Below are positions 1 to 64,000 of a stretch of DNA of 64,000 nucleotides, piece after piece. The stretch is from Phaeacidiphilus oryzae TH49. GTDB taxonomy: Bacteria; Actinomycetota; Actinomycetes; Streptomycetales; Streptomycetaceae. The notes beneath the pieces were generated by a model. That model was not told the DNA's origin and ran no database searches. It saw only the letters and a program-made list of their open reading frames with translations. Each line of letters starts with the position of its first letter. Within the stretch, counting starts at the first letter, position 1. The stretch lies in assembly GCF_000744815.1 (NCBI RefSeq), contig NZ_JQMQ01000005.1:4979801-5043800 (forward strand), written 5' to 3'. Made by a program: the position numbers and the translations under genes.

Positions 1-2
1 AC

Positions 3-2657
3 GGCTATCTGCTCAGGGTCCCGGCGGAAGACGTCGACGCCCTCCGCTTCGAACAGGCCGTAGCCTCCGCCGAGTCGGGCACCGCCGAGGGCCAGGGCGC
101 GCTGGCCGAGGCGCTCGCCCTCTGGGAGGGCGTCCCGCTCGCCGGCGCGACCGGACCGTACGCGGAGGCGGAGCGCCGCCGGCTCGCGGAACTCCGCCTG
201 CGCGCCCAAGAGGCATGGCTGGAAGGCGAACTGTCGCTCGGCCGGGCATCCGACACGGTCGCCGAGCTCACCGCCCTCTCCGCCGAGCACCCGTTGCGCG
301 AGCACCTGCGCGGGCTGCTCATGCAGGCGCTGTACCGCAGCGGACGGCAGGCCGAGGCGTTCGCCGTCTACACGGACACCCGCCGCATCCTGGTCGACGA
401 GCTCGGCGTGGAACCGGGTCCCGAACTCGCAGCCCTCCACGGCCGGATGCTCGCCGGCGACCCGGACCTCGCCCCCGCCCCGCACGCCGAGGGCGTCTCC
501 GCGCTCCCGTTGACCCCAGCCCAACTCCCCATCGACATCGCCGACTTCACCGGGCGCTCCAAGCTGATCAGCGAGCTCTCCGACATCCTGCGGGCCCCCG
601 ATTCCCGTACGGTCGTGATCAGCGCCCTGGCCGGCATCGGCGGCGTCGGGAAGACCACCCTGGCGGTGCACACCGCCCACCGCATCCGCAGCGACTTCCC
701 CGACGGCCAGCTCTACGCCGACCTGGCGGGCGCCGGGCCCAGCCCCACCGACCCCGCCACCGTGCTCGGCGACTTCCTGCGCACCCTGGGGGTCCCGGCC
801 CGCGAGGTGCCGGACGGTTCGGACCGGCGCTCGGCCATGTACCGCACCCTCCTGGCCGACCGCCGCCTGCTGGTGGTGCTGGACAACGCCCGGGACGCCG
901 CCCAGGTACGGCCGCTGCTGCCGGGCACCGCCGGCTGCGCCGTCGTGGTCACCAGCCGTGCCCGGATGGCGGGCCTCGCCGGGGTGCGGGCGTTCGACGT
1001 GGACGTGATGGAAGAGGACGAGGCGCTCCAGCTCTTCGCCACCATCGCGGGCCCGGAGCGGGTCGCCGCGGAGCCGGAAGCGGCGCGCCAGGTCGTCGGC
1101 GTCTGCTCACGGCTGCCGCTGGCGGTCCGGATCGTGGCCTCCCGCCTTGCGGCGCGGCCCGGCTGGACCGTCGCCACGCTCGCGGAGCGCCTCGCCGACC
1201 AGCGGCGCCGGCTGGACGAGCTGCACGTGGGCGACCTCGCCGTGGAGGCCACCTTCCACCTCGGCTACACCCAGCTCACCCCCGAGCAGGCCCGCGCCTT
1301 CCGGCTGCTGGCGCTGCCGGACGGCCCCGACTTCTCGCGCGCCTCGGCGGCCGCGCTGCTCGGCACGGACGAGTACGGCGCGGAGGACCTGGCGGAGTCC
1401 CTGGTCGACGCGGGGCTGCTGGAGTCCCCCGAGCCCGGGCGCTACCGCTATCACGACCTCATCCGCCTCTACGCCCGCCGCCAGTCCGAGCGCCACGAGG
1501 ACCCGAAGGAGCGCGAGCTGACGCTCCATCGGCTGATGGACCACTTCCAGGCGACCGTCCGCTGCGCCTCCCGGCTGCTGGAGCCGAACGACGTGCTCAC
1601 CGGGCAGCTGCCGCCGACCACGTCCGAGGGCTGCACCCTGGAGACGCCCGAGGAGGCGCACTCCTGGCTGGCCGCCGAGCACGCTGGCCTGCTGGCCCTG
1701 GCGGAGCAGACGGTCAGGGAGCGCACCGGCGGACCGCGGACCGCGGTCGACCTCCTCTTCACCTGGCTGTGGCTGATCGAGGCCCGGATGTACCGGCGCG
1801 ATCTGGAGCGGGTGCTGACCGCGGCGATCCAGGCGGCCGGCGCCGCCGCGGACCTCCTCTCCGAGATCCGGGCGCGCTTCCTCCTCGGGGTGCTCGGCTA
1901 CCTCGGCGGCGACTACACGGCGGCCGAGGCCGAACTCCGTTCCGCGGCACAGCTGCTGGCGGCGAGCGACCTCGCGGAGGGCATCACCCGGTACGGGGTG
2001 GCCAACACCCTCGGCGTGGTGCTGAGCGCCACCAACCGGCCCGCCGAGGCGATACCCCTCCTCGAGGAGGCGCGCACCTACTGCTCGGACAACCCGCCCG
2101 GAGCCGCGCGCACCCTAGCCAACCTCGCCCGGGCGCACCTCGCGGCCGGCCAGCCGGAGCAGGCCCGGGAGACGGTGTCGGAGGCCCTCGTCACGGCCCG
2201 GGCCTCGGTCAACCCGATGTCCATCGCGGACACCCTCTACCAGTTCGCCATCGTGCTCCGCCTGACCGGCAGTCCGGACATCGCGGCGGAGCACCTGCGC
2301 GAGGCTCTCGTCCTCTACCGGCGCCAGCAGCGGCTCAATTTCGAAGGCCTGGCCCTCGCCCGGCTCGCCGAGTGCAATCTGGACCTCGGCGAGCTGCCGG
2401 ACGCCATCGCCTGCGCCGAGCAGGCGCTGTCCATCGGCCGTGAGACCAACGGCGCCTACTGCCAAGGGCTCGCCCAGGCGGCGCTGGGCTTCGCCTTCGT
2501 CCGCTCCAATCAGACCGAGCGCGGACGGAGCTGCCTCCAGGAGGCGCACGCGATCTTCGCCGGCATCAACGTCCCGGAGTCGGCGACGGTGCTCTCGCAG
2601 CTGGACGAACTCGCCGCACACGAGGCCCAGAAGGAGCCGACGCACCCCGCCCGGTGA
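3..2657 (+). CDS. AfsR/SARP-type regulator with NB-ARC and TPR domains, 5' end outside window
   Basis: Cytoplasmic transcription factor of the Streptomyces antibiotic regulatory protein type. The frame is open from the first complete codon with no start, so the N-terminal winged-helix DNA-binding domain lies upstream of the window. What remains begins inside the bacterial transcriptional activation domain, which closes with DELGVEPGPEL near base 410. An NB-ARC NTPase follows: P-loop GIGGVGKTT near 634-660, Walker B LLVVLDN near 870 and an LPLAV motif near 1120. The C-terminal part is alanine-rich helical repeats that look like TPRs. In AfsR-like proteins the NTPase and repeats gate DNA binding in response to a signal. 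The regulated genes are not in view; no biosynthetic cluster is visible downstream. Family assignment is firm, target unknown. Confidence 0.9.
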   Translation, partial: GYLLRVPAEDVDALRFEQAVASAESGTAEGQGALAEALALWEGVPLAGATGPYAEAERRRLAELRLRAQEAWLEGELSLGRASDTVAELTALSAEHPLREHLRGLLMQALYRSGRQAEAFAVYTDTRRILVDELGVEPGPELAALHGRMLAGDPDLAPAPHAEGVSALPLTPAQLPIDIADFTGRSKLISELSDILRAPDSRTVVISALAGIGGVGKTTLAVHTAHRIRSDFPDGQLYADLAGAGPSPTDPATVLGDFLRTLGVPAREVPDGSDRRSAMYRTLLADRRLLVVLDNARDAAQVRPLLPGTAGCAVVVTSRARMAGLAGVRAFDVDVMEEDEALQLFATIAGPERVAAEPEAARQVVGVCSRLPLAVRIVASRLAARPGWTVATLAERLADQRRRLDELHVGDLAVEATFHLGYTQLTPEQARAFRLLALPDGPDFSRASAAALLGTDEYGAEDLAESLVDAGLLESPEPGRYRYHDLIRLYARRQSERHEDPKERELTLHRLMDHFQATVRCASRLLEPNDVLTGQLPPTTSEGCTLETPEEAHSWLAAEHAGLLALAEQTVRERTGGPRTAVDLLFTWLWLIEARMYRRDLERVLTAAIQAAGAAADLLSEIRARFLLGVLGYLGGDYTAAEAELRSAAQLLAASDLAEGITRYGVANTLGVVLSATNRPAEAIPLLEEARTYCSDNPPGAARTLANLARAHLAAGQPEQARETVSEALVTARASVNPMSIADTLYQFAIVLRLTGSPDIAAEHLREALVLYRRQQRLNFEGLALARLAECNLDLGELPDAIACAEQALSIGRETNGAYCQGLAQAALGFAFVRSNQTERGRSCLQEAHAIFAGINVPESATVLSQLDELAAHEAQKEPTHPAR

Positions 2658-2703
2658 GCGGCCGCGGCCGGTTCCGCGCGCCCGTCGGCCCTCCAGTCGC
2701 GCA

Positions 2704-3543
2704 TCAGGTGTCCTCCCCCTTCTCGCCCGAGCTGCCGGGCAGATGCCCCCCACCGCCGCCCCCGCCGAGGAAGTCCGCCACCGCCGCGGTGAACTCCGCC
2801 GACGCTGGCGCCGTCCCGTGATCGCCCGGCACCCAGGCCGGCCCGACCCCCGCCGGCAGCGCCGCGACCAACTCCTCGGCCGAGACCGCGCGCTCGTCCT
2901 CCCGCCCCATCGCCACCAGCGCCGGCACCCGCACCTCCGCCAGCTCCTCGGCCGGGGTGGCCACCACCGAGTCCAGCGCCAGCAGCAGCGCGACCGGGTC
3001 CTCCCCGGCCTGCCGGTAGTACTCCGCCGCCCGGGCCTCCTTCGACCCCGGCTCGAACTCCCCGGCCGGCTTCGAGAACACCCGCCGCACGAACGCCCCG
3101 GCGCCGCCCCCGACCCCCTGCACCTCCCGCAGCCCCTGCCCGCCGAGGAGCGCGCGCCCCGGCGCCGCGCCCCGCACCAGCATCCGCACCGCGATCCGCG
3201 CCCCCAGCGAGTACCCGCCGAGGTCGTAGGCCCCGTCCCGCAGCCCCAGGTGCCCGATCAGCGCCAGCCCGTCCTCCGCCAGCACGTCCGCCGGGTACGC
3301 CGCCGCCTCGTGCGGCCGGTCGCTCCTGCCATGCCCCCGGAAGTCCGGCAGCACGACCCGCCACCCCCGCTCCGCCAGCGCCTGCGCCTGCCCGTACCGC
3401 AGCCACAGCGTCCCGTCCCCCGTGAACCCGTGCAGCAGCACCAGCGGCCGCCCCTCGCCCATCTCCCGATAGGCCAGCCGCACCCCGCCCCGCCCCGAGA
3501 AATACGAAACCCCGTCCCCGCCCCCGAACTCCCCACTCACCAT
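2704..3543 (-). CDS. alpha/beta hydrolase
   Basis: A 279-residue alpha/beta-hydrolase fold protein. After the start come the oxyanion-loop motif LLHGFTGDG, then DFRGHGRSDRP, the nucleophile-elbow-like GGYSLGAR with its serine, and a late acid and histidine (GREDER and GDHGTAP), in normal order for a Ser-Asp-His triad. The substrate cannot be told; relatives are generic esterases or epoxide-hydrolase-like enzymes. The ATG at 3543 is chosen because the upstream in-frame extension is Arg/Gly-rich and runs into the tRNA-Gly terminator. The gene converges on the SARP gene, 46 bp apart. There is no signal peptide, so it is probably cytoplasmic. Confidence 0.85.
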   Translation of the reverse strand: MVSGEFGGGDGVSYFSGRGGVRLAYREMGEGRPLVLLHGFTGDGTLWLRYGQAQALAERGWRVVLPDFRGHGRSDRPHEAAAYPADVLAEDGLALIGHLGLRDGAYDLGGYSLGARIAVRMLVRGAAPGRALLGGQGLREVQGVGGGAGAFVRRVFSKPAGEFEPGSKEARAAEYYRQAGEDPVALLLALDSVVATPAEELAEVRVPALVAMGREDERAVSAEELVAALPAGVGPAWVPGDHGTAPASAEFTAAVADFLGGGGGGGHLPGSSGEKGEDT

Positions 3544-3599
3544 GCCCGGAACCCTACCCACCCCCACCGACAGCCCCGCCCGCCCCGGAAAACGAGACC

Positions 3600-3635
3600 G
3601 GCCCCGGCCCGGCGATCTCTCGCCGGCCCGGGGCC
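3600..3635 (-). terminator. intrinsic terminator after tRNA-Gly
   Basis: A 16-bp stem (3600-3615 with 3620-3635, one mismatch) closes a TCTC loop. Read on the minus strand it follows tRNA-Gly directly and is followed by a GTTTTCC stretch, as expected of a factor-independent terminator. Confidence 0.7.
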
Positions 3636-3646
3636 GAGTCATACCG

Positions 3647-3717
3647 AGCGGGCGACGGGAATCGAACCCGCGTAGCCAGTTTGGAAGACTGGGGCTCTAC
3701 CATTGAGCTACGCCCGC
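3647..3717 (-). tRNA. tRNA-Gly (anticodon TCC)
   Basis: On the minus strand a 7-bp acceptor stem GCGGGCG/CGCCCGC, D arm, anticodon loop CTTCCAA (anticodon TCC), and T arm GGTTCGATTC give a complete 71-nt cloverleaf. CCA is not encoded. It reads Gly GGA/GGG codons. It is divergent from tRNA-Pro about 250 bp away. Confidence 0.95.
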
Positions 3718-3751
3718 AGGCGCCGGGGCTGTGCCTCGGCGACCGGGGAAC

Positions 3752-3757
3752 AGCGTA
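3752..3757 (-). promoter_or_regulatory. candidate -10 element for tRNA-Gly
   Basis: TACGCT on the minus strand places a start about 28 nt before the mature tRNA 5' end. A weak GTGCAA-like -35 lies 18 nt further upstream. The same TACGCT hexamer precedes tRNA-Pro. The call rests on hexamer match and spacing only. Confidence 0.4.
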
Positions 3758-3950
3758 GCGGGTCGGATCAGTTGCTTGCACGCCGGTACCGTTCCGCGCG
3801 CCGGATCGGCTGCTCGGGAAGCCTGGGGACGAGGGCCCCGGGCCGCCGCGGGCCGCCGCGCGGACCCCCGTTTTCCGGGCCTTTCGCGGCCCCGGACCGC
3901 CGCTGCGGAGCGCTGCGGAAAATCTGCCGGGCGCCGGGCGGGGGAGCATG

Positions 3951-3956
3951 TACGCT
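3951..3956 (+). promoter_or_regulatory. candidate -10 element for tRNA-Pro
   Basis: TACGCT lies 14 nt before the first base of tRNA-Pro and would start transcription about 8 nt ahead of it. No convincing -35 is seen. Confidence 0.4.
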
Positions 3957-3970
3957 ACGTCTCGACCTGA

Positions 3971-4044
3971 CGGGGTGTGGCGCAGGTTGGTAGCGCGTCC
4001 GCTTTGGGAGCGGAAGGTCGTCGGTTCAAATCCGGTCACCCCGA
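3971..4044 (+). tRNA. tRNA-Pro (anticodon TGG)
   Basis: Acceptor stem CGGGGTG/CACCCCG, anticodon stem TCCGC/GCGGA enclosing loop TTTGGGA (anticodon TGG), and a normal T arm make a 74-nt cloverleaf. CCA is not encoded. It decodes CCA and, by wobble, CCG. Confidence 0.96.
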
Positions 4045-4079
4045 CAAGTGAGAGCAGCACGAGCGGTCAGCAAGCGAGC

Positions 4080-4106
4080 GGGCCCGTCGCACAGCGCGGC
4101 GGGCCC
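4080..4106 (+). terminator. terminator after tRNA-Pro
   Basis: An 11-bp stem (4080-4090 with 4096-4106, one G-U pair) with a 5-nt loop lies 35 nt past tRNA-Pro and about 200 nt before tig. There is no long U tract, which is common for Streptomyces terminators. Confidence 0.6.
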
Positions 4107-4312
4107 GTCGCCGTTCCCCGCCGGATGCGACTGGCAGCCCGTTCCTGTGGTACCGGTAGGATGGTCCGCTGGCGGGTGTACGTGTGGCGTGTGCACGCTT
4201 TGACGTTCTGACCGCCGGCACACCCAGACATGCCAGACATGCAGAGATAGCAGACACATGCAATGGCCCGGGCATCAGCCCGGACACCGCAAGCCCCCAA
4301 GGAGACCGAACC

Positions 4313-5734
4313 GTGAAGAGCGCCGTGGAGACTCTGAACCCGACCCGGGTTCGACTCACCGTCGAGGTGCCCTTCGAGGAGCTCAAGCCCAGCCTCGACG
4401 CGGCGTACAAGAAGATCAACCAGCAGATCACGGTCCCGGGTTTCCGGAAGGGCAAGGTCCCGGCCCGCATCATCGACCAGCGCTTCGGTCGCGGTGTGGT
4501 GCTGGAGGAGGCCGTCAACGACGCCCTCCCGCGCTTCTACCAGCAGGCCGTCGAGGAGACCGAGGTCGACGTCATCGGCCAGCCCGACATCGACGGCCTG
4601 GAGGGCATCGAGAGCCTCGCCGAGGGCAAGGACGCCGAGCTGAAGTTCACCGCCGAGGTGGACATCCGCCCGGAGGTCGAGCTCCCCGACTTCGAGTCCA
4701 TCGAGGTGACCGTCGACCCGGTCGAGGTCAGCGACGAGGACATCGACAAGTCCGTCGAGCAGCTGCGCGACCGCTTCGCCACCACCAAGTCCGTCGAGCG
4801 GGCCGCCCAGGCCGGCGACGTGGTCGTGGTGGACCTGGAGGCCAAGGTCGGCGACGAGGTCCCGGAGGACGGCACCGCGACCGGCGTCTCCTACGAGATC
4901 GGCTCCGGCCAGCTCATCGACGGCATCGACGAGGCCGTGACCGGCCTGAAGGCCGACGAGACCAAGACCTTCGCCACCACCCTCAAGGGCGGCTCCCAGG
5001 CCGGCCGGGACGCCGAGGTGACGGTCAAGGTCACCGCCGTCCAGGAGAAGGAACTCCCGGAGCTGGACGACGAGTTCGCGCAGCTGGCGAGCGAGTTCGA
5101 CACCCTGGAGGAGCTGCGCGAGGACTCCCGCAAGCGGCTCACCCGGATGAAGGAGTACGACCAGGCCACCCAGGCCCAGGAGAAGGTCCTTGAGGCCCTC
5201 CTGGAGAAGGTCGAGATGCCCTTCCCGGAGAAGCTCCTCAAGGACGAGCTGGAGTCCCGTCGGCACAACCTGGAGCACCACCAGCTGGAGCCGGCCGGCC
5301 TGACCCTCGCGGACTACCTCAAGACCGAGGAGAAGACCGAGGAGGAGCTCCAGGCCGAGCTGGAGGAGCAGGCCAAGAAGGGCATCAAGACCCAGTTCGT
5401 GCTGGACGCCATCGCGTCCAAGGAGGAGCTGTCGGTCAGCCAGGACGAGCTCACCGAGCACCTGATGCGCCGTGCCGCCTCCTCCGGCATGTCGCCCGAC
5501 CAGTTCGCCCAGCAGGTCGTCCAGGGCGGCCAGGTGCCGCTGCTGGTCGGCGAGGTCGTCCGGGGCAAGGCCCTGGCGCTGGTCGTCGAGGGCGCCAAGG
5601 TCGTCGACACGGAGGGCAACGAGGTCTCGTTCGAGGACGAGGACGAGACCGAGGCCGCCGATGAGGCCGTGGCCGCCGCCGAGGCGGGCGAGACCGCCGG
5701 CGAGGCCGCCGCTGACGAGGCCTCCGAGGGCTGA
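4313..5734 (+). CDS. tig: trigger factor, ribosome-bound chaperone
   Basis: Binds at the ribosome exit tunnel and holds nascent chains; also a peptidyl-prolyl isomerase. The 473 residues show the three expected parts: N-terminal ribosome-binding domain with signature GFRKGKVP at 43-50, a central FKBP-like domain around [11 protein letters not shown] (about 165), and a long helical C-terminal chaperone region. The tail is acidic and Ala/Glu-rich. GTG at 4313 is chosen because AAGGAG lies 8 nt before it and the family's N-terminus starts here; the longer upstream frame is not conserved in kind. It precedes clpP1-clpP2-clpX, the usual order, but a strong terminator separates it from clpP1. Confidence 0.98.
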
Positions 5735-5745
5735 TCCAGCGTCAG

Positions 5746-5778
5746 GGACCCGGGTGCGCGGCGCGCGCACCCGGGTCC
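5746..5778 (+). terminator. strong terminator after tig
   Basis: A perfect 15-bp stem (5746-5760 with 5764-5778) with a 3-nt loop sits 12 nt past the tig stop and is followed by TTCGCTT. It separates tig from the clpP operon. Confidence 0.85.
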
Positions 5779-5824
5779 TTCGCTTACCGCCCCCGCCGGA
5801 TCCCCGCGTGCGGCGGTCACCCTG

Positions 5825-5835
5825 CGCTCACAGCG
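5825..5835. promoter_or_regulatory. ClgR-like operator upstream of clpP1
   Basis: CGCTCACAGCG fits the actinobacterial ClgR core CGCYNANRGCG exactly and is followed by AAC, as in the wider motif. ClgR activates clpP1P2, clpC and lon genes in Streptomyces and corynebacteria. The box centre is about 59 bp before the start predicted from the -10 at 5877, a normal activator position. Confidence 0.6.
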
Positions 5836-5850
5836 AACAGTTCTGCGTGG

Positions 5851-5882
5851 GGGATGGTCGGGCCAGGCCCGCGCGTTAGGGT
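5851..5882 (+). promoter_or_regulatory. candidate clpP1 promoter region
   Basis: TAGGGT at 5877-5882 is a good -10 without a clear -35, as expected of an activator-dependent promoter. Overlapping it, GGGAT at 5851 and GTT at 5875, 19 nt apart, resemble a sigma-R promoter (GGAAT-N18-GTT). Either reading gives a 5' leader of about 135-140 nt. Confidence 0.45.
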
Positions 5883-6024
5883 CCTTGGTAACCACGCGGA
5901 AGACGCGTGAGGGGCCCGGACACGCGGGCCTTTGCCGGCCTTCGAAGTAAGACGTCGCGACGACGCCGGTGGCAGCGCCAGCTGCCGCCGATGCCGCCGT
6001 CCATCACAACGAGCAGGTGGATAC

Positions 6025-6666
6025 GTGACCACTCCGCAGTTCGAGACTCCCGCGCTTGCGACCCCCCGCGCCGCCGGCGGCGATCTGGCCGGCGCCGCGC
6101 TCGGCGACCAGGTCTACAGCCGTCTGCTGAACGAGCGCATCATCTTCCTGGGCCAGATGGTCGACGACGACATCGCCAACAAGATCACGGCCCAGTTGCT
6201 GCTGCTCGCGGCGGACCCTGAGAAGGACATCTACCTCTACATCAACTCCCCGGGCGGTTCGGTCACGGCCGGCATGGCGATCTACGACACCATGCAGTAC
6301 GTGAAGAACGACGTGGTCACCATCGCGATGGGTCTGGCGGCCTCGATGGGCCAGTTCCTGCTGACCGCCGGCGCCAAGGGCAAGCGCTTCGCGCTGCCGA
6401 ACGCCGAGATCCTGATGCACCAGCCCTCCGCCGGCCTCGGCGGTTCCGCCTCCGACATCCGGATCCAGGCGGAGCAGCTGATCCGCAACAAGCGCCGGAT
6501 GGCCGAGCTGATCGCCTTCCACAGCGGCCAGTCGGTCGAGAAGATCACTGCGGACTCGGACCGCGACCGCTGGTTCACCCCGCAGGAGGCCAAGGAGTAC
6601 GGCCTCATCGACGACATCATGGCGAGCGCCGCGGACGTCCCGGGCGGCGGCGGCACGGGCGCCTGA
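6025..6666 (+). CDS. clpP1: ATP-dependent Clp protease proteolytic subunit ClpP1
   Basis: Serine peptidase subunit of the cytoplasmic Clp protease; with ClpP2 it forms the barrel fed by ClpX or ClpC. The 213 residues contain the oxyanion-loop motif [18 protein letters not shown] (about 73-90), nucleophile Ser107 in GLAASMG, His132 in LMHQPS and Asp177 in ADSDRD: a complete triad. The GTG at 6025 follows an AGGTGG ribosome site by about 4 nt. It is followed by clpP2 after 111 bp, probably cotranscribed. A ClgR-like box lies upstream. The acyldepsipeptide target in Streptomyces is this subunit. Confidence 0.97.
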
Positions 6667-6777
6667 CGGCGCGTGCCGCACGGCATGCGCCTCGGCGCCT
6701 GATCCGGCGTCAGAACCCGCGCTCCGCTTCCCGACCGGCCGTCCGCCGGCCCTCCCACGAGAGGCTTTGAAGTACCG

Positions 6778-7437
6778 ATGAATCAGCAGCATGAGATGCA
6801 GGCCACCTACGACCGCGAGCTCCGCGCCGAGGGGCGGTACATCGTCCCCCGCTTCGTCGAGCGCACCTCCCAGGGCGTCCGCGAGTACGACCCGTACGCC
6901 AAGCTCTTCGAAGAGCGGATCATCTTCCTCGGGGCGCAGATCGACGACGTCTCGGCGAACGACATCATGGCCCAGCTGATCTGCCTGGAGTCGATGGACC
7001 CCGACCGGGACATCCAGATCTACATCAACTCCCCGGGCGGCTCCTTCACGGCGCTGACCGCGATCTACGACACCATGCAGTACGTCAAGTGCGACGTGGC
7101 CACGGTCTGCATGGGCCAGGCGGCCTCCGCCGCGGCCGTCATCCTCGCCGCCGGCACCCCCGGCAAGCGGATGGCGCTGCCGAACGCCCGGGTGCTGATC
7201 CACCAGCCGTACACCGAGACCGGCCGCGGCCAGGTCTCCGACCTGGAGATCCAGGCCAAGGAGATCCTGCGGATGCGCTCGCAGCTGGAGGAGATGCTGG
7301 CCAAGCACTCCAAGAAGGACGTGCAGCAGATCAGCGACGACATCGAGCGCGACAAGATCCTCACCGCGGAGGAGGCGCTGGAGTACGGTCTGATCGATCA
7401 GATCATCTCCACCCGCAAGTCCTCCCTCGCGGGCTGA
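6778..7437 (+). CDS. clpP2: ATP-dependent Clp protease proteolytic subunit ClpP2
   Basis: Second ClpP paralogue, 219 residues, partner of ClpP1 in a mixed tetradecamer. It carries the same [11 protein letters not shown] loop, Ser117 in GQAASAAA, His142 in LIHQPY and Asp188 in DDIERD, so the active site is intact. The N-terminus is longer than in ClpP1 and ends its extension with [21 protein letters not shown] 6778 is the only good start; GAGAGG lies about 14 nt before it, rather far. A short hairpin follows and clpX is 299 bp downstream. Confidence 0.97.
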
Positions 7438-7451
7438 GGACGCCCCCTCGC

Positions 7452-7470
7452 GGCCCGGTTCCACCGGGCC
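7452..7470 (+). terminator. short hairpin after clpP2
   Basis: A 7-bp perfect stem (GGCCCGG/CCGGGCC) with a TTCCA loop lies 14 nt past the clpP2 stop. It may end the clpP1-clpP2 transcript or act as a processing site before clpX. The rest of the 299-bp gap to clpX shows no clear promoter. Confidence 0.45.
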
Positions 7471-7736
7471 CCCGCCGGGATTGAGCCCGGTATCACACGC
7501 CCGCGCCCGGCCCCCGTCTTCCATCCGGTGGGCCGGGCCTGGCACCATCGGTGTCGGTCCGCCTGTGTGGACTGCCCCGGCCGGACCCCAACCGTTCGGC
7601 GCGCAGTCCGGCTTGTTCGCCCCGGGCGGACGGGCAAGCATCCGAAGTCGGCGGATCGGCGTCCCTGACGGAGTACCGTCGGAAACCACACCAGGCTCCT
7701 GCCCACGCGGAGCCGTTGGCGAAGGGGAAGCACCTC

Positions 7737-9026
7737 GTGGCACGCATCGGTGACGGCGGCGACCTGCTCAAATGCTCGTTCTGCGGCAAGAGCCAGAAGC
7801 AGGTGAAGAAGCTCATTGCCGGTCCAGGTGTGTACATCTGCGACGAGTGCATCGACCTCTGCAACGAGATCATCGAGGAGGAGCTCGCCGAGTCCTCCGA
7901 GGTGCGGTTCGAGGAGCTGCCCAAGCCCCGGGAGATCTACGAGTTCCTGGACGGCTACGTGGTCGGCCAGGAGGCCGCCAAGAAGGCCCTCTCGGTGGCC
8001 GTCTACAACCACTACAAGCGGGTGCAGGCGGGCGAGAACGGCCGGCAGCCCGCGGGCGGCCGGGACGAGGGCATCGAGCTCGCCAAGTCCAACATCCTGC
8101 TGCTCGGCCCGACCGGCTCCGGCAAGACCCTCCTGGCGCAGACCCTGGCCCGGATGCTGAACGTGCCGTTCGCCATCGCCGACGCCACGGCCCTCACCGA
8201 GGCCGGCTATGTGGGCGAGGACGTCGAGAACATCCTCCTCAAGCTGATCCAGGCGGCCGACTACGACGTCAAGAAGGCCGAGACCGGGATCATCTACATC
8301 GATGAGATCGACAAGGTCGCCCGCAAGAGCGAGAACCCGTCGATCACCCGCGACGTCTCCGGCGAGGGCGTCCAGCAGGCCCTGCTGAAGATCCTGGAGG
8401 GGACGACGGCCTCGGTCCCGCCGCAGGGCGGCCGCAAGCACCCCCACCAGGAGTTCATCCAGATCGACACGACGAACGTGCTGTTCATCGTGGGCGGGGC
8501 GTTCGCCGGCCTGGAGCGGATCATCGAGGGCCGGGCCGGAAAGAAGGGCATCGGCTTCGGGGCGAACATCCGCTCGAAGCACGAGATCGACTCCAGCGAC
8601 CTCTTCCGCGACGTCATGCCGGAGGACCTGGTCAAGTTCGGGATGATCCCGGAGTTCATCGGCCGCCTCCCGGTGATCACCGCGGTCCACAACCTGGACC
8701 GCGAGGCCCTGCTGCAGATCCTCACCGAGCCGAAGAACGCGCTGGTCAAGCAGTACCGCCGGCTGTTCGAGCTGGACGGCGTGGAGCTGGAGTTCAGCCG
8801 CGGCGCCCTGGAGGCCATCGCCGACCAGGCGATCCGGCGCACCACCGGCGCCCGCGGCCTGCGGGCGATCATGGAGGAGGTCCTCCAGTCGGTGATGTAC
8901 GAGGTGCCCTCGCGGAAGGACGTCGCCCGGGTGGTCGTCACCGAGGACGTGGTCCTGGAGCACGTCAACCCGACCCTCGTCCCGCGCGACATCATCAAGC
9001 GCGAGCGCCGCGAGAAGAGCGCGTAG
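7737..9026 (+). CDS. clpX: ATP-dependent Clp protease ATPase subunit ClpX
   Basis: AAA+ unfoldase that recognises tagged proteins and threads them into ClpP. 429 residues, the usual length. The N-terminal zinc domain has Cys13, Cys16, Cys35 and Cys38; Walker A GPTGSGKT at 124-131; Walker [10 protein letters not shown] around 185-193; the ClpP-docking IGF-type loop is seen as GIGFGAN. GTG 7737 gives the family N-terminus [19 protein letters not shown] and has GAAGGGG upstream; the in-frame extension to 7551 is not family-like. It lies apart from clpP2 by 299 bp and likely has its own promoter, not identified. Confidence 0.97.
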
Positions 9027-9059
9027 CGCGTAGCGGGCGGCCTGTCCTCCCGGCGCGGC

Positions 9060-9875
9060 TCAGCCGGCGTCGGGGACCTCGTCCTCGGCCCGGATCCTGC
9101 GGGCCAGGGCGGCCAGCTCGGACGGGGTGGTGTAGTCCGGCCGGCCGTAGGCGAAGAGCGAGAACTGAGAGGTCTCGCTCGCCCAGTAGCAGTACACCGT
9201 CTGGACATAGCCGTCGTTCGTCGACCCGCAGGCCATCGCACCGCCGTGCGACCCCGGGTTCACCGCGGTGGCCTGCGCGAACACGCTGGTCTTGCTGTCC
9301 TGCGCAACGATCCGCAGCACGGTGCGGAGGGTCTGGGCGGGGTCGCCGGCGGGCATCCCGTTGTACCCGTAGAGCTCGAAGCCGTTGGTGACGGGGTCGC
9401 CGTAGACCCGGCCCGCCCAGTCGGAGGCGGCCTCACCGGCACCGGCACCCACGGAGTCCGGGGCACCCCGCAGCCCCTCCAGGGACGCCGGGGGGTGGAG
9501 CCGGTAGGCGCCGGGCTCCGGCGTGCGGAACGGATCGTGCGCCGACCGGGCGCCCGGGGCGGCCATCAGCGCCACCGCCGCCACCGAGGCCAGCGCCGCG
9601 CCGAACGCGATCAGCATCGGCAACCATGCTCGCCGCCGGGGGCCGGGCAGGGGCCCGTACGGCGGGGGCGGCGGCTCGGGGCCGAACGGCGGCGGGGCGA
9701 AGTCCTGGCCCGGCGGCTGGGGGTAGGGCGCCGAGTACCGCGAGGCGTACGGCGAGCCCGGTGCCGGCGGCACCGGCGGCGGCGGGTACGCGTACGGCGG
9801 TCCCGAGGGGAACCACTCGCCGTCGGACGGCCGGTCGTCTGCCGGCTCCGCGAAGCCGCTGGGTTCCTGGGACAT
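9060..9875 (-). CDS. single-pass membrane protein with proline-rich cytoplasmic tail
   Basis: Unrecognised 271-residue protein. Residues 1-80 are rich in Pro, Tyr and Gly (likely disordered and cytoplasmic), a basic PRRRA stop precedes one membrane helix at about 84-107, and the remaining 160 residues would be outside the cell. The external domain has two cysteines close together (MACGS and VYCYW), possibly a disulfide. The next gene upstream, at 9968-10963, has the same architecture and a similar leader, so the two may be diverged duplicates. The gene converges on clpX 33 bp away. Function unknown. Confidence 0.75.
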
Positions 9876-9967
9876 GATCGAACATCAGATCCCCTGTCGC
9901 GCGGGCGCGCCCGCCTCTTGGCGGAGTCATGGAGAAACCGAGAACGGTCCGTGACCCGACTGTCCGC

Positions 9968-10963
9968 TTATCCCGCCACCTCCGCCTGCGAGCGGAACGC
10001 CTTGGTGGTCGAGATCGCCTCCTCGATCGTCACCGTCTTGTCCGGGTTGGCGAGGATCATCGCGCCGTTGGTGCTGGCGTCCGCCCAGGAGCAGGCGGCC
10101 ATCTTGCTGCCCTGGTAGTCCACGAGCTCGCAGCGCATCTTCCCGCCGAGCGGCCCGGGGTCGGGGTTCGTCACCTTGGTGAAGGTGGCCCCGTCCGTCT
10201 TGAAGAGCGCCTTGGCGAACCGCTGGTCCTGGGTGGCCGAGCCGCCGTAGGAGCCCTGGAACTGCAGCAGCCCGGTGGAGAAGTCCGCCTTCGAGTAGGC
10301 GGAGCTCACCGTCGTCGAGCCCGGGGTGACCAGCGTCTTGGCCGCGTCGGTGGTGGCCGAGGTCTTCTTGCCCGGCATCCCCCGGAAGCTCGCCGGCAGC
10401 ACCAGCTTGTGCGGACCGGAGTCGCCCGCGCTCCCGCTCCCGCCGAAGGCCAGCAGCGCGGCCGTCCCCCCTCCGCCGAGGACGACCACCGCCGCGGCCA
10501 CGATCAGGCCTGTCTTCAGCCCCCGCCGGTCCGCGCCCGCCGGGGGAGTGGGCGCGCCCGGCTGGTAGCCCTGCTGCGGATACCCGGGCTGCTGGTACCC
10601 GGGCTGCTGGTACCCGGGCTGCTGCGGGACCTGCTGGTAGTTCGGGTACGGCGGCTGCTGCGCCGGCGGCTGCTGCGGCTGCCCGTACGCGGGGGCCTGC
10701 GGCTGCTGCGGATAGCCGTACTGGCCCGGCTGCTGCTGCGGCGCCTGCGGGTACCCGTACGGACCCTGCTGCGCCGGCCGGCCGTAGGCGGGCGGCTGCT
10801 GCTGGGGCTGCCCGTACGGCTGCGACGGCTGCGGCTGCCCGTACGGCTGCGACGGCTGGCCCGGCTGCTGCTGGGGCCATTGCGGCGGCTGTGACGGAGG
10901 TTGCTGCGGCTGCCCGTACGGCTGCTGGGGCTGACCGTAAGGGCCCTGTCGAGGGGTCGTCAT
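9968..10963 (-). CDS. single-pass membrane protein with Gln/Pro/Tyr-rich tail
   Basis: Unrecognised 331-residue protein. The first ~145 residues are built of YGQPQQ- and GYQQP-type repeats and should be disordered in the cytoplasm. One membrane helix follows at about 151-173, then a 155-residue external domain containing a cysteine pair (MRCELVD and AACSWAD). It shares layout and leader with the neighbouring 9060-9875 gene. It is divergent from valS, whose start is 110 bp away. Such tails are common in Streptomyces membrane proteins of unknown role; no catalytic motif is seen. Confidence 0.75.
10581..10624 (-). repeat. 15-bp tandem repeat in the Gln/Pro-rich gene
   Basis: Three near-perfect copies of the 15-bp unit GGGCTGCTGGTACCC encode consecutive PGYQQ units on the minus strand. 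This is a likely slippage site that changes tail length without breaking the frame. Confidence 0.7.
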
Positions 10964-11038
10964 GACTGCACATCAGATCACTGTCCGTACGGTCGTGAGG
11001 ATGTCTTCGCCGCTCCCCTCCGCAACCGAAAGCCGTTC

Positions 11039-11066
11039 GTGACCAGCCCCCAGGGGTCAGTAGACT
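11039..11066 (+). promoter_or_regulatory. valS promoter, probably leaderless
   Basis: GTGACC (11039-11044), a 16-bp spacer and TAGACT (11061-11066). The -10 places the transcription start at about 11073, one base before the GTG start codon, so the mRNA is probably leaderless. Confidence 0.6.
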
Positions 11067-11073
11067 CTGCGTC

Positions 11074-13689
11074 GTGACCGACATGACTCAGCGCCCGGAC
11101 ACCCCCGGGACTCCCAGCGCGCCCGAACATCTGCCGACCCAGTACACCCCGGCGGAGGTAGAAGGCCCGCTGTACGAGCGCTGGGTCGAGCGCGGTTACT
11201 TCGAGGCCGACTCCAAGTCCGAGAAGCCGCCGTACACCATCGTCATCCCGCCGCCGAACGTCACCGGCAGCCTCCACCTCGGCCACGCCTTCCAGCACAC
11301 GCTGATGGACGCCCTCACCCGCCGCAAGCGGATGCAGGGCTACGAGGCGCTGTGGCTGCCCGGCATGGACCACGCCGGCATCGCCACCCAGAACAAGGTC
11401 GAGCAGCAGCTCGCCGAGGAGGGCAAGTCCCGCTACGACCTCGGCCGGGAGGCCTTCGTCGACCGGGTCTGGCAGTGGAAGGCCGAGTACGGCGGGAAGA
11501 TCCTCGGCCAGATGCGCCGCCTCGGCGACGGCGTGGACTGGACCCGCGAGCGCTTCACCATGGACGAGGGCCTCTCCCGGGCCGTCCAGACCATCTTCAA
11601 GAAGCTCTACGACGACGGCCTGATCTACCGCGCCGAGCGCATCATCAACTGGTGCCCGCGCTGCCTCACCGCCCTCTCCGACATCGAGGTGGAGCACGAG
11701 GACCGGGACGGCGAGCTGGTCTCCATCCGCTACGGCGAGGGCGACGAGACCCTCGTCGTCGCGACCACCCGGGCCGAGACGATGCTCGGCGACACCGCGG
11801 TGGCCGTCCACCCGGAGGACGAGCGCTACGCCCATCTGATCGGCCGCCGGATCAAGCTGCCGCTCACCGACCGCACCATCCCGGTGGTCGCGGACTCCCA
11901 CGTCGACCCCGAGTTCGGCACCGGCGCGGTCAAGGTGACCCCGGCCCACGACCCGAACGACTTCGAGATCGGCCGCCGGCACGACCTGCCGTCGCTCACC
12001 GTGATGGACGAGCACGCCCGGATCACCGTCCCCGGCCCGTTCGAGGGCCTGGACCGCTTCGAGGCGCGGGACGCCGTCGTCGGCGCGCTGCGCGAGCAGG
12101 GCCGGATCGTCGCCGAGAAGCGCCCGTACGTCCACTCCGTCGGCCACTGCTCGCGCTGCCACACGGTGGTCGAGCCGCGGCTGTCCATGCAGTGGTGGGT
12201 CAAGGTGGCGCCGCTGGCGAAGGCCGCCGGGGACGCCGTGCGGGACGGCCGGGTGTCGATCCACCCGAAGGAGATGTCGAAGCGCTACTTCGACTGGGTC
12301 GACAACATGCACGACTGGTGCATCTCGCGCCAGCTGTGGTGGGGCCACCGGATCCCGGTCTGGTACGGCCCGGCCGGCGAGGTCGTCTGCGTCGGCCCGG
12401 ACGAGGAGGCGCCCGGCACCGAGGCCGAGGGCTGGACCCAGGACTCCGACGTGCTGGACACCTGGTTCTCCTCCGGCCTGTGGCCGTTCTCCACCCTCGG
12501 CTGGCCGGAGCGGACCCCCGACCTGGAGAAGTTCTACTCCACCGACGTCCTCCTCACCGGCCACGACATCATCTTCTTCTGGGTGGCCCGGATGATGATG
12601 TTCGGCCTGTACGCGATGGACGGCGAGGCGCCGTTCCACACCATCGCGCTGACCGGCCTGGTCCGGGACGAGCACGGCAAGAAGATGTCCAAGTCCTTCG
12701 GCAACGTCGTGGACCCGCTGGACTGGATGGACAAGTACGGCTCGGACGCCCTCCGCTTCACCCTGGCCCGCGGCGCCAACCCGGGCACGGACGTGCCGAT
12801 CGGCGAGGACTGGGTCCAGGGCTCGCGGAACTTCTGCAACAAGGTCTGGAACGCGACCCGCTTCGCGCTGATGAACGGCGCGACGGTGGAGGGCCCGCTG
12901 CCGCCGGTCGAGGAGATGTCGGCGGCGGACCGCTGGATCCTCTCCCGCCTCAACTCGGTGGTCGCCGAGGCCGACGCCTACTACGAGGACTACCAGTTCG
13001 CGAAGCTCAGCGACGCGCTGTTCCACTTCGCCTGGGACGAGGTCTTCGACTGGTACGTCGAGCTGTCGAAGACGACGCTGTCGCCGCGGGTGCTGGGCGA
13101 GGTCCTGGACGTCACCCTCCGCCTCCTCCACCCGATCGTCCCGTTCGTGACGGAGACCCTCTGGACGGCGCTGACCGGCCGGGAGTCCATCGTGGTCGCG
13201 GACTGGCCGGCCGACAGCGGCTTCCGTGACACCGCGGCCGAGCAGGAGATCACCCTGCTCCAGCAGGTCGTCACCGAGGTCCGCCGGTTCCGCGCCGACC
13301 AGGGCCTGAAGCCCGGCCAGAAGGTCCCGGCCCGGCTGGACCTGATGGGCACCCGCCTCGCCCCGCACGAGCCGGCGCTGCGCTCGCTGCTGCGCCTCCA
13401 GCCGGAGGGCGAGGGCTTCCACCCGACGGCGTCGCTGCCGGTGGCGGGCGCGACGGTGGCGCTCGACCTCTCCGGCGCGATCGACGTCGCGGCGGAGCGC
13501 AAGCGTCTGCAGAAGGACCTGGCGGCCGCCGAGAAGGAGAAGGCCCAGGCCGAGAGGAAGCTCGGCAACGAGGGCTTTCTGGCGAAGGCCCCGGAGAACG
13601 TCGTGGCCGGTATCCGTACGCGGCACGCGGCGGCCGAGGAGGACATCGCCCGCATCACCCGCCAGCTGGAGACCCTGCCGCAGGCGTGA
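11074..13689 (+). CDS. valS: valyl-tRNA synthetase
   Basis: Charges tRNA-Val; class Ia synthetase with editing domain. 871 residues. The HIGH-type motif is HLGHA at 68-72 in the context [15 protein letters not shown], and KMSKS lies at 537-541 followed by FGN. The tRNA contacts [20 protein letters not shown] and DWPAD, and a C-terminal coiled coil ([18 protein letters not shown]) typical of ValS, are all present. GTG at 11074 sits where the predicted transcript begins; an ATG three codons on is the alternative. No T-box is visible, consistent with a leaderless mRNA. Confidence 0.98.
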
Positions 13690-13702
13690 GCCGGCGGCCG
13701 GC

Positions 13703-13731
13703 CGGCGGCCGAGCCCGGCGCTCGGCCGCCG
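13703..13731. terminator. bidirectional terminator between valS and amidase gene
   Basis: A perfect 12-bp stem (13703-13714 with 13720-13731) with loop CCGGC lies between two convergent genes, 13 nt past the valS stop and 18 nt past the amidase stop. Confidence 0.75.
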
Positions 13732-13749
13732 TCACCGCGCCCACGGTGA

Positions 13750-15183
13750 TCAGAACGCCGGCCGCCGCTCGCCGTGCCGGGTCGCGGACTCGTAGGCGGC
13801 GCCGGCGCGCAGGACGCGGTCCTCGCGCCGGGGGGCGGCGACGATCTGGATGCCGACCGGCAGGCCGCCCTCGGTGAATCCGGCGGGGACGGAGAGGGCG
13901 GGCACGCCCATCGCGGTGACGAGGTAGGCGGACCGCATCCAGTCCAGATAGGTCTCCATCGCGGTTCCGCGGATCTCCCGCGGGTACTCCAGCTCGCCGT
14001 CGAAGGGGGCGACCTGGCTGACCGGCGCGAGCAGCAGGTCGTACGCGGAGAAGAACTCCACCCCCCGCAGGTGGGTGCGGCCGAGCGCGGCGCGCGCCCG
14101 GCCGACCTCGGGGCCGCTGAGCTTCAGCCCCTCCTCGACGTTCCAGATCAGGCTGGGCTTGAAGAGCTCGCGGTGGCGCTCGACCAGCTCGCTCATGGCG
14201 TCCGCGAAGGTGTGGGCGCGCAGCGTGCGGAAGGCGTACTCGGCCTCGGAGAGGTCGGGGGCGGCGGTCTCGACCCGGGCGCCCAGCTCCTCGAAGACCC
14301 GCAGCTGCGGTTCGAGGACGGCGAGCACCTCGGGGGCGACGGGGAGGCCCTGCCCGAGGTCGGGGCTCCAGGCGATCCGCAGCCCGGAGAGCGCGCCCGG
14401 CTCCGACGCGCCGGCCAGCAGCGCCGGCCGGCGGAAGGTCTCCCCGGGGGTCTCCAGGGCGGCCGGGCAGCGCGGGTCGGGTCCGGCCAGCACCGACAGC
14501 AGCAGCGCCACGTCGGCGACGGTGCGTGCCAGCGGCCCGGCCGTGCCGAGGGTCTCCCACAGCTGGGTCTGCGGGTGGGCGGGGACCCGGCCGGGGGTGG
14601 GGCGGAGCCCGACGACGTTGTTGAAGGAGGCGGGGTTGCGCAGTGAGCCGCCCATGTCGCTGCCGTCGGCGAGCGGGACGAACCCGCAGGCCAGCGAGAC
14701 CGCCGCGCCGCCGGAGCTGCCGCCGGCCGAGCGCGAGCGGTCGTAGGGGTTGCGGGTGCGGCCGAAGACCGAGTTGAAGGTGTGCGAACCGGCCGCGAAC
14801 TCCGGCACGTTGGTCTTGCCGATGACGATCGCCCCGGCCGCCCGCATCCGCGCGACCAGCAGTTCGTCCTCCTCGGGCACGTGGTCGGCGTAGATCCGGG
14901 AGCCGTGGGTGGTGCGCATCCCCTTGGTGAGGTGGGTGTCCTTGACGGCGACCGGCAGGCCGTGGAGGGGGCCGAGCGCCTCGCCGGCCCGGACCGCCCG
15001 GTCCGCGCGGCCGGCGGCGGTCAGCGCGCCCTCGGCGTCGAGGGTGACGACGGCGTTGACGGTCTCGTTGTGGGCGGCGATCCGGTCGAGGTGCGCCTGG
15101 ACGACCTCGCGGGAGGAGACCTCGCCGCTGCGGATCAGTCCGGCCAGCCGGGTCGCGTCGGTGTAGTGGAGTTCGCTGCTCAT
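13750..15183 (-). CDS. amidase (amidase-signature family)
   Basis: Hydrolyses an amide substrate that cannot be specified. 477 residues with the amidase-signature fold: catalytic lysine in GLPVAVKDTH, the Gly/Ser-rich SAGGSSGGAA carrying the cis-serine, and the nucleophile serine in SDMGGSLRNPA, the complete Ser-Ser-Lys set. The ATG at 15183 (MSSELHYTD) is preferred; an in-frame extension to 15240 would cover the predicted promoter and 5' leader. A promoter with an overlapping inverted repeat lies just upstream, and a double-headed Lrp/AsnC regulator is the next gene upstream on the same strand, so it may be the local regulator. It lacks GatA-specific context, so it is unlikely to be glutamyl-tRNA amidotransferase. 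Confidence 0.92.
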   Translation of the reverse strand: MSSELHYTDATRLAGLIRSGEVSSREVVQAHLDRIAAHNETVNAVVTLDAEGALTAAGRADRAVRAGEALGPLHGLPVAVKDTHLTKGMRTTHGSRIYADHVPEEDELLVARMRAAGAIVIGKTNVPEFAAGSHTFNSVFGRTRNPYDRSRSAGGSSGGAAVSLACGFVPLADGSDMGGSLRNPASFNNVVGLRPTPGRVPAHPQTQLWETLGTAGPLARTVADVALLLSVLAGPDPRCPAALETPGETFRRPALLAGASEPGALSGLRIAWSPDLGQGLPVAPEVLAVLEPQLRVFEELGARVETAAPDLSEAEYAFRTLRAHTFADAMSELVERHRELFKPSLIWNVEEGLKLSGPEVGRARAALGRTHLRGVEFFSAYDLLLAPVSQVAPFDGELEYPREIRGTAMETYLDWMRSAYLVTAMGVPALSVPAGFTEGGLPVGIQIVAAPRREDRVLRAGAAYESATRHGERRPAF

Positions 15184-15240
15184 AGCCGTCCCGTGGTGCC
15201 GTGCCGAGAATGCGCTGCCTGCCGCTGAGATGCGGCTCAC

Positions 15241-15269
15241 ATCCTGATCGCAATGACGGATACCGTCAA
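15241..15269 (-). promoter_or_regulatory. amidase promoter with overlapping inverted repeat
   Basis: On the minus strand TTGACG (15264-15269) and CAGGAT (15241-15246) are separated by exactly 17 bp, a good vegetative promoter. The inverted repeat TGACGG-ATA-CCGTCA at 15254-15268 overlaps the -35 element, a natural operator position, plausibly for the adjacent Lrp/AsnC protein. Confidence 0.65.
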
Positions 15270-15320
15270 TGCGTCCGGGGCTATGAACTTTTCAGTCGAT
15301 GGCTTCGAGCAGGTGACGGA

Positions 15321-16349
15321 TCAAGAACGCAGAGCCGCCACGACCACATCGTCCGCCCGGCCGTCGCCCGGCCCGTCCGTCAGCCGCCGCATCAGCCGGG
15401 TCGGCGTCGCGCTCCGCTTCAGCGCCTCCACCAGCAGATGCGACTGCACCGCCTCGGCCCGCCGCACCCACGGGGAGTCGGTCAGATACGCGTGGAGCGC
15501 CTGCTTCGACGGCTGGGCGACGTGCACCAGCAGCTGGTACTCGCCCATCACCGTCGCCGCGTACCGCACCAGCGGGGAGTCCAGCAGGAGCTCCCCGACC
15601 TCCTCCACGTCCCCGGGCCGGGTGCGGATCCACAGCATGGCCTCCACCGGCAGCCCCAGCAGCGCCGGCTCCACCGAGGCCCGCAGCACCACCGCCCCCG
15701 TCCGGGTCAGGGCCTCGACCTTCCGCCGGGCGGTGGCCTCGGAGACGCCGGCGATCGCCGCCAGCTCCTCGTGGGTGCGCCGGCCGTCCTCCGCCAGCGC
15801 CCGCAGGATCGCCGACTCCTCCGAGCTGAGCTCGATCTGAGGCGGCGTCACCGGCCCGGTGGCGTCCGAGCGCGCGGAGGGTGAGGCGTCCCGCTCCAGC
15901 GCCGCCACCTCGTCGGGGGAGAGGATCCCGGGCCGCCACTCGTGCACCGTGCGGAAGTACCGCAGCACCGGCGTGACATGCCGGCTGACCAGCCCCGGGA
16001 GCCGGGGCACCTCGTCCAGCATGAACTCCGGCAGCCGCTCCGGCGGGCACTGCACCTCGGCGACGCAGTCCGACTCCCCGGCCAGGATGTAGCCGAAGAC
16101 GGTGTCCGGCCAGCGCGCGGCCGCCAGCGCGGTCTCCCGGACGGTCCCCGGACGGCAGTTGAGCCGCACGATGACGCACTCCCCGCTGGACCACAGCCCG
16201 GTGACGGTGACCGCCCCGGACTCGATCAGCCGGGACCCGCGGCGGGCCACCGTCCGGTCGTTCTCACCGAGCGCGGAGGCGATCCGCCGCCAGCTGGCCC
16301 GGCCGTCGATCTGCAGCGCGGCGATGATCCGCCGGTCCAGCGCGTCCAC
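15321..16349 (-). CDS. double-module Lrp/AsnC-family regulator
   Basis: DNA-binding regulator of 342 residues made of two complete AsnC modules. Module 1 has a helix-turn-helix at about 1-50 (LDRRIIAALQIDGRASWRRIA) and a ligand-binding half to about 145. After a linker, module 2 repeats the HTH (about 175-220, SSEESAILRALAEDG) and a second ligand-binding half. Single-module family members are about 150 residues, so this is a tandem fusion, known in actinobacteria. The start is GTG. The gene lies between the mannosyltransferase gene (58 bp) and the amidase gene (137 bp), all on the same strand. Ligand unknown; amino acids are usual for the family. Confidence 0.9.
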   Translation of the reverse strand: MDALDRRIIAALQIDGRASWRRIASALGENDRTVARRGSRLIESGAVTVTGLWSSGECVIVRLNCRPGTVRETALAAARWPDTVFGYILAGESDCVAEVQCPPERLPEFMLDEVPRLPGLVSRHVTPVLRYFRTVHEWRPGILSPDEVAALERDASPSARSDATGPVTPPQIELSSEESAILRALAEDGRRTHEELAAIAGVSEATARRKVEALTRTGAVVLRASVEPALLGLPVEAMLWIRTRPGDVEEVGELLLDSPLVRYAATVMGEYQLLVHVAQPSKQALHAYLTDSPWVRRAEAVQSHLLVEALKRSATPTRLMRRLTDGPGDGRADDVVVAALRS

Positions 16350-16407
16350 GGGACCCCCGTCGTGTCGTCGGAAAGGGACCCCTCGGATCCAACACCCGCG
16401 GCCGCCC

Positions 16408-17973
16408 TCAGATCCAGGTGGTCCACCACATCCTGGCCCGCCAGGCGGTCATCGAGATCTGCTCGGCGGTGTAGATGGGATAGAAGTAGGCGAAGCACCC
16501 CATGATCGCCAGCACCAGGACGCCCGCGCAGACCGCGCCGACGCGCCGCCGCTGCACGGTCGCCCGGGCCGGCCCGAGGATCGCCCCCGCCATCCCGGCC
16601 ACCGCCAGGCACAGGTACGGGGCGATCACCACCATGTAGAAGGAGAAGACCGTCCGGTCCTGGTAGTCGAGCCAGGGCAGCCAGCCGAAGGCCACCGCGC
16701 ACAGGATGGCGCCGAACCGCCAGTCCCGGCGGAAGGCCCACCGCCACAGGGCGTAGAGGAGGGCGGCGCAGGCCGTCCACCACAGCAGCGGGGTGCCCAG
16801 CGCCAGGATGTCCTGGGTGCAGCCGCCGCTCGCCGTGCAGCCGTGCTGCCCGAAGTTGACGGTGTGCCAGTACATCGAGACCGGTCGGGCCATCACCAGC
16901 CAGCTCCACGGATTGGACTGGTAGGTGTGGGGGGTGGTGAGGGTGGTGTTGAAGTCCCACATCTGCGCCTGGTAGTGCCACCAGCTGCGCAGGGTCGGGC
17001 CGAGCCCGCCGCCCGCCGCCCAGTGCCGGTCCCAGCCGCCGCCGCTGGTGAACCAGCCGGTCCAGGAGGCGACGTAGAGCACCGCGGGCAGCACCACCAG
17101 TGCGCCGAGAGCCGGGACGGCGTCCCGCAGCAGCATGGTGGTGTACGGCCGCCGGTCGCCGTACCGCCGCCGGGCGCCGGCGTCCCACAGGACGGTGAGC
17201 AGCCCGAAGCCGGCCACGAAGTAGGCGCCGTTCCACTTGGTGGCGCAGGCGCAGCCGAGCGCGACCCCGGCGGCGATCCGCCATGGGCGCCAGCCCCGCC
17301 CGAGCCCCGCGGCCAGCCGCTCCCGGGACTTGTCCCGGTCGATCAGCAGGCAGCCGAAGGCGGCCAGCACCCAGAACGTCAGCACCCCGTCCAGCAGCGA
17401 GACCCGGCTGAGCACCAGCGACAGGCCGTCGCAGGCGAGCAGCAGTCCGGCGGTGCAGCCCAGCAGCGTCGAGCCGAAGAGCCGCCGGCCGATCCGGGAG
17501 ACCATCAGCACGCAGGCGGTGCCGAGGAGGGCGGTCATGAACCGCCAGCCGAACGGGCTCAGCCCGAAGACCGCCTCGCCGATCGAGATCACCCATTTGC
17601 CCAGCGGGGGATGGGCGATGAACTCGGCGGCCGAGCCGAGCGGGATGTGCTGCGGGTGCGCCAGGATCTGCTTGTTGGCGCTGTCCGGCCAGGTCCCCTC
17701 GTAGGCCTGCTTCAGCAGCGACCAGGCGTCCTTGGGGTAGTAGGTCTCGTCGAAGACGAAGTCGTGGGGGTGGCCGAGCGAGACGAACCGCAGCGCGCCC
17801 GCGAAGAGCGCGACCAGGACCGGCCCGAGCCAGCCCGCGTTGCGGGAGGCCCAGAGGAGCAGCGGCCCCCGGCTCCAGGTGACCGTCCGGCCGGAGGCGT
17901 GCCGCCCCTGCCCGACCGCCGCGGCGTCGGCCGTGCCGTCATCGGAATCGGCGTCCTTGGCGGCAACCGTCAT
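16408..17973 (-). CDS. polyprenyl-phosphate-mannose protein mannosyltransferase (PMT family)
   Basis: Integral membrane glycosyltransferase that transfers mannose from a polyprenyl phosphate to Ser/Thr of exported proteins. 521 residues with about ten hydrophobic helices and the PMT hallmark Asp75-Glu76 in HDFVFDETYYPKDAW after the first membrane segment. Other family features: HPPLGKW, a long external loop before SWTGWF, and YHTVNFGQ-like segments. ATG at 17973 follows GGGAGCAGGGG; the very long upstream frame is antisense to folC and is not real. It is divergent from folC. The next genes on the same strand are the double AsnC regulator and the amidase; no functional link is obvious. Confidence 0.92.
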   Translation of the reverse strand: MTVAAKDADSDDGTADAAAVGQGRHASGRTVTWSRGPLLLWASRNAGWLGPVLVALFAGALRFVSLGHPHDFVFDETYYPKDAWSLLKQAYEGTWPDSANKQILAHPQHIPLGSAAEFIAHPPLGKWVISIGEAVFGLSPFGWRFMTALLGTACVLMVSRIGRRLFGSTLLGCTAGLLLACDGLSLVLSRVSLLDGVLTFWVLAAFGCLLIDRDKSRERLAAGLGRGWRPWRIAAGVALGCACATKWNGAYFVAGFGLLTVLWDAGARRRYGDRRPYTTMLLRDAVPALGALVVLPAVLYVASWTGWFTSGGGWDRHWAAGGGLGPTLRSWWHYQAQMWDFNTTLTTPHTYQSNPWSWLVMARPVSMYWHTVNFGQHGCTASGGCTQDILALGTPLLWWTACAALLYALWRWAFRRDWRFGAILCAVAFGWLPWLDYQDRTVFSFYMVVIAPYLCLAVAGMAGAILGPARATVQRRRVGAVCAGVLVLAIMGCFAYFYPIYTAEQISMTAWRARMWWTTWI

Positions 17974-18119
17974 CCCCTGCTCCCGTTCGCCTTCCCCGGC
18001 AGTTCCCCGGTCGTCCGGTGGTCCCGGCCCCCGTACGGGGCCGGATGTTCCCGCACGCCCGTGCATCGTAGTGGCGCCGTCTGTGCGCGGGCCTGTGCTG
18101 GAGACCGACTGTCGCTCAT

Positions 18120-18125
18120 TAGACT
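18120..18125 (+). promoter_or_regulatory. folC -10 element, probable leaderless start
   Basis: TAGACT, the same hexamer as at valS, is 7 nt before the folC GTG, so transcription should start within a base or two of it. A weak CTGGAG-like -35 lies at 18098-18103. Confidence 0.55.
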
Positions 18126-18132
18126 GTGCCGG

Positions 18133-19479
18133 GTGACGGACGCACGACTGCAACAGGTAGAGGCCGAGCTGGCCACCCGGTGGCCGGAGAACAAGATCGA
18201 GCCCTCGCTCGACCGCATCTCCGCCCTCATGGACATCCTGGGGCAGCCGCAGCGCTCGTACCCGGCGATCCACATCACCGGTACGAACGGAAAGACCACC
18301 ACCGCCCGAATGGTCGAGCGGCTGCTGCTGGAGCTCCAGTTCCGCACCGGCCGGCTGACCTCCCCGCATGTGGAGTCGGTCACCGAACGGATCTCGCTGG
18401 ACGGCGAGCCGATCTCGGCCGAGCGGTTCGCCGACACGTACCGGGACATCGAGCCCTACGTGAAGATGGTCGACCAGGCCCAGCCGGTTCCCATGTCCTA
18501 CTTCGAGGTGCTGGCCGGGATGGGCTACGCGGCCTTCGCCGACGCGCCGGTGGACGTGGCCGTGGTCGAGGTCGGCATGGGCGGTTCCTGGGACGCCACC
18601 AACGTGATCGACGCGCAGGTCGCGGTGATCACCCCGATCTCCCTGGACCACACCGACAAGCTGGGCAAGACGCCGGGCGAGATCGCGGTGGAGAAGTCCG
18701 GGATCATCAAGCCGGGCTCGATCGCCGTCGTCGCCCAGCAGCCGCTGGACGCCGCCGAGACGATTCTGCGCCGGGCCGTCGAGGTCGAGGCGGTGGTCGC
18801 CCGGGAGGGGATGGAGTTCGGGGTGGTCCGGCGGGACGTCGCGGTCGGCGGCCAGCTGGTCACCCTGCGCGGCCTCTCCGGCACCGACTACGAGGACGTC
18901 TTCCTTCCCCTGCACGGGAAGCACCAGGCGCAGAACGCCGCGGTGGCGCTGGCCGCCGTCGAGGCCTTCTTCGGGGTCGGCGCGGAGGCGCAGGGCCGCT
19001 CGCTGCAGATCGAGGGGGTGCGCAACGCCTTCGCCCGGGTCACCTCGCCCGGCCGGCTCGAAGTGGTCCGGCGCTCGCCGACCATCCTGCTGGACGCCGC
19101 CCACAACCCGGGCGGGGCGGAGGCCACCGCCGAGGCGATCCGGGAGGCCTTCGGCTTCAACCGGCTGATCGGGGTGGTCGGCGCGACCCAGGGCAAGGAC
19201 GTCGCCGGGGTGCTTGCCGCGCTGGAACCGGTGCTGGCCGAGGTCGTCGTCACCCGGAACACCAGCCACCGGGCGATGGACGTGGACGCCCTGGCCGAGG
19301 AGGCCGTCGAGGTCTTCGGCGCCGACCGGGTGCTGGTCGAGCCCAGGCTCGACGACGCGATCGACGCCGCCGTCCAGCTCGCCGAGGAGGAAGGCGACCT
19401 GGGAGGGGCCGGGGTGCTGGTCACCGGCTCCGTGATCACCGTGGGCGAGGCCCGCGTCCTCCTCGGCCGGAAGGACTGA
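18133..19479 (+). CDS. folC: folylpolyglutamate synthase / dihydrofolate synthase
   Basis: Mur-ligase-type ATPase that adds glutamate to dihydropteroate and extends folate polyglutamate tails in the cytoplasm. 448 residues. P-loop ITGTNGKTTTAR at about 48-59; the ligase motif MGGSWDATNV; the C-terminal domain with LDAAHNPGG and GATQGKD. GTG 18133 gives the family start VTDARLQQVEAEL. The frame is open far upstream only because that DNA is antisense to the mannosyltransferase. The DUF4233 gene follows after 7 bp, so the two are cotranscribed. In S. coelicolor I recall valS and folC being neighbours; here a 4.2-kb reverse-strand block lies between them. Confidence 0.96.
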   Translation: MTDARLQQVEAELATRWPENKIEPSLDRISALMDILGQPQRSYPAIHITGTNGKTTTARMVERLLLELQFRTGRLTSPHVESVTERISLDGEPISAERFADTYRDIEPYVKMVDQAQPVPMSYFEVLAGMGYAAFADAPVDVAVVEVGMGGSWDATNVIDAQVAVITPISLDHTDKLGKTPGEIAVEKSGIIKPGSIAVVAQQPLDAAETILRRAVEVEAVVAREGMEFGVVRRDVAVGGQLVTLRGLSGTDYEDVFLPLHGKHQAQNAAVALAAVEAFFGVGAEAQGRSLQIEGVRNAFARVTSPGRLEVVRRSPTILLDAAHNPGGAEATAEAIREAFGFNRLIGVVGATQGKDVAGVLAALEPVLAEVVVTRNTSHRAMDVDALAEEAVEVFGADRVLVEPRLDDAIDAAVQLAEEEGDLGGAGVLVTGSVITVGEARVLLGRKD

Positions 19480-19486
19480 CTCTGCC

Positions 19487-19936
19487 GTGCGAACTCTCTG
19501 CTCCTCCACCCTGATCAGCGAGGCGCTGGTGATCGGCTTCGCCGCGCTGGTCGCCATGCGGCTGTCGGACGTCTCCACGGGCACCCTGTGGACGGTCTCC
19601 GGGATAGCGATGGGCCTGTGCGTCCTCCTCTGCGGGGTGCTCTCCCGGCCGGGCGCGGTCGCCATCGGCTGGGTGCTCCAGCTGGCGCTGATCGCCTCCG
19701 GCGCGGTGGTCGGCATGATGTATCCGCTGGGCGTGGTCTTCGCCCTGCTGTGGTGGGCCTCGGTCTACTACGGCCGCAAGGCCGACCGGGTCAAGGCGGC
19801 CCGGATGGCGGCCTACGAGAAGTACCAGGCGGAACACCCGGACCAGCCGGACCGACCGGAACAGCCGGACCAGCCGGACCAGCCGGACCAGCCGGAGCGG
19901 CTCGCCCCGGCGAGCCGGCCCCAGGCCGAGGGCTGA
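19487..19936 (+). CDS. DUF4233 small membrane protein
   Basis: 149-residue membrane protein with four predicted helices (about 8-27, 32-52, 56-75, 80-97) and a cytoplasmic C-terminal tail. It fits the DUF4233 family, which regularly follows folC in actinobacteria; its function is unknown. The start is GTG, 7 bp past the folC stop, so translation is probably coupled. The tail carries DQP/EQP repeats encoded by a 9-bp DNA repeat and is likely variable in length. A possible GTG-to-stop hairpin at 19947-19965 (7-bp stem) follows the gene. Confidence 0.88.
   Translation: MRTLCSSTLISEALVIGFAALVAMRLSDVSTGTLWTVSGIAMGLCVLLCGVLSRPGAVAIGWVLQLALIASGAVVGMMYPLGVVFALLWWASVYYGRKADRVKAARMAAYEKYQAEHPDQPDRPEQPDQPDQPDQPERLAPASRPQAEG
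19841..19895 (+). repeat. 9-bp tandem repeat (CCGGACCAG type)
   Basis: About six copies of CCGGACCAG and close variants encode the PDQ/PEQ units of the DUF4233 protein tail. In-frame units mean copy-number changes would not disrupt the gene. Confidence 0.75.
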
Positions 19937-20002
19937 CCCACCTCCGCTGCCGGCCGGCCCGGCAGGGTGTCCCCTCGCCCGGGCGCTCTGAGCTGGGGGC
20001 GA

Positions 20003-20008
20003 TAGGCT
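20003..20008 (+). promoter_or_regulatory. candidate ndk -10 element
   Basis: TAGGCT would start transcription near 20015, giving a leader of about 44 nt with a GGGAG ribosome site. No good -35 is visible. Confidence 0.4.
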
Positions 20009-20058
20009 CACCGATCATCGCTGTCAGATGTCGGATCGCACCCCCCGGGAGCCCGCAC

Positions 20059-20490
20059 GTGTCCTCGCAGAACTCCTCCGCCCAGCGCACCCTGGTGCTG
20101 CTCAAGCCGGACGCGGTGCGTCGCGGGCTGATCGGCGAGATCATCGCCAGGATCGAGCGGAAGGCCGGCTGGCGGATCACCTCGCTCGAACTGCGCACCC
20201 TGGACCGCTCGGTGCTGGAGCGGCACTACGCCGAGCACGTCGGCAAGTCCTTCTACGAGCCCCTGGTCGAGTTCATGTCCTCCGGCCCGACCGCGGCCAT
20301 GATCGTCGAGGGCGAGGAGGTCATCGCCGGGATCCGCGCGCTGGCCGGCAAGACCAACCCGCTGGAGGCCGGCCCCGGCACGATCCGCGGCGACTTCGCG
20401 ACCATCACCCGGGAGAACCTGATCCACGCCTCGGACTCGGTGGACTCCGCCGAACGGGAGATCAAGGTCTTCTTCCCGGGCCGCGCCTGA
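20059..20490 (+). CDS. ndk: nucleoside diphosphate kinase
   Basis: Transfers the gamma-phosphate between nucleoside triphosphates and diphosphates through a phosphohistidine. 143 residues. Catalytic His123 is in NLIHASDSVDSAE, and the Kpn-loop and nucleotide-binding residues (KPDAV near 16-20, GTIRGDF near 107-113) are intact. It starts at GTG with GGGAG 8-12 nt upstream. It lies between the folC-DUF4233 pair and the mre cluster; the 295-bp gap after it holds the mreB promoter. Confidence 0.97.
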   Translation: MSSQNSSAQRTLVLLKPDAVRRGLIGEIIARIERKAGWRITSLELRTLDRSVLERHYAEHVGKSFYEPLVEFMSSGPTAAMIVEGEEVIAGIRALAGKTNPLEAGPGTIRGDFATITRENLIHASDSVDSAEREIKVFFPGRA

Positions 20491-20534
20491 CGCTCCGTCG
20501 GGCGACTTCCGAGCTGGTGGCGGTTTTGTGGCCG

Positions 20535-20560
20535 GGAACCCGGGTACCGACACGAGCGTC
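20535..20560 (+). promoter_or_regulatory. ECF sigma-E-like promoter upstream of mreB
   Basis: GGAAC (20535-20539) and GTC (20558-20560) are separated by 18 bp, the arrangement of group-IV sigma factor promoters such as the Streptomyces envelope-stress factor sigma-E. The leader to mreB would be about 220 nt. No HrdB-type promoter stands out in the rest of the 295-bp gap. Confidence 0.55.
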
Positions 20561-20785
20561 CAAATGTGTGGAGATCTCACCGCGTCCGCCGACAATGGCA
20601 GGGAGTGCGCGGGTGATCCACCAACCGGCGCGGCTACCATGGAGGCGGTCCACACCGCTCCCCGCCGACCTCCGGTCGGGCTGTCCGGCATGGCTTTGTG
20701 ACGGCCCGTCAGGCGGTTCGGACCCACCTCCTCCGCGTACCGCCGCGTCCCCCCATACTCGAGCTCGGGAAGGCCCCCTCATCCC

Positions 20786-21823
20786 ATGGCGAACAACATG
20801 TCGTTCATCGGTCGTGACATGGCTGTCGACCTCGGCACCGCCAACACGCTGGTGTACGTCAGGGGTCGCGGGATCGTGCTGAACGAGCCGTCGGTGGTGG
20901 CGGTGAACACCACCACCGGCGGAATCCTCGCCGTGGGCGCCGAGGCGAAGAAGATGATCGGCCGCACCCCCGGCAACATCATCGCGATCCGGCCCCTGAA
21001 GGACGGCGTCATCGCCGACTTCGAGATCACCGAGCGGATGCTCAGGTACTTCATCCTGAAGATCCACAAGCGCCGCTACCTGGCCCGCCCGCGGGTCGTG
21101 GTCTGCGTCCCGTCCGGGATCACCGGAGTCGAGCGCCGCGCCGTCATCGAGGCGTCCTCCCAGGCGGGGGCGCGCCAGGTGCACATCATCGAGGAGCCGA
21201 TGGCGGCCGCGATCGGCTCCGCCCTCCCGGTCCACGAGGCCACCGGCAACATGGTGGTGGACATCGGCGGCGGCACCACCGAGGTCGCGGTGATCTCGCT
21301 GGGCGGCATCGTCACCGCGCAGTCCATCCGGGTCGCCGGCGACGAGCTGGACAACGCGATCATCCAGCACATCAAGAAGGAGTACTCGCTGCTGCTCGGC
21401 GAGCGGACGGCCGAGACGATCAAGATGACCATCGGCTCCGCGGCCGCCCTCGACGGCGAGCAGGAGCAGCACAGCGAGATCCGCGGCCGGGACCTGGTCA
21501 GCGGCCTTCCCAAGACCGTGGTGATCTCCGCGGCCGAGGTCCGGGAGGCCATCGAGGAGCCGGTCGCCAGCATCATCGACGCCGTCAAGACCACCCTCGA
21601 CCAGTGCCCGCCGGAACTGGCGGGTGACATCATGGACCGCGGCATCGTTCTCACGGGGGGCGGGGCTCTGCTCAGCGGTCTCGACGAGCGGCTCCGGCGC
21701 GAGACCGGCATGCCGGTGCACATCGCGGAGGACCCGCTGGACTCGGTCGCCCTCGGTGCCGGCAAGTGCGTCGAGGAGTTCGAGGCGCTCCAGCAGGTGC
21801 TGGACGCCCAGCCCCGTCGCTGA
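20786..21823 (+). CDS. mreB: rod-shape/spore-wall actin homologue MreB
   Basis: Bacterial actin that forms membrane-associated filaments and organises peptidoglycan synthesis; in Streptomyces it acts mainly in spore-wall assembly. 345 residues with the actin ATPase motifs: phosphate 1 [10 protein letters not shown] (about 15-24), phosphate 2 [18 protein letters not shown] and the adenosine motif [11 protein letters not shown]. The N-terminal [12 protein letters not shown] may form the amphipathic membrane anchor. ATG 20786; an internal ATG five codons on is a minor alternative. It is first gene of the mreBCD-mrdA-rodA cluster. Confidence 0.98.
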
Positions 21824-21897
21824 CGCGAGGTCAGAAGACGGGCGGCAGCAAGGAACCGCAGCACTTCCGCACCACGAGAAGGGCCCAGCCGAGCGCC

Positions 21898-22922
21898 GTG
21901 AGGGACACACGAGAGAGCAGGCTTCTGCTCGTCCTGCTGGTGGCCATCGCCTTCGCGTTGATCACCGTGGACATCAGGGGCGGTGACACGTCCCCGCTCA
22001 ACGGTGCCCGGGACGCCGCCGCCGGCGTCCTCGGCCCGGCGGAGAGAGCCGTGGCCGGGGCGGTCGACCCGGTCGGCAACACGATCCGGGCGATCCGGGA
22101 CTCGGGCGACCACAACGCCCGGCTGCAGGCCCTGGAGCGGCAGAACGCCGACCTCAAGCAGCGGCTGGCCTCCTCCGACCTGGCCCGGACCAGGAACTCG
22201 GAGGTGCAGCAGCTCCTCGGGGTGGCCGGCGCGGGCCAGTACACGATCAAGGCCGCGCAGGTGGTGGCGATCGGCGCGGCCCAGGGCTTCTCCTGGACGG
22301 TCACCCTCGACGTCGGCAGCGAGGACGGCATCCAGCGGGACGAGACGGTGATCAGCGGGCAGGGGCTGGTCGGCCGGGTGACCACGGTCGGCCCCAGCAC
22401 CTCCACGGTGCTGCTGGCCTCCGACCCGGAGTTCACCGTCGGCACCCGGCTGGAGGGCAGCAACGAGATCGGCTTCGCCACCGGCCAGGGCGACGGCCCG
22501 ATGAAGGTCGAACTCCTCAACGGCAACGCCAAGGTGAAGGTCGGTCAGCGACTGGTCACCTTCGGTTCGCAGGGCGACAAGCCGTTCGTGCCGGGCGTAC
22601 CGGTCGGCACGGTGGAGAAGGTGAACGACACGCCCGGCTCGCTCACCCGCACCGTCCTGGTGAAGCCCTTCGTCGACTTCACCGCCCTGGACCTGGTCGG
22701 CGTGGTGATCCAGCCGCCGCGCACCGACCCCCGGGACGCGGTGCTCCCGGCCAAGCCCGCCAAGCCGGCCCCGGCCGCCCCCGCGCCACGCCCAGCGGCT
22801 CGCCGGGCGCGACCCCGGGCGCGACCCCGAGCGGCGGCGCCACCCCCAGCTCCTCCGGCACCGGCACCACCACCGCCGGCGCGGTCGGCGGCGCGACCCC
22901 CACCGCCTCCCCGACGCACTAG
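21898..22922 (+). CDS. mreC: rod-shape protein MreC, apparent frameshift in tail
   Basis: Membrane-anchored scaffold linking MreB to the wall synthases. GTG 21898 begins MRDTRESRLLLVLL; a single membrane helix (about 7-27), a coiled coil (ALERQNADLKQRLASSDLAR) and the two-beta-barrel domain follow, ending near VGVVIQPP. The original frame then turns into an Arg/Pro-rich stretch and stays open past mreD to 23775, which is not plausible. In the -1 frame from about 22785 the DNA reads a Gly/Thr/Pro/Ser tail (TPSGSPGATPGATPSGGA) and stops at TAG 22920-22922, giving about 340 residues, a normal size. I therefore end the gene there and mark a frameshift; whether it is a sequencing error is not known. 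Confidence 0.88.
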
Positions 22923-22981
22923 CCGACGCCGCAGCCCGCCCACGCCCCCGGCCCCGCGCCCGAAGAGAGGAAGTCAGGCTC

Positions 22982-23734
22982 ATGCGGATCAACCGCATCC
23001 TGCTCGCCGCCGTCCTGGTCGTGGTGGCCCTGGTCATCCAGGTGAGCGTGCTGGCCAGACTCCAGCTCCCCGGCGCCGTGCCGGACCTGATGCTGCTGGT
23101 GGTGCTGGCCCTCGCGCTGGTCTGGGGCCCCACCGGGGGCTGCGTCACCGGCTTCTGCGCCGGCCTCCTCGCCGACCTCGCGCCGCCCTCCGACCACGCC
23201 GTCGGCCGCTACGCCCTGGTGCTGTGCCTCCTCGGCTACGCCGCCGGGCTGCTCAAGCCGCCCGGCGGGCAGATCCGCTCGGTCCTCACCCCGCTCGCCC
23301 TGGTCGCGGTCGCCGCCTTCACCGCCACCCTCCTCTACGCCGGCGTCGGCGCCCTGGTCGGCGACACCGCCGCCCGGCACGTCGGCCTCGGCGGGCTGAT
23401 CGGCACGGCCGTCCTCTACGACGTGATCCTCGCCCCGTTCGTGGTGCCCGGGGTGATGGCGCTGGCCCGCAGGGTGGAGACGGACCCGGTGGCCCAGGCC
23501 GCCGACTCCGGGGCCGGCGGCCCCTCCGGCCGCTCCGGCGGCCTGGCCGGGCGGCTGTTCGGCGCGGCCTCCTTCCGCCGCCGCGAGCGGGCGATGTTCG
23601 GCGGCGAGGGCACCCGCACCGGCGGGATCGCGGGCCTCGGCACGGTGCCCGGCTTCGGCAAGGGCCGCTCCGGCGCCTCCGGCAAGCGCGCCGGCACCAG
23701 CAGCAGCATGGTTCGACCCGGCAAGCGTCTCTGA
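22982..23734 (+). CDS. mreD: rod-shape protein MreD
   Basis: Polytopic partner of MreC in the elongation/spore-wall machinery. 250 residues: five hydrophobic helices in the first ~165 residues starting MRINRILLAAVLVVVAL, with the family's small size and acidic FCAGLLADLAPP loop, then a Gly/Ser/Arg-rich cytoplasmic tail of about 85 residues that typical MreD proteins lack or have short. ATG 22982 follows GAGAGGAAG. It lies 60 bp past the corrected mreC stop and 48 bp before mrdA, so one operon. Confidence 0.93.
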   Translation: MRINRILLAAVLVVVALVIQVSVLARLQLPGAVPDLMLLVVLALALVWGPTGGCVTGFCAGLLADLAPPSDHAVGRYALVLCLLGYAAGLLKPPGGQIRSVLTPLALVAVAAFTATLLYAGVGALVGDTAARHVGLGGLIGTAVLYDVILAPFVVPGVMALARRVETDPVAQAADSGAGGPSGRSGGLAGRLFGAASFRRRERAMFGGEGTRTGGIAGLGTVPGFGKGRSGASGKRAGTSSSMVRPGKRL

Positions 23735-23781
23735 CCGCCGGCCGCGCAGACCGTCCATTCCTCGGGAGGCAGTGAGAACCC

Positions 23782-26034
23782 GTGAGCAACATCCCGGAGA
23801 CCGGCCGCACCAAGCGGGTGACCCTCCGTCTGGTCGTCCTTCAGGTGGTCGTGCTGTCCCTCCTCGCCACCCTCGGCGGACGGCTCTGGTACCTGCAGAT
23901 CCGCAACGGGGCCCAGTACCAGCAGCAGGCGGCGTCCAACCAGATCCGCCAGGTGACCGTGCCCGCCGTGCGCGGACAGATCCTGGACGCCAACGGCGTG
24001 GCGCTGGCCGACAACCAGACCAAGCTGGTGGTCTCGGTCAGCCGCACCTCGCTGCTCACCGCCAAGGACGGCGGCAAGGCGGTCCTGGACCGGCTCGCCC
24101 AGGTGCTCGGCATGAAGGCGCAGGACGTGGAGAACAAGGTCCGGCTCTGCGACGCCAACACCCCGCAGCCCTGCTGGAACGGTTCCCCGTACGAGCCGAT
24201 CCCGGTCACCGACAAGGCGACCACCCAGCAGGCCATGCAGATCATGGAGCGCAGGGAGGACTTCCCCGGCGTCACCGCCGAGCCGACCGCGGTCCGCGCC
24301 TATCCCGGCCCGTCCGGCGCCAACGCGGCCCAGATCCTCGGCTACCTCTCCCCGGTGACCCAGGACCAGGTCCAGGCGACCGCGAACAAGACCGGCAAGG
24401 CCAAGCTGGCCGCGACCGACTCGATCGGCCAGGCCGGCCTGGAGTCCGTCTACGACTCCGACCTGCGCGGCACCACCGGGACCAACAACCTCGAGGTGGA
24501 CAACCTCGGCCGGGTCATCGGCGACGCCGGCGGCACCGCCGCCCAGCCCGGGAGCGACCTCGTCACCTCGATAGACGCCCGGGTCCAGGCGGTCACCGAG
24601 AAGCAGCTCAACCAGGCGATGCAGACCCTCCGGAAGACCTACGACCCCGTCACCCACGAGAACTTCAAGGCCGACTCCGGGACCGCGGTGGTGATGGACG
24701 TCCACACCGGCCGGATCGTCGCCATGGCCAGCGAGCCCACCTACGACCCCAACATCTGGACCGGCGGCATCTCCGCCAAGGACTACGCCAAGCTGACCAG
24801 CTCCTCCTCCGACTACCCGCTGCTGAACCGGGCCATCCAGGCGCAGGCGGCGCCCGGCTCGACCTTCAAGGTCATCTCGACCACGGGCGCGATGGAGGCC
24901 GGCTACACGGAGAGCGACACCTTTCCGTGCACCTCGTCGATGAACATCGGCGGGCAGGTCTTCAAGAACTTCGAGGGCGAGAACTTCGGCCAGATCACCC
25001 TCTCCAAGGCCCTCGAGGTCTCCTGCGACACGGTCTTCTACAACATCGCCTACCAGCAGTGGAAGAAGGACGGCGGCCTGTACGGCAAGAACGCCAAGGA
25101 CTGGCTCTTCAAGGCCGCCCACCAGTTCGGCCTGGGTCAGCCCACCGGCATCGACCTGCCGTCCGAGGTCAAGGGCCGGGTGCCGGACCGCAAGTGGCAC
25201 CAGGACTACTGGGACGCGATGAAGGACACCTGGTGCAAGCAGGCGTCCGCGAAGAACAACGACTACCTCACCCAGATCGCCCGCCAGGACTGCTCCGACT
25301 TCAAGTACGTCCGGGCCGGTGACGAGGTCAACTATGCGATCGGCCAGGGCGACACCCTGGTGACGCCGATCCAGATGGCCCGGATCTACTCCGCCCTCGC
25401 CAACGGCGGCACCCTCTACCAGCCGTCCCTGGCCAAGGCCGTGGTCTCGCCCACCGGCAAGGTGGTCAAGAACATCGCCCCGGTCGCCCAGGGCAGGCTG
25501 CCGGACAGCAGGCAGCAGCTGCAGTACATCGACAACGCCCTGGCGGGCGTGGTCACCAGCGGCACCGCGGCCTGGAAGTTCGGCGGCTGGCCGCAGAACA
25601 AGATCCCGCTGCACGCCAAGACGGGTACCGCGGAGGTCTACGGCAAGCAGACCACGTCCTGGTTCGACACCTACACCAAGGACTACGCCGTCGTCATGAT
25701 GATCAGTCAGGGCGGCACCGGCTCCGGCGGCTCGGGCCCGGCCGTCCGCAACATCTACAACGCCCTCTACGGCGTCCAGTCCGACGGCTCGATCGACCCC
25801 AAGAAGGCCCTGCTGCCGACCCCGCAGAAGCAGCTGCCGACCTTCCACCCGGACGGCTCGGTGACCGCCGCCCAGCAGGCCGCCTTCAACCGGTCGGTCA
25901 GCGCCCACGCCCAGTACCTCAACACGACGGCCCCGGCCGGCGCGCCCGGCACCGTCCCGGCCGCCGTCTGGGCGCTGCCGCCGGACCGCCGCGGCGCCGG
26001 CTCCGTACCGACCGGCAGCGCGGCCGTGTACTGA
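23782..26034 (+). CDS. mrdA: penicillin-binding protein 2, class B transpeptidase
   Basis: Cross-links peptidoglycan outside the membrane, paired with the RodA glycosyltransferase. 750 residues: cytoplasmic basic stretch, signal anchor (about 16-35), dimerisation/pedestal domain, then the transpeptidase with Ser360 in STFK, SCD at 414-416 and KTG at 613-615. All three penicillin-binding motifs are present. A Cys-rich loop (RLCD...PCWN, KQAS...QDCSD) could hold disulfides. The C-terminus has about 60 extra Pro/Ala residues. Start GTG 23782, GGGAGG upstream. mrdA is the standard companion of mreBCD and rodA. Confidence 0.96.
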   Translation: MSNIPETGRTKRVTLRLVVLQVVVLSLLATLGGRLWYLQIRNGAQYQQQAASNQIRQVTVPAVRGQILDANGVALADNQTKLVVSVSRTSLLTAKDGGKAVLDRLAQVLGMKAQDVENKVRLCDANTPQPCWNGSPYEPIPVTDKATTQQAMQIMERREDFPGVTAEPTAVRAYPGPSGANAAQILGYLSPVTQDQVQATANKTGKAKLAATDSIGQAGLESVYDSDLRGTTGTNNLEVDNLGRVIGDAGGTAAQPGSDLVTSIDARVQAVTEKQLNQAMQTLRKTYDPVTHENFKADSGTAVVMDVHTGRIVAMASEPTYDPNIWTGGISAKDYAKLTSSSSDYPLLNRAIQAQAAPGSTFKVISTTGAMEAGYTESDTFPCTSSMNIGGQVFKNFEGENFGQITLSKALEVSCDTVFYNIAYQQWKKDGGLYGKNAKDWLFKAAHQFGLGQPTGIDLPSEVKGRVPDRKWHQDYWDAMKDTWCKQASAKNNDYLTQIARQDCSDFKYVRAGDEVNYAIGQGDTLVTPIQMARIYSALANGGTLYQPSLAKAVVSPTGKVVKNIAPVAQGRLPDSRQQLQYIDNALAGVVTSGTAAWKFGGWPQNKIPLHAKTGTAEVYGKQTTSWFDTYTKDYAVVMMISQGGTGSGGSGPAVRNIYNALYGVQSDGSIDPKKALLPTPQKQLPTFHPDGSVTAAQQAAFNRSVSAHAQYLNTTAPAGAPGTVPAAVWALPPDRRGAGSVPTGSAAVY

Positions 26035-26135
26035 CCCGGCCGCGTCCCCGCGGGGCGCCCGCGTCCGGCACCTCCGAGCGGCGCCCTCCGGCCCGGCACC
26101 TCCGACCAGCACCTCCGACCAGAAAGCCAACTGCC

Positions 26136-27344
26136 ATGACCGGCACCGGACTGACGACCAGTTACCGGGACCCGCGGTTCGCGCCGCAGCGCGGAGCGGT
26201 CGGCCGGCTGCTCGCCCGCGGCTCGGTGCTCTACCGGCTGGACTGGGTGCTCTTCGCCGCCTGCACCGCGCTCTCCCTGATCGGCTCGGTGCTGGTCTGG
26301 TCGGCCACCCGCGACCGCACCGCGATCAACCACGGCGACAGCAGCTACTTCCTGGTCCGCCACGTCATCAACATGGTGATCGGGATGGGCCTGTGCGCGG
26401 TGATCATCGGCGTCGGGGCGCGCCGGCTGCGCACGGCCGTCCCGTTCATCTACGCCTTCGCCGTGCTCGGCGTCCTCGCCGTCCTCAGCCCGCTCGGCTC
26501 GACCGTCAACGGCGCCCACTCGTGGATCGTCCTCGGCGGCGGCTTCTCCATCCAGCCCTCCGAGTTCGTCAAGATCGCGATCACCCTGGGGATGGCGACC
26601 CTCCTCTCCGCCCGGGTGGACGCGGGGGAGCGGCAGTTCCCCGACGACCGCGCCGTCCTCCACTCGCTGATCCTCGCCGCCATCCCGATGGGCGTCATCC
26701 TGCTGATGCCCGACCTCGGCTCGACCATGGTGATGGTGGTCCTGGTGCTCGGCGTCCTCGGCGTCTCCGGCGCCCCCAAGAAGTGGCTGGCCGGACTGGT
26801 CGCGGTGGGGGCGATCGGCGCCTTCGCCGTCGTCCAGCTGCACATCCTGAAGCAGTACCAGATCGCCCGCTTCGCGGCCTTCGCCAACCCGAGCCTCGAC
26901 CCCTCCGGCGTCGGCTACAACACCGCCCAGGCGCGGATCGCCATCGGCTCCGGCGGGCTGCTCGGCAAGGGCCTCTTCCACGGCTCGCAGACCACCGGCC
27001 AGTTCGTCCCCGAGCAGCAGACCGACTTCGTCTTCACGGTGGCGGGGGAGGAGCTGGGCTTCGTCGGCGCCGGCGTGATCATCCTGATCCTGGGCGTGGT
27101 CCTGTGGCGGGCCTGCCGCATCGCCCGGCAGGCCGGCGACCTCTACGGCACCCTGGTCGCGGCCGGCGTCGCCTCCTGGTTCGCCTTCCAGGGCTTCGAG
27201 AACATCGGCATGACCCTCGGCATCATGCCGGTGGCCGGCATCCCCCTGCCCTTCGTCAGCTACGGCGGCTCCTCGATGTTCGCGGTCTGGGTGGGCGTGG
27301 GCCTCCTCCAGTCGGTCCGCGTCCTCCGCCCGGTCTCGGCGTAG
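26136..27344 (+). CDS. rodA: SEDS peptidoglycan glycosyltransferase RodA
   Basis: Polymerises lipid II into glycan strands together with the upstream PBP2. 402 residues with about ten membrane helices and the SEDS signatures HSWIVLGGGFSIQPSEF, LMPDLGSTMV, the FVPEQQTDFVFTVAGEELGF segment and PFVSYGGSSMF. ATG 26136; the 101-bp gap after mrdA holds short GCACCTCCGACC repeats and no promoter. In Streptomyces this gene is often called sfr. It completes the mre cluster. Confidence 0.96.
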   Translation: MTGTGLTTSYRDPRFAPQRGAVGRLLARGSVLYRLDWVLFAACTALSLIGSVLVWSATRDRTAINHGDSSYFLVRHVINMVIGMGLCAVIIGVGARRLRTAVPFIYAFAVLGVLAVLSPLGSTVNGAHSWIVLGGGFSIQPSEFVKIAITLGMATLLSARVDAGERQFPDDRAVLHSLILAAIPMGVILLMPDLGSTMVMVVLVLGVLGVSGAPKKWLAGLVAVGAIGAFAVVQLHILKQYQIARFAAFANPSLDPSGVGYNTAQARIAIGSGGLLGKGLFHGSQTTGQFVPEQQTDFVFTVAGEELGFVGAGVIILILGVVLWRACRIARQAGDLYGTLVAAGVASWFAFQGFENIGMTLGIMPVAGIPLPFVSYGGSSMFAVWVGVGLLQSVRVLRPVSA

Positions 27345-27451
27345 CCGTCCGGGGCCGAAAACAGGAGCCCACCCTCCCAGTCGAGCCCTCTCCAGAAAAC
27401 CTCCGCCACAACCACTGTCGCCGCCGCGGCGACTGAGGCACGCTCGACACC

Positions 27452-29344
27452 ATGGCGACGATCGCATCCGGCACCGACCCCGCCGCACGCGAACCCGAGC
27501 ACCCCCCGCGCGCCCCCGCGCCCCCGGCTGCGGCTGCGGAGATCGAGCGCAAGTACGAACCCCGCCGCCACCCCCATCACCCCGCGGCGACCCCGCCACC
27601 AGCCCCCAAGCGCCGGAAGCACGGCAAGCACCTGAAGCCCGCCGATCCCTCCGCGCCCCACGAACCGTCCCCGCCGCCCCAGCCGCCCCAGCAGTCCCCG
27701 CCGCCCCAGCCCGCGCAGCCGGCTCACCCCCCGCAGCTCCCCCAACTGCCCGAGCTCGGCACGGTCCCCGGCGTGAGCACCGTCCGCGAAGAGCCCCACC
27801 GCTCCCTGGACGCCCTCTACTACGACACCCCGGACCTCCGGCTCGCCGCCGCCGGCATCACCCTCCGCCACCGCGTCGGCGACGGCCCCGACCAGGACGG
27901 CTGGCATCTCAAGCTCCCGCTCGGCACCGACACCCGCGAGGAGCTCCGGGTCCCCGCCGCCCGCAACGGCGTCCTCCCCGCCGCCCTCGCCGACCCCACC
28001 GACCGGGACCACGCCAACCCCATCGTCCCCCGCGCCCTCGCCTCCCTGGTCCGCGCCCACACCCGCAACCACGCGCTGATCCCCGCCGTCCGGATCCGCA
28101 CCCAGCGCACCCCGCGCACCCTTCGCGCCGCCGACGGCACCGTCCTCGCCGAGATCACCGTCGACCAGGTCACCGCCGACGTCTCCGCCGATCCGCGCGG
28201 CACCCCCGAGGCGGCGGCGCTGCCCCTCAGATGGTCCGAGGTGGAGGTGGAGCTGGGCCCCGGCGGGGACACCGCCCTCCTCGACGCCGTCGAGGAGCGG
28301 CTCACCCAGGAGGGCGAACTCCGCCGCAGCAGCTCCCCGTCCAAGCTCGCCCGCGCCCTCCGGGGCCGCCTCACCACCTCCTCGGTCCGCCCCCGCACCA
28401 CCCCCCGCAAGCCCGCCGCCGCCTCCGACGGCCGCCGCGCCCAGGCCCCCGCGGGCGCCCCGACCACCGCCGACGTCCTCCTCGCCTACCTCGCCGAGCA
28501 GGCCCACGCCCTGGTCGAACTCGACCCCGCCGTCCGCCGCCGCATCCCGGACTCCGTCCACCGGATGCGGGTCGCCGCCCGCCGGCTCCGCAGCACCCTC
28601 CGCGCCTACAGCAGCGTCCTCGACCCGTCCGCCACCGCCCTCCTGGTCGACGAACTACGGCTGCTGGGAGTGGAGTTGGGCGCCGACCGGGACCAGGAGG
28701 TGCTCGCCGACCGGCTGCGCGCCGCCGCCGCCGAGCTCCCCCGCCCGCTGCTGTTCGGCCCGCTCCGCAGCCGGATCCGGATCTGGGACGCCGCCCGCCG
28801 CTCCGGCACCCGCCGCCGAGCCGTCGCCGCCCTGGACCACCCCCGCCACCTCGCCCTGCTGGACCGCCTGGACGCCCTCCTCGCCGAGCCCCCGCTGCTC
28901 GAACCGGCCGCCCACCGGCCCGCGCCGAAGCGCCTCCACAAGGTGCTCGCCGCCGAGTACCGCCGGGTCGGCAAGCGCGTCGAACACGCCCTCGACCTGC
29001 CGTCCGGCGACCCGGAACGAGACACCGCCCTCCACGACGCCCGCAAGGCGGCCAAACGCGCCCGCTACGCCGCCGAGGCCGCCGTCCCCGCCCTCGGACG
29101 CCCGGCCAAGCGGTACCGCAACGCCATGCGCGACCTCCAGGAGCTGCTGGGCGAGCACCACGACTCCGGCGTCGCCCGCGAGGCCCTCCGGGAACTCGCG
29201 CTCCAGGCGCACCGGTCCGGCGAGAACGCGTTCACCTACGGCGTACTCCACCAGCGGGAGGCGGAACGGGCGGCCGCGGCCGAGCAGGCGCTGCCCGCCC
29301 TCTGGGACCGTGTCCGGGAGGCGGTCGCCGAGGCAGTATCCTGA
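27452..29344 (+). CDS. CYTH-CHAD domain protein with disordered insert in CYTH
   Basis: Probable polyphosphate-binding or triphosphate-processing protein. The CYTH signature EIERK (residues 30-34) is present, but about 70 Pro/His/Lys-rich residues (about 38-108) separate it from the rest of the tunnel fold (SLDALYYDTPDLRLAAAGITLRHR onwards), which continues to about 300. A linker leads to a CHAD domain (about 345-630) with conserved histidines in VHRMRVAARRLRS and LHDARKAAKRARYA. CHAD domains bind polyphosphate; CYTH enzymes cleave triphosphates. Start ATG 27452 is needed to include EIERK. It lies between rodA and the radical SAM gene, 36 bp before the latter. Confidence 0.9.
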   Translation: MATIASGTDPAAREPEHPPRAPAPPAAAAEIERKYEPRRHPHHPAATPPPAPKRRKHGKHLKPADPSAPHEPSPPPQPPQQSPPPQPAQPAHPPQLPQLPELGTVPGVSTVREEPHRSLDALYYDTPDLRLAAAGITLRHRVGDGPDQDGWHLKLPLGTDTREELRVPAARNGVLPAALADPTDRDHANPIVPRALASLVRAHTRNHALIPAVRIRTQRTPRTLRAADGTVLAEITVDQVTADVSADPRGTPEAAALPLRWSEVEVELGPGGDTALLDAVEERLTQEGELRRSSSPSKLARALRGRLTTSSVRPRTTPRKPAAASDGRRAQAPAGAPTTADVLLAYLAEQAHALVELDPAVRRRIPDSVHRMRVAARRLRSTLRAYSSVLDPSATALLVDELRLLGVELGADRDQEVLADRLRAAAAELPRPLLFGPLRSRIRIWDAARRSGTRRRAVAALDHPRHLALLDRLDALLAEPPLLEPAAHRPAPKRLHKVLAAEYRRVGKRVEHALDLPSGDPERDTALHDARKAAKRARYAAEAAVPALGRPAKRYRNAMRDLQELLGEHHDSGVAREALRELALQAHRSGENAFTYGVLHQREAERAAAAEQALPALWDRVREAVAEAVS

Positions 29345-29380
29345 GTGGTCACCCCGGTACCGAAACGAAAGTCCACCCTC

Positions 29381-31330
<1,950 letters not shown>

Positions 31331-31599
31331 CGTCGCAACTGCCCCAGGACGCGCTCGCCGAGGCGACCGAAGCCGAGGCGAGCGCGCTTCTGGCTGCGCT
31401 GGGCGCGGGAAAGCCCGCCGAGCCACGCCGGCCTGGGCGGCCCGCTCGGCCTTTGCCGCAGTCCGGCGAGCGCCCACACATCCGCAGCCGGATCGAGTGG
31501 GTCTGAAGTTCGCTCGCGGCTGGCGGAAGCGTGGCCTCGGCGGTTGCGGTGACGGAAATCGGCTCGTCGAAGTCGGGGTGTCAGCGCCAGGATGTCCCG
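31331..31599 (+). other. gap with hairpin and decayed-looking open stretch
   Basis: Holds the hairpin at 31350-31386. The frame is open from 31330 to a TGA at about 31506 and reads an Ala/Glu- then Pro/Arg-rich peptide with no start codon or ribosome site; it may be a remnant of a gene. Nothing else recognisable. Confidence 0.4.
31350..31386 (+). terminator. hairpin after radical SAM gene, copy 1 of a duplicated element
   Basis: Arms CGCGCTCGCC (31350-31359) and GGCGAGCGCG (31377-31386) with a 17-nt loop. The same two arms with a different 17-nt loop recur at 33134-33170. This copy is followed by CTTCTGG, so it lacks a U tract. Confidence 0.55.
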
Positions 31600-32229
31600 G
31601 TGAGTACCGCGCCGCGCCTGACCTCCGACAGCTACGAGCGGCTCGTCGCCAGCCTGCGCGGCCGAACCGTCGTCGCGGTCGCCTACTTCGTGCTGATGGC
31701 CGGAGACGAAGGCACCGATCCCGACGCGTGGGACTACGGCGCGTGGCACGAACCCACGATGGGCGTCGAGCTGGTCATGGACGACGGCCATACCTATTCG
31801 GCCGTGTGGGGCAGCACGTTCGATTACTACGGGGTCGAGCTCCACTCGGCGCCTATGCGCGAGTTCCTCTCTTACATCGACGAGCCGGGTGGGTCGGCAC
31901 GCGTCGCGGTCGCGGATCACCCCCTCTGGGCCGGGATGGTGTCCGCCCCGATCGAGTCGTGCCGCATCCAGTGGTGCGGCGAGGAGCACGGCGCGCCGAC
32001 TCCGGTGCCGGCGGCCATCCACCTGCGGAGCGCCACCGGTCAGGTGTGGGTCGCTGCTGGCCGCTCGGCCACTCACGGGCCTGACGGACCGGGGCCGTTC
32101 CACTTGGGCACCGACGACGTGCTCGTCATCTTCGACGCGGAGATCGCCGAGCGCGCCGGACTCGGAATCTGTCGCGTCACCCAGCCGTCGGCGTCGACCT
32201 CCAAGGAGAACCGGAGCGGGAGGCGGTGA
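31600..32229 (+). CDS. hypothetical protein
   Basis: Unrecognised soluble protein of 209 residues starting MSTAPRLTSDSYERLVASLRG. It is acidic, with no membrane helix or signal peptide and no catalytic motif I recognise; it has a globular composition with well-spaced hydrophobics (VAVAYFVLMAG, VELVMDDGHTYSAVWG). GTG 31600 is preferred because CAGGATG lies about 6-8 nt upstream; an in-frame GTG at 31531 would add 23 residues. It belongs to the small accessory group between two terminator-like hairpins. Codon use is slightly less GC-rich than its neighbours. Confidence 0.7.
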   Translation: MSTAPRLTSDSYERLVASLRGRTVVAVAYFVLMAGDEGTDPDAWDYGAWHEPTMGVELVMDDGHTYSAVWGSTFDYYGVELHSAPMREFLSYIDEPGGSARVAVADHPLWAGMVSAPIESCRIQWCGEEHGAPTPVPAAIHLRSATGQVWVAAGRSATHGPDGPGPFHLGTDDVLVIFDAEIAERAGLGICRVTQPSASTSKENRSGRR

Positions 32230-32336
32230 CGGCGGGAGGTCCGGGCCCGGTTGGCACTCGGGCTGGGGGCCTCAGGCCCTGGGAGGCCCCTGTCGGATCG
32301 GCGATTCTGGCCGTGGAGTCAGTCGGGGAGGTTGCT

Positions 32337-32522
32337 ATGTGGATCTATGTCGGCATGATTCTGACAGGAGCCTTCATCAAGTTCGGGTTCGACGTCGCCT
32401 GGGTGCCCTGGCTGCTGATGGGGCTTGGTGGGTGGGGGCTCGTATACAAGTTCCGGCAGCCCAAACCGCACCATATCCGGGGAGAGAAGAGCAGCTTCAT
32501 AGAGGAACGCCACGACTTCTAA
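32337..32522 (+). CDS. 61-residue membrane protein
   Basis: Unrecognised small protein: two closely spaced hydrophobic segments (about 2-17 and 19-34, MWIYVGMILTGAFIKF then VPWLLMGLGGWGLVY) followed by a charged tail ending SSFIEERHDF. The ATG at 32337 has an excellent GGGGAGG ribosome site 7 nt upstream, so it is preferred over an in-frame GTG at 32226 that overlaps the previous gene's stop. Probably a hairpin in the cytoplasmic membrane. Function unknown. Confidence 0.65.
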   Translation: MWIYVGMILTGAFIKFGFDVAWVPWLLMGLGGWGLVYKFRQPKPHHIRGEKSSFIEERHDF

Positions 32523-32579
32523 GCCCTCGTGACTCCCAGCGCTCCCGGGACGTCTCGCCGTCGTGGACGTTCATCCAGC

Positions 32580-32609
32580 GGTCAGGTGGTCAGCTGGTCA
32601 GGTGGTCAG
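32580..32609. repeat. 14-bp direct repeat at HIT gene 3' end
   Basis: GGTCAGGTGGTCAG occurs at 32580-32593 and 32596-32609, two bases apart; the second copy holds the stop codon of the HIT-like gene. A likely slippage product. Confidence 0.7.
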
Positions 32610-33071
32610 TCGGGTCAGTTCCTCGGTGATCGCCTGGCGCAGGCCGTCGTGGTGGGCGCCGAGGGCGTAGCGCGGGTCGGTCCACCGCTGGGTGGGGTAC
32701 AGCCAGACGGGCTTGCGTATGAGGGCAGTTGGTTCCCAATCGTAGCGGGGCCACACGTGGGCGTGGAGGAAGGCGTCGGCGTTTCCCAGAATCTCCAGGT
32801 TGATCCGGCGGAAGGCCGGGTCCAGCCTGCCGCAGGCGCGTTCGACGGCCGCTCCCAGCTTCTCCATGTCGGCGAGGAAGGCCAGCCGCTTGGGCTTCGG
32901 GAGCTCGGAGAGCCGTTGCACCGAGGGGTCATCCACCAGGAGGACCGCGTATCCCGGGAGGAACTGCACGTCACCGATGACCGCGAACCCTGCCGTCAAC
33001 CTGGCCAGGACAGTGGGATTCGCGCCCCGAAGCGCGCTTCCGATCCGGTCCCTGCGCCAGTCGTCGGCCAT
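32598..33071 (-). CDS. HIT-like nucleotide hydrolase/transferase
   Basis: 157-residue protein resembling the histidine-triad family, which cleaves nucleoside phosphoramidates or dinucleoside polyphosphates. The motif region reads NADAFLHAHVWPRYDWEP: two of the triad histidines are present as HAH but the third position is Trp, followed by PRY. The N-terminal half with FLPGYAVLLVDDP matches the HIT beta-strand region. ATG 33071 (MADDWRRD) is preferred; an upstream ATG at 33092 adds seven residues. It is convergent with the 61-residue membrane protein gene. A cytoplasmic Ap4A-type hydrolase is the likely role, but the altered triad makes activity uncertain. Confidence 0.75.
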   Translation of the reverse strand: MADDWRRDRIGSALRGANPTVLARLTAGFAVIGDVQFLPGYAVLLVDDPSVQRLSELPKPKRLAFLADMEKLGAAVERACGRLDPAFRRINLEILGNADAFLHAHVWPRYDWEPTALIRKPVWLYPTQRWTDPRYALGAHHDGLRQAITEELTRLTT

Positions 33072-33133
33072 GACCGGCGACCCTAGCCTCATGTCCGCGC
33101 GATCGGGAAGAGCCCTCCAGCGCAGGGACGGGA

Positions 33134-33174
33134 CGCGCTCGCCGAGGTCGTCAGGGCGCCGGCGAGCGCGTTTT
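33134..33174 (+). terminator. intrinsic terminator, copy 2 of the duplicated hairpin
   Basis: Arms CGCGCTCGCC (33134-33143) and GGCGAGCGCG (33161-33170) with a 17-nt loop are followed by TTTT (33171-33174), a textbook intrinsic terminator on the plus strand. No plus-strand gene ends close upstream; the nearest is the 61-residue protein gene at 32522. Confidence 0.7.
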
Positions 33175-33179
33175 CGGGG

Positions 33180-34361
33180 TCAGTGGCAGGTGCCGGTGCC
33201 GGAGTCGCTGTACTGGAGGGATGTGGAGTCGAAGCCGGGGCCGGGCTGGACCGGCTGGTAGTCCCAGCTGTAGCTGTGCGGCTTGAGGGTGAGCTTCATG
33301 CCGCCGAAGGCGCTGGCCTGGGCGGTGACCACGTTGGGGTTGTCGTAGTGGCCCGGGGTGCCGGCCAGGGTGTCGAGGGCCTCGCCGCCGGAGCCGACGA
33401 TGAACTCCGGGATGCCGTGGGCCGGGTCGTACTGGCCGGCCGGGTTCATCGGGCGCAGCCGCGCGTAGGCGTGCTCGTGGCCGTTGAGGACGAGCGTGGC
33501 GTGGTGCTGGTAGAGGAGCTTCCACCAGGCGTCGGTGGCTCCGCCCTCGACGCCGCCCGCACCGGGGGCGGAGGCCGGCACGGTGGCCGTCGAGGCGGTG
33601 GTGGCGCTGAAGGCCGGCTGGTGCCAGTAGGCGATGGTGCAGGGGTGCCGGTTGGCGGCCAGGTCCTGGGAGAGCCACTGGGTCTCGCGGGCGAGGAGGC
33701 CGCCGTCCGTGGTGGAGCAGTCGTGCTTGAAGGCGTCCGAGTCGCACTCGGCGTTGAGCGAGACGATGTGCCAGTTGCCGAGGTTGTAGGAGTACCAGCC
33801 CTGGTCGTCGGCGGTGTCGTCGCCGGCCTGGCCCTGGGCGTTCGGCGTGCCGGCCTGGTCGTGGCCATTGAAGTAGCCGAAGTAGCCGGCGCCGTTCTGG
33901 CCGGCCTCGTTGTCGCCCTTCTTCGTGTACGGGTAGTACTCGTGGTTGCCCGGCGCCGGGCGCTCGAGCATCTTCAGGCCGCCCCAGGCCTGTTCGAAGG
34001 ACTGCTCGAAGTCGGTGAGCTTGCCGACCTGGTACTGCTCGTCGCCCAGCAGCGCCACGGCGTCCGGGTGCATGGCCTGGGCCTGCTTCGCGGTGGCGAA
34101 CTCGGCGCTCATGCCGCCCAGGGTGGCGCTTCCGCACTTGAGCGAGGCCGGGTTGGCGGCGTTCTCGGCGTCGTCGGGCTCGCATGCGATGTCGCCGACG
34201 GCCGCCAAGGTGTACGAGGCCGCGGCCGTGGCCGAGGCCGCGCTGTGCTGGGCGTACGGCCAGTCGTCGTCGCCGTGGTTCGCGGCGGCGACGGCGGTTC
34301 CGGTGGCCGCGAGCAGGGCCAGCCCGAGAGCGGCGGAGGAGAGCTTGGTGGCACGTCTCAT
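33180..34361 (-). CDS. secreted metallophosphoesterase
   Basis: Exported calcineurin-like phosphoesterase of 393 residues. A signal peptide is clear (MRRATKLSSAALGLALLAATGTAVAAA). The dimetal motifs are in order: AVGDIACEP, LLGDEQY, APGNHEYYP, a YWHQPAF histidine and NGHEHAYAR. Cys residues in the mature part are paired in number, fitting an extracellular protein. It resembles Streptomyces alkaline phosphatase or phosphodiesterase homologues; the substrate is not determinable. Start ATG 34361 with AGGAC upstream. A 12-bp palindrome overlaps its likely promoter. It is divergent from the GH43-like gene. Confidence 0.93.
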   Translation of the reverse strand: MRRATKLSSAALGLALLAATGTAVAAANHGDDDWPYAQHSAASATAAASYTLAAVGDIACEPDDAENAANPASLKCGSATLGGMSAEFATAKQAQAMHPDAVALLGDEQYQVGKLTDFEQSFEQAWGGLKMLERPAPGNHEYYPYTKKGDNEAGQNGAGYFGYFNGHDQAGTPNAQGQAGDDTADDQGWYSYNLGNWHIVSLNAECDSDAFKHDCSTTDGGLLARETQWLSQDLAANRHPCTIAYWHQPAFSATTASTATVPASAPGAGGVEGGATDAWWKLLYQHHATLVLNGHEHAYARLRPMNPAGQYDPAHGIPEFIVGSGGEALDTLAGTPGHYDNPNVVTAQASAFGGMKLTLKPHSYSWDYQPVQPGPGFDSTSLQYSDSGTGTCH

Positions 34362-34396
34362 GTGAGGAGTCCTTAGACGGGGACTTGGCCAACGGA

Positions 34397-34408
34397 GACT
34401 AATTAGTC
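34397..34408. promoter_or_regulatory. perfect 12-bp palindrome, probable operator
   Basis: GACTAATTAGTC is fully self-complementary and unusually AT-rich for this genome. It lies 36 bp before the phosphoesterase start, overlapping the likely -10, in the style of MarR- or TetR-family operators. A second small inverted repeat GTTCGGTGAAC is at 34442-34452; its GTTCACC half resembles one unit of a PhoP box, but a full tandem box is not present. Confidence 0.55.
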
Positions 34409-34428
34409 GCCCTAAACAGTTGCAGCAA
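34400..34428 (-). promoter_or_regulatory. candidate phosphoesterase promoter
   Basis: On the minus strand TTGCTG (34423-34428) and TAATTA (34400-34405) are 17 bp apart, and the palindrome at 34397-34408 covers the -10. The predicted leader is about 32 nt. Confidence 0.45.
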
Positions 34429-34559
34429 ACTCGTCCTGTCGGTTCGGTGAACTCTGGGCGCGGTCCTACCCGAGCGCTGCGCTTCTCGCCGCGTCCGGAC
34501 GGGTTAGCCCCGGCGTGGAAGACCGCGCCTCGCGCGGTGGCCTGCATGAGGATGAGGCG

Positions 34560-36041
34560 GTGAGCGATTCGTTTCCGCGTGTCCGCGTACGTGGGGGAGA
34601 GGGCGAGGAGCAGGGGCAGGGGCAAGGGCAGGGGCGGAGACGGGGCGAGGGCTGCGGCCGTCGCCGGCGGCGGGTCGCCGTGTGGCTGGGAGGGCTCGGG
34701 CTGGCGCCGGCGGCCCTCCTCGTCCCCGCTCCCGCGACCGCTACCGCTACCGCTACCGTTCCCGTCTCCGCGACCGCGCCGGTCTCCGCGACCGCGCCGG
34801 TCTCCGCCCCCGCCTCCGCCCCTGCCTCCGCCGGGGAGACCGAGGCAGGCGCCTTCTCGCTGCCCGGGCTCGATCTTCACGACGGGATGGTGGCGAAGTT
34901 CGGGTCCACCTACTACGCGTACGGCACCGAGTACGGCTGCGGCTACCAGTGGTCGGTGTCCAGCCCCTGGTGCGGATTCGGGGTCTCCACCGCTCCTTCG
35001 ACGACGGGCCCCTGGTCCCCGGTGCGCACGATCGTGCAGCCCGGACAGAACGATCCGGCGGACAAGCAGTCTCTCGACCAGGTGTGCGGAGAGAACGGCG
35101 GTCACGGCTGCTTCAACCCGCGGATGGTCCAGCGCGCCGACGGCGCCTTCATCCTCTGGTTCAACGCCGTCGCCGACCGGGTCTCGGCCACCACCAACGC
35201 CTATGTGGTGATGGGCTGCAACGGGCCGGCGGGCGGCTGCGGCGCCGAGGCCGGGCCGCCGTACGGCAGCACCCACAAGCCGGTCCTCCACCAGTGCAAC
35301 GGCAACAACGGCGACTTCGCGCTCGCCGCCGCCGCCGACGACGCCGACGGCGACGGCGGCACGCTGATCTGCGATCTCGGCGGGGTGCTCTCCGAGGAGC
35401 AGCTGGACCCGTCGTGGCTCGACGGCGACGGCAACGGCTCGACCGGACTGGGCGGGCTCACCTCGGTGGAGGCGCCGGGCGTATATCAGGACGCGAACAG
35501 CGGCAAGTGGATCCTCACCTACTCCGACCCGAACTGCGGCTACTGCTCAGGAACTCCCACCGGCTACGCCACCGCGGACTCGCCGACCGGGCCGTGGAGC
35601 TGGCCGCGCCCGGCCGGCTTCTCGGCGCCGGTCAACGGCCGCCGGGACATCTCCGCGACCTCCTGCGGAGGGCAGCCCCGAACGGTCAGCATCCTGGACG
35701 GCCAGGCGTACGAGGGCATCGATCTGTGGACCGGCAGCCGCAACCAGGCGGCCGCCGGGGTGCGGTACGAACCCCTGAACTTCCTCAACCCCAGCGGGGC
35801 GCCCGGGAAGGCCTGGCAGCCGTTCACGCCGTTCAGCTGCACGACGCCGTCGGCATCGTCGCCGTCCTCGCCCTCGTCGCCCTCCTCGCCCTCGTCGCCC
35901 TCCTCGCCGTCCTCGCCGTCGTCGGCGCCCGCCCGCTGGCCGCTGTCCTGGACCCCGGGTGGAGCGGCCGACCGGGCCGAGGCGGCGGAGCGCGGCCGCG
36001 GACGGCGCGCGGCGGAGCCCGCTCTCAGCGCACCACGGTGA
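34560..36041 (+). CDS. secreted GH43-like beta-propeller protein
   Basis: Probable exported glycoside hydrolase or sugar-binding protein with a five-bladed propeller, 493 residues. After an unusual Gly/Gln/Arg-rich start (EEQGQGQGQG...RRRRR) comes a signal-like hydrophobic stretch VAVWLGGLGLAPAALLVPA and a Thr/Ala/Val repeat linker. The propeller starts LDLHDGMVAKFGSTYYAYGTEY and contains PWCGFGVSTAPSTTGPWSPV and TSVEAPGVYQ, as in GH43/GH62-like arabinan- or xylan-active enzymes. Many cysteines fit secretion. The C-terminus is SPSSPSS repeats and an Arg-rich end. GTG 34560 is chosen for its GAGGATGAGG site; GTG 34515 is the alternative. Its last 17 bp overlap the convergent gene. Confidence 0.8.
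   Translation: MSDSFPRVRVRGGEGEEQGQGQGQGRRRGEGCGRRRRRVAVWLGGLGLAPAALLVPAPATATATATVPVSATAPVSATAPVSAPASAPASAGETEAGAFSLPGLDLHDGMVAKFGSTYYAYGTEYGCGYQWSVSSPWCGFGVSTAPSTTGPWSPVRTIVQPGQNDPADKQSLDQVCGENGGHGCFNPRMVQRADGAFILWFNAVADRVSATTNAYVVMGCNGPAGGCGAEAGPPYGSTHKPVLHQCNGNNGDFALAAAADDADGDGGTLICDLGGVLSEEQLDPSWLDGDGNGSTGLGGLTSVEAPGVYQDANSGKWILTYSDPNCGYCSGTPTGYATADSPTGPWSWPRPAGFSAPVNGRRDISATSCGGQPRTVSILDGQAYEGIDLWTGSRNQAAAGVRYEPLNFLNPSGAPGKAWQPFTPFSCTTPSASSPSSPSSPSSPSSPSSPSSPSSAPARWPLSWTPGGAADRAEAAERGRGRRAAEPALSAPR
34735..34806 (+). repeat. tandem repeats in signal/linker region
   Basis: GCTACC-type hexamers run into two and a half copies of an 18-bp unit (CCGGTCTCCGCGACCGCG), encoding TATATVPVSATAPVSA. 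In frame and prone to slippage. Confidence 0.7.
35853..35927 (+). repeat. SPS/SSP-encoding tandem repeat
   Basis: About eight units of TCGCC(C/G)TCC and variants encode the SPSSPSS tail of the GH43-like protein. Confidence 0.75.
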
Positions 36042-36411
36042 TGGTCGGCATCGGCAGGTCCCAGTCGCCCACCGCGGTGATCAGGGCCTGGCGGGCCGAC
36101 TGGCGGATCCGGTCCCAGGCCTCGTCGCCGGCCAGGGCCGCCGTGGTCCAGCGGTCGGCGTCGTCGCCGGCGGTCAGCTCGTCGAGGGTCCGGTCGATGT
36201 CGCGGAGGCGCGGCAGGACCTCGGCGTGGAGGTAGCCGCCGGCCACCAGGGCGTCGGCCAGTCGGTAGGCGCGGCCGAAGTGCTGGGCGAGGTCGTCGGT
36301 GGTCACGCCGTGGTCGCCGAGCCAGCCGGTCTGCACCGGGGCGTCGGCGGCGAGAACGGTGAGCGATTCGATCAGCAGACGCTGGCGGAAGGAGGGTCCG
36401 GGACGCTTCAC
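36025..36411 (-). CDS. hypothetical protein
   Basis: Unrecognised 128-residue soluble protein, acidic and helical in character (RQRLLIESLTVLAADAPVQTG, DDLAQHFGRAYRLADALVAGG, RLRDIDRTLDELTAGDD). No catalytic motif, signal peptide or membrane helix. GTG 36411 is chosen because GATGAGGGC sits just upstream; the longer frame to 36867 is antisense to the GNAT gene. It converges on the GH43-like gene with a 17-bp overlap and is divergent from the GNAT gene, about 105 bp away. Confidence 0.65.
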   Translation of the reverse strand: MKRPGPSFRQRLLIESLTVLAADAPVQTGWLGDHGVTTDDLAQHFGRAYRLADALVAGGYLHAEVLPRLRDIDRTLDELTAGDDADRWTTAALAGDEAWDRIRQSARQALITAVGDWDLPMPTITVVR

Positions 36412-36516
36412 GCCCTCATCGTCGCCATGCCCGGCCCGCGACGCCAGCGCGGTGGCCGCATGGCAGACTCTCCACGGGTCTGATGATCGGCCCGGAGCCA
36501 CCGGAGGATGAGCACA

Positions 36517-37041
36517 GTGAAGATCACGGTCGACGACCTCACCGGGCCCGAGATCGCCGAGTTCCTCACGGAGCACCTGCGGCAGATGCAGGCCATGTCG
36601 CCGCCTGGGAGCAATCACGCGCTGGATCTGGACGGGCTGCGGGCGCCCGGAGTCGTCTTCTGGTCGGTTCGGGAGGGCGACGACGCCGAGGGCGCCGATG
36701 GTCGTGGCCGCGAAGGCGGGGAGGCCGGCGAGGCCGGCGAGGCCGGCGCCCGTGTGGTGGCGTGCGGCGCCCTCAAGCGGCTGGACGCCGAGCACGGCGA
36801 GCTGAAGTCGATGCGCACCTCGACCGCCCGCAGGCGCAGCGGGATCGCGTCCCAGCTGCTCGGCCACATCATCGGCGAGGCCGAGCGGATGGGCCTCACC
36901 CGTCTGAGCCTGGAGACCGGCTCAGACGAGTTCTTCCGCCCGGCCCGCAGGCTGTACGAGAAGTTCGGCTTCACGTACTGCGAGCCCTTCGCGGACTATC
37001 GGCCCGATCCGTACAGCGCGTTCATGACCAGGGTCCTCTGA
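36517..37041 (+). CDS. GNAT-family N-acetyltransferase
   Basis: Acetyl-CoA-dependent transferase, 174 residues. The acetyl-CoA loop region SMRTSTARRRSGIASQLLGH (RxxGxA) and C-terminal RLSLETGSDEFFRPARRLYEKFGF are typical GNAT; EPFADYRPDPYS near the end matches the YjdJ/PhnO-like subgroup. An EAGEAGEAGA repeat expands a loop near residue 73. GTG 36517 is chosen because GGAGG lies 9 nt upstream; the ATG at 36508 directly abuts that site and would be too close. Convergent with nadE, 7 bp apart. Substrate unknown. Confidence 0.85.
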   Translation: MKITVDDLTGPEIAEFLTEHLRQMQAMSPPGSNHALDLDGLRAPGVVFWSVREGDDAEGADGRGREGGEAGEAGEAGARVVACGALKRLDAEHGELKSMRTSTARRRSGIASQLLGHIIGEAERMGLTRLSLETGSDEFFRPARRLYEKFGFTYCEPFADYRPDPYSAFMTRVL

Positions 37042-37048
37042 CCAGTGA

Positions 37049-37894
37049 TCAGCTCTCGCGCCACCAGTCGTCGCCGGGGGTGACCGGCACGGCCCGCTTG
37101 TGCCGGGTGGCCCGGTAGACCGACTCGACCTTCGCCGCCAGCTCGGGGGTGACGTCCACACCCTCCAGGTAGTCGTCGATCTCGGCGTACTTCAGGCCGA
37201 GGGCGACCTCGTCCGGCAGCGCCGGCCGGTCGTCCTCCAGGTCGGCGGTCGGCACCTTCTGCCAGACGCTCGGCGGCGCCCCCAACTCCTGCAGCAGCGC
37301 TGCTCCCTGACGCTTGGTCAGCCCGGCCAGCGGGGTGATGTCCACGCCCCCGTCGCCGTACTTGGTGAAGAAGCCGGTCACCGCCTCCGCGGCATGGTCG
37401 GTGCCCACCACCAGCAGGTTCAGCTGCCCGGCGATCGAGTACTGGATCACCATCCGCTCACGGGCCTTGATGTTGCCCCGTACGAAGTCGCGCAGGACCG
37501 GCTCGTCGCCGAGGAGATCGCTCAGGCCGTGCGCGGCCTCGGCGGCGACGGCGTCCGCGCTCGGCTTCACGTTCACCGCGATCGAGCGGTCCGGCCGGAT
37601 GAACTCCAGGGCGATCTGCGCGTCGGCCTCGTCGGCCTGCACCCCGTAGGGCAGCCGCACCGCGACGAACACGACCTCGTGCCCCTCCGCCCGCAGCTCC
37701 TCGCTGGCGAGCTGGCACAGCCGGCCGGCCAGCGTGCTGTCCTGGCCGCCGCTGATGCCGAGGACGTATCCCCGGGTCGGGGTGGACCGCAGATAGTCCT
37801 TGAGGAAGTCGACCCGCTGCCGGATCTCGTCCTTGGGCCGGATGCTCGGCTTCACGCCGAGCTCGTCGAGGATCTCCTGTCGCAAGTTCACCAT
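37049..37894 (-). CDS. nadE: NH3-dependent NAD+ synthetase
   Basis: Final step of NAD biosynthesis: amidates nicotinate adenine dinucleotide using ATP and ammonia. 281 residues, the size of the ammonia-only enzyme; no glutaminase domain. The PP-loop motif SGGQDS is at 48-53; [34 protein letters not shown] and the C-terminal [11 protein letters not shown] are all characteristic. Start ATG 37894. nadD, the preceding step, lies at 56.6 kb in this window. Confidence 0.96.
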
Positions 37895-38037
37895 CCGGGT
37901 ACTGTACTGGGCGTTTCGGACCCGGGAGGCCCATGAAACGGCGGCCGGGGGTTGGGGCTGCGTTCATCTGGCGCGCCTAGCGTGGCGCGGGCTCAGCGCC
38001 CGTCCACCGCCAGTCGCCAGAACGGAGGCCCGGGACC

Positions 38038-39273
38038 GTGGCAGCCGCCGCATCCGCAGCCGCATCCGCAGCCGGACCCGCAGCCGCATCCGTCGCCCCA
38101 ACCGCCGCCGCGCCCGCGGCCCCCGCCGAGGCCGGCCCGGCAGCGGCCGGCCCGGCAGCAGGGTTCCGGCCGCCCGCGCTGCCCTCGCTCACCGGGATGC
38201 GGTGGGGCGCGGCGCTACTGGTCTTCGGGCTCCACACCCACAACCTCCTGCTGGTGCACGGGACTTCGGGCGCCGCGGCGACCTGGGCCTTCACCTCGGG
38301 AGCGACCGGGGTCTCGTTCTTCTTCATCCTCTCGGGCTTCGTGCTGGCCTGGACCGCGCGGCCGGGCGCCACCCGGCTGCCGGACGTCCGGCGCTTCTGG
38401 CGCCGGCGGATCGCCCGGATCTACCCCGTCCACCTGGTCACCGCGCTCCTCGCGCTGCTGCTCGCGCTCTGGCTGACCCCGGACGGGCTGCCGAGCGCCA
38501 AGCAGATCGCCGCCAACCTCCTCCTCGTCCACACCTGGAAGGGCGACTGGTGGCAGACCCTCGACTCGGTCAGCTGGTCGCTGGCCTGCGAGGCCTTCTT
38601 CTATGCCGTCTTCCCGCTGCTCCAGCGGCTGGTGCTGGACCCGCTGGCGCGGCGGCCGCGGCGCACCACCGCGCTCGCGGCCTGCTGCGCCGCACTGGTG
38701 GCGGTGCTGCCCTGGGTGGACGCCCACTTCGCGCTGAACTGGCAGATGAACAGTCAGCCGCTGCTACGGCTGCCGGAGTTCGTGCTGGGCGCGCTGCTCG
38801 CCCTCCTGGTCCGCGGCGGGCACTGGCGCGGACCGGCGCCGGACGCCGCGCTCGCCGTGGCACTCCTGGGCTACTTCGGCGCGGCCCAGCTGGCCGCCGG
38901 GTCGCCGTACGCGTACAGCGCCTGTACCGTGCTCGGCTTCGCGCTGCTGATCGCCGCCGGGGCGACCGCCGACCTGCGCGGGGAGCGCTGCTTCTGGCGG
39001 CGGCGGGCGCTGGTCCGACTGGGTGAACTCTCCTTCGCCTTCTACATGGTGCATCTGCTGGTGCTGCGGGCGGCCCTGCGGCTGCCGGACGCGGTCACCC
39101 ACCACACCGCCTTCGCGGCGGCCGTGCTGGTGACGGCGCTGGGCTGCGCCTGGCTGGTCGAGCGGGGAGTGGAGCTCCCCGCCCGGCGGCTGATCCTCGC
39201 CCCGCCCCTGTGGGTGACGCGGTGGGCTCAGTGGAGGCAGAGGCAGAAGGGGTGGCCGGCGGGGTCCGCGTAG
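38038..39273 (+). CDS. acyltransferase 3 family membrane protein
   Basis: Integral membrane O-acyltransferase (OafA/YrhL type), 411 residues with about ten helices. After an Ala/Pro-rich cytoplasmic start (first ~45 residues), the family hallmarks appear: LTGMRWGAALLVFGLHTHN with the catalytic-type histidine, GVSFFFILSGFVLAW, RFWRRRIARIYPVHL and a WSLACEAFFYAVFP segment. Members acetylate or acylate surface glycans or antibiotics; target unknown. GTG 38038. The last 46 bp overlap the convergent VOC gene. Short CCGCATCCG-type repeats lie just inside the start. Confidence 0.88.
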   Translation: MAAAASAAASAAGPAAASVAPTAAAPAAPAEAGPAAAGPAAGFRPPALPSLTGMRWGAALLVFGLHTHNLLLVHGTSGAAATWAFTSGATGVSFFFILSGFVLAWTARPGATRLPDVRRFWRRRIARIYPVHLVTALLALLLALWLTPDGLPSAKQIAANLLLVHTWKGDWWQTLDSVSWSLACEAFFYAVFPLLQRLVLDPLARRPRRTTALAACCAALVAVLPWVDAHFALNWQMNSQPLLRLPEFVLGALLALLVRGGHWRGPAPDAALAVALLGYFGAAQLAAGSPYAYSACTVLGFALLIAAGATADLRGERCFWRRRALVRLGELSFAFYMVHLLVLRAALRLPDAVTHHTAFAAAVLVTALGCAWLVERGVELPARRLILAPPLWVTRWAQWRQRQKGWPAGSA

Positions 39274-39602
39274 ACCCGCCAGTTCGCCTCCGGGCGGAGC
39301 TGGTCGGTGCGCTCCAGTACGGTCGCGCCCAGCTCCAGCACCCGTTTCTCGTCGGCCTCGATGTCGTCCACGTCGAAGTCCAGATGCACCTGCTGCGGGT
39401 GCTGCTGGCCGGGCCACTCCGGCGGCCGGTAGCCGTCCACCCGCTGGAAGGCCAGCGGTGTGCCCTCGAAGCCGTGCACCTCCACCCAGCCGGGATCCTC
39501 CGGATCGGACTTGATCTGCCCGCCGAGCAGTTCCGCGTAGAACCCGGCGAGTCGCATCGGGTCCGGGCAGTCCAGTGCGACCGCCTGAAGCTTCCGAATC
39601 AT
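39228..39602 (-). CDS. VOC-superfamily (glyoxalase/dioxygenase-like) protein
   Basis: 124-residue single-domain vicinal-oxygen-chelate protein. Two beta-alpha-beta-beta-beta halves are visible, MIRKLQAVALDCPDPMRLAGFYAELLGG and VHLDFDVDDIEADEKRVLELGA, ending ADPAGHPFCLCLH. The usual metal ligands are only partly present (VHLDFDV histidine, YADPAGHPF). Function not determinable; some such proteins bind toxins or antibiotics. ATG 39602. It converges on the acyltransferase gene with a 46-bp overlap. Confidence 0.85.
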   Translation of the reverse strand: MIRKLQAVALDCPDPMRLAGFYAELLGGQIKSDPEDPGWVEVHGFEGTPLAFQRVDGYRPPEWPGQQHPQQVHLDFDVDDIEADEKRVLELGATVLERTDQLRPEANWRVYADPAGHPFCLCLH

Positions 39603-39766
39603 CTGCGGATCTCCTCCCTCTTCGGTCCCTCCGGCCCTCGCGAGCCTTCTCGGACCGCCCCTTCCCCTGCTCCGCGTAATCTATAGGGGGGGTCTGACAG
39701 AACCGCGGATTCCCGCGCATGACCGCAGAGCCCGTTCGAGGGACCCGACCGAAGGACTGAGCGACC

Positions 39767-40594
39767 CTGGCACGCCGTACGCCCGACGGACCGCCGCCCG
39801 CGCCGGCGGTGCAGCGCATCCGCCTCCGCTACACCAAACGCGGACGCCTCCGCTTCACCAGCCACCGCGACTTCCAGCGGGCCTTCGAGCGGGCCTTGCG
39901 CCGCTCCGCGGTGCCGATGGCGTACTCCGCCGGTTTCACCCCGCATCCCAAGATCAGCTTCGCCAACGCGGCCCCGACCGGGACCGCCAGCGAGGCCGAG
40001 TACCTGGAGATCGCCCTCACCGAGCGGCGCGATCCGGCGGAGCTGCGGGCCCGGCTGGACGAGTCGCTGCCGGACGGGCTGGACGTCACGGACGCTGTCG
40101 AGGCCCTGACCTCGGACTTCGTCGAGCGGCTGGAGGCGTCGGTGTGGCGGCTGGCGCTCCCGGGGGTGGCGGAGGACGAGGCCCGGGCGGCCGTCGACCG
40201 GTTCCTCGCGGAGGAGTCGGTCACCGTTCAGCGCAGGACCAAGAACGGCATCCGGGACTTCGACGCGCGCGGAGCGGTACTCGCCCTCGAGGTGCTGAAG
40301 CCGGGGGCCGAAGCCGGTTCGCAGGCCGGTGTGACGGGTGATACCGCTGGTGAAGGTGTGGAGATCACACCACGTGCCGATACCCGTGCGGGCCGTGGCT
40401 GTGCGATACTGCGGCTGGTTGTTCGGCATGCGACGCCTGCCGTACGACCCGACGACGTCCTGTCCGGCCTCCGTGCCGCGGCCGACCTCGCGCCGCCGGT
40501 CCCCGCAGAGGTGACCAGGCTGGCGCAGGGGCCGCTCGGCGAGGAGACCGGCACGGTGACCGACCCGTTCGCGCCGGACCGCGGCGCGGCGTAG
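39767..40594 (+). CDS. radical-SAM-associated protein (TIGR03936/DUF2344), CTG start
   Basis: Partner protein of the radical SAM enzyme family at 29381; function unknown. From the CTG at 39767 it is 275 residues. The core reads QRIRLRYTKRGRLRFTSHRDFQRAFERAL, with AGFTPHPKISFANAAPTG, typical of the family. CTG 39767 is chosen because GAAGGA lies 10 nt upstream and the residues before the first GTG (39809), ARRTPDGPPPAP, look like the family start; GTG 39809 has no ribosome site. An in-frame TGA at 39758 limits any further extension. In related genomes it sits next to the radical SAM gene; here 8.4 kb of accessory genes intervene. Confidence 0.85.
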   Translation: MARRTPDGPPPAPAVQRIRLRYTKRGRLRFTSHRDFQRAFERALRRSAVPMAYSAGFTPHPKISFANAAPTGTASEAEYLEIALTERRDPAELRARLDESLPDGLDVTDAVEALTSDFVERLEASVWRLALPGVAEDEARAAVDRFLAEESVTVQRRTKNGIRDFDARGAVLALEVLKPGAEAGSQAGVTGDTAGEGVEITPRADTRAGRGCAILRLVVRHATPAVRPDDVLSGLRAAADLAPPVPAEVTRLAQGPLGEETGTVTDPFAPDRGAA

Positions 40595-40905
40595 GCCCCG
40601 CCCCCCGCGAAGGCCCTGCCGCAGCCCGCCGCCGCGCGTTGGCCGGCCCGCTGCCGATGGGAAGCACAGCGCGGCCAGGTCGTCGTCGGCCCTGAAGGGG
40701 CCTCCGGGAGCCACCCGGGGCCCCGGTCCGGGGCAACCGACCAGGACTGGCCCAGACCAGAAGACTTATCGGCGCACCCGCCAAGACGGTGGTGGCGCCG
40801 AGCGACACGACAAGCCCCCGTGCGGCGCCCGCGCCAGGACGGCCCGGAAGAGGTTTTCGGGCCTCCGGCGGAGGCGCCCGGGGGCGTGACGGGAGAACCG
40901 CCCGC
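40595..40905 (+). other. 311-bp gap before the RNase E/G gene
   Basis: No gene is seen. A hairpin at 40861-40875 (GCCTCC-GGC-GGAGGC) lies directly before the GGGAGAA ribosome site of the RNase E/G gene and could form in its leader, where RNase E-type genes are sometimes autoregulated. No clear promoter. Confidence 0.4.
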
Positions 40906-43900
40906 ATGCTCGACATCAACGAGCCCAACGAGGCGGCGCAGCAGGACGGCGCCACCGCGAACCAGAGTCCTGAACCCTCGGCCGCGCCCGTGCGCCGCCG
41001 GCGCCGCGCGGCCACCCGCCCGGCCGGCTCCCCAGGAGCCACCTCCGAGACCAACGACGCCCAGGCCCCGGCCCCGGCCGGCGAGATCGTACTCCCGGCC
41101 GAGGCCCAGGCCGACGAGGCCGACGAGGCCCAGCCGTCGCAGCAGGCCCAGTCGGCCGAGCAGGCCCAGCAGGCCCAGGAGAGCGCGCCGGAGCGCCCGG
41201 CGCGGCGCCGCCGCGCGGCCAGCCGCCCGGCGGGCTCCCCGCAGGCCACGGCCGCCGAGACGGCCGCCGACGCCGCAGACTCCGCCGCCCCGGCCGAGCC
41301 GGAGGCCGCCGCCCCGGCCGAGCCCGCTGCGGAGGAGGCCCCCGCGCCGCGCCGTCGGCGCCGCGCCGCCGGCCGTCCGGCGGGCTCCCCGCAGAGCGCC
41401 GCGACCGAGCCCGAGGCCGAGCCGGCCGCGGAGCCGGCGCCGGTCGCCGAGCCCGAGCCCCAGCCCGAGCCCGAGGCGGTCGCCGAGGCGGAGGCCGCTC
41501 CGGCGCGCCGTCGCCGTCGCCGTGCCACCTCCCCGGCCGCTGCCGAAGCGGCGCCCGAGCCGGTGGCCGAGGCCGCTGCCGAGCCGGAGGCGGTCGCCGA
41601 GGCGGCCGAGCCGTCCGAGGCCCCCGAGGCGGAGGCCGCTCCGGTGCGCCGCCGCCGTCGCCGTGCCACCTCCGCTCCGGCGGAGGTCGCGGCCGAGGCA
41701 CCGAGTGCCGCGACCGAGGCTGAGGCCGAGCCGGCCGCGGAGCCGGCGCCGGTCGCCGAGACGGAGGAGGCCGCTCCCACCCGCCGTCGCCGTCGCCGTG
41801 CCACCTCCCCGGCCGGCGCTTCGGCCGTCGAGCCGGAGGCCGCCGTCGAGCCCGAGGCCGAGGTCGCGGCCGAGCCCGCCGAGGCGGAGGCCGCTCCGGC
41901 GCGCCGCCGTCGCCGTGCGACCTCGGCCGCCGCCGCGCCTGTCGCGGAGACGCCGGCTGAGCCGGAGCCCGCGGCCGAGACCGCTGCCCAGCCCGAGCCG
42001 GAGGCGGTCGCCGAGGCGGAGGAGCCCGCTCCCACCCGCCGTCGCCGTCGCCGCGCGACCTCCCCGGCTGCCGAGCCGGAGCAGCCCGCGGCCGAGCAGG
42101 CCGAGCAGGCCGGGCCCGCGACCGACGAGCCGGTCAGCGCGCCCGCGGCCGCCGCCGAGCCGGAGGCCGAGCCCGAGGCCGCCCCCGCGCGGCGTCGCCG
42201 CCGCCGGGCGGAGTCGCCGTCCGGTTCGCCGTTCGCCGTCTCCGCCCCCGCCGGCGAGGAGGAGCCGGCCGCGTCCGGCGCCCAGGCCGAGCAGGCCGCC
42301 CAGGCAGAGCAGACGGAGCAGGCCGAGCAGGCCGAGCAGTCGGAGGGGGACGGCACCGGCCGTCGCCGTCGCCGTGCCTCGCGGCCGGCCACCGCGCTCT
42401 TCCAGGCGCCGGTCTTCCAGGAGCCGGCCGCCGAGATCGTGATCCCGTCGCGCGGCGCCGAGGCGACCGCCGACGCGGCTGCGGGGGAGTCCGCGACCGC
42501 CGGCTCCGCCGCCGAGCAGACCGAGCCGGGCCAGGCCCGCCGCCGTCGCCGCCGGGCGACCTCCGCCGGGGCCGGCGAGCAGCCGCAGACCGCGGAGTCC
42601 GCTGCCGCTGCGGCCGCCGCTGCCGCCGCGGCCCCGACGGAGGCCGCGGAGGAGCAGCAGCCGGCCGCCGACGCCGACGACTACGCGGACGAGGAGAACC
42701 GTCCGTCCCGCCGTCGCCGTCGTGGCGGCCGCCGCCGTCGCCGCGGTGAGCAGTCGGACGGTACGGGCGAGGGCGCCGACTCCTCGACCGAGGCCGAGAC
42801 CGAGGGGTCCGGCCGGCCCGACGAGGACCAGGACGCCGAGCTCGACGCCGAGGCCGCGGACGCCGAGGGCGAGCAGGACGACGACGCCGGCCACGGCGAG
42901 ACGTCCAGCTCCTCCCGCCGCCGCCGTCGCCGTCGCCGCCGCAGCGGGGACGGCGAGGGGGGCGAGGACGGCTCCTCGGACGACCCGGAGCGCACCGTCG
43001 TCAAGATCCGCGAACCGCGCAAGCGCAGCCACGAGGCGCCGTTCGACCCGGACGAGGTGCAGTCCATCAAGGGCTCGACCCGTCTGGAGGCGAAGAAGCA
43101 GCGCCGCCGGGAGGGCCGCGAGCAGGGCCGCCGCCGGGTGCCGATCATCACCGAGGCCGAGTTCCTGGCCCGCCGCGAGGCGGTGGAGCGGGTCATGGTG
43201 GTCCGCCAGTACGGCGAGCGGACGCAGATCGGCGTGCTGGAGGACAACGTCCTCGTCGAGCACTACGTCAACAAGGAGCAGTCCACCTCCTACGTCGGCA
43301 ACGTCTACCTGGGCAAGGTGCAGAACGTCCTGCCGTCGATGGAGGCCGCCTTCGTCGACATCGGCAAGGGCCGGAACGCCGTCCTCTACGCCGGCGAGGT
43401 CAACTTCGACGCGCTGGGCAACAAGGGCGGCCCGCGCCGGATCGAGTCCGTCCTCAAGTCCGGCCAGTCGGTGCTCGTGCAGGTCACCAAGGACCCGATC
43501 GGCCACAAGGGCGCCCGCCTGACCAGCCAGGTCTCGCTGCCCGGCCGCTACCTGGTGTACGTGCCCGAGGGTTCGATGACCGGCATCAGCCGGAAGCTCC
43601 CGGACACCGAGCGCTCCCGCCTCAAGCAGATCCTCAAGAAGATCGTCCCGGACGACGCCGGCGTCATCGTGCGCACGGCCGCCGAGGGCGCCTCCGAGGA
43701 GGAGCTGACCCGGGACGTCCAGCGGCTGCAGCAGCAGTGGGAGGACATCCAGAAGAAGGCCCAGAGCGGCGGCGCGCCGACCCTCCTCTACGGGGAGCCG
43801 GACCTCACCGTCCGGGTCATCCGGGACATCTTCAACGAGGACTTCTCGAAGGTGATCGTCTCCGGTGAGACCGCCTGGGAGACCATCTACGACTACGTCT

Positions 43901-45420
43901 CCAACGTGGCGCCGGACCTGACGCCGCGTCTGGAGAAGTGGACCTCGGACGTCGACGTCTTCGCCACCTACCGGATCGACGAGCAGCTGATGAAGGCGCT
44001 GGACCGCAAGGTCTGGCTGCCCTCCGGCGGTTCGCTGGTGATCGACCGGACCGAGGCCATGGTCGTGGTCGACGTCAACACCGGGAAGTTCACCGGCCAG
44101 GGCGGCAACCTGGAGGAGACCGTCACCAGGAACAACCTGGAGGCGGCCGAGGAGATCGTCCGGCAGCTGCGGCTGCGCGACCTCGGCGGCATCGTCGTGA
44201 TCGACTTCATCGACATGGTGCTGGAGTCCAACCGGGACCTGGTGCTGCGCCGCCTGCTGGAGTGCCTGGGCCGGGACCGGACCAAGCACCAGGTGGCCGA
44301 GGTGACCTCGCTCGGCCTGGTGCAGATGACCCGCAAGCGGGTCGGCCAGGGGCTGCTGGAGTCCTTCTCCGAGACCTGCGTCCACTGCAACGGCCGCGGC
44401 ATCCACGTCCACATGGACCAGCCGCCCGCGCACAGCCACTCGGGCAACGGCGGCGGCAACGGAAGCGGAAGCGGCAGCGGCAAGCGGCGCAAGCGCGGGA
44501 AGGGCGGCTCCGGTGCGGACGCCGGCCAGGGGCAGGCCGCGTCGCAGAGCGCGGTCTCCGGACCCGCGCAGGTCGCGGCGGCCACCGTGCAGCCGAAGGC
44601 CGAGGAGGACGGCGACGCCGGGATCCCGACCACTCCGGAGGACGAGCTGACGGCTGAGGCCGACGCGCTGGTCCAGCGGCTGGGGAGCGTCGGCCGGGAG
44701 CCGCAGCCGGCGGCCGAGGCCTCCTCCGAGGCCGAGGAGGCCGTCGCCGAGGCGGCCGCGGAGGTCGCCGGAAGCACCGGGACCGCCGGGGACGTCGGGG
44801 ACGCCGCCGCGGCCGAGGCTCCGGCGGAGCCGGCCAGGCCGCGTGGACGGCGCCGCGCCTCGCGCAAGGCGTCCGCCCCCGCGGGGTCGCCGAGCAGCGC
44901 CTCCTCGGAGGCCGGCGTGGTGGTCATCCCCTCGCGCACCGCCGCCGCCGAGCCGGAGAGCGCGGTGGCCGCGCAGGCCGCCCCGCCGGCGACGGTCACC
45001 GAGCCGGTCGGCGAGCCGGAGACGGCGCCCGCCGGGTCCGGCGAGGCCGCCGGGGCCGGAGAGCCGGCCGTGGAGCCCACCGAGGCACCTGCGGAGGCGC
45101 CCGCCAAGAAGACCGCCAAGCGGACCGCCGCCAAGAAGACGGCGACCCGCAAGACGGCGGCCAAGAAGGCCCCGGCGAAGAAGGCCGCGGCCAAGAAGGC
45201 GGCCGAGCCGCAGTCCGACGGCGGCGTCGACGGCAGCGCCGAGGGCGGGGCCGACGGCCAGGCCGAGGAGAAGCCCGCCCCGGCCAGGAAGACGGCCGCC
45301 AGGAAGTCCGCGGCGAAGAAGACCGCGGCCAAGAAGGCGACCGGGGCCACCGGCAGGAAGTCCGCGGCCAGGAAGACCGCCGCTTCGGAGGCCGCCGAGG
45401 CGGCCCCCGGCGAGGCGTAG
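40906..45420 (+). CDS. rne: RNase E/G family endoribonuclease with long repetitive arms
   Basis: Initiates mRNA decay and rRNA processing. 1504 residues, far longer than the ~480-residue core. Residues 1 to about 700 alternate Ala/Glu/Pro stretches with about thirteen arginine blocks (RRRRRRATS type). The S1 domain begins near 758 (VERVMVVRQYGERTQ), the DNase I-like catalytic aspartates are Asp1056 (VVDVNTG) and Asp1100 (DFIDM), and the zinc link is Cys1158-Cys1161 (CVHCNGRG). The C-terminal arm ends in histone-H1-like Lys/Ala repeats (KKTAKRTAAKKTATRKTAA). ATG 40906 with GGGAG upstream; the in-frame extension to 40789 is not family-like. In S. coelicolor this is the RNase ES locus. Confidence 0.93.
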   Translation: MLDINEPNEAAQQDGATANQSPEPSAAPVRRRRRAATRPAGSPGATSETNDAQAPAPAGEIVLPAEAQADEADEAQPSQQAQSAEQAQQAQESAPERPARRRRAASRPAGSPQATAAETAADAADSAAPAEPEAAAPAEPAAEEAPAPRRRRRAAGRPAGSPQSAATEPEAEPAAEPAPVAEPEPQPEPEAVAEAEAAPARRRRRRATSPAAAEAAPEPVAEAAAEPEAVAEAAEPSEAPEAEAAPVRRRRRRATSAPAEVAAEAPSAATEAEAEPAAEPAPVAETEEAAPTRRRRRRATSPAGASAVEPEAAVEPEAEVAAEPAEAEAAPARRRRRATSAAAAPVAETPAEPEPAAETAAQPEPEAVAEAEEPAPTRRRRRRATSPAAEPEQPAAEQAEQAGPATDEPVSAPAAAAEPEAEPEAAPARRRRRRAESPSGSPFAVSAPAGEEEPAASGAQAEQAAQAEQTEQAEQAEQSEGDGTGRRRRRASRPATALFQAPVFQEPAAEIVIPSRGAEATADAAAGESATAGSAAEQTEPGQARRRRRRATSAGAGEQPQTAESAAAAAAAAAAAPTEAAEEQQPAADADDYADEENRPSRRRRRGGRRRRRGEQSDGTGEGADSSTEAETEGSGRPDEDQDAELDAEAADAEGEQDDDAGHGETSSSSRRRRRRRRRSGDGEGGEDGSSDDPERTVVKIREPRKRSHEAPFDPDEVQSIKGSTRLEAKKQRRREGREQGRRRVPIITEAEFLARREAVERVMVVRQYGERTQIGVLEDNVLVEHYVNKEQSTSYVGNVYLGKVQNVLPSMEAAFVDIGKGRNAVLYAGEVNFDALGNKGGPRRIESVLKSGQSVLVQVTKDPIGHKGARLTSQVSLPGRYLVYVPEGSMTGISRKLPDTERSRLKQILKKIVPDDAGVIVRTAAEGASEEELTRDVQRLQQQWEDIQKKAQSGGAPTLLYGEPDLTVRVIRDIFNEDFSKVIVSGETAWETIYDYVSNVAPDLTPRLEKWTSDVDVFATYRIDEQLMKALDRKVWLPSGGSLVIDRTEAMVVVDVNTGKFTGQGGNLEETVTRNNLEAAEEIVRQLRLRDLGGIVVIDFIDMVLESNRDLVLRRLLECLGRDRTKHQVAEVTSLGLVQMTRKRVGQGLLESFSETCVHCNGRGIHVHMDQPPAHSHSGNGGGNGSGSGSGKRRKRGKGGSGADAGQGQAASQSAVSGPAQVAAATVQPKAEEDGDAGIPTTPEDELTAEADALVQRLGSVGREPQPAAEASSEAEEAVAEAAAEVAGSTGTAGDVGDAAAAEAPAEPARPRGRRRASRKASAPAGSPSSASSEAGVVVIPSRTAAAEPESAVAAQAAPPATVTEPVGEPETAPAGSGEAAGAGEPAVEPTEAPAEAPAKKTAKRTAAKKTATRKTAAKKAPAKKAAAKKAAEPQSDGGVDGSAEGGADGQAEEKPAPARKTAARKSAAKKTAAKKATGATGRKSAARKTAASEAAEAAPGEA
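41000..42750 (+). repeat. degenerate Arg-block repeats in RNase E/G gene
   Basis: About a dozen copies of a CGCCGTCGCCGTCGCCGTGC-like core encode Arg-rich blocks, each separated by 80-150 bp of GAGGCC/GCCGAG-rich DNA encoding Ala/Glu/Pro. Copies are imperfect, so this is an old expansion rather than a fresh tandem array. Confidence 0.7.
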
Positions 45421-45434
45421 GTCACATCCCCGAG

Positions 45435-45473
45435 GTCCCGCCCGGCGGCGGATCGGCAGTCGCCGGGCGGGAC
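45435..45473 (+). terminator. strong terminator after RNase E/G gene
   Basis: A 15-bp stem (45435-45449 with 45459-45473, one G-U pair) with a 9-nt loop, 15 nt past the stop codon. Confidence 0.8.
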
Positions 45474-45486
45474 CGTAGGGGCCGGT

Positions 45487-45516
45487 TTGACCAGGCGTCA
45501 AGGGGTTCCGTAACCT
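45487..45516 (+). promoter_or_regulatory. rplU promoter
   Basis: TTGACC (45487-45492), an 18-bp spacer and TAACCT (45511-45516) form a good vegetative promoter between the RNase E/G terminator and rplU. The leader would be about 195 nt and contains the perfect palindrome GTCCGGATCCGGAC at 45532-45545, a possible regulatory hairpin. Confidence 0.65.
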
Positions 45517-45717
45517 TGACCCTCGGCGACCGTCCGGATCCGGACCGGTGCGCCACCCCCAGAGCAACCACCTCCCCGGTCGGGGCGTGCCCTTCGGGAC
45601 GGGCGCCCTGATCCGGGGGGAGGCCCCCTGCTTGTCGGTCGGACGCGTTTCTGCGCCTTCGTCGCCCGGTGGGACGGCTGGCGTCCGGGGTCCCTACGAG
45701 CTAGTGAAGGAGACGCG

Positions 45718-46038
45718 GTGTACGCGATCGTGCGCAGCGGCGGACGGCAGCACAAGGTTGCCGTCGGCGATGTCATTGAGGCAGACCGGATCTCGACCGC
45801 GAAGGTCGGCGACACCGTCGAGCTCACCACGGTGCTGCTCGTCGACGGCGAGGCCGTCACCTCCGACCCCTGGGTTCTGGCCGGCCTGAAGGTCCAGGCG
45901 GAGGTCGTGGACCACCACAAGGGCGACAAGATCAACATCCAGAAGTACAAGAACAAGACCGGCTACAAGAAGCGCATGGGTCACCGCCAGCAGTACACCG
46001 CGCTTCGCATCACCGGCATCGACTCGGCCAAGAAGTAA
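45718..46038 (+). CDS. rplU: 50S ribosomal protein L21
   Basis: Large-subunit protein binding 23S rRNA. 106 residues, beginning [24 protein letters not shown] with the family's KxGxRQxxV motif and ending with the [16 protein letters not shown] segment. GTG 45718. rpmA follows after 14 bp, the universal pairing. A promoter and 195-nt leader lie upstream. Confidence 0.98.
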
Positions 46039-46052
46039 GGGGCGTTTGAGAG

Positions 46053-46310
46053 ATGGCACACAAGAAGGGCGCTAGCTCTACCCGGAACGGCCGCGACTCG
46101 AACGCCCAGCGCCTCGGCGTGAAGCGCTTCGGCGGCCAGGTCGTCAACGCCGGCGAGATCATCATCCGCCAGCGCGGCACCCACTTCCACCCGGGTGCCG
46201 GTGTCGGCCGCGGTGGCGACGACACCCTGTTCGCGCTGATCCCGGGTGCCGTGCAGTTCGGCACGCGCCGGGACCGCAAGGTCGTGAACATCGTCCCGGT
46301 CGCCGAGTAA
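46053..46310 (+). CDS. rpmA: 50S ribosomal protein L27
   Basis: Large-subunit protein whose N-terminus reaches the peptidyl-transferase centre. 85 residues: [20 protein letters not shown], then [20 protein letters not shown]. It begins directly with MAHKKG, so it has no Firmicutes-type cleaved extension. It is cotranscribed with rplU and followed 160 bp later by obgE. A 6-bp hairpin at 46326-46341 (CGCGGT/ACCGCG) lies in that gap. Confidence 0.98.
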
Positions 46311-46470
46311 CCTCAGCGAACGGGCCGCGGTTCAGACCGCGCGCATTACGTAGTATCCGAGGGTGGGCCGGATTGTCCGGTCCACCCTCGGCTTTTCCGA
46401 CTTGATTCCGTTTCGGCCGCTCGCCCGGAACCTCCGGAGAACCACGCCGATACATCGAGAGGCAGTGCAC

Positions 46471-47958
46471 ATGACCACCTTCGTGGACCGCGTCGAGCTC
46501 CATGTCGCCGCGGGTAACGGGGGGCACGGCTGCGCCTCCGTGCATCGGGAGAAGTTCAAGCCGCTCGGCGGCCCGGACGGCGGCGATGGCGGCCGTGGCG
46601 GGGACGTGGTCCTCACCGTGGACCCGGACGTCACCACCCTCCTCGACTACCACCACTCGCGGGTCAAGCGGGCCACCAACGGCAAGCCGGGCGGGGGCGG
46701 TCACCGCACCGGTGCGCACGGCTCCGACCTGGTGCTGCCGGTTCCGGACGGGACCGTCGTGCTGGATCCCCGCACCGGCGAGGTGCTGGCCGACCTGGTC
46801 GGCAACGGCACCAGCTTCGTGGTCGCGGCCGGCGGCCGGGGCGGTCTCGGCAACGCGGCGCTGGCCTCCGCCCGCCGCAAGGCCCCCGGCTTCGCCCTGC
46901 TCGGCGAGCCCGGTGACGAGCTGGAGATCGTCCTCGAACTGAAGTCGGTCGCGGACGTGGCGCTGGTCGGCTACCCCAGCGCCGGGAAGTCCTCGCTGAT
47001 CTCGGTGCTCTCGGCGGCCAAGCCGAAGATCGCCGACTACCCGTTCACCACCCTGGTGCCCAACCTCGGCGTGGTGACCGCGGGGGAGACCGTCTACACC
47101 ATCGCGGACGTGCCGGGCCTGATCCCGGGCGCCAGCCAGGGCAAGGGCCTGGGGCTCGAGTTCCTGCGGCACGTCGAGCGCTGCTCGGTGCTGGTCCATG
47201 TGCTGGACTGCGCCACTCTGGAGCCGGGCCGCGACCCGGTCTCCGACCTGGAGACAATCGAGTCCGAACTCTCCGAGTACGGCGGCCTGGAGGACCGGCC
47301 GCGGCTGGTCGCCCTCAACAAGACCGACGTCCCGGACGGCCAGGACCTGGCCGACCTGGTGCGTGCCGATCTGGAGGAGCGCGGCTACCGGGTGTTCGAG
47401 GTGTCCGCGGTGTCCCGGAAGGGCCTGCGGGAGCTGAGCTTCGCGGTCGGCGAGATCGTCCGGGAGGCCCGCGAGGCCAAGCCGAAGGAGGAGAAGACCC
47501 GGGTGGTCCTCCGTCCGAAGGCGGTCGACGACGCCGGCTTCACCATCACCTACGACCAGGGCCAGGACCTCTACCGGGTGGTGGGCACGAAGCCGGAGCG
47601 CTGGGTGCGGCAGACCGACTTCTCCAACGACGAGGCGGTCGGCTACCTCGCGGACCGGCTGAACCGGCTGGGCGTCGAGAACGAGCTGATGAAGCTGGGC
47701 GCCCGGGAGGGCGACACGGTCGTGATCGGCGGCGAGGACGACGCCGTGGTCTTCGACTGGGAGCCGTCGATGGCGGCCGGCGCGGAGATGCTCGGGCGAC
47801 GTGGCGAGGACCACCGCCTCCACGCCCCGCGCGAGGCGGTCACGCGCCGGCGCGAGCGGGACGCGAAGCGCCTCGAAGGGGCCGACGCGGACGCGGAGTT
47901 CGCCGCCTTCGACCCGCTGTCGATCGGCCGCGCCGACGAGGACGAGGACGAGTACTGA
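46471..47958 (+). CDS. obgE: Obg-family GTPase
   Basis: Ribosome-assembly GTPase; in Streptomyces Obg also influences the onset of aerial growth. 495 residues: the glycine-rich Obg fold (about 2-160, [25 protein letters not shown]), G domain with G1 GYPSAGKSS at 167-175, DVPGLIPGA and NKTD, and the actinobacterial C-terminal OCT domain ending in an acidic ADEDEDEY tail. ATG 46471 with GAGAGG upstream. It follows rplU-rpmA, the usual order. Confidence 0.98.
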
Positions 47959-47970
47959 GCCGGCTCGGCC

Positions 47971-48036
47971 CGCCGCCTTCCGTTCCGCCCGCCTTCCGTT
48001 CCGCCCGCCTCCCGTTCCGCCCGCCGCTCCCGTTCT
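47971..48036 (+). repeat. tandem repeat downstream of obgE
   Basis: About three and a half copies of a 16-17-bp unit (CGCCTTCCGTTCCGCC and close variants) between obgE and the deaminase gene, non-coding in every sensible frame. Too short-looped for a terminator; probably slippage. Confidence 0.6.
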
Positions 48037-48102
48037 GACCGACGCCCTGACCGCTGCCCCCGTTCCGTCCACCCGCCGCAACCGACCCGGAGGACTTCCG
48101 AA

Positions 48103-49092
48103 GTGCTGCCCAAGGCCGAGCTCCATCTGCATATCGAGGGGACCCTCGAACCCGAGCTGGCGTTCGCCCTCGCCGGCCGCAACGGCGTGGACCTGCCGTA
48201 CGCGTCGCCGGAGCAGCTGCGCTCGGCGTACGACTTCAGCGACCTGCAGTCCTTCCTGGACCTGTACTACCAGCTGATGGACGTGCTGCGGACCGAGCGG
48301 GACTTCACCGAGCTCGCCGAGGAGTACCTGGCGCGCGCGGCGGCGCAGGGGGTCCGGCACGCCGAGATCTTCTTCGACCCGCAGGCGCACACCGGCCGAG
48401 GCGTCGAGATCGACGACGTGGTGCGGGGGTTGGCGGCCGCGCTGGACGGCGCGCAGGAGCGGCACGGCATCTCCACCCGGCTGATCATGTGCTTCCTGCG
48501 CGACCAGCCGGCCGAATCGGCGCTGGCGACCTTCGAGGCGGCGCGGCCGTGGTTCGGCACCGCGATCCACGGCGTCGGGCTGGACTCCGCCGAGGTCGGC
48601 AACCCGCCGGGGCTCTTCCGCGAGGTGTACGACAGGGCGCGGGACGCGGGGCTGCGCCTGGTCGCCCATGCGGGCGAGGAGGGCGGGCCCGAGTATGTGC
48701 GGGAGGCCCTGGACGTCCTCGGAGTGGAGCGGATCGACCACGGCATCCGGTCGATGGAGGACCCGGAGCTGGTGAAGGAGCTGGCGGAGCGGGCCGTCCC
48801 GCTGACCGTCTGCCCGTTCTCCAACGTGCGGCTGCGCTGCGTGGACACGCTGGCCGAGCATCCGCTGCCGGCGATGCTGGAGGCGGGGCTGCTGGTGACC
48901 GTCAACTCGGACGACCCGTCGTACTTCGGCGGCTACGTCGAGGACAATTTCGCCGGCGTGCGGGAGGCGTTGCGGCTGACGGAGTCGCAGCTCAGGCAGC
49001 TGGCCCGGAATTCCTTCCAGGCCTCCTTCCTCGACCACGACGAGACCCGCCGCGCGGCGCTGCTCGCGGAGGTCGAGGCCCACCGCTTCTGA
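48103..49092 (+). CDS. adenine/adenosine deaminase-like enzyme
   Basis: Zinc-dependent purine deaminase, 329 residues. Metal and catalytic residues: His8 and His10 in ELHLHIEGTLE, His189 and Glu192 in VAHAGEE, IDHGIRS, and Asp270-Asp271 in VNSDDP. The LHIEGTLE start, HAGEEGGPEYV and NSDDPSYFGGYV are closer, as I recall, to type-3 adenine deaminases than to classical adenosine deaminase, so adenine is the better guess; adenosine cannot be excluded. GTG 48103 gives the family start MLPKAELHLH. It sits alone between obgE and proB. Confidence 0.88.
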   Translation: MLPKAELHLHIEGTLEPELAFALAGRNGVDLPYASPEQLRSAYDFSDLQSFLDLYYQLMDVLRTERDFTELAEEYLARAAAQGVRHAEIFFDPQAHTGRGVEIDDVVRGLAAALDGAQERHGISTRLIMCFLRDQPAESALATFEAARPWFGTAIHGVGLDSAEVGNPPGLFREVYDRARDAGLRLVAHAGEEGGPEYVREALDVLGVERIDHGIRSMEDPELVKELAERAVPLTVCPFSNVRLRCVDTLAEHPLPAMLEAGLLVTVNSDDPSYFGGYVEDNFAGVREALRLTESQLRQLARNSFQASFLDHDETRRAALLAEVEAHRF

Positions 49093-49172
49093 CCTGCCGC
49101 CGGGCGCGCCGGTCCGGCTGCGGCCGGCCCCCGGGGCGGCCGTGGGGCCGCGTCCCGGCCCCTGATACTCCG

Positions 49173-49202
49173 GTGAGCCGGGGTGCCCGCCTCGCGTAGA
49201 TT
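49173..49202 (+). promoter_or_regulatory. proB promoter, probably leaderless
   Basis: GTGAGC (49173-49178), an 18-bp spacer and TAGATT (49197-49202). The predicted start coincides, within a base or two, with the GTG at 49208. Confidence 0.55.
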
Positions 49203-49207
49203 GTGCG

Positions 49208-50371
49208 GTGACCGGCGGTGATCGGCCGGGCGGCCGCGGCGAGGGACTGGAGCGAGGCGTGCGGGACGAGGTGCTGCAGGCGCGGCGGATCGTGGTCAAG
49301 GTGGGCTCGTCCTCGCTGACCACGGCGGCCGGCGGGCTGGACGCGGACCGGGTGGACGCCCTGGTGGACGTGCTGGCCAAGGCCCGCGAGGGGGCCGAGG
49401 TGGTCCTGGTCTCCTCGGGCGCGATCGCCGCCGGGCTGGCGCCGCTCGGCCTCCGCCGCCGGCCGCGCGACCTGGCTCGGCAGCAGGCCGCGGCCAGCGT
49501 CGGGCAGGGACTGCTGGTCGCCAGGTACACGGCCTCGTTCGCACGCTACGGAGTCCGTGTCGGCCAGGTGCTGCTCACCGCCGAGGACGCCAGCAGGCGC
49601 GCCCACTACCGCAACGCCTACCGCACGCTTGAGCAATTGCTCGCAATGGGCGCGATGCCGATCGTCAACGAGAACGACACCGTCGCCACCCAGGAGATCA
49701 AGTTCGGCGACAACGACCGGCTGGCCGCCCTGGTCGCCCATGTCGTCCACGCCGATCTGCTGGTCCTCCTCTCCGATGTGGACGGGCTCTACGACGGCGA
49801 CCCCGCCCTTCCCGCCAGCAGCCGGATCTCCGAGGTCTCCGGCCCGGCCGACCTGGAGGGCGTGGAGATCGGCAGCGCGGGCAAGGCCGGGGTCGGCACC
49901 GGCGGGATGGTGACCAAGGTGGAGGCCGCCCGGATCGCCACCGGGGCGGGCATCCCGGTGGTCCTCACCGCCGCCCGGCACGCCGCCGACGCGCTGGCCG
50001 GCCGGGACACCGGAACGTTCTTCCACCGCACCGGCCGGCGCGCCGCCGACCGCCTCCTCTGGCTGGCGCACGCGAGTGCTCCCCGGGGGGCGCTCAGGCT
50101 TGACGCGGGCGCCGTCCGCGCCGTCGTGGAGCGGCGCAAATCCCTCTTGCCCGCCGGGCTCACGGGAGTTGACGGCGATTTCGCTGCGGGCGATCCGGTG
50201 GACCTTCTTGACGAAAACGGCCACATCGTCGCCCGCGGGCTGGTCAACTTTGATGCGAGGGAGTTGCCCAGGCTGCTCGGCCGGTCCACCCGTGAACTGG
50301 CCCGGGAGCTTGGGCCCGCGTATGAGCGGGAGGTAGTGCACCGGGACGATCTGGTGGTGCTCGCCGACTGA
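49208..50371 (+). CDS. proB: glutamate 5-kinase
   Basis: First step of proline biosynthesis: phosphorylates glutamate for ProA. 387 residues from GTG 49208. An amino-acid kinase domain (RRIVVKVGSSSLTT, LVSSGAIAAG, the PIVNENDTV segment, FGDNDRLAALVA, LLSDVDGLY) is followed by a C-terminal PUA domain. GTG 49208 coincides with the predicted transcript start (leaderless); GTG 49259, with a GGAG site 8 nt upstream, would give a 370-residue protein closer to the usual length. Which is used cannot be decided here. proA follows 920 bp later with one gene between. Confidence 0.96.
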   Translation: MTGGDRPGGRGEGLERGVRDEVLQARRIVVKVGSSSLTTAAGGLDADRVDALVDVLAKAREGAEVVLVSSGAIAAGLAPLGLRRRPRDLARQQAAASVGQGLLVARYTASFARYGVRVGQVLLTAEDASRRAHYRNAYRTLEQLLAMGAMPIVNENDTVATQEIKFGDNDRLAALVAHVVHADLLVLLSDVDGLYDGDPALPASSRISEVSGPADLEGVEIGSAGKAGVGTGGMVTKVEAARIATGAGIPVVLTAARHAADALAGRDTGTFFHRTGRRAADRLLWLAHASAPRGALRLDAGAVRAVVERRKSLLPAGLTGVDGDFAAGDPVDLLDENGHIVARGLVNFDARELPRLLGRSTRELARELGPAYEREVVHRDDLVVLAD

Positions 50372-50580
50372 ACCGCCCGTACGGCGCGCCCTGGCGGAAG
50401 CCGACGAGTCCGATGAAACCGATGAGTCCGACGAGTCCCGAGAAGCGACAGCCACGGGTGCAGCGGGGTGTAGGAGGGGCAGTGCAGCCAGGCCGCGGAA
50501 GCGCGTTGCGGTGGCCGGTCGGCCGGTCAGCTGCCCGAGGCGACACGCTGACAGGAGGCCTCCGGTGGGACACCGGCGCC

Positions 50581-50628
50581 ATGGTGTGCGACCTGGACGA
50601 CCACAGGGAACGGCTGAACCGGTGCTGA
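50581..50628 (+). CDS. possible 15-residue leader peptide
   Basis: ATG at 50581 opens a 15-codon frame ([15 protein letters not shown]) ending TGA at 50626-50628, overlapping the GTG start of the next gene in GTGCTGA. Overlap suggests translational coupling. The ribosome site is weak (GGAGG lies about 30 nt upstream). Tentative. Confidence 0.25.
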   Translation: MVCDLDDHRERLNRC

Positions 50629-51164
50629 CCGGTATCCCAGGCGGACGCGGCGGGCCGAACGGCCGTCCGCAGGGCGCCCCGGAGTCCGGAGGCGGGCGTG
50701 CCGGCCCGCGAGCGGTGGCCCGCGTCCGGGCTGCCGCCGAGGACGCGGAGGAGGCGGCCCGGGCCGCTGCGGAGCGGGCGGCGAGCGTCGGCGAGGTGGG
50801 CGACGAGGCGGAGGAGGAGCCCGCCCCCCGGCTCTGGCACGTCGTCCTCAGCGTGGCGGGGAAGCGCACGCCGCTGCCCGAACTCCGGCGCGGCCTGGAG
50901 CAGTTGGCCCACGACCACCCCTTCCTGCTGACCGGCAGATACGCCGAGGACCACGCCGAGATCCGGTACTGGGAGCAGGCGCGCGACCTGCATGACGCGG
51001 CGGCCCTGGCGCTCCGGCTGTGGGGCGAGCACCGGGTCAGCGCCCGGCTGCCCGCCTGGGAGATCGTCGGCCTCGAGGTGGTGGACCGGCCGACCTACCA
51101 CAAGCGGGTGGCGGAGGGGTTCGGCGGACCGCCGGCCTTCCTGGGCGGGGTCCACCCGTACTGA
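50622..51164 (+). CDS. conserved hypothetical protein between proB and proA
   Basis: 180 residues. The first ~80 are Ala/Glu/Gly-rich; the C-terminal ~95 form a compact domain ([67 protein letters not shown]) that I recall as a protein conserved in Streptomyces at this position but without assigned function. No membrane helix or catalytic motif. GTG 50622 is chosen because it overlaps the stop of the small frame at 50581; other in-frame starts upstream give only Arg/Pro-rich extensions. Confidence 0.75.
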
Positions 51165-51279
51165 CCCGCGTTCCGGCGGCCGGCCCGCCCACCGGCGGCA
51201 CCGGCCGCGCCGGCTCGACGCCGGCCGCGCACGGCCGACCGAACCGTGGACGGCGCGGCGGCCGCCCCGCCCCGCGCCG

Positions 51280-51285
51280 TACCCT
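51280..51285 (+). promoter_or_regulatory. proA -10 element, leaderless
   Basis: TACCCT lies 6 nt before the ATG at 51292, so the predicted +1 is the A of the start codon. No -35 is visible in the GC-rich DNA upstream. Confidence 0.5.
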
Positions 51286-51291
51286 GGCGCC

Positions 51292-52617
51292 ATGACCTCG
51301 TCGACCGAGCCCACGCCGAACTCGCCGACCGCCGGCTACTCGCTGCCGTCCCCGCTGCCCGAGTCCCCGGTGCTGCGCGCGGCCTACCGCGCCCGCGGCG
51401 CGGCCCGTGGGCTCGCCCCGATGACCCGCGCGGAGAAGGACGACGCCCTGCTGGCGATCGCCGACGCCCTCCAGGTCCGCACCAAGGAGATCCTGGACGC
51501 CAACGCCGAGGACACCGCCCGGGCCAAGGCGGCCGGCACCAGCGACGCCATCGTCGACCGGCTGACCCTCACCCGGGAGCGGATCACCGCGATCGCGGAG
51601 GACGTCCGCAAGGTCGCCGGGCTGCCCGACCCGGTCGGCGAGGTGCTGCGCGGCTCGACCCTGCCGAACGGCCTGGACCTGCGCCAGGTCCGGGTCCCCC
51701 TCGGGGTGGTGGGGATCATCTACGAGGCCCGGCCGAACGTGACCGTGGACGCGGCCGCGCTCTGCCTGAAGTCCGGCAACGCCGTGCTGCTGCGCGGCTC
51801 GTCCAGCGCCTACGCCTCCAACACCAAGCTGGTGGAGGTGCTCCGGGACGCCGTCGGGGGAGCGGGCCTGCCGGCCGACGCGGTCCAGCTGGTCCCCGGC
51901 GAGAGCCGGGAGTCGGTCACCGAGCTGATGCGCGCCCGCGGAATGGTCGACGTGCTGATCCCGCGCGGCGGGGCCTCGCTGATCCGGACGGTCGTCGAGC
52001 AGTCCACCGTTCCGGTGATCGAGACCGGCACCGGCAACTGCCACGTCTACGTGGACGCCGACGCGGACCTCGACATGGCCGTGGAGATCCTGATCAACTC
52101 CAAGGCCCAGCGGGTGAGCGTGTGCAACGCGGCGGAGACGCTGCTGGTGCACCAGGAGATCGCGGCCGAGTTCGTGCCGCGCGCGCTGGCCGCGCTGGCC
52201 GACGCGGGGGTGACGGTGCACGCCGACCCGGCGGTCCTGGCGCTGGCCGAGGGCGTCGAGGCGGACGTGGTGCCGGCCGAGCCGGAGGACTGGGAGACCG
52301 AGTACCTCTCCTACGACATCGCCGCCCGGGTGGTGGACTCGCTGGACGCCGCCGTCGACCACATCGGCCTGTGGTCCTCCGGGCACACCGAGGTCATCGT
52401 CACCCGCTCGCAGCCGGCCGCCCGGCGCTTCACCAAGCTGGTCGACTCGACCACGGTGGCGGTGAACGCCTCCACCCGGTTCACCGACGGCGGCCAGTTC
52501 GGCTTCGGCGCGGAGATCGGCATCTCCACCCAGAAGCTGCACGCCCGCGGGCCGATGGGGCTGCCGGAGCTGACCTCCACCAAGTGGATCGTCACCGGCG
52601 ACGGGCACGTCCGCTGA
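51292..52617 (+). CDS. proA: glutamate-5-semialdehyde dehydrogenase (gamma-glutamyl phosphate reductase)
   Basis: Second step of proline biosynthesis: NADPH-dependent reduction of glutamyl phosphate. 441 residues of the aldehyde-dehydrogenase fold. Catalytic Cys250 is in [33 protein letters not shown] and the [17 protein letters not shown] segment are family signatures. ATG 51292 coincides with the predicted transcription start; upstream in-frame codons are antisense-like and rejected. A terminator follows. Confidence 0.97.
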
Positions 52618-52644
52618 AGGGCCCTGACGGGTCGTCGGCCCTTC
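52616..52644 (+). terminator. terminator after proA
   Basis: An 8-bp perfect stem (GAAGGGCC/GGCCCTTC) with a 13-nt loop beginning at the proA stop codon and followed by CCCCC. Confidence 0.55.
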
Positions 52645-52675
52645 CCCCGGAGGTTCCGCACCTCTCCCGACGGCA

Positions 52676-52704
52676 CAGACAAACCGAGTCCCAGGTAATA
52701 GGCT
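52676..52704 (+). promoter_or_regulatory. leaderless promoter of the FDESF membrane-protein gene
   Basis: CAGACA (52676-52681), a 17-bp spacer and TAGGCT (52699-52704). The predicted +1 is exactly the A of the ATG at 52711. Confidence 0.7.
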
Positions 52705-52710
52705 GCTGAT

Positions 52711-53373
52711 ATGCCGAAGGACGCGGGAGGCCTGCCGTACCCGGAGGGCTGGGATCACGGAGACGACGGCGACGACTACGCCGCCGTGGTCTTCGACGAG
52801 TCCTTCGTACGCGGTGCCCAGGTGCACGAGCCCACCGCCGAGGAGCGGATACTCGCCGCTGTCGAGGCCAGGCTGGAGCGGGAGACCCGGGAGAACACCG
52901 CCGGCCCCGGCCGCCGCGGAACCCCGGCGGAGCCGAACGACGAGGCCGACGCCGGTGAGGCCGGCGACCTCGACGACATCGACGAGGCCGATCCGGACGA
53001 CCCGGACGGACGAACCGGCTCCGGCGGCCTGCCGCTGGAACTCCGCCCGCTCGGCGGCGGCGCCCGCTACCGGGTCGGCCACTGGTACGGCGGCGGCCCC
53101 GGCGGCTACCAGCAGAACTGGGCCGGCTACGGCGGGCAGTCCCGCTGGCAGCGCGGGGTGGCCTGGGTGCTGGCGCTGGTGATGGGCGTCGGTGTGGTGC
53201 TGCTGGCGGCGGCCGCCGTGTACCGCGGGGTCAACAGCGGCGGGACGCATCCGATGATCCCCGTGCCGAGCAGTTCACCGGAGAGCAGCCACGGCGCCGC
53301 CTCCACGGACAGTGGCATCCGGTCCGGCGCCACCCGCCCGTCCTCCCCGGCGCCCTCGGTGAGCTCGGGCTGA
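52711..53373 (+). CDS. single-pass membrane protein, FDESF family, likely SCO2584 counterpart
   Basis: 220 residues: acidic cytoplasmic part with the motif VVFDESFVRGAQVHEPTAEER (residues 27 on), a Gly/Tyr-rich stretch, one membrane helix (about 149-171) and a short Ser/Pro-rich external tail. By position directly after proA it corresponds to what I recall as SCO2584, a protein reported to interact with the Streptomyces spore-wall synthesizing complex built around MreB; that identification is from memory and synteny, not from alignment. The next gene repeats the FDESF motif. Start ATG at the predicted +1. Confidence 0.8.
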   Translation: MPKDAGGLPYPEGWDHGDDGDDYAAVVFDESFVRGAQVHEPTAEERILAAVEARLERETRENTAGPGRRGTPAEPNDEADAGEAGDLDDIDEADPDDPDGRTGSGGLPLELRPLGGGARYRVGHWYGGGPGGYQQNWAGYGGQSRWQRGVAWVLALVMGVGVVLLAAAAVYRGVNSGGTHPMIPVPSSSPESSHGAASTDSGIRSGATRPSSPAPSVSSG

Positions 53374-53546
53374 ACGCCCGTCACCGGCTCTGCGTTCGCC
53401 GGTGCTTCATCTGACGCTTCGTCGCCGGCCTTTTATCGCTGGAGAATTGTCGGCTCCGTCCGGAATCGTTCCCGGTTCTGTCCGGATTCCTACCCGCCGC
53501 TGGGATTCGGACCCCGAGGGGGGTCGTTCGAGGGTGCGCGGAGAAT

Positions 53547-53552
53547 TACTCT
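53547..53552 (+). promoter_or_regulatory. leaderless -10 of the second FDESF gene
   Basis: TACTCT lies so that the predicted +1 is the A of the ATG at 53559. The 185-bp gap before it contains two GTCCGGAAT-like repeats (about 53458 and 53480) and an AT-rich TTTTATCG segment. Confidence 0.5.
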
Positions 53553-53558
53553 TGAGTC

Positions 53559-54800
53559 ATGGGTGGCCGGGGAGGGCCCCCGGATGGCCTGCCCGAAGGC
53601 ACTCCCGGGGGTGACGACGAGTTTCGCTCCGTCGTGTTCGACGAGTCCTTCATCCGGGCTGCCCGCATCCAGGAACTCTCCGCGCAGGAGCGGCTCTCCG
53701 CGGCCGCGCGCCCGATCGAGGACCGGCGGAGCGAGCGCACCGGCGTGCTGCCCCGGCAGGCGCTGGCGCTGATGCTGCTGATCGCCATGGCCTTCGCCGC
53801 AGCGGTGTACATGGGCGTCCGGCATCCGTACCGGGAGACCGTCAACGGCGGGATCGAACTGAGCATGTCGGTCATCCCGCTGCAGGCCGGCCCGGGCGGG
53901 GTGCCCACCGGCAGGGCGCTTCCGGCGGGCAAGGGGGCGTCGGCCACGGCCTCGCCGAAGGCCACCGCCTCCGCCTCGTCCTCCGCCGCCGCCTCGGCCT
54001 CGTCCTCCTCCGCGTCGGCGCAGGCCTCTCCGCCCACCGGCTCGGCCTCCAGCGGTAACCACTCCTCCACCTCGGCCGACCCCAGCCCGTCGGCCGACGA
54101 CCCGTTCGCCGGGACGGCCGTCGAGGGCTTTCCGATCGGCGAGGCCGGCATCTCGCTGCCCAGCCCGGCGGACACCAGCCACTTCTCCGCCGACCAGGTG
54201 CTGCGCGCCCTCACCGAGGTGCAGACCTACCTCCAGGACTCCTCCCTGGAGCCGACCGTGCTCAGCGGCACCGGGCCGAACGCGGGCACCGACGCCGTCC
54301 GCGAGCTGCTCGACCCCAACGAGGTCCAGCAGTTCGACAGCAGCCTGGCCAATCCGCGCAACGACCGCAGGCACGAGGTCACCGGCTGGATGGTGCGCTT
54401 CAACCCGAAGCAGGTGCTGCTGGCCAGCCCCGAGGTGCGGGTGACCGGCAGGGTGCACTTCTCCGAGGCGGGGGCCGACACCCTGCAGGTGACCAGCGAT
54501 CACACCTTCGTGTACGCCTTGCGGCAGGCGCGGACGACCGGGCCGACGGTGCTGTTCACCGTGCGGCGGGATCTGGTGTACCGCTTCTCCCACGACGATC
54601 TGGCGGCGTCCCGGATGGAGATCGCGGACTCCGTGACCCAGGCCGGGCCGATGGCCTGCGACGCGAACCCGTCCGCGTACCTCCAGCCGACGTTCCCGTC
54701 CAAGCGGCCGTCCCCGTCGCCGGGGACGAGCGTCGATCCCTTCGACCACAACGCCCCGGCCTGGCAAGTCTGCGGCACCCTCTCCCGCGCGACGCTCTAG
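53559..54800 (+). CDS. single-pass membrane protein, FDESF family, with external domain
   Basis: 413 residues: short cytoplasmic part with VVFDESFIRAARIQELSAQER, one membrane helix (about 67-87), a Ser/Ala/Thr-rich linker (about 125-185, likely glycosylatable or disordered) and a 220-residue external domain (FSADQVLRALTEVQTYLQ, HEVTGWMVRFNPKQVLLASPEVRVTG). The shared cytoplasmic motif suggests that this and the preceding protein bind the same intracellular partner. Two Cys in the external domain (MACDANP, QVCGTLS) may pair. Start ATG at the predicted +1. Function unproven. Confidence 0.78.
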   Translation: MGGRGGPPDGLPEGTPGGDDEFRSVVFDESFIRAARIQELSAQERLSAAARPIEDRRSERTGVLPRQALALMLLIAMAFAAAVYMGVRHPYRETVNGGIELSMSVIPLQAGPGGVPTGRALPAGKGASATASPKATASASSSAAASASSSSASAQASPPTGSASSGNHSSTSADPSPSADDPFAGTAVEGFPIGEAGISLPSPADTSHFSADQVLRALTEVQTYLQDSSLEPTVLSGTGPNAGTDAVRELLDPNEVQQFDSSLANPRNDRRHEVTGWMVRFNPKQVLLASPEVRVTGRVHFSEAGADTLQVTSDHTFVYALRQARTTGPTVLFTVRRDLVYRFSHDDLAASRMEIADSVTQAGPMACDANPSAYLQPTFPSKRPSPSPGTSVDPFDHNAPAWQVCGTLSRATL

Positions 54801-54815
54801 CGGAGCAGCGCGGCC

Positions 54816-54838
54816 CGGGGCGAGGGTGGCGCCCCGGC
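54816..54838. terminator. bidirectional terminator
   Basis: A perfect 8-bp stem (CCGGGGCG/CGCCCCGG) with a 7-nt loop between the convergent FDESF and M48 genes. Confidence 0.6.
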
Positions 54839-54854
54839 GCCGGGAGGCGGGAGC

Positions 54855-55949
54855 TCAGCGCTCCTCGTCGCTCCGCTCGCCGCTGCCGCCGCGCGCGCCG
54901 CCGTTGCCGCCCGTGAAGACGTCCCGCAGCTTGCCGCCGACGTCGCCCGCGCCGCCGGCGATGTCGCGGAGGAGGCCCATCAGCGGGTCCTTGCTGTCGC
55001 GGATGGTCTGCGCGTAGCTGTCCGCGCCGGCCTTGATCTGGTCGCTCACCGAGGTCCGCGGGTCGTCCTCCCGCCGCGGGTACGCCCCCGCGAGGATCGA
55101 GCGGTACTCCTCGCTCTCCCCCCACTTCTTCAGCTGGGCGGCCCGCACCACCGCGAACGGATGGGTCTGCGGCAGCACCTGAAGCAGCTTCAGGACGCCG
55201 TCCCGCAGGTCGCCGGCCTTCTCGTACTCCTCGGCCTGCTCCAGGAAGGCGTCTATGTTCATCTCGCCCAGGTTGTGGCCGCCGGCCAGCTTCATCAGCC
55301 CGCGCAGCGAGGCCTGGAGGTCCTGGCCGACCAGCAGCCCGGCCCGGTCGCAGGAGACCTCGGACTTCCGGAACCACTCCTTCAGCGCGGTGACGATCGC
55401 CATGATCGCCAGGTTGCCGAGCGGTATCCAGGCCACCTTGGTGGCGAGGTTGGTGAGGATCAGCAGCATCGTCCGGTACACGGCGTGCCCGGACATCGCG
55501 TGCGCCACCTCGTGGCCGACGACGGCCCGCAGCTCCTCGTGGTCCAGCAGCTCGACAAGTCCCGTGGTGACCACGATCACCGGGGTGTCCATCCCGATGC
55601 AGTACGCGTTCACCTGCGGGTCCTGGCTGACGTACAGCGCGGGGACCTTCTCCAGGTCCAGCGTGTAGGCCGCGTCCCGCACCAGGTCCTGCAGCTCGGG
55701 GAACTGCCGCTCGGAGGCCCGGACCGCGGTGGCCAGGAAGAGCAGTCGCACCGACCGCTCCGAGACCAGCCCGGCCAGCCGCTTCAGCACCTCGTCGAAG
55801 CCGGTGAGCCGGCGCAGGGCGACCAGCGCGGAACGGTCCGCCGGGTGCTCCCAGGCCCGGGTGGAGATCCCCGGGAAGCGCTTCCGCGTCCGTCCGGGCA
55901 ACCGCTCTCCGCCGTCCCCGTGCCCGCTACCGCCGTTGGTCTGGCTCAT
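54855..55949 (-). CDS. M48-family zinc metalloprotease
   Basis: HtpX/Ste24-type membrane-associated protease, 364 residues. HEVAH at 146-150 binds zinc, and the third ligand is expected around the SCDRAGL segment that follows a hydrophobic stretch (about 160-185, LLILTNLATKVAWIPLGNLAIMAI). The rest is soluble and helical. Members remove misfolded membrane proteins or process small peptides. ATG 55949 (MSQTNGGSGH) is preferred over an in-frame ATG at 56003, which would only add Gly/Arg-rich residues. Divergent from the small membrane-protein gene at 56108. Confidence 0.92.
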   Translation of the reverse strand: MSQTNGGSGHGDGGERLPGRTRKRFPGISTRAWEHPADRSALVALRRLTGFDEVLKRLAGLVSERSVRLLFLATAVRASERQFPELQDLVRDAAYTLDLEKVPALYVSQDPQVNAYCIGMDTPVIVVTTGLVELLDHEELRAVVGHEVAHAMSGHAVYRTMLLILTNLATKVAWIPLGNLAIMAIVTALKEWFRKSEVSCDRAGLLVGQDLQASLRGLMKLAGGHNLGEMNIDAFLEQAEEYEKAGDLRDGVLKLLQVLPQTHPFAVVRAAQLKKWGESEEYRSILAGAYPRREDDPRTSVSDQIKAGADSYAQTIRDSKDPLMGLLRDIAGGAGDVGGKLRDVFTGGNGGARGGSGERSDEER

Positions 55950-56107
55950 CGCTGCGTGTCCTCCCCTGGTCCGCGGCCCCATGAGCTCGTCCCCGGTCGC
56001 CACCCTACGCGGCCCCGGCGCGCGGCGGAGGGGTGCCGACGGAAGCCGCTGATGCCGGGGCTAATCTGAGTTGTCCGCATTCGCGCGCCCGAGGAGTCTT
56101 TCGCGCC

Positions 56108-56263
56108 ATGAACCCGTCCTCCGCACTCGACCTGATGGCGGCGCCGATCTCCGACGGTTCCGGTCCGGGGATGTTCCTGCGGATCATCGTGATCGTCGCG
56201 GTGGTCGGCGTGGTCTTCCTCGCCGTCGTCCTGCTGCGCGGCTACGGCGGCGGGGACGACTGA
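56108..56263 (+). CDS. 51-residue membrane protein
   Basis: Small protein with one strongly hydrophobic helix (about 22-44, MFLRIIVIVAVVGVVFLAVVLL) and a short RGYGGGDD tail. ATG 56108 with GAGGAG about 12 nt upstream. Together with the next small gene it fills the gap between the M48 protease and nadD. No known domain. Confidence 0.65.
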   Translation: MNPSSALDLMAAPISDGSGPGMFLRIIVIVAVVGVVFLAVVLLRGYGGGDD

Positions 56264-56380
56264 GCCCACCCCCGGCTCACGCCGGGCCGGTTCGGCCGAG
56301 CCGCCGAGCAGTCGGCGGAGGCCAGCCCGTACCATGAGCTCGTCCACACCGCGTCACCGCGAGGAGAAGGTCCGACCGCC

Positions 56381-56530
56381 ATGACCCACACCGCCGCAGC
56401 CCACGCCCTCACCGTCCTCGCCGAGGGGGGTCGGCACAACAGCCTCAACCCGATCCTGACCGGTGGCGGTGCCCTGGCGGCCCTGCTGATCCTGCTGTGG
56501 ATCACCACCCGTTTCAACCACGACCGCTGA
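56381..56530 (+). CDS. 49-residue membrane protein
   Basis: Begins MTHTAAAHALTVLAEGG, with one membrane helix (about 27-43, TGGGALAALLILLWITT) and a basic RFNHDR end. A very good ribosome site, GAGGAGAAGG, lies about 10 nt upstream, supporting translation. A strong inverted repeat follows. Proteins like this occur next to nadD in Streptomyces as far as I recall; function unknown. Confidence 0.7.
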   Translation: MTHTAAAHALTVLAEGGRHNSLNPILTGGGALAALLILLWITTRFNHDR

Positions 56531-56538
56531 GCCGGTTC

Positions 56539-56570
56539 CGTGTTCCCGTCTGCTCCGGGACGGGAACACG
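56539..56570 (+). terminator. 12-bp inverted repeat before nadD
   Basis: CGTGTTCCCGTC (56539-56550) and GACGGGAACACG (56559-56570) form a perfect 12-bp stem with an 8-nt loop. It may end the small-protein transcript, or act as an operator because it abuts the nadD -10 at 56584. Confidence 0.6.
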
Positions 56571-56583
56571 TGGCCGGATCACG

Positions 56584-56589
56584 TAGGGT
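56584..56589 (+). promoter_or_regulatory. nadD -10 element, probably leaderless
   Basis: TAGGGT lies 8 nt before the nadD ATG, so transcription should begin within two bases of it. The -35 position falls inside the inverted repeat at 56539-56570. Confidence 0.5.
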
Positions 56590-56597
56590 GACTCGGC

Positions 56598-57218
56598 ATG
56601 GAAACGCACGCTGAGCCCGAGAACGGGCCGGTGAAGAAGCGCCTCGGTGTGATGGGCGGAACCTTCGACCCCATTCACCACGGCCACCTGGTCGCGGCCA
56701 GCGAGGTGGCGAGCGCCTTCCACCTCGACGAGGTCGTGTTCGTCCCGACCGGCCGGCCCTGGCAGAAGGACGGCCGCCAGGTCACCGCCGCCGAGGACCG
56801 CTATCTGATGACGGTCATCGCGACCGCCTCCAATCCCCGCTTCTCGGTGAGCCGCATCGACATCGACCGCGGCGGTCCGACCTACACCACGGACACCCTC
56901 CGCGAGCTCCGCAGCGAGCACCAGGACGCCGACCTCTTCTTCATCACGGGCGCCGACGCGCTGGGCCAGATCTTCTCCTGGCGGAACGCGGACGAGCTCT
57001 TCGACCTGGCACACTTCATCGGCGTCACCCGTCCAGGGCATACACTCGCGGACCCCGGCCTCCCCAAGGGCGGAGTGTCGCTGGTGGAGGTTCCCGCGAT
57101 GGCGATCTCCTCCACCGACTGCCGTGAGAGGGTGGCGCGCGGGGAGCCCGTCTGGTACCTGGTTCCGGACGGCGTGGTCCAGTACATCAGCAAACGCTCG
57201 CTGTACCAGGGCCGTTGA
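56598..57218 (+). CDS. nadD: nicotinate-nucleotide adenylyltransferase
   Basis: Adenylates nicotinate mononucleotide, the step before NadE. 206 residues: nucleotidyltransferase motif [15 protein letters not shown] (about 17-31) and the C-terminal ISSTDCRER signature. ATG 56598 near the predicted transcript start. The LCP gene follows after 58 bp, so they may share a transcript; this nadD-LCP-rsfS-pgm order is standard in actinobacteria. Confidence 0.96.
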
Positions 57219-57276
57219 GTCATACGTAGGCACGGGGGGTGCGCATCGCCGCGCAAGACACCGGAGGCATCAGCGC

Positions 57277-59115
57277 GTGACCGGCAGCACTGACCCGTAC
57301 GACGGGTACGGCGACACCGGCGACCAACCGCCGGTGGACCCCTATGCGCAGCCCCCGCAGGCCGACTACCCCTACGGCGGCTACCCGCAGCAGTACCAGG
57401 GCGGCTATCCGCCCGAGGGCGCGGGGCGCCCGTACCCTCCGGCGCCGGGCGCCGCCGACTACCCCTATGCGCAGGGCGGCTACCCGCCCGGGCAGCAGCC
57501 GCCGCCTGCGCAGCAGCAGCCCCAGCAACCCCCGCAGCAGCCCGGCGGCCCGTACCCGGGGCAGGTCCCGGGCCAGGGCCACGGCCAGGGCTGGCCGGGC
57601 GGGGCGCCGGCGGGGTACCAGGACGGCGGCTATCAGAACGGCGGCTACGACACCGGCGGATACCCGGTCGTGGACCCCTACGCCGGCTCCGGCGGCTACG
57701 GCGGGCCGGGCGCCCAGCAGCCCCCGTACCCCCAGCAGCCACCGGCCCAACAGGGGTACTCCACCGGGCAGTTCGCCATGCCGGGGCAGGCGCCGCAGGT
57801 CCCGCAGGGCGCGCAGGCGACCGGGGTCGGCCCCCCGCCGCCGCGGACGCCGGCCGAGGACCCCTCCGCGCCGCGGGGCAAGGCCAACTACGACACCGGC
57901 GAGTTCGCCTTCGTCGAGGACGAGGAGGAGTCCTCCGAGGACGTCATCGACTGGCTGAAGTTCACCGAGACCCGCGGCGAGCGCCGGGACGAGCGCCGCC
58001 GCTCGGTCCGCCGCCGCGGCATCGCCGTGCTGGTGCTGCTGGTGCTGGTGGTGGCCGGCGGTGCGGGATACCTGTTCGCCAGCGGGCGGATGAAGTTCGG
58101 CTCGTCCTCCGGCGGCGGCTCGCTGCCGGCCGCCCAGCGCCAGGTGATCTCCGTCTATCTGCGCAGCCTGAACGGGAAGACCTCGACCGCGCTGATGGTC
58201 GACGACCCCACCACCCACCGGGCCGGCGCGCTGCTGATCCCGGACACCCTGAAGGTGCCGCAGGACGGCGGCTCCCCGATGGCCCTCGGCGGCTCCTGGG
58301 ACCAGCAGTCCGCGAGCGGCACCCGGGACGGCCTCAACTCCGTCCTCGGCACCCACGTCACCGGCACCTGGCGGCTGGACGCCCCGTTCCTGGACACCCT
58401 GGTCGACGTCCTGGGCGGGATCACCGTGGACGCCGACACGGCGATCTCCCAGGGCGGCAAGCAGCTCGTCCACCAGGGCAGCCAGACCATGAACGGCGCC
58501 GCAGCCGAGGCGTACGCCACCTACCAGGCCAAGGGCGAGCCGGCCGGCGCCCAGCTCGCCCGGTTCGGCCAGGTGATGTCCGCGGTGGTGAAGGCGTTCC
58601 CGACGGACGCCATCTCCGCCTCCTCGGACGTCGGCCGGATGGGCGCGGTGCTCGACCCGTCGCTGCCGCAGAAGGACCTGGCGGCGGCGCTGGCCGCGAT
58701 GGCCACCGACACCGGGCGGAGCGGCTTCCGCACCGTGAGCCTGCCGGTGACCGCCGGCGGCGCGGTCGCCTCCGGCGGCGACGCCCTGGTGAAGTCGGTG
58801 ATCGGCGGCGCCGGGCAGCGGGCGACCGGCGGGACCCTGGCCCAGGTCGCGGTCCAGAACGGCTCCGGGAACAGCAGGAACACCGGCCTGGCGGACGCGG
58901 CCCTGCAGAACGCCGGCTTCAGCCTGGCCTCCGGGGACGCGACGACCGCCGCCGCCCGGGCCACCACCCAGGTGCTGTACTCCGACGCCGCTCGCCAGAC
59001 CGCGGCCCAGCAGGTCGCGCAGGCGCTGGGGCTGGGCACGGCGGCGGTGGCCAAGGGCACCGTCCCGGGCAACGCGGACGTGCTGGTGGTGCTGGGCAAG
59101 GACTACCAGGGCTAG
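57277..59115 (+). CDS. LytR-CpsA-Psr family protein with long cytoplasmic tail
   Basis: Probable transferase attaching glycopolymers to peptidoglycan. 612 residues: first ~205 are Tyr/Pro/Gly/Gln repeats (GGYPQQYQGGYPP type), then an acidic stretch with DVIDWLKF, a membrane helix at about 248-268, a shortened LCP-like domain (SVYLRSLNGKTSTALMV, LDTLVDVLGGITV) and a C-terminal LytR_C domain (LAQVAVQNGSGNSRNTGLAD). Start GTG 57277 with GGAGG 9 nt upstream. The conserved Arg pair of active LCP proteins is not obvious, so activity is uncertain. Confidence 0.85.
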   Translation: MTGSTDPYDGYGDTGDQPPVDPYAQPPQADYPYGGYPQQYQGGYPPEGAGRPYPPAPGAADYPYAQGGYPPGQQPPPAQQQPQQPPQQPGGPYPGQVPGQGHGQGWPGGAPAGYQDGGYQNGGYDTGGYPVVDPYAGSGGYGGPGAQQPPYPQQPPAQQGYSTGQFAMPGQAPQVPQGAQATGVGPPPPRTPAEDPSAPRGKANYDTGEFAFVEDEEESSEDVIDWLKFTETRGERRDERRRSVRRRGIAVLVLLVLVVAGGAGYLFASGRMKFGSSSGGGSLPAAQRQVISVYLRSLNGKTSTALMVDDPTTHRAGALLIPDTLKVPQDGGSPMALGGSWDQQSASGTRDGLNSVLGTHVTGTWRLDAPFLDTLVDVLGGITVDADTAISQGGKQLVHQGSQTMNGAAAEAYATYQAKGEPAGAQLARFGQVMSAVVKAFPTDAISASSDVGRMGAVLDPSLPQKDLAAALAAMATDTGRSGFRTVSLPVTAGGAVASGGDALVKSVIGGAGQRATGGTLAQVAVQNGSGNSRNTGLADAALQNAGFSLASGDATTAAARATTQVLYSDAARQTAAQQVAQALGLGTAAVAKGTVPGNADVLVVLGKDYQG

Positions 59116-59261
59116 CCGGCGGGCGGGACCGCACCGGCGCTCGCCCGGGGACCGCGCGCGGGCGTGAGATCCTGGGAGGAGACCGGACGCGCCGTCCTGC
59201 CCGCCCACCGCGGGCGGCGGCGCTCGCGCCGAGTCCCGACAACCCCGACAGAAAGCAGACC

Positions 59262-59714
59262 GTGACCGCTACCGACCGGGCCCGTGAGCTCGTGAACACC
59301 GCCGCCCAGGCAGCGGCCGACAAGCTCGCCCACGACGTCGTCGCCTACGACGTGAGCGAGGTCCTCGCCATCACCGACGCCTTCGTGCTGGCCTCCGCGC
59401 CCAACGACCGCCAGGTCAAGTCCATCGTGGACGCGATCGAGGAGAGCCTCTCCAAGGAGCTCCGGGTGAAGCCGGTGCGCCGGGAGGGCGAGCGGGACGG
59501 CCGCTGGGTGCTGCTGGACTACTTCGACGTGGTGATCCACGTCCAGCACACCGAGGAGCGCGACTTCTACAGCCTGGAGCGGCTGTGGAAGGACTGCCCG
59601 CAGCTGGAGCTGCCGCCGGACGCCGTGGCGACCCGGGGCAAGCACGCGGAGGCCGCCAGGGACGCCGACGCGGACAGCCAGGCGGACTCCGCCGTCGAGA
59701 CGGGGGCCCGCTGA
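59262..59714 (+). CDS. rsfS: ribosome silencing factor RsfS
   Basis: Binds L14 on the 50S subunit and blocks subunit joining when nutrients are scarce. 150 residues; the RsfS/YbeB core (DVSEVLAITDAFVLASAPNDRQV, GRWVLLDYFDVVIHVQHTEERDFYSLERLW) is complete, with an Ala/Asp-rich tail. GTG 59262, close to the family start. Its stop overlaps the start of the phosphoglycerate mutase-like gene. Confidence 0.96.
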   Translation: MTATDRARELVNTAAQAAADKLAHDVVAYDVSEVLAITDAFVLASAPNDRQVKSIVDAIEESLSKELRVKPVRREGERDGRWVLLDYFDVVIHVQHTEERDFYSLERLWKDCPQLELPPDAVATRGKHAEAARDADADSQADSAVETGAR

Positions 59715-60358
59715 ACGGCGGCAGGCGGGGTCGGCGGATCGTCTTCTGGCGGCACGGCCAGACCGCCTGGAACGTGGAGGGCCGGTTCCAGGGGACGACC
59801 GACATCCCGCTCACCGAGACCGGCCTGGCCCAGGCCCGGCGGGCGGCCCGGCTGCTCGCGGCGCTCGAACCGGACGCCATCATCGCCTCCGACCTGCAGC
59901 GGGCCGCGCGTACCGCGGCCGAGCTCTCGGCGGTCACCGGCCTGGACGTCGCCCATGACGCCGGGCTCCGGGAGACCTACGCCGGGGTCTGGCAGGGCCT
60001 GACCAACGTCGAGATCCAGGAGCGCTACGGCGAGGTCTACGCGGCCTGGAAGCGCGGTGAGCCGGTGCGCCGGGGCGGCGGCGAGCTGGAGACCGAGGTG
60101 GCCGACCGGGCCGCCCCGGTGGTCCTCGCCGCGGTGGAGAAGCTGCCGGAGAACGGCACGCTGGTGGTGGTCAGCCACGGCGGTGCGATCCGCACCACCA
60201 TCGGCCGGCTGCTGGAGCTCGACCCGCGCAGCTGGGAGTCGCTCGGCGGCCTCTCGAACTGCTGCTGGTCGGTGCTCGGCGAGGGCTGGCGCAGTTGGCG
60301 GCTGCTGGAGCACAACGCCGGGACCCTCCCCGAGCCGGTGATCGGGGACGACGTCTGA
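59711..60358 (+). CDS. histidine-phosphatase superfamily protein (phosphoglycerate mutase-like), CTG start
   Basis: 215 residues with the RHG motif: IVFWRHGQTAWN has catalytic His15, and VVSHGGAIR holds the second histidine. It is annotated as phosphoglycerate mutase in relatives but is more probably a broad phosphatase; glucosyl-3-phosphoglycerate phosphatase is another possibility. The start is most likely the CTG at 59711, which overlaps the rsfS stop in CTGA just as ATGA overlaps do; no ATG or GTG is available in the short N-terminal region. The only alternative, GTG 59585, would place 42 residues antithetical to the family inside rsfS. Confidence 0.88.
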   Translation: MNGGRRGRRIVFWRHGQTAWNVEGRFQGTTDIPLTETGLAQARRAARLLAALEPDAIIASDLQRAARTAAELSAVTGLDVAHDAGLRETYAGVWQGLTNVEIQERYGEVYAAWKRGEPVRRGGGELETEVADRAAPVVLAAVEKLPENGTLVVVSHGGAIRTTIGRLLELDPRSWESLGGLSNCCWSVLGEGWRSWRLLEHNAGTLPEPVIGDDV

Positions 60359-60403
60359 TCGGGCGGGACCCGATCGGGCGAGGGGGCCGCGGGACCGGGC
60401 GAT

Positions 60404-60433
60404 TTCACGGATCGGCCCAGGTCGCGCTAAAGT
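60404..60433 (+). promoter_or_regulatory. promoter of tRNA-Ala pair
   Basis: TTCACG (60404-60409), an 18-bp spacer and TAAAGT (60428-60433) place a start about 13 nt before the first tRNA-Ala. Confidence 0.6.
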
Positions 60434-60452
60434 CTTCCTCGCCGGACGGCAA

Positions 60453-60525
<73 letters not shown>

Positions 60526-60537
60526 CTCCGTCCGCCC

Positions 60538-60610
<73 letters not shown>

Positions 60611-60633
60611 CTGCCGTTGACGTTCCGTCGAGG

Positions 60634-60664
60634 GGCGCCGCGCTGCCGGTAGGGCAGCGGCGCC
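60634..60664 (+). terminator. terminator after tRNA-Ala pair
   Basis: GGCGCC/GGCGCC and GCTGCC/GGCAGC stems stacked with a 2-base bulge and a short loop, 24 nt past the second tRNA. Confidence 0.6.
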
Positions 60665-60792
60665 GAAGCCTCCGGAGCGACGGCCCTCCCCCTCGGCATC
60701 GCCCGGGGCCCTCTTCTCCTCCCGGCCGCATGCCGATCGACCGCACCCCGGCTTCGGCTCGTGTCGGGCGGGTCCCGCCCGCCCCGGGGATG

Positions 60793-60822
60793 TTCGGAAG
60801 CATCGCTGAGCTCGTGTAGAGT
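60793..60822 (+). promoter_or_regulatory. promoter of third tRNA-Ala
   Basis: TTCGGA (60793-60798), an 18-bp spacer and TAGAGT (60817-60822), with a start about 32 nt before the tRNA. Confidence 0.55.
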
Positions 60823-60860
60823 GGTTCTCGTCGCCGCGGCCGGTACGGCCCGGAGGGCGC

Positions 60861-60933
<73 letters not shown>

Positions 60934-60989
60934 CAGAGGACTGCGACCGGAGGGGTCGTCCGCCACGGCGGGCGGCCCCTCCGGCGTTC

Positions 60990-62537
60990 TCAGGGGCGTC
61001 CGGTGCCGAGCCGCAGCGCCAGCGCCGGGCACTGGCTGACGGCCCGCCGGGCGCGGTCGATCAGCCAGGGCGGAACGGGCTGGTCGGAGAGGACCGGGTA
61101 GCCGTGCGGCCCGAGGGAGACCAGCTCGGGGGCGAGCCCCGCGCACAGCCCGTGCCCGTCGCAGCGGCTCCAGTCCACCTCGAGCACCGACTGCCGCTCG
61201 CCGTCCGCGCCGGCGGCCTCCCGGCGGCCCCCGCCCCGGCCCGCGGGCCCGCCGGGCAGCGGCAGCACGCCGAGCACCCGCCGTCCGCAGCCGGCCCCGC
61301 GCTGATGGGCGGCCAGATCGTCGGCGAAGACGCCCAGCGCCGACAGGACGAACCTGGCCGTGCCGTCCGGGTGGGCGCAGGCGCCCCGGCCGCGGACCGC
61401 GGCCGCGGTGGCCCGCGCGCTCTCCAGCGCGGCCCCGCCCTCGCCCGCGACCAGCGCGGCCAGCGCCCCCGCGAGGTCGGGCAGGCCCAGCCGGCAGGGA
61501 CCGCACTGGCCGGCCGACTCCCCGGCCAGCCAGGCCGCCACCCGGGCCACCTCGCCCAGCGGGCAGGTCTCCGGCGGCAGGGCGATCACCGCACCCGCGC
61601 CGAGGGCGCCGCCGAGGGCCGCCAGGGCGTCCCGGGCGAGGGGGGCCTCGGCGGCGATCCGCGGCGCCAGCCAGGCGCCGTGGTAGCCGCCGACCAGGAC
61701 GCCCTGGCCGGGGGCGGTGCCGCAGGCGCCGAGCACCACGCCGAGCCGGGTCCCGGTGGGGACCTCGACGACGACCGGCAGCCGCCGCGGATGGTCCGGC
61801 CGGGCCACCGTGAGGAGCACCGTGCCGGGCTCCTCCGGGGTGCCGACGACGGAGTAGGCGTCGGGCCCCAGCCGTGCCGCGACGGCGAGTTGGGCGTAGG
61901 TCTCGGCGTTGGACAGCAGGGTGGGCAGGCCGCGCAGACCGGCCGGGCCGCCGTCGGAGGCGCGGGCCTTCACCGGCGGGGGGACCGCCGGGCGCCCGGA
62001 GAGCCCGCGCAGCAGCGCACCGGACTCGCCGGAGACGAACCGCTCGGGGAGGGCCACCACGCTGGTGCGGACCGGCAGTTGGTGCTCGGCGACGGCCGCG
62101 GTCATCGAGGTCTCACCGATGCTTCCGGCGGCCAGGCCGATGACGATCTCCTCCCCGCCGAAGGTGGCCGCGGCCAGCGCGGCCCCGTCCAGTACCAGGT
62201 GCGGGGCGCGGGTGAGGAGCATGCCGTCCTTGGCGCAGGCCGGCTCGCCCTCGGCGGCGTTGACCACCACGGCGATCCGCGCGGGGCGGGCGCCGCCGCC
62301 GAGCCGCTCGGCGGCGTCCAGCACCGCCTTGGCCTTGCGGGCGAACGGGAATCCGGCGCCGCCGCGGCCGCGCAGGCCTATCCGGCCGAGGAGTTCGAGG
62401 AGGGCGTCGGGGCCGTAGAGCGGCATCGGGCCGTGGGTGTGGAAGTGCGCCAGGGCGTCCAGGCGGGGCAGCCGGTCGAGCCCGGCGGTGAGCCGGGCCG
62501 GGCCGAGCCGCAGGACGTCCGGGGCGGAGGTGGTCAC
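60990..62537 (-). CDS. NuoF-like flavoprotein fused to ferredoxin
   Basis: Soluble oxidoreductase of 515 residues. Residues 1-350 resemble the NADH-binding 51-kDa subunit of complex I: FMN-binding GRGGAGFPFARK at 57-68, EGEPACAKD near 105-113, an SLBB-like part, and an iron-sulfur motif with CGPCR near 344. The last ~70 residues form a ferredoxin-like module (VDWSRCDGHGLCAGLAP and later CP). No other nuo genes are near, so this is not complex I. It starts at GTG 62537 overlapping by 4 bp (GTGA) the stop of the cytochrome-b-like gene, so the two are translationally coupled and probably form one redox unit. Electron donor and acceptor unknown. Confidence 0.88.
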   Translation of the reverse strand: MTTSAPDVLRLGPARLTAGLDRLPRLDALAHFHTHGPMPLYGPDALLELLGRIGLRGRGGAGFPFARKAKAVLDAAERLGGGARPARIAVVVNAAEGEPACAKDGMLLTRAPHLVLDGAALAAATFGGEEIVIGLAAGSIGETSMTAAVAEHQLPVRTSVVALPERFVSGESGALLRGLSGRPAVPPPVKARASDGGPAGLRGLPTLLSNAETYAQLAVAARLGPDAYSVVGTPEEPGTVLLTVARPDHPRRLPVVVEVPTGTRLGVVLGACGTAPGQGVLVGGYHGAWLAPRIAAEAPLARDALAALGGALGAGAVIALPPETCPLGEVARVAAWLAGESAGQCGPCRLGLPDLAGALAALVAGEGGAALESARATAAAVRGRGACAHPDGTARFVLSALGVFADDLAAHQRGAGCGRRVLGVLPLPGGPAGRGGGRREAAGADGERQSVLEVDWSRCDGHGLCAGLAPELVSLGPHGYPVLSDQPVPPWLIDRARRAVSQCPALALRLGTGRP

Positions 62538-63983
62538 CAGCGGCCTCCCGGGCCGTACTCGGGGTTCTGGGGGTGCTGCCAGTACTCGGGGTGCTCCCGG
62601 TAGTCCCAGCCGCCCTCCCCGCTCGGGGCGGCGGCCGGCACCTCGGCCTGGGCGGGGGCCTGGGGCTGCCCGTGGGGCTGCGCCTGCCCGTGGAACTGGG
62701 GCTGGCCGTGGAACTGGGGCTGGGGCTGGGGCTGGTACGCCGGGGGGTTCCAGGGCGGGGTGCTGCCGGCGAAGGGGGTGCCGTCGGTGAGCCGCCGCCA
62801 GGCGCCGGTGGACGGGCCCTCCTCGGCCGCCGCCGGGTAGCCGGTGTAGCTCTCCCAGCCGTCGGCGGCCGGGGGAGCGGCGGCCGGGGCGACGTCGTCC
62901 GGCAGCTGGTAGGGGTACGGGTAGTCGGGCGCGGGGGGCTCGGGGGTGCGGCGGCTGCCGGCGCGGGCGCCGGTGGGTGCGCGGCCACCGGAGCGGCCAT
63001 GGGCGGCGCGGCCGCCGGGCCCGGGCCCAGACCTCCGCGCGGGGCGCGGAGGCCCGCAGCCGGTCGGTGAGTTCGGTCAGGTCCTGCGCGGACAGCTGGT
63101 GGGTCTCCTCCAACTCCGGCCGGGAGGCCGCGGCCTGGAGCCTCGGCGGGGTGGTCGGCATCTCGGGTACGGCGGCGGTCGTGGCGAGCGGCATGGCCGG
63201 TACGGCCGAGGTCGCCCGGGCCGCTGCCGCCGCCCGGCGGCCGCCCGCCGGGTGCTGGGCACGCCTGGCCCGCAGCCCGCGCCTGCCGAGCCGCCGCGAG
63301 CGGCGCTGCCCCGCCGCTCCCAGCACCCGGACCAGCAGGGCGAGCGCGACCAGTGCCGCGCAGGTGCCGTAGCTCCACAGCACCCACACCGCCGCCGGGC
63401 GGCCCGCCGACAGACCGTGCGCCAGCGCGATCGGCCAGCAGCCGTAGGCGGCGCAGTGCAGCGGCCGCCACAGCCACGGGCGGCCGCTGTCGGCGAACCG
63501 GCCGCGGACCATTCCGGTGATCGCGGTGAGCACCATCAGGTCGGCGGCGAGGGTGCCGAGGCCGACCGCGAGGGTCGCGCCGCCCGCGAAGGGCAGCAGC
63601 GGGACCAGCGGATCGGCCTCCTGCTCGACGATCTTCACGGCGATGTGGGCGATCAGGAACAGCAGTGCCCCGACCGACATCGCCCGGTGCACGGACTGCG
63701 CGGCGAGCCGGCCGCGCGGGGAGAGGAGGCGCCGGTCGGTGGCGGTGAGGCCGCAGACCACCGCCCCGGTGAGGGAGAGGAGGGTGAAGACGCCGGCGAA
63801 GTAGTCGAGGAAGCCCATGAAGCGGCCGGCGGTGTCGGCCACCGCGCTCTCCCCTTCTCCGGAGAAGGCGCGGATCGCCGTGGCGGCGATGGTGACCGTG
63901 AGGCAGACCGCTATCAGGAAGAGCGGGAGCCTCGGCAGGGGGGCGCGCTGGCGCCCCTTGTGGGACATACGACCGGAAGCCAT
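62534..63983 (-). CDS. cytochrome-b561/ferric-reductase-like membrane protein, apparent frameshift
   Basis: Integral membrane protein with about six helices in the first ~240 residues, including histidines able to bind haem (LLFLIAHIAVK, PLHCAAYG, IALAHGLSA). An ALEETHQLSAQDLTELTDRLRASAP segment follows. In the starting frame the tail then becomes Arg/Pro-rich and would fuse with the NuoF-like gene; from about 63020 the next frame instead reads a normal Tyr/Pro/Gln tail (PYPYQLPDDVAP, QFHGQPQ, EYGPGGRW) and stops at 62534, exactly overlapping the next start. I therefore mark a frameshift near GGGCCCGGGCCC (63017-63028). ATG 63983 with GAGGAG upstream; the gene may start outside the main cluster, at the window edge. 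Confidence 0.8.
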
Positions 63984-64000
63984 TCGGTGTCTCCTCGATG

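Follow-up and report, generated by a model that had tools for sequence, protein, structure and literature searches.

A cytoplasmic tag common to the neighboring SCO2584- and SCO2583-type membrane proteins of Phaeacidiphilus oryzae: a candidate docking peptide in the class Actinomycetes

Two neighboring membrane protein genes of Phaeacidiphilus oryzae TH49, here called P1 and P2, lie in the window, by which we mean the whole 64,000-nucleotide stretch of DNA that was analyzed. Both are open reading frames with an ATG start on the + strand. P1 (52711 to 53373) encodes 220 amino acids arranged as an N-terminal tag, an acidic linker, one membrane helix, and a short outer tail, and P2 (53559 to 54800) encodes 413 amino acids arranged as tag, membrane helix, Ser/Ala-rich linker, and outer domain. 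The pair is preceded by proA and followed on the other strand by an M48 peptidase gene, which adjoins P2. A preliminary description of this DNA had taken P1 for SCO2584 from its position after proA, and this assignment is borne out by the NCBIfam model NF052259 (SCO2584_fam), to which residues 1 to 202 of P1 align over profile positions 1 to 185 of 204 with 162.9 bits (E 1.5e-47; whole-protein equivalog cutoff at least 80 bits); the order of genes behind proA also agrees with that of this family. P2 is likewise assigned to the SCO2583 family (NF052260, described as “membrane protein”) with 367.9 bits (E 3.8e-110; equivalog cutoff at least 205 bits), from which it differs in its long Ser/Ala-rich linker. 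Plasmid-borne relatives of P2 and those from other genera have diverged further, with scores under the cutoff in the cases tested, yet they retain the outer domain and a tag. Pfam offered no credible domain in either protein: matches to VirB8, P67, and Med13 were weak, and Septum_form (PF13845) gave no match. NCBIfam describes the SCO2584 family as “spore wall biosynthesis protein”; the spore-wall role of P1 rests on this family name and on the preliminary description, since no paper naming SCO2584 or SCO2583 was found in the open-access literature searched.

The tag common to both proteins spans about 33 residues and has the form VVFDESF(V/I)R-x-A-x-(V/I)-x-E-x-(T/S)-A-x-E-R. It occupies residues 21 to 53 of P1 (52771 to 52869, + strand; DDYAAVVFDESFVRGAQVHEPTAEERILAAVEAR) and residues 20 to 51 of P2 (53616 to 53711, + strand; DEFRSVVFDESFIRAARIQELSAQERLSAA). 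The similarity is not due to chance, as an alignment of the N-terminal 70 residues of P1 and P2 scores 107, compared to 26.0 +/- 4.9 and a maximum of 63 for 5,000 shuffles. A profile-profile comparison of 12 P1 with 11 P2 orthologues aligned 35 columns of the tag (probability 97.7, E 2e-12), and found no alignment of the membrane helix and the outer part between the two families. The preliminary description was thus right that two adjacent membrane proteins share a motif and differ in their membrane and external parts. Its statement that both proteins begin with the motif holds in so far as the motif is N-terminal, but 20 to 25 residues of Gly/Pro/acidic low-complexity sequence come first in each. 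It had also made conservation of the motif among orthologues decisive for its proposal, and conserved the motif is: the mean majority fraction reaches 0.82 in the tag of P1 orthologues versus 0.51 in the rest of the protein, and 0.91 versus 0.55 in P2 orthologues. In P2, the tag holds the best conserved 20-residue window and is the best conserved part of the protein; in P1, it shares this rank with the membrane helix (0.85).

The membrane helix of P1 lies at about residues 150 to 171 (53158 to 53223, + strand), as judged from the alignment of the 12 orthologues and, more generally, from hydropathy and charge bias across the tagged proteins, and carries the strongly conserved pattern RWxRxVAWxLAxxMGxG...AxYRG. 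That of P2 lies at about residues 66 to 87 (53754 to 53819, + strand), where a single-sequence AlphaFold2 model of residues 1 to 96 places a helix (pLDDT of about 92 at residues 71 to 80); the same model renders the tag as a helix (pLDDT of about 90 at residues 31 to 40). The outer domain of P2 (residues 188 to 413; 54120 to 54797, + strand) features two invariant cysteines in an alignment of 25 relatives. Neither a PDB match by profile nor a credible Pfam match was found for it, and its single-sequence model was uninformative (pLDDT 34.5). The tag itself had no match in solved structures.

The motif is already catalogued, since the NCBIfam entry NF052257 (Sc_trio_core, “SCO2583/SCO2584 N-terminal domain”, 35 residues) covers the tag itself. 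This entry names a trio of SCO2583, SCO2584, and SGM_3592 and attaches no function to the domain. At a domain cutoff of at least 30 bits, it recognizes P1 (53.2 bits, E 2e-14), P2 (48.8 bits, E 4.7e-13), and a third copy in the same genome (59.1 bits), so that three tag loci are present. The third, about 2 Mb away, is a soluble protein of 94 residues that belongs to the SGM_3592 family (NF052258, 103.4 bits; whole-protein cutoff at least 70 bits); P1 (29 bits) and P2 (21.2 bits) score below that cutoff. This gene (locus L091, 8067 to 8348, + strand) and a Big_10/YkuD L,D-transpeptidase gene (8362 to 9672, - strand) are transcribed toward each other; the latter was not seen in the two other SGM_3592-type neighborhoods examined (L107 and L108). 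What the present analysis adds to the catalogue is the breadth of the tag, which extends past the three catalogued Streptomyces families, into a number of additional architectures and beyond the organism's own family.

A profile search with NF052257 found the tag in all 121 sampled genomes of the organism's own family, mostly in 2 to 5 copies, and in further families of the order and class. For a count at the class level, we used a broader profile (A1) built from 32 divergent tags, accepted matches with E below 1e-4 as confident, and took those at E 0.002 to 0.01 as chance. The tag was then present in 62 of 296 class genomes, distributed over the own family (28 genomes), family f20 (26), and six further families (8 together). 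Outside the class, a single weak match appeared in a sample of 396 phylum genomes, and a query of the SGM_3592 type gave no match in phages. The outer parts that follow the tag vary: an SCO2583-type domain, Septum_form (PF13845; E 2.9e-13 and 2.6e-47), which occurs in carriers of family f20, an M10-like metalloprotease (E 1.4e-5), a cysteine domain with the pattern CGxxGYHxF, or none. In the protease case, an actinomycete with a 2.4-Mb genome encodes a single-pass protein that combines the tag with an external zinc protease domain of the M10/matrixin-like kind (L089, 6765 to 7814). Side-by-side tagged genes are also seen in other genera (L096, 7067 to 8717), and the CGxxGYHxF protein recurs at different loci in other genera (L099, L100, L102, and L097). 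Across 19 neighborhoods, we found no conserved gene neighbor that would point to a partner. Linear plasmids of Streptomyces and Embleya carry relatives of P2 in which a diverged tag, SDEEWERFLRES...KEPSARAR, accompanies an outer domain of the SCO2583 type (L179, 9452 to 10702; L180, 9572 to 10678; L181, 9566 to 10666; L182, 9629 to 10705; L184, 7427 to 8675); where annotated, these proteins are called hypothetical. These plasmid paralogues suggest roles of the tag beyond the spore wall. Since the tag is far wider than the P1/P2 pair and occurs in small-genome lineages as well as in plasmid paralogues, a role restricted to the spore wall is doubtful.

Over all collected loci we counted 146 distinct tags, 103 of which precede one membrane helix. 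In 95 of these 103 proteins, Lys and Arg on the N-terminal side of the helix outnumber those on its C-terminal side, and in none is the balance reversed; this charge bias, together with the single membrane helix behind the tag, places the tag of P1 and P2 in the cytoplasm. Most of the other 43 tags end in a basic-aromatic tail such as GWFFSKARRRRWRRR, which may bind the membrane in these helix-less proteins. The tag is thus cytoplasmic and adjoins a membrane anchor or a likely one, at a distance that varies considerably, with linkers of 14 to 154 residues between tag and membrane helix. Its consensus reads D-x-F-x2-[LV]-V-[LF]-D-E-x-F-[VI]-R-x-A-x3-E-[PA]-[STP]-A-x2-R; E and R are invariant among the 32 divergent tags, D, F, and A nearly so, and the periodicity expected of a helical face is weak (p 0.12).

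That unrelated outer parts share one tag makes a common intracellular partner, as proposed in the preliminary description, plausible; MreB, PBP2, RodA, or a kinase would be putative candidates for it. Several features make a docking site the best explanation: the tag is more conserved than the rest of the protein, the outer parts are varied, the linkers range from 14 to 154 residues, and the tag sits at the inner face of the membrane. On these grounds, P1 and P2 probably share a docking tag that is read by the same partner. The tag would then be a short, mostly helical docking peptide, the helix being the presumed binding element, kept at the inner membrane face by a single membrane helix, or by the basic-aromatic tail in the case of the soluble third member. 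Each tagged protein would contribute an outer part of its own to the one cytoplasmic partner that reads the peptide, and in this way outer modules might be gathered at a single wall-building site.

Two other accounts dispense with docking. Plain ancestry would make P1 and P2 old tandem duplicates whose N terminus was kept only for folding or insertion, a view that accommodates the adjacency of the two genes and their common order of tag, linker, and helix. It leaves unexplained why neither the helix nor the outer part shows any alignment between the P1 and P2 families, why linker length varies so widely, and why the tag recurs in a soluble protein and, in other families, ahead of unrelated outer domains. 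The constraint on the tag calls for more than common descent, and we regard this account as very improbable. Somewhat less remote, if still improbable, is that the tag acts as a regulatory or processing signal of co-regulated membrane proteins, such as a kinase site, a degron, or a protease site, instead of a docking site. Ser or Thr is common in the E-P-[ST]-A element, PkaI phosphorylates spore-wall proteins (PMC4416010), and the gene adjoining P2 encodes an M48 protease. However, 8 of the 32 divergent tags have Pro or Ala in place of Ser/Thr, and phosphorylation does not fit the tag because of the changes to Pro; invariance is confined to E and R and nearly reached by D, F, and A, and a membrane anchor follows the tag in every case, which a degron would not require.

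If a docking partner is assumed, family name, genomic surroundings, and tag distribution make a component of the MreB-organized complex the leading candidate. The preliminary description had placed core genes of the spore-wall complex 30 kb upstream, and mreB (20786 to 21823; TIGR00904, 506.9 bits), mreC (21874 to 23010; NF010510, 439 bits), the PBP2 gene (23782 to 26034; TIGR03423, 585.4 bits), and rodA/sfr (26136 to 27344; TIGR02210, 347.1 bits), all on the + strand, indeed lie at 20786 to 27344, which is 25 to 32 kb upstream. The position of PdtA/SCO2578, 2.3 kb downstream of P2, is taken by a gene for an LCP glycopolymer transferase (57124 to 59115, + strand; PF13399 and PF03816), whose identity as PdtA is given by domain and gene order only. 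PdtA is a reported member of the spore wall synthesizing complex (SSSC) (PMC11481543), which in Streptomyces comprises MreBCD, RodZ, PBP2, Sfr, PdtA, SCO2097, and PkaI. With no more than three tag loci in this genome, the core members of the SSSC do not themselves carry the tag, and P1 and P2 would be candidate members of the complex.

MreB was found in 198 of the 296 class genomes and in 61 of the 62 confident tag carriers; the sole carrier without MreB is an assembly that is 84% complete. One further apparent exception, the complete genome G079 of the own family, was rejected as a carrier without MreB: its weak match turned out to be an mreB 90% identical to that of the window (L186, 18480 to 19507), split over two frames near codon 105 in the assembly; a genuine mutation or a mistake in assembling the sequence could account for the split. 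By genomes, the association of tag and MreB has a Fisher p of 1e-11, which becomes 1e-6 without the own family and about 0.10 without both large families (7 of 8 genomes). The last value is the honest figure, since genomes are not independent, and the association is largely that of two clades. MreB also occurs in 352 of the 396 phylum-sample genomes, where the tag is absent outside the class save for the one weak match. MreB is thus common without the tag and does not need it, and the tag would be at most an add-on. Distribution and gene context fit a partner in the MreB machinery, and we consider it possible, if tentatively so, that the partner belongs to the MreB complex.

The main rival, about as probable as a partner in the MreB complex, is that the tag docks to another actinomycete protein, e.g., a division or polar-growth scaffold of the FtsZ, SepF, or DivIVA type. 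In favor of such a scaffold, Septum_form outer domains follow the tag in one carrier family, carriers extend into small-genome lineages and have paralogues on plasmids, and MreB is widespread without the tag. This is countered by the presence of MreB in nearly all carriers and by the naming of the SCO2584 family after the spore wall; moreover, “Septum_form” is the name of a family, not a tested function. Taken as a whole, the best explanation is a membrane-anchored docking helix with a common cytoplasmic partner, the latter most likely to be sought in the MreB-organized wall-synthesis complex, the SSSC of Streptomyces, and we see this combined reading as evenly poised between right and wrong.

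It is tempting to speculate, as a rather doubtful extension, that the tag serves throughout the class Actinomycetes as a general docking code on the inner side of the membrane, by which one cytoplasmic scaffold protein, perhaps of the MreB complex, recruits changing outer wall modules (the P2 domain, Septum_form, the M10-like protease, and others), and that plasmid-borne tagged modules plug into the same scaffold. Should the tag be a docking peptide, it would provide a short, mutable handle on how actinomycete outer wall proteins are gathered at one inner scaffold, and could serve as bait to find that scaffold, thereby turning the unexplained catalogue entry NF052257 into a testable question.
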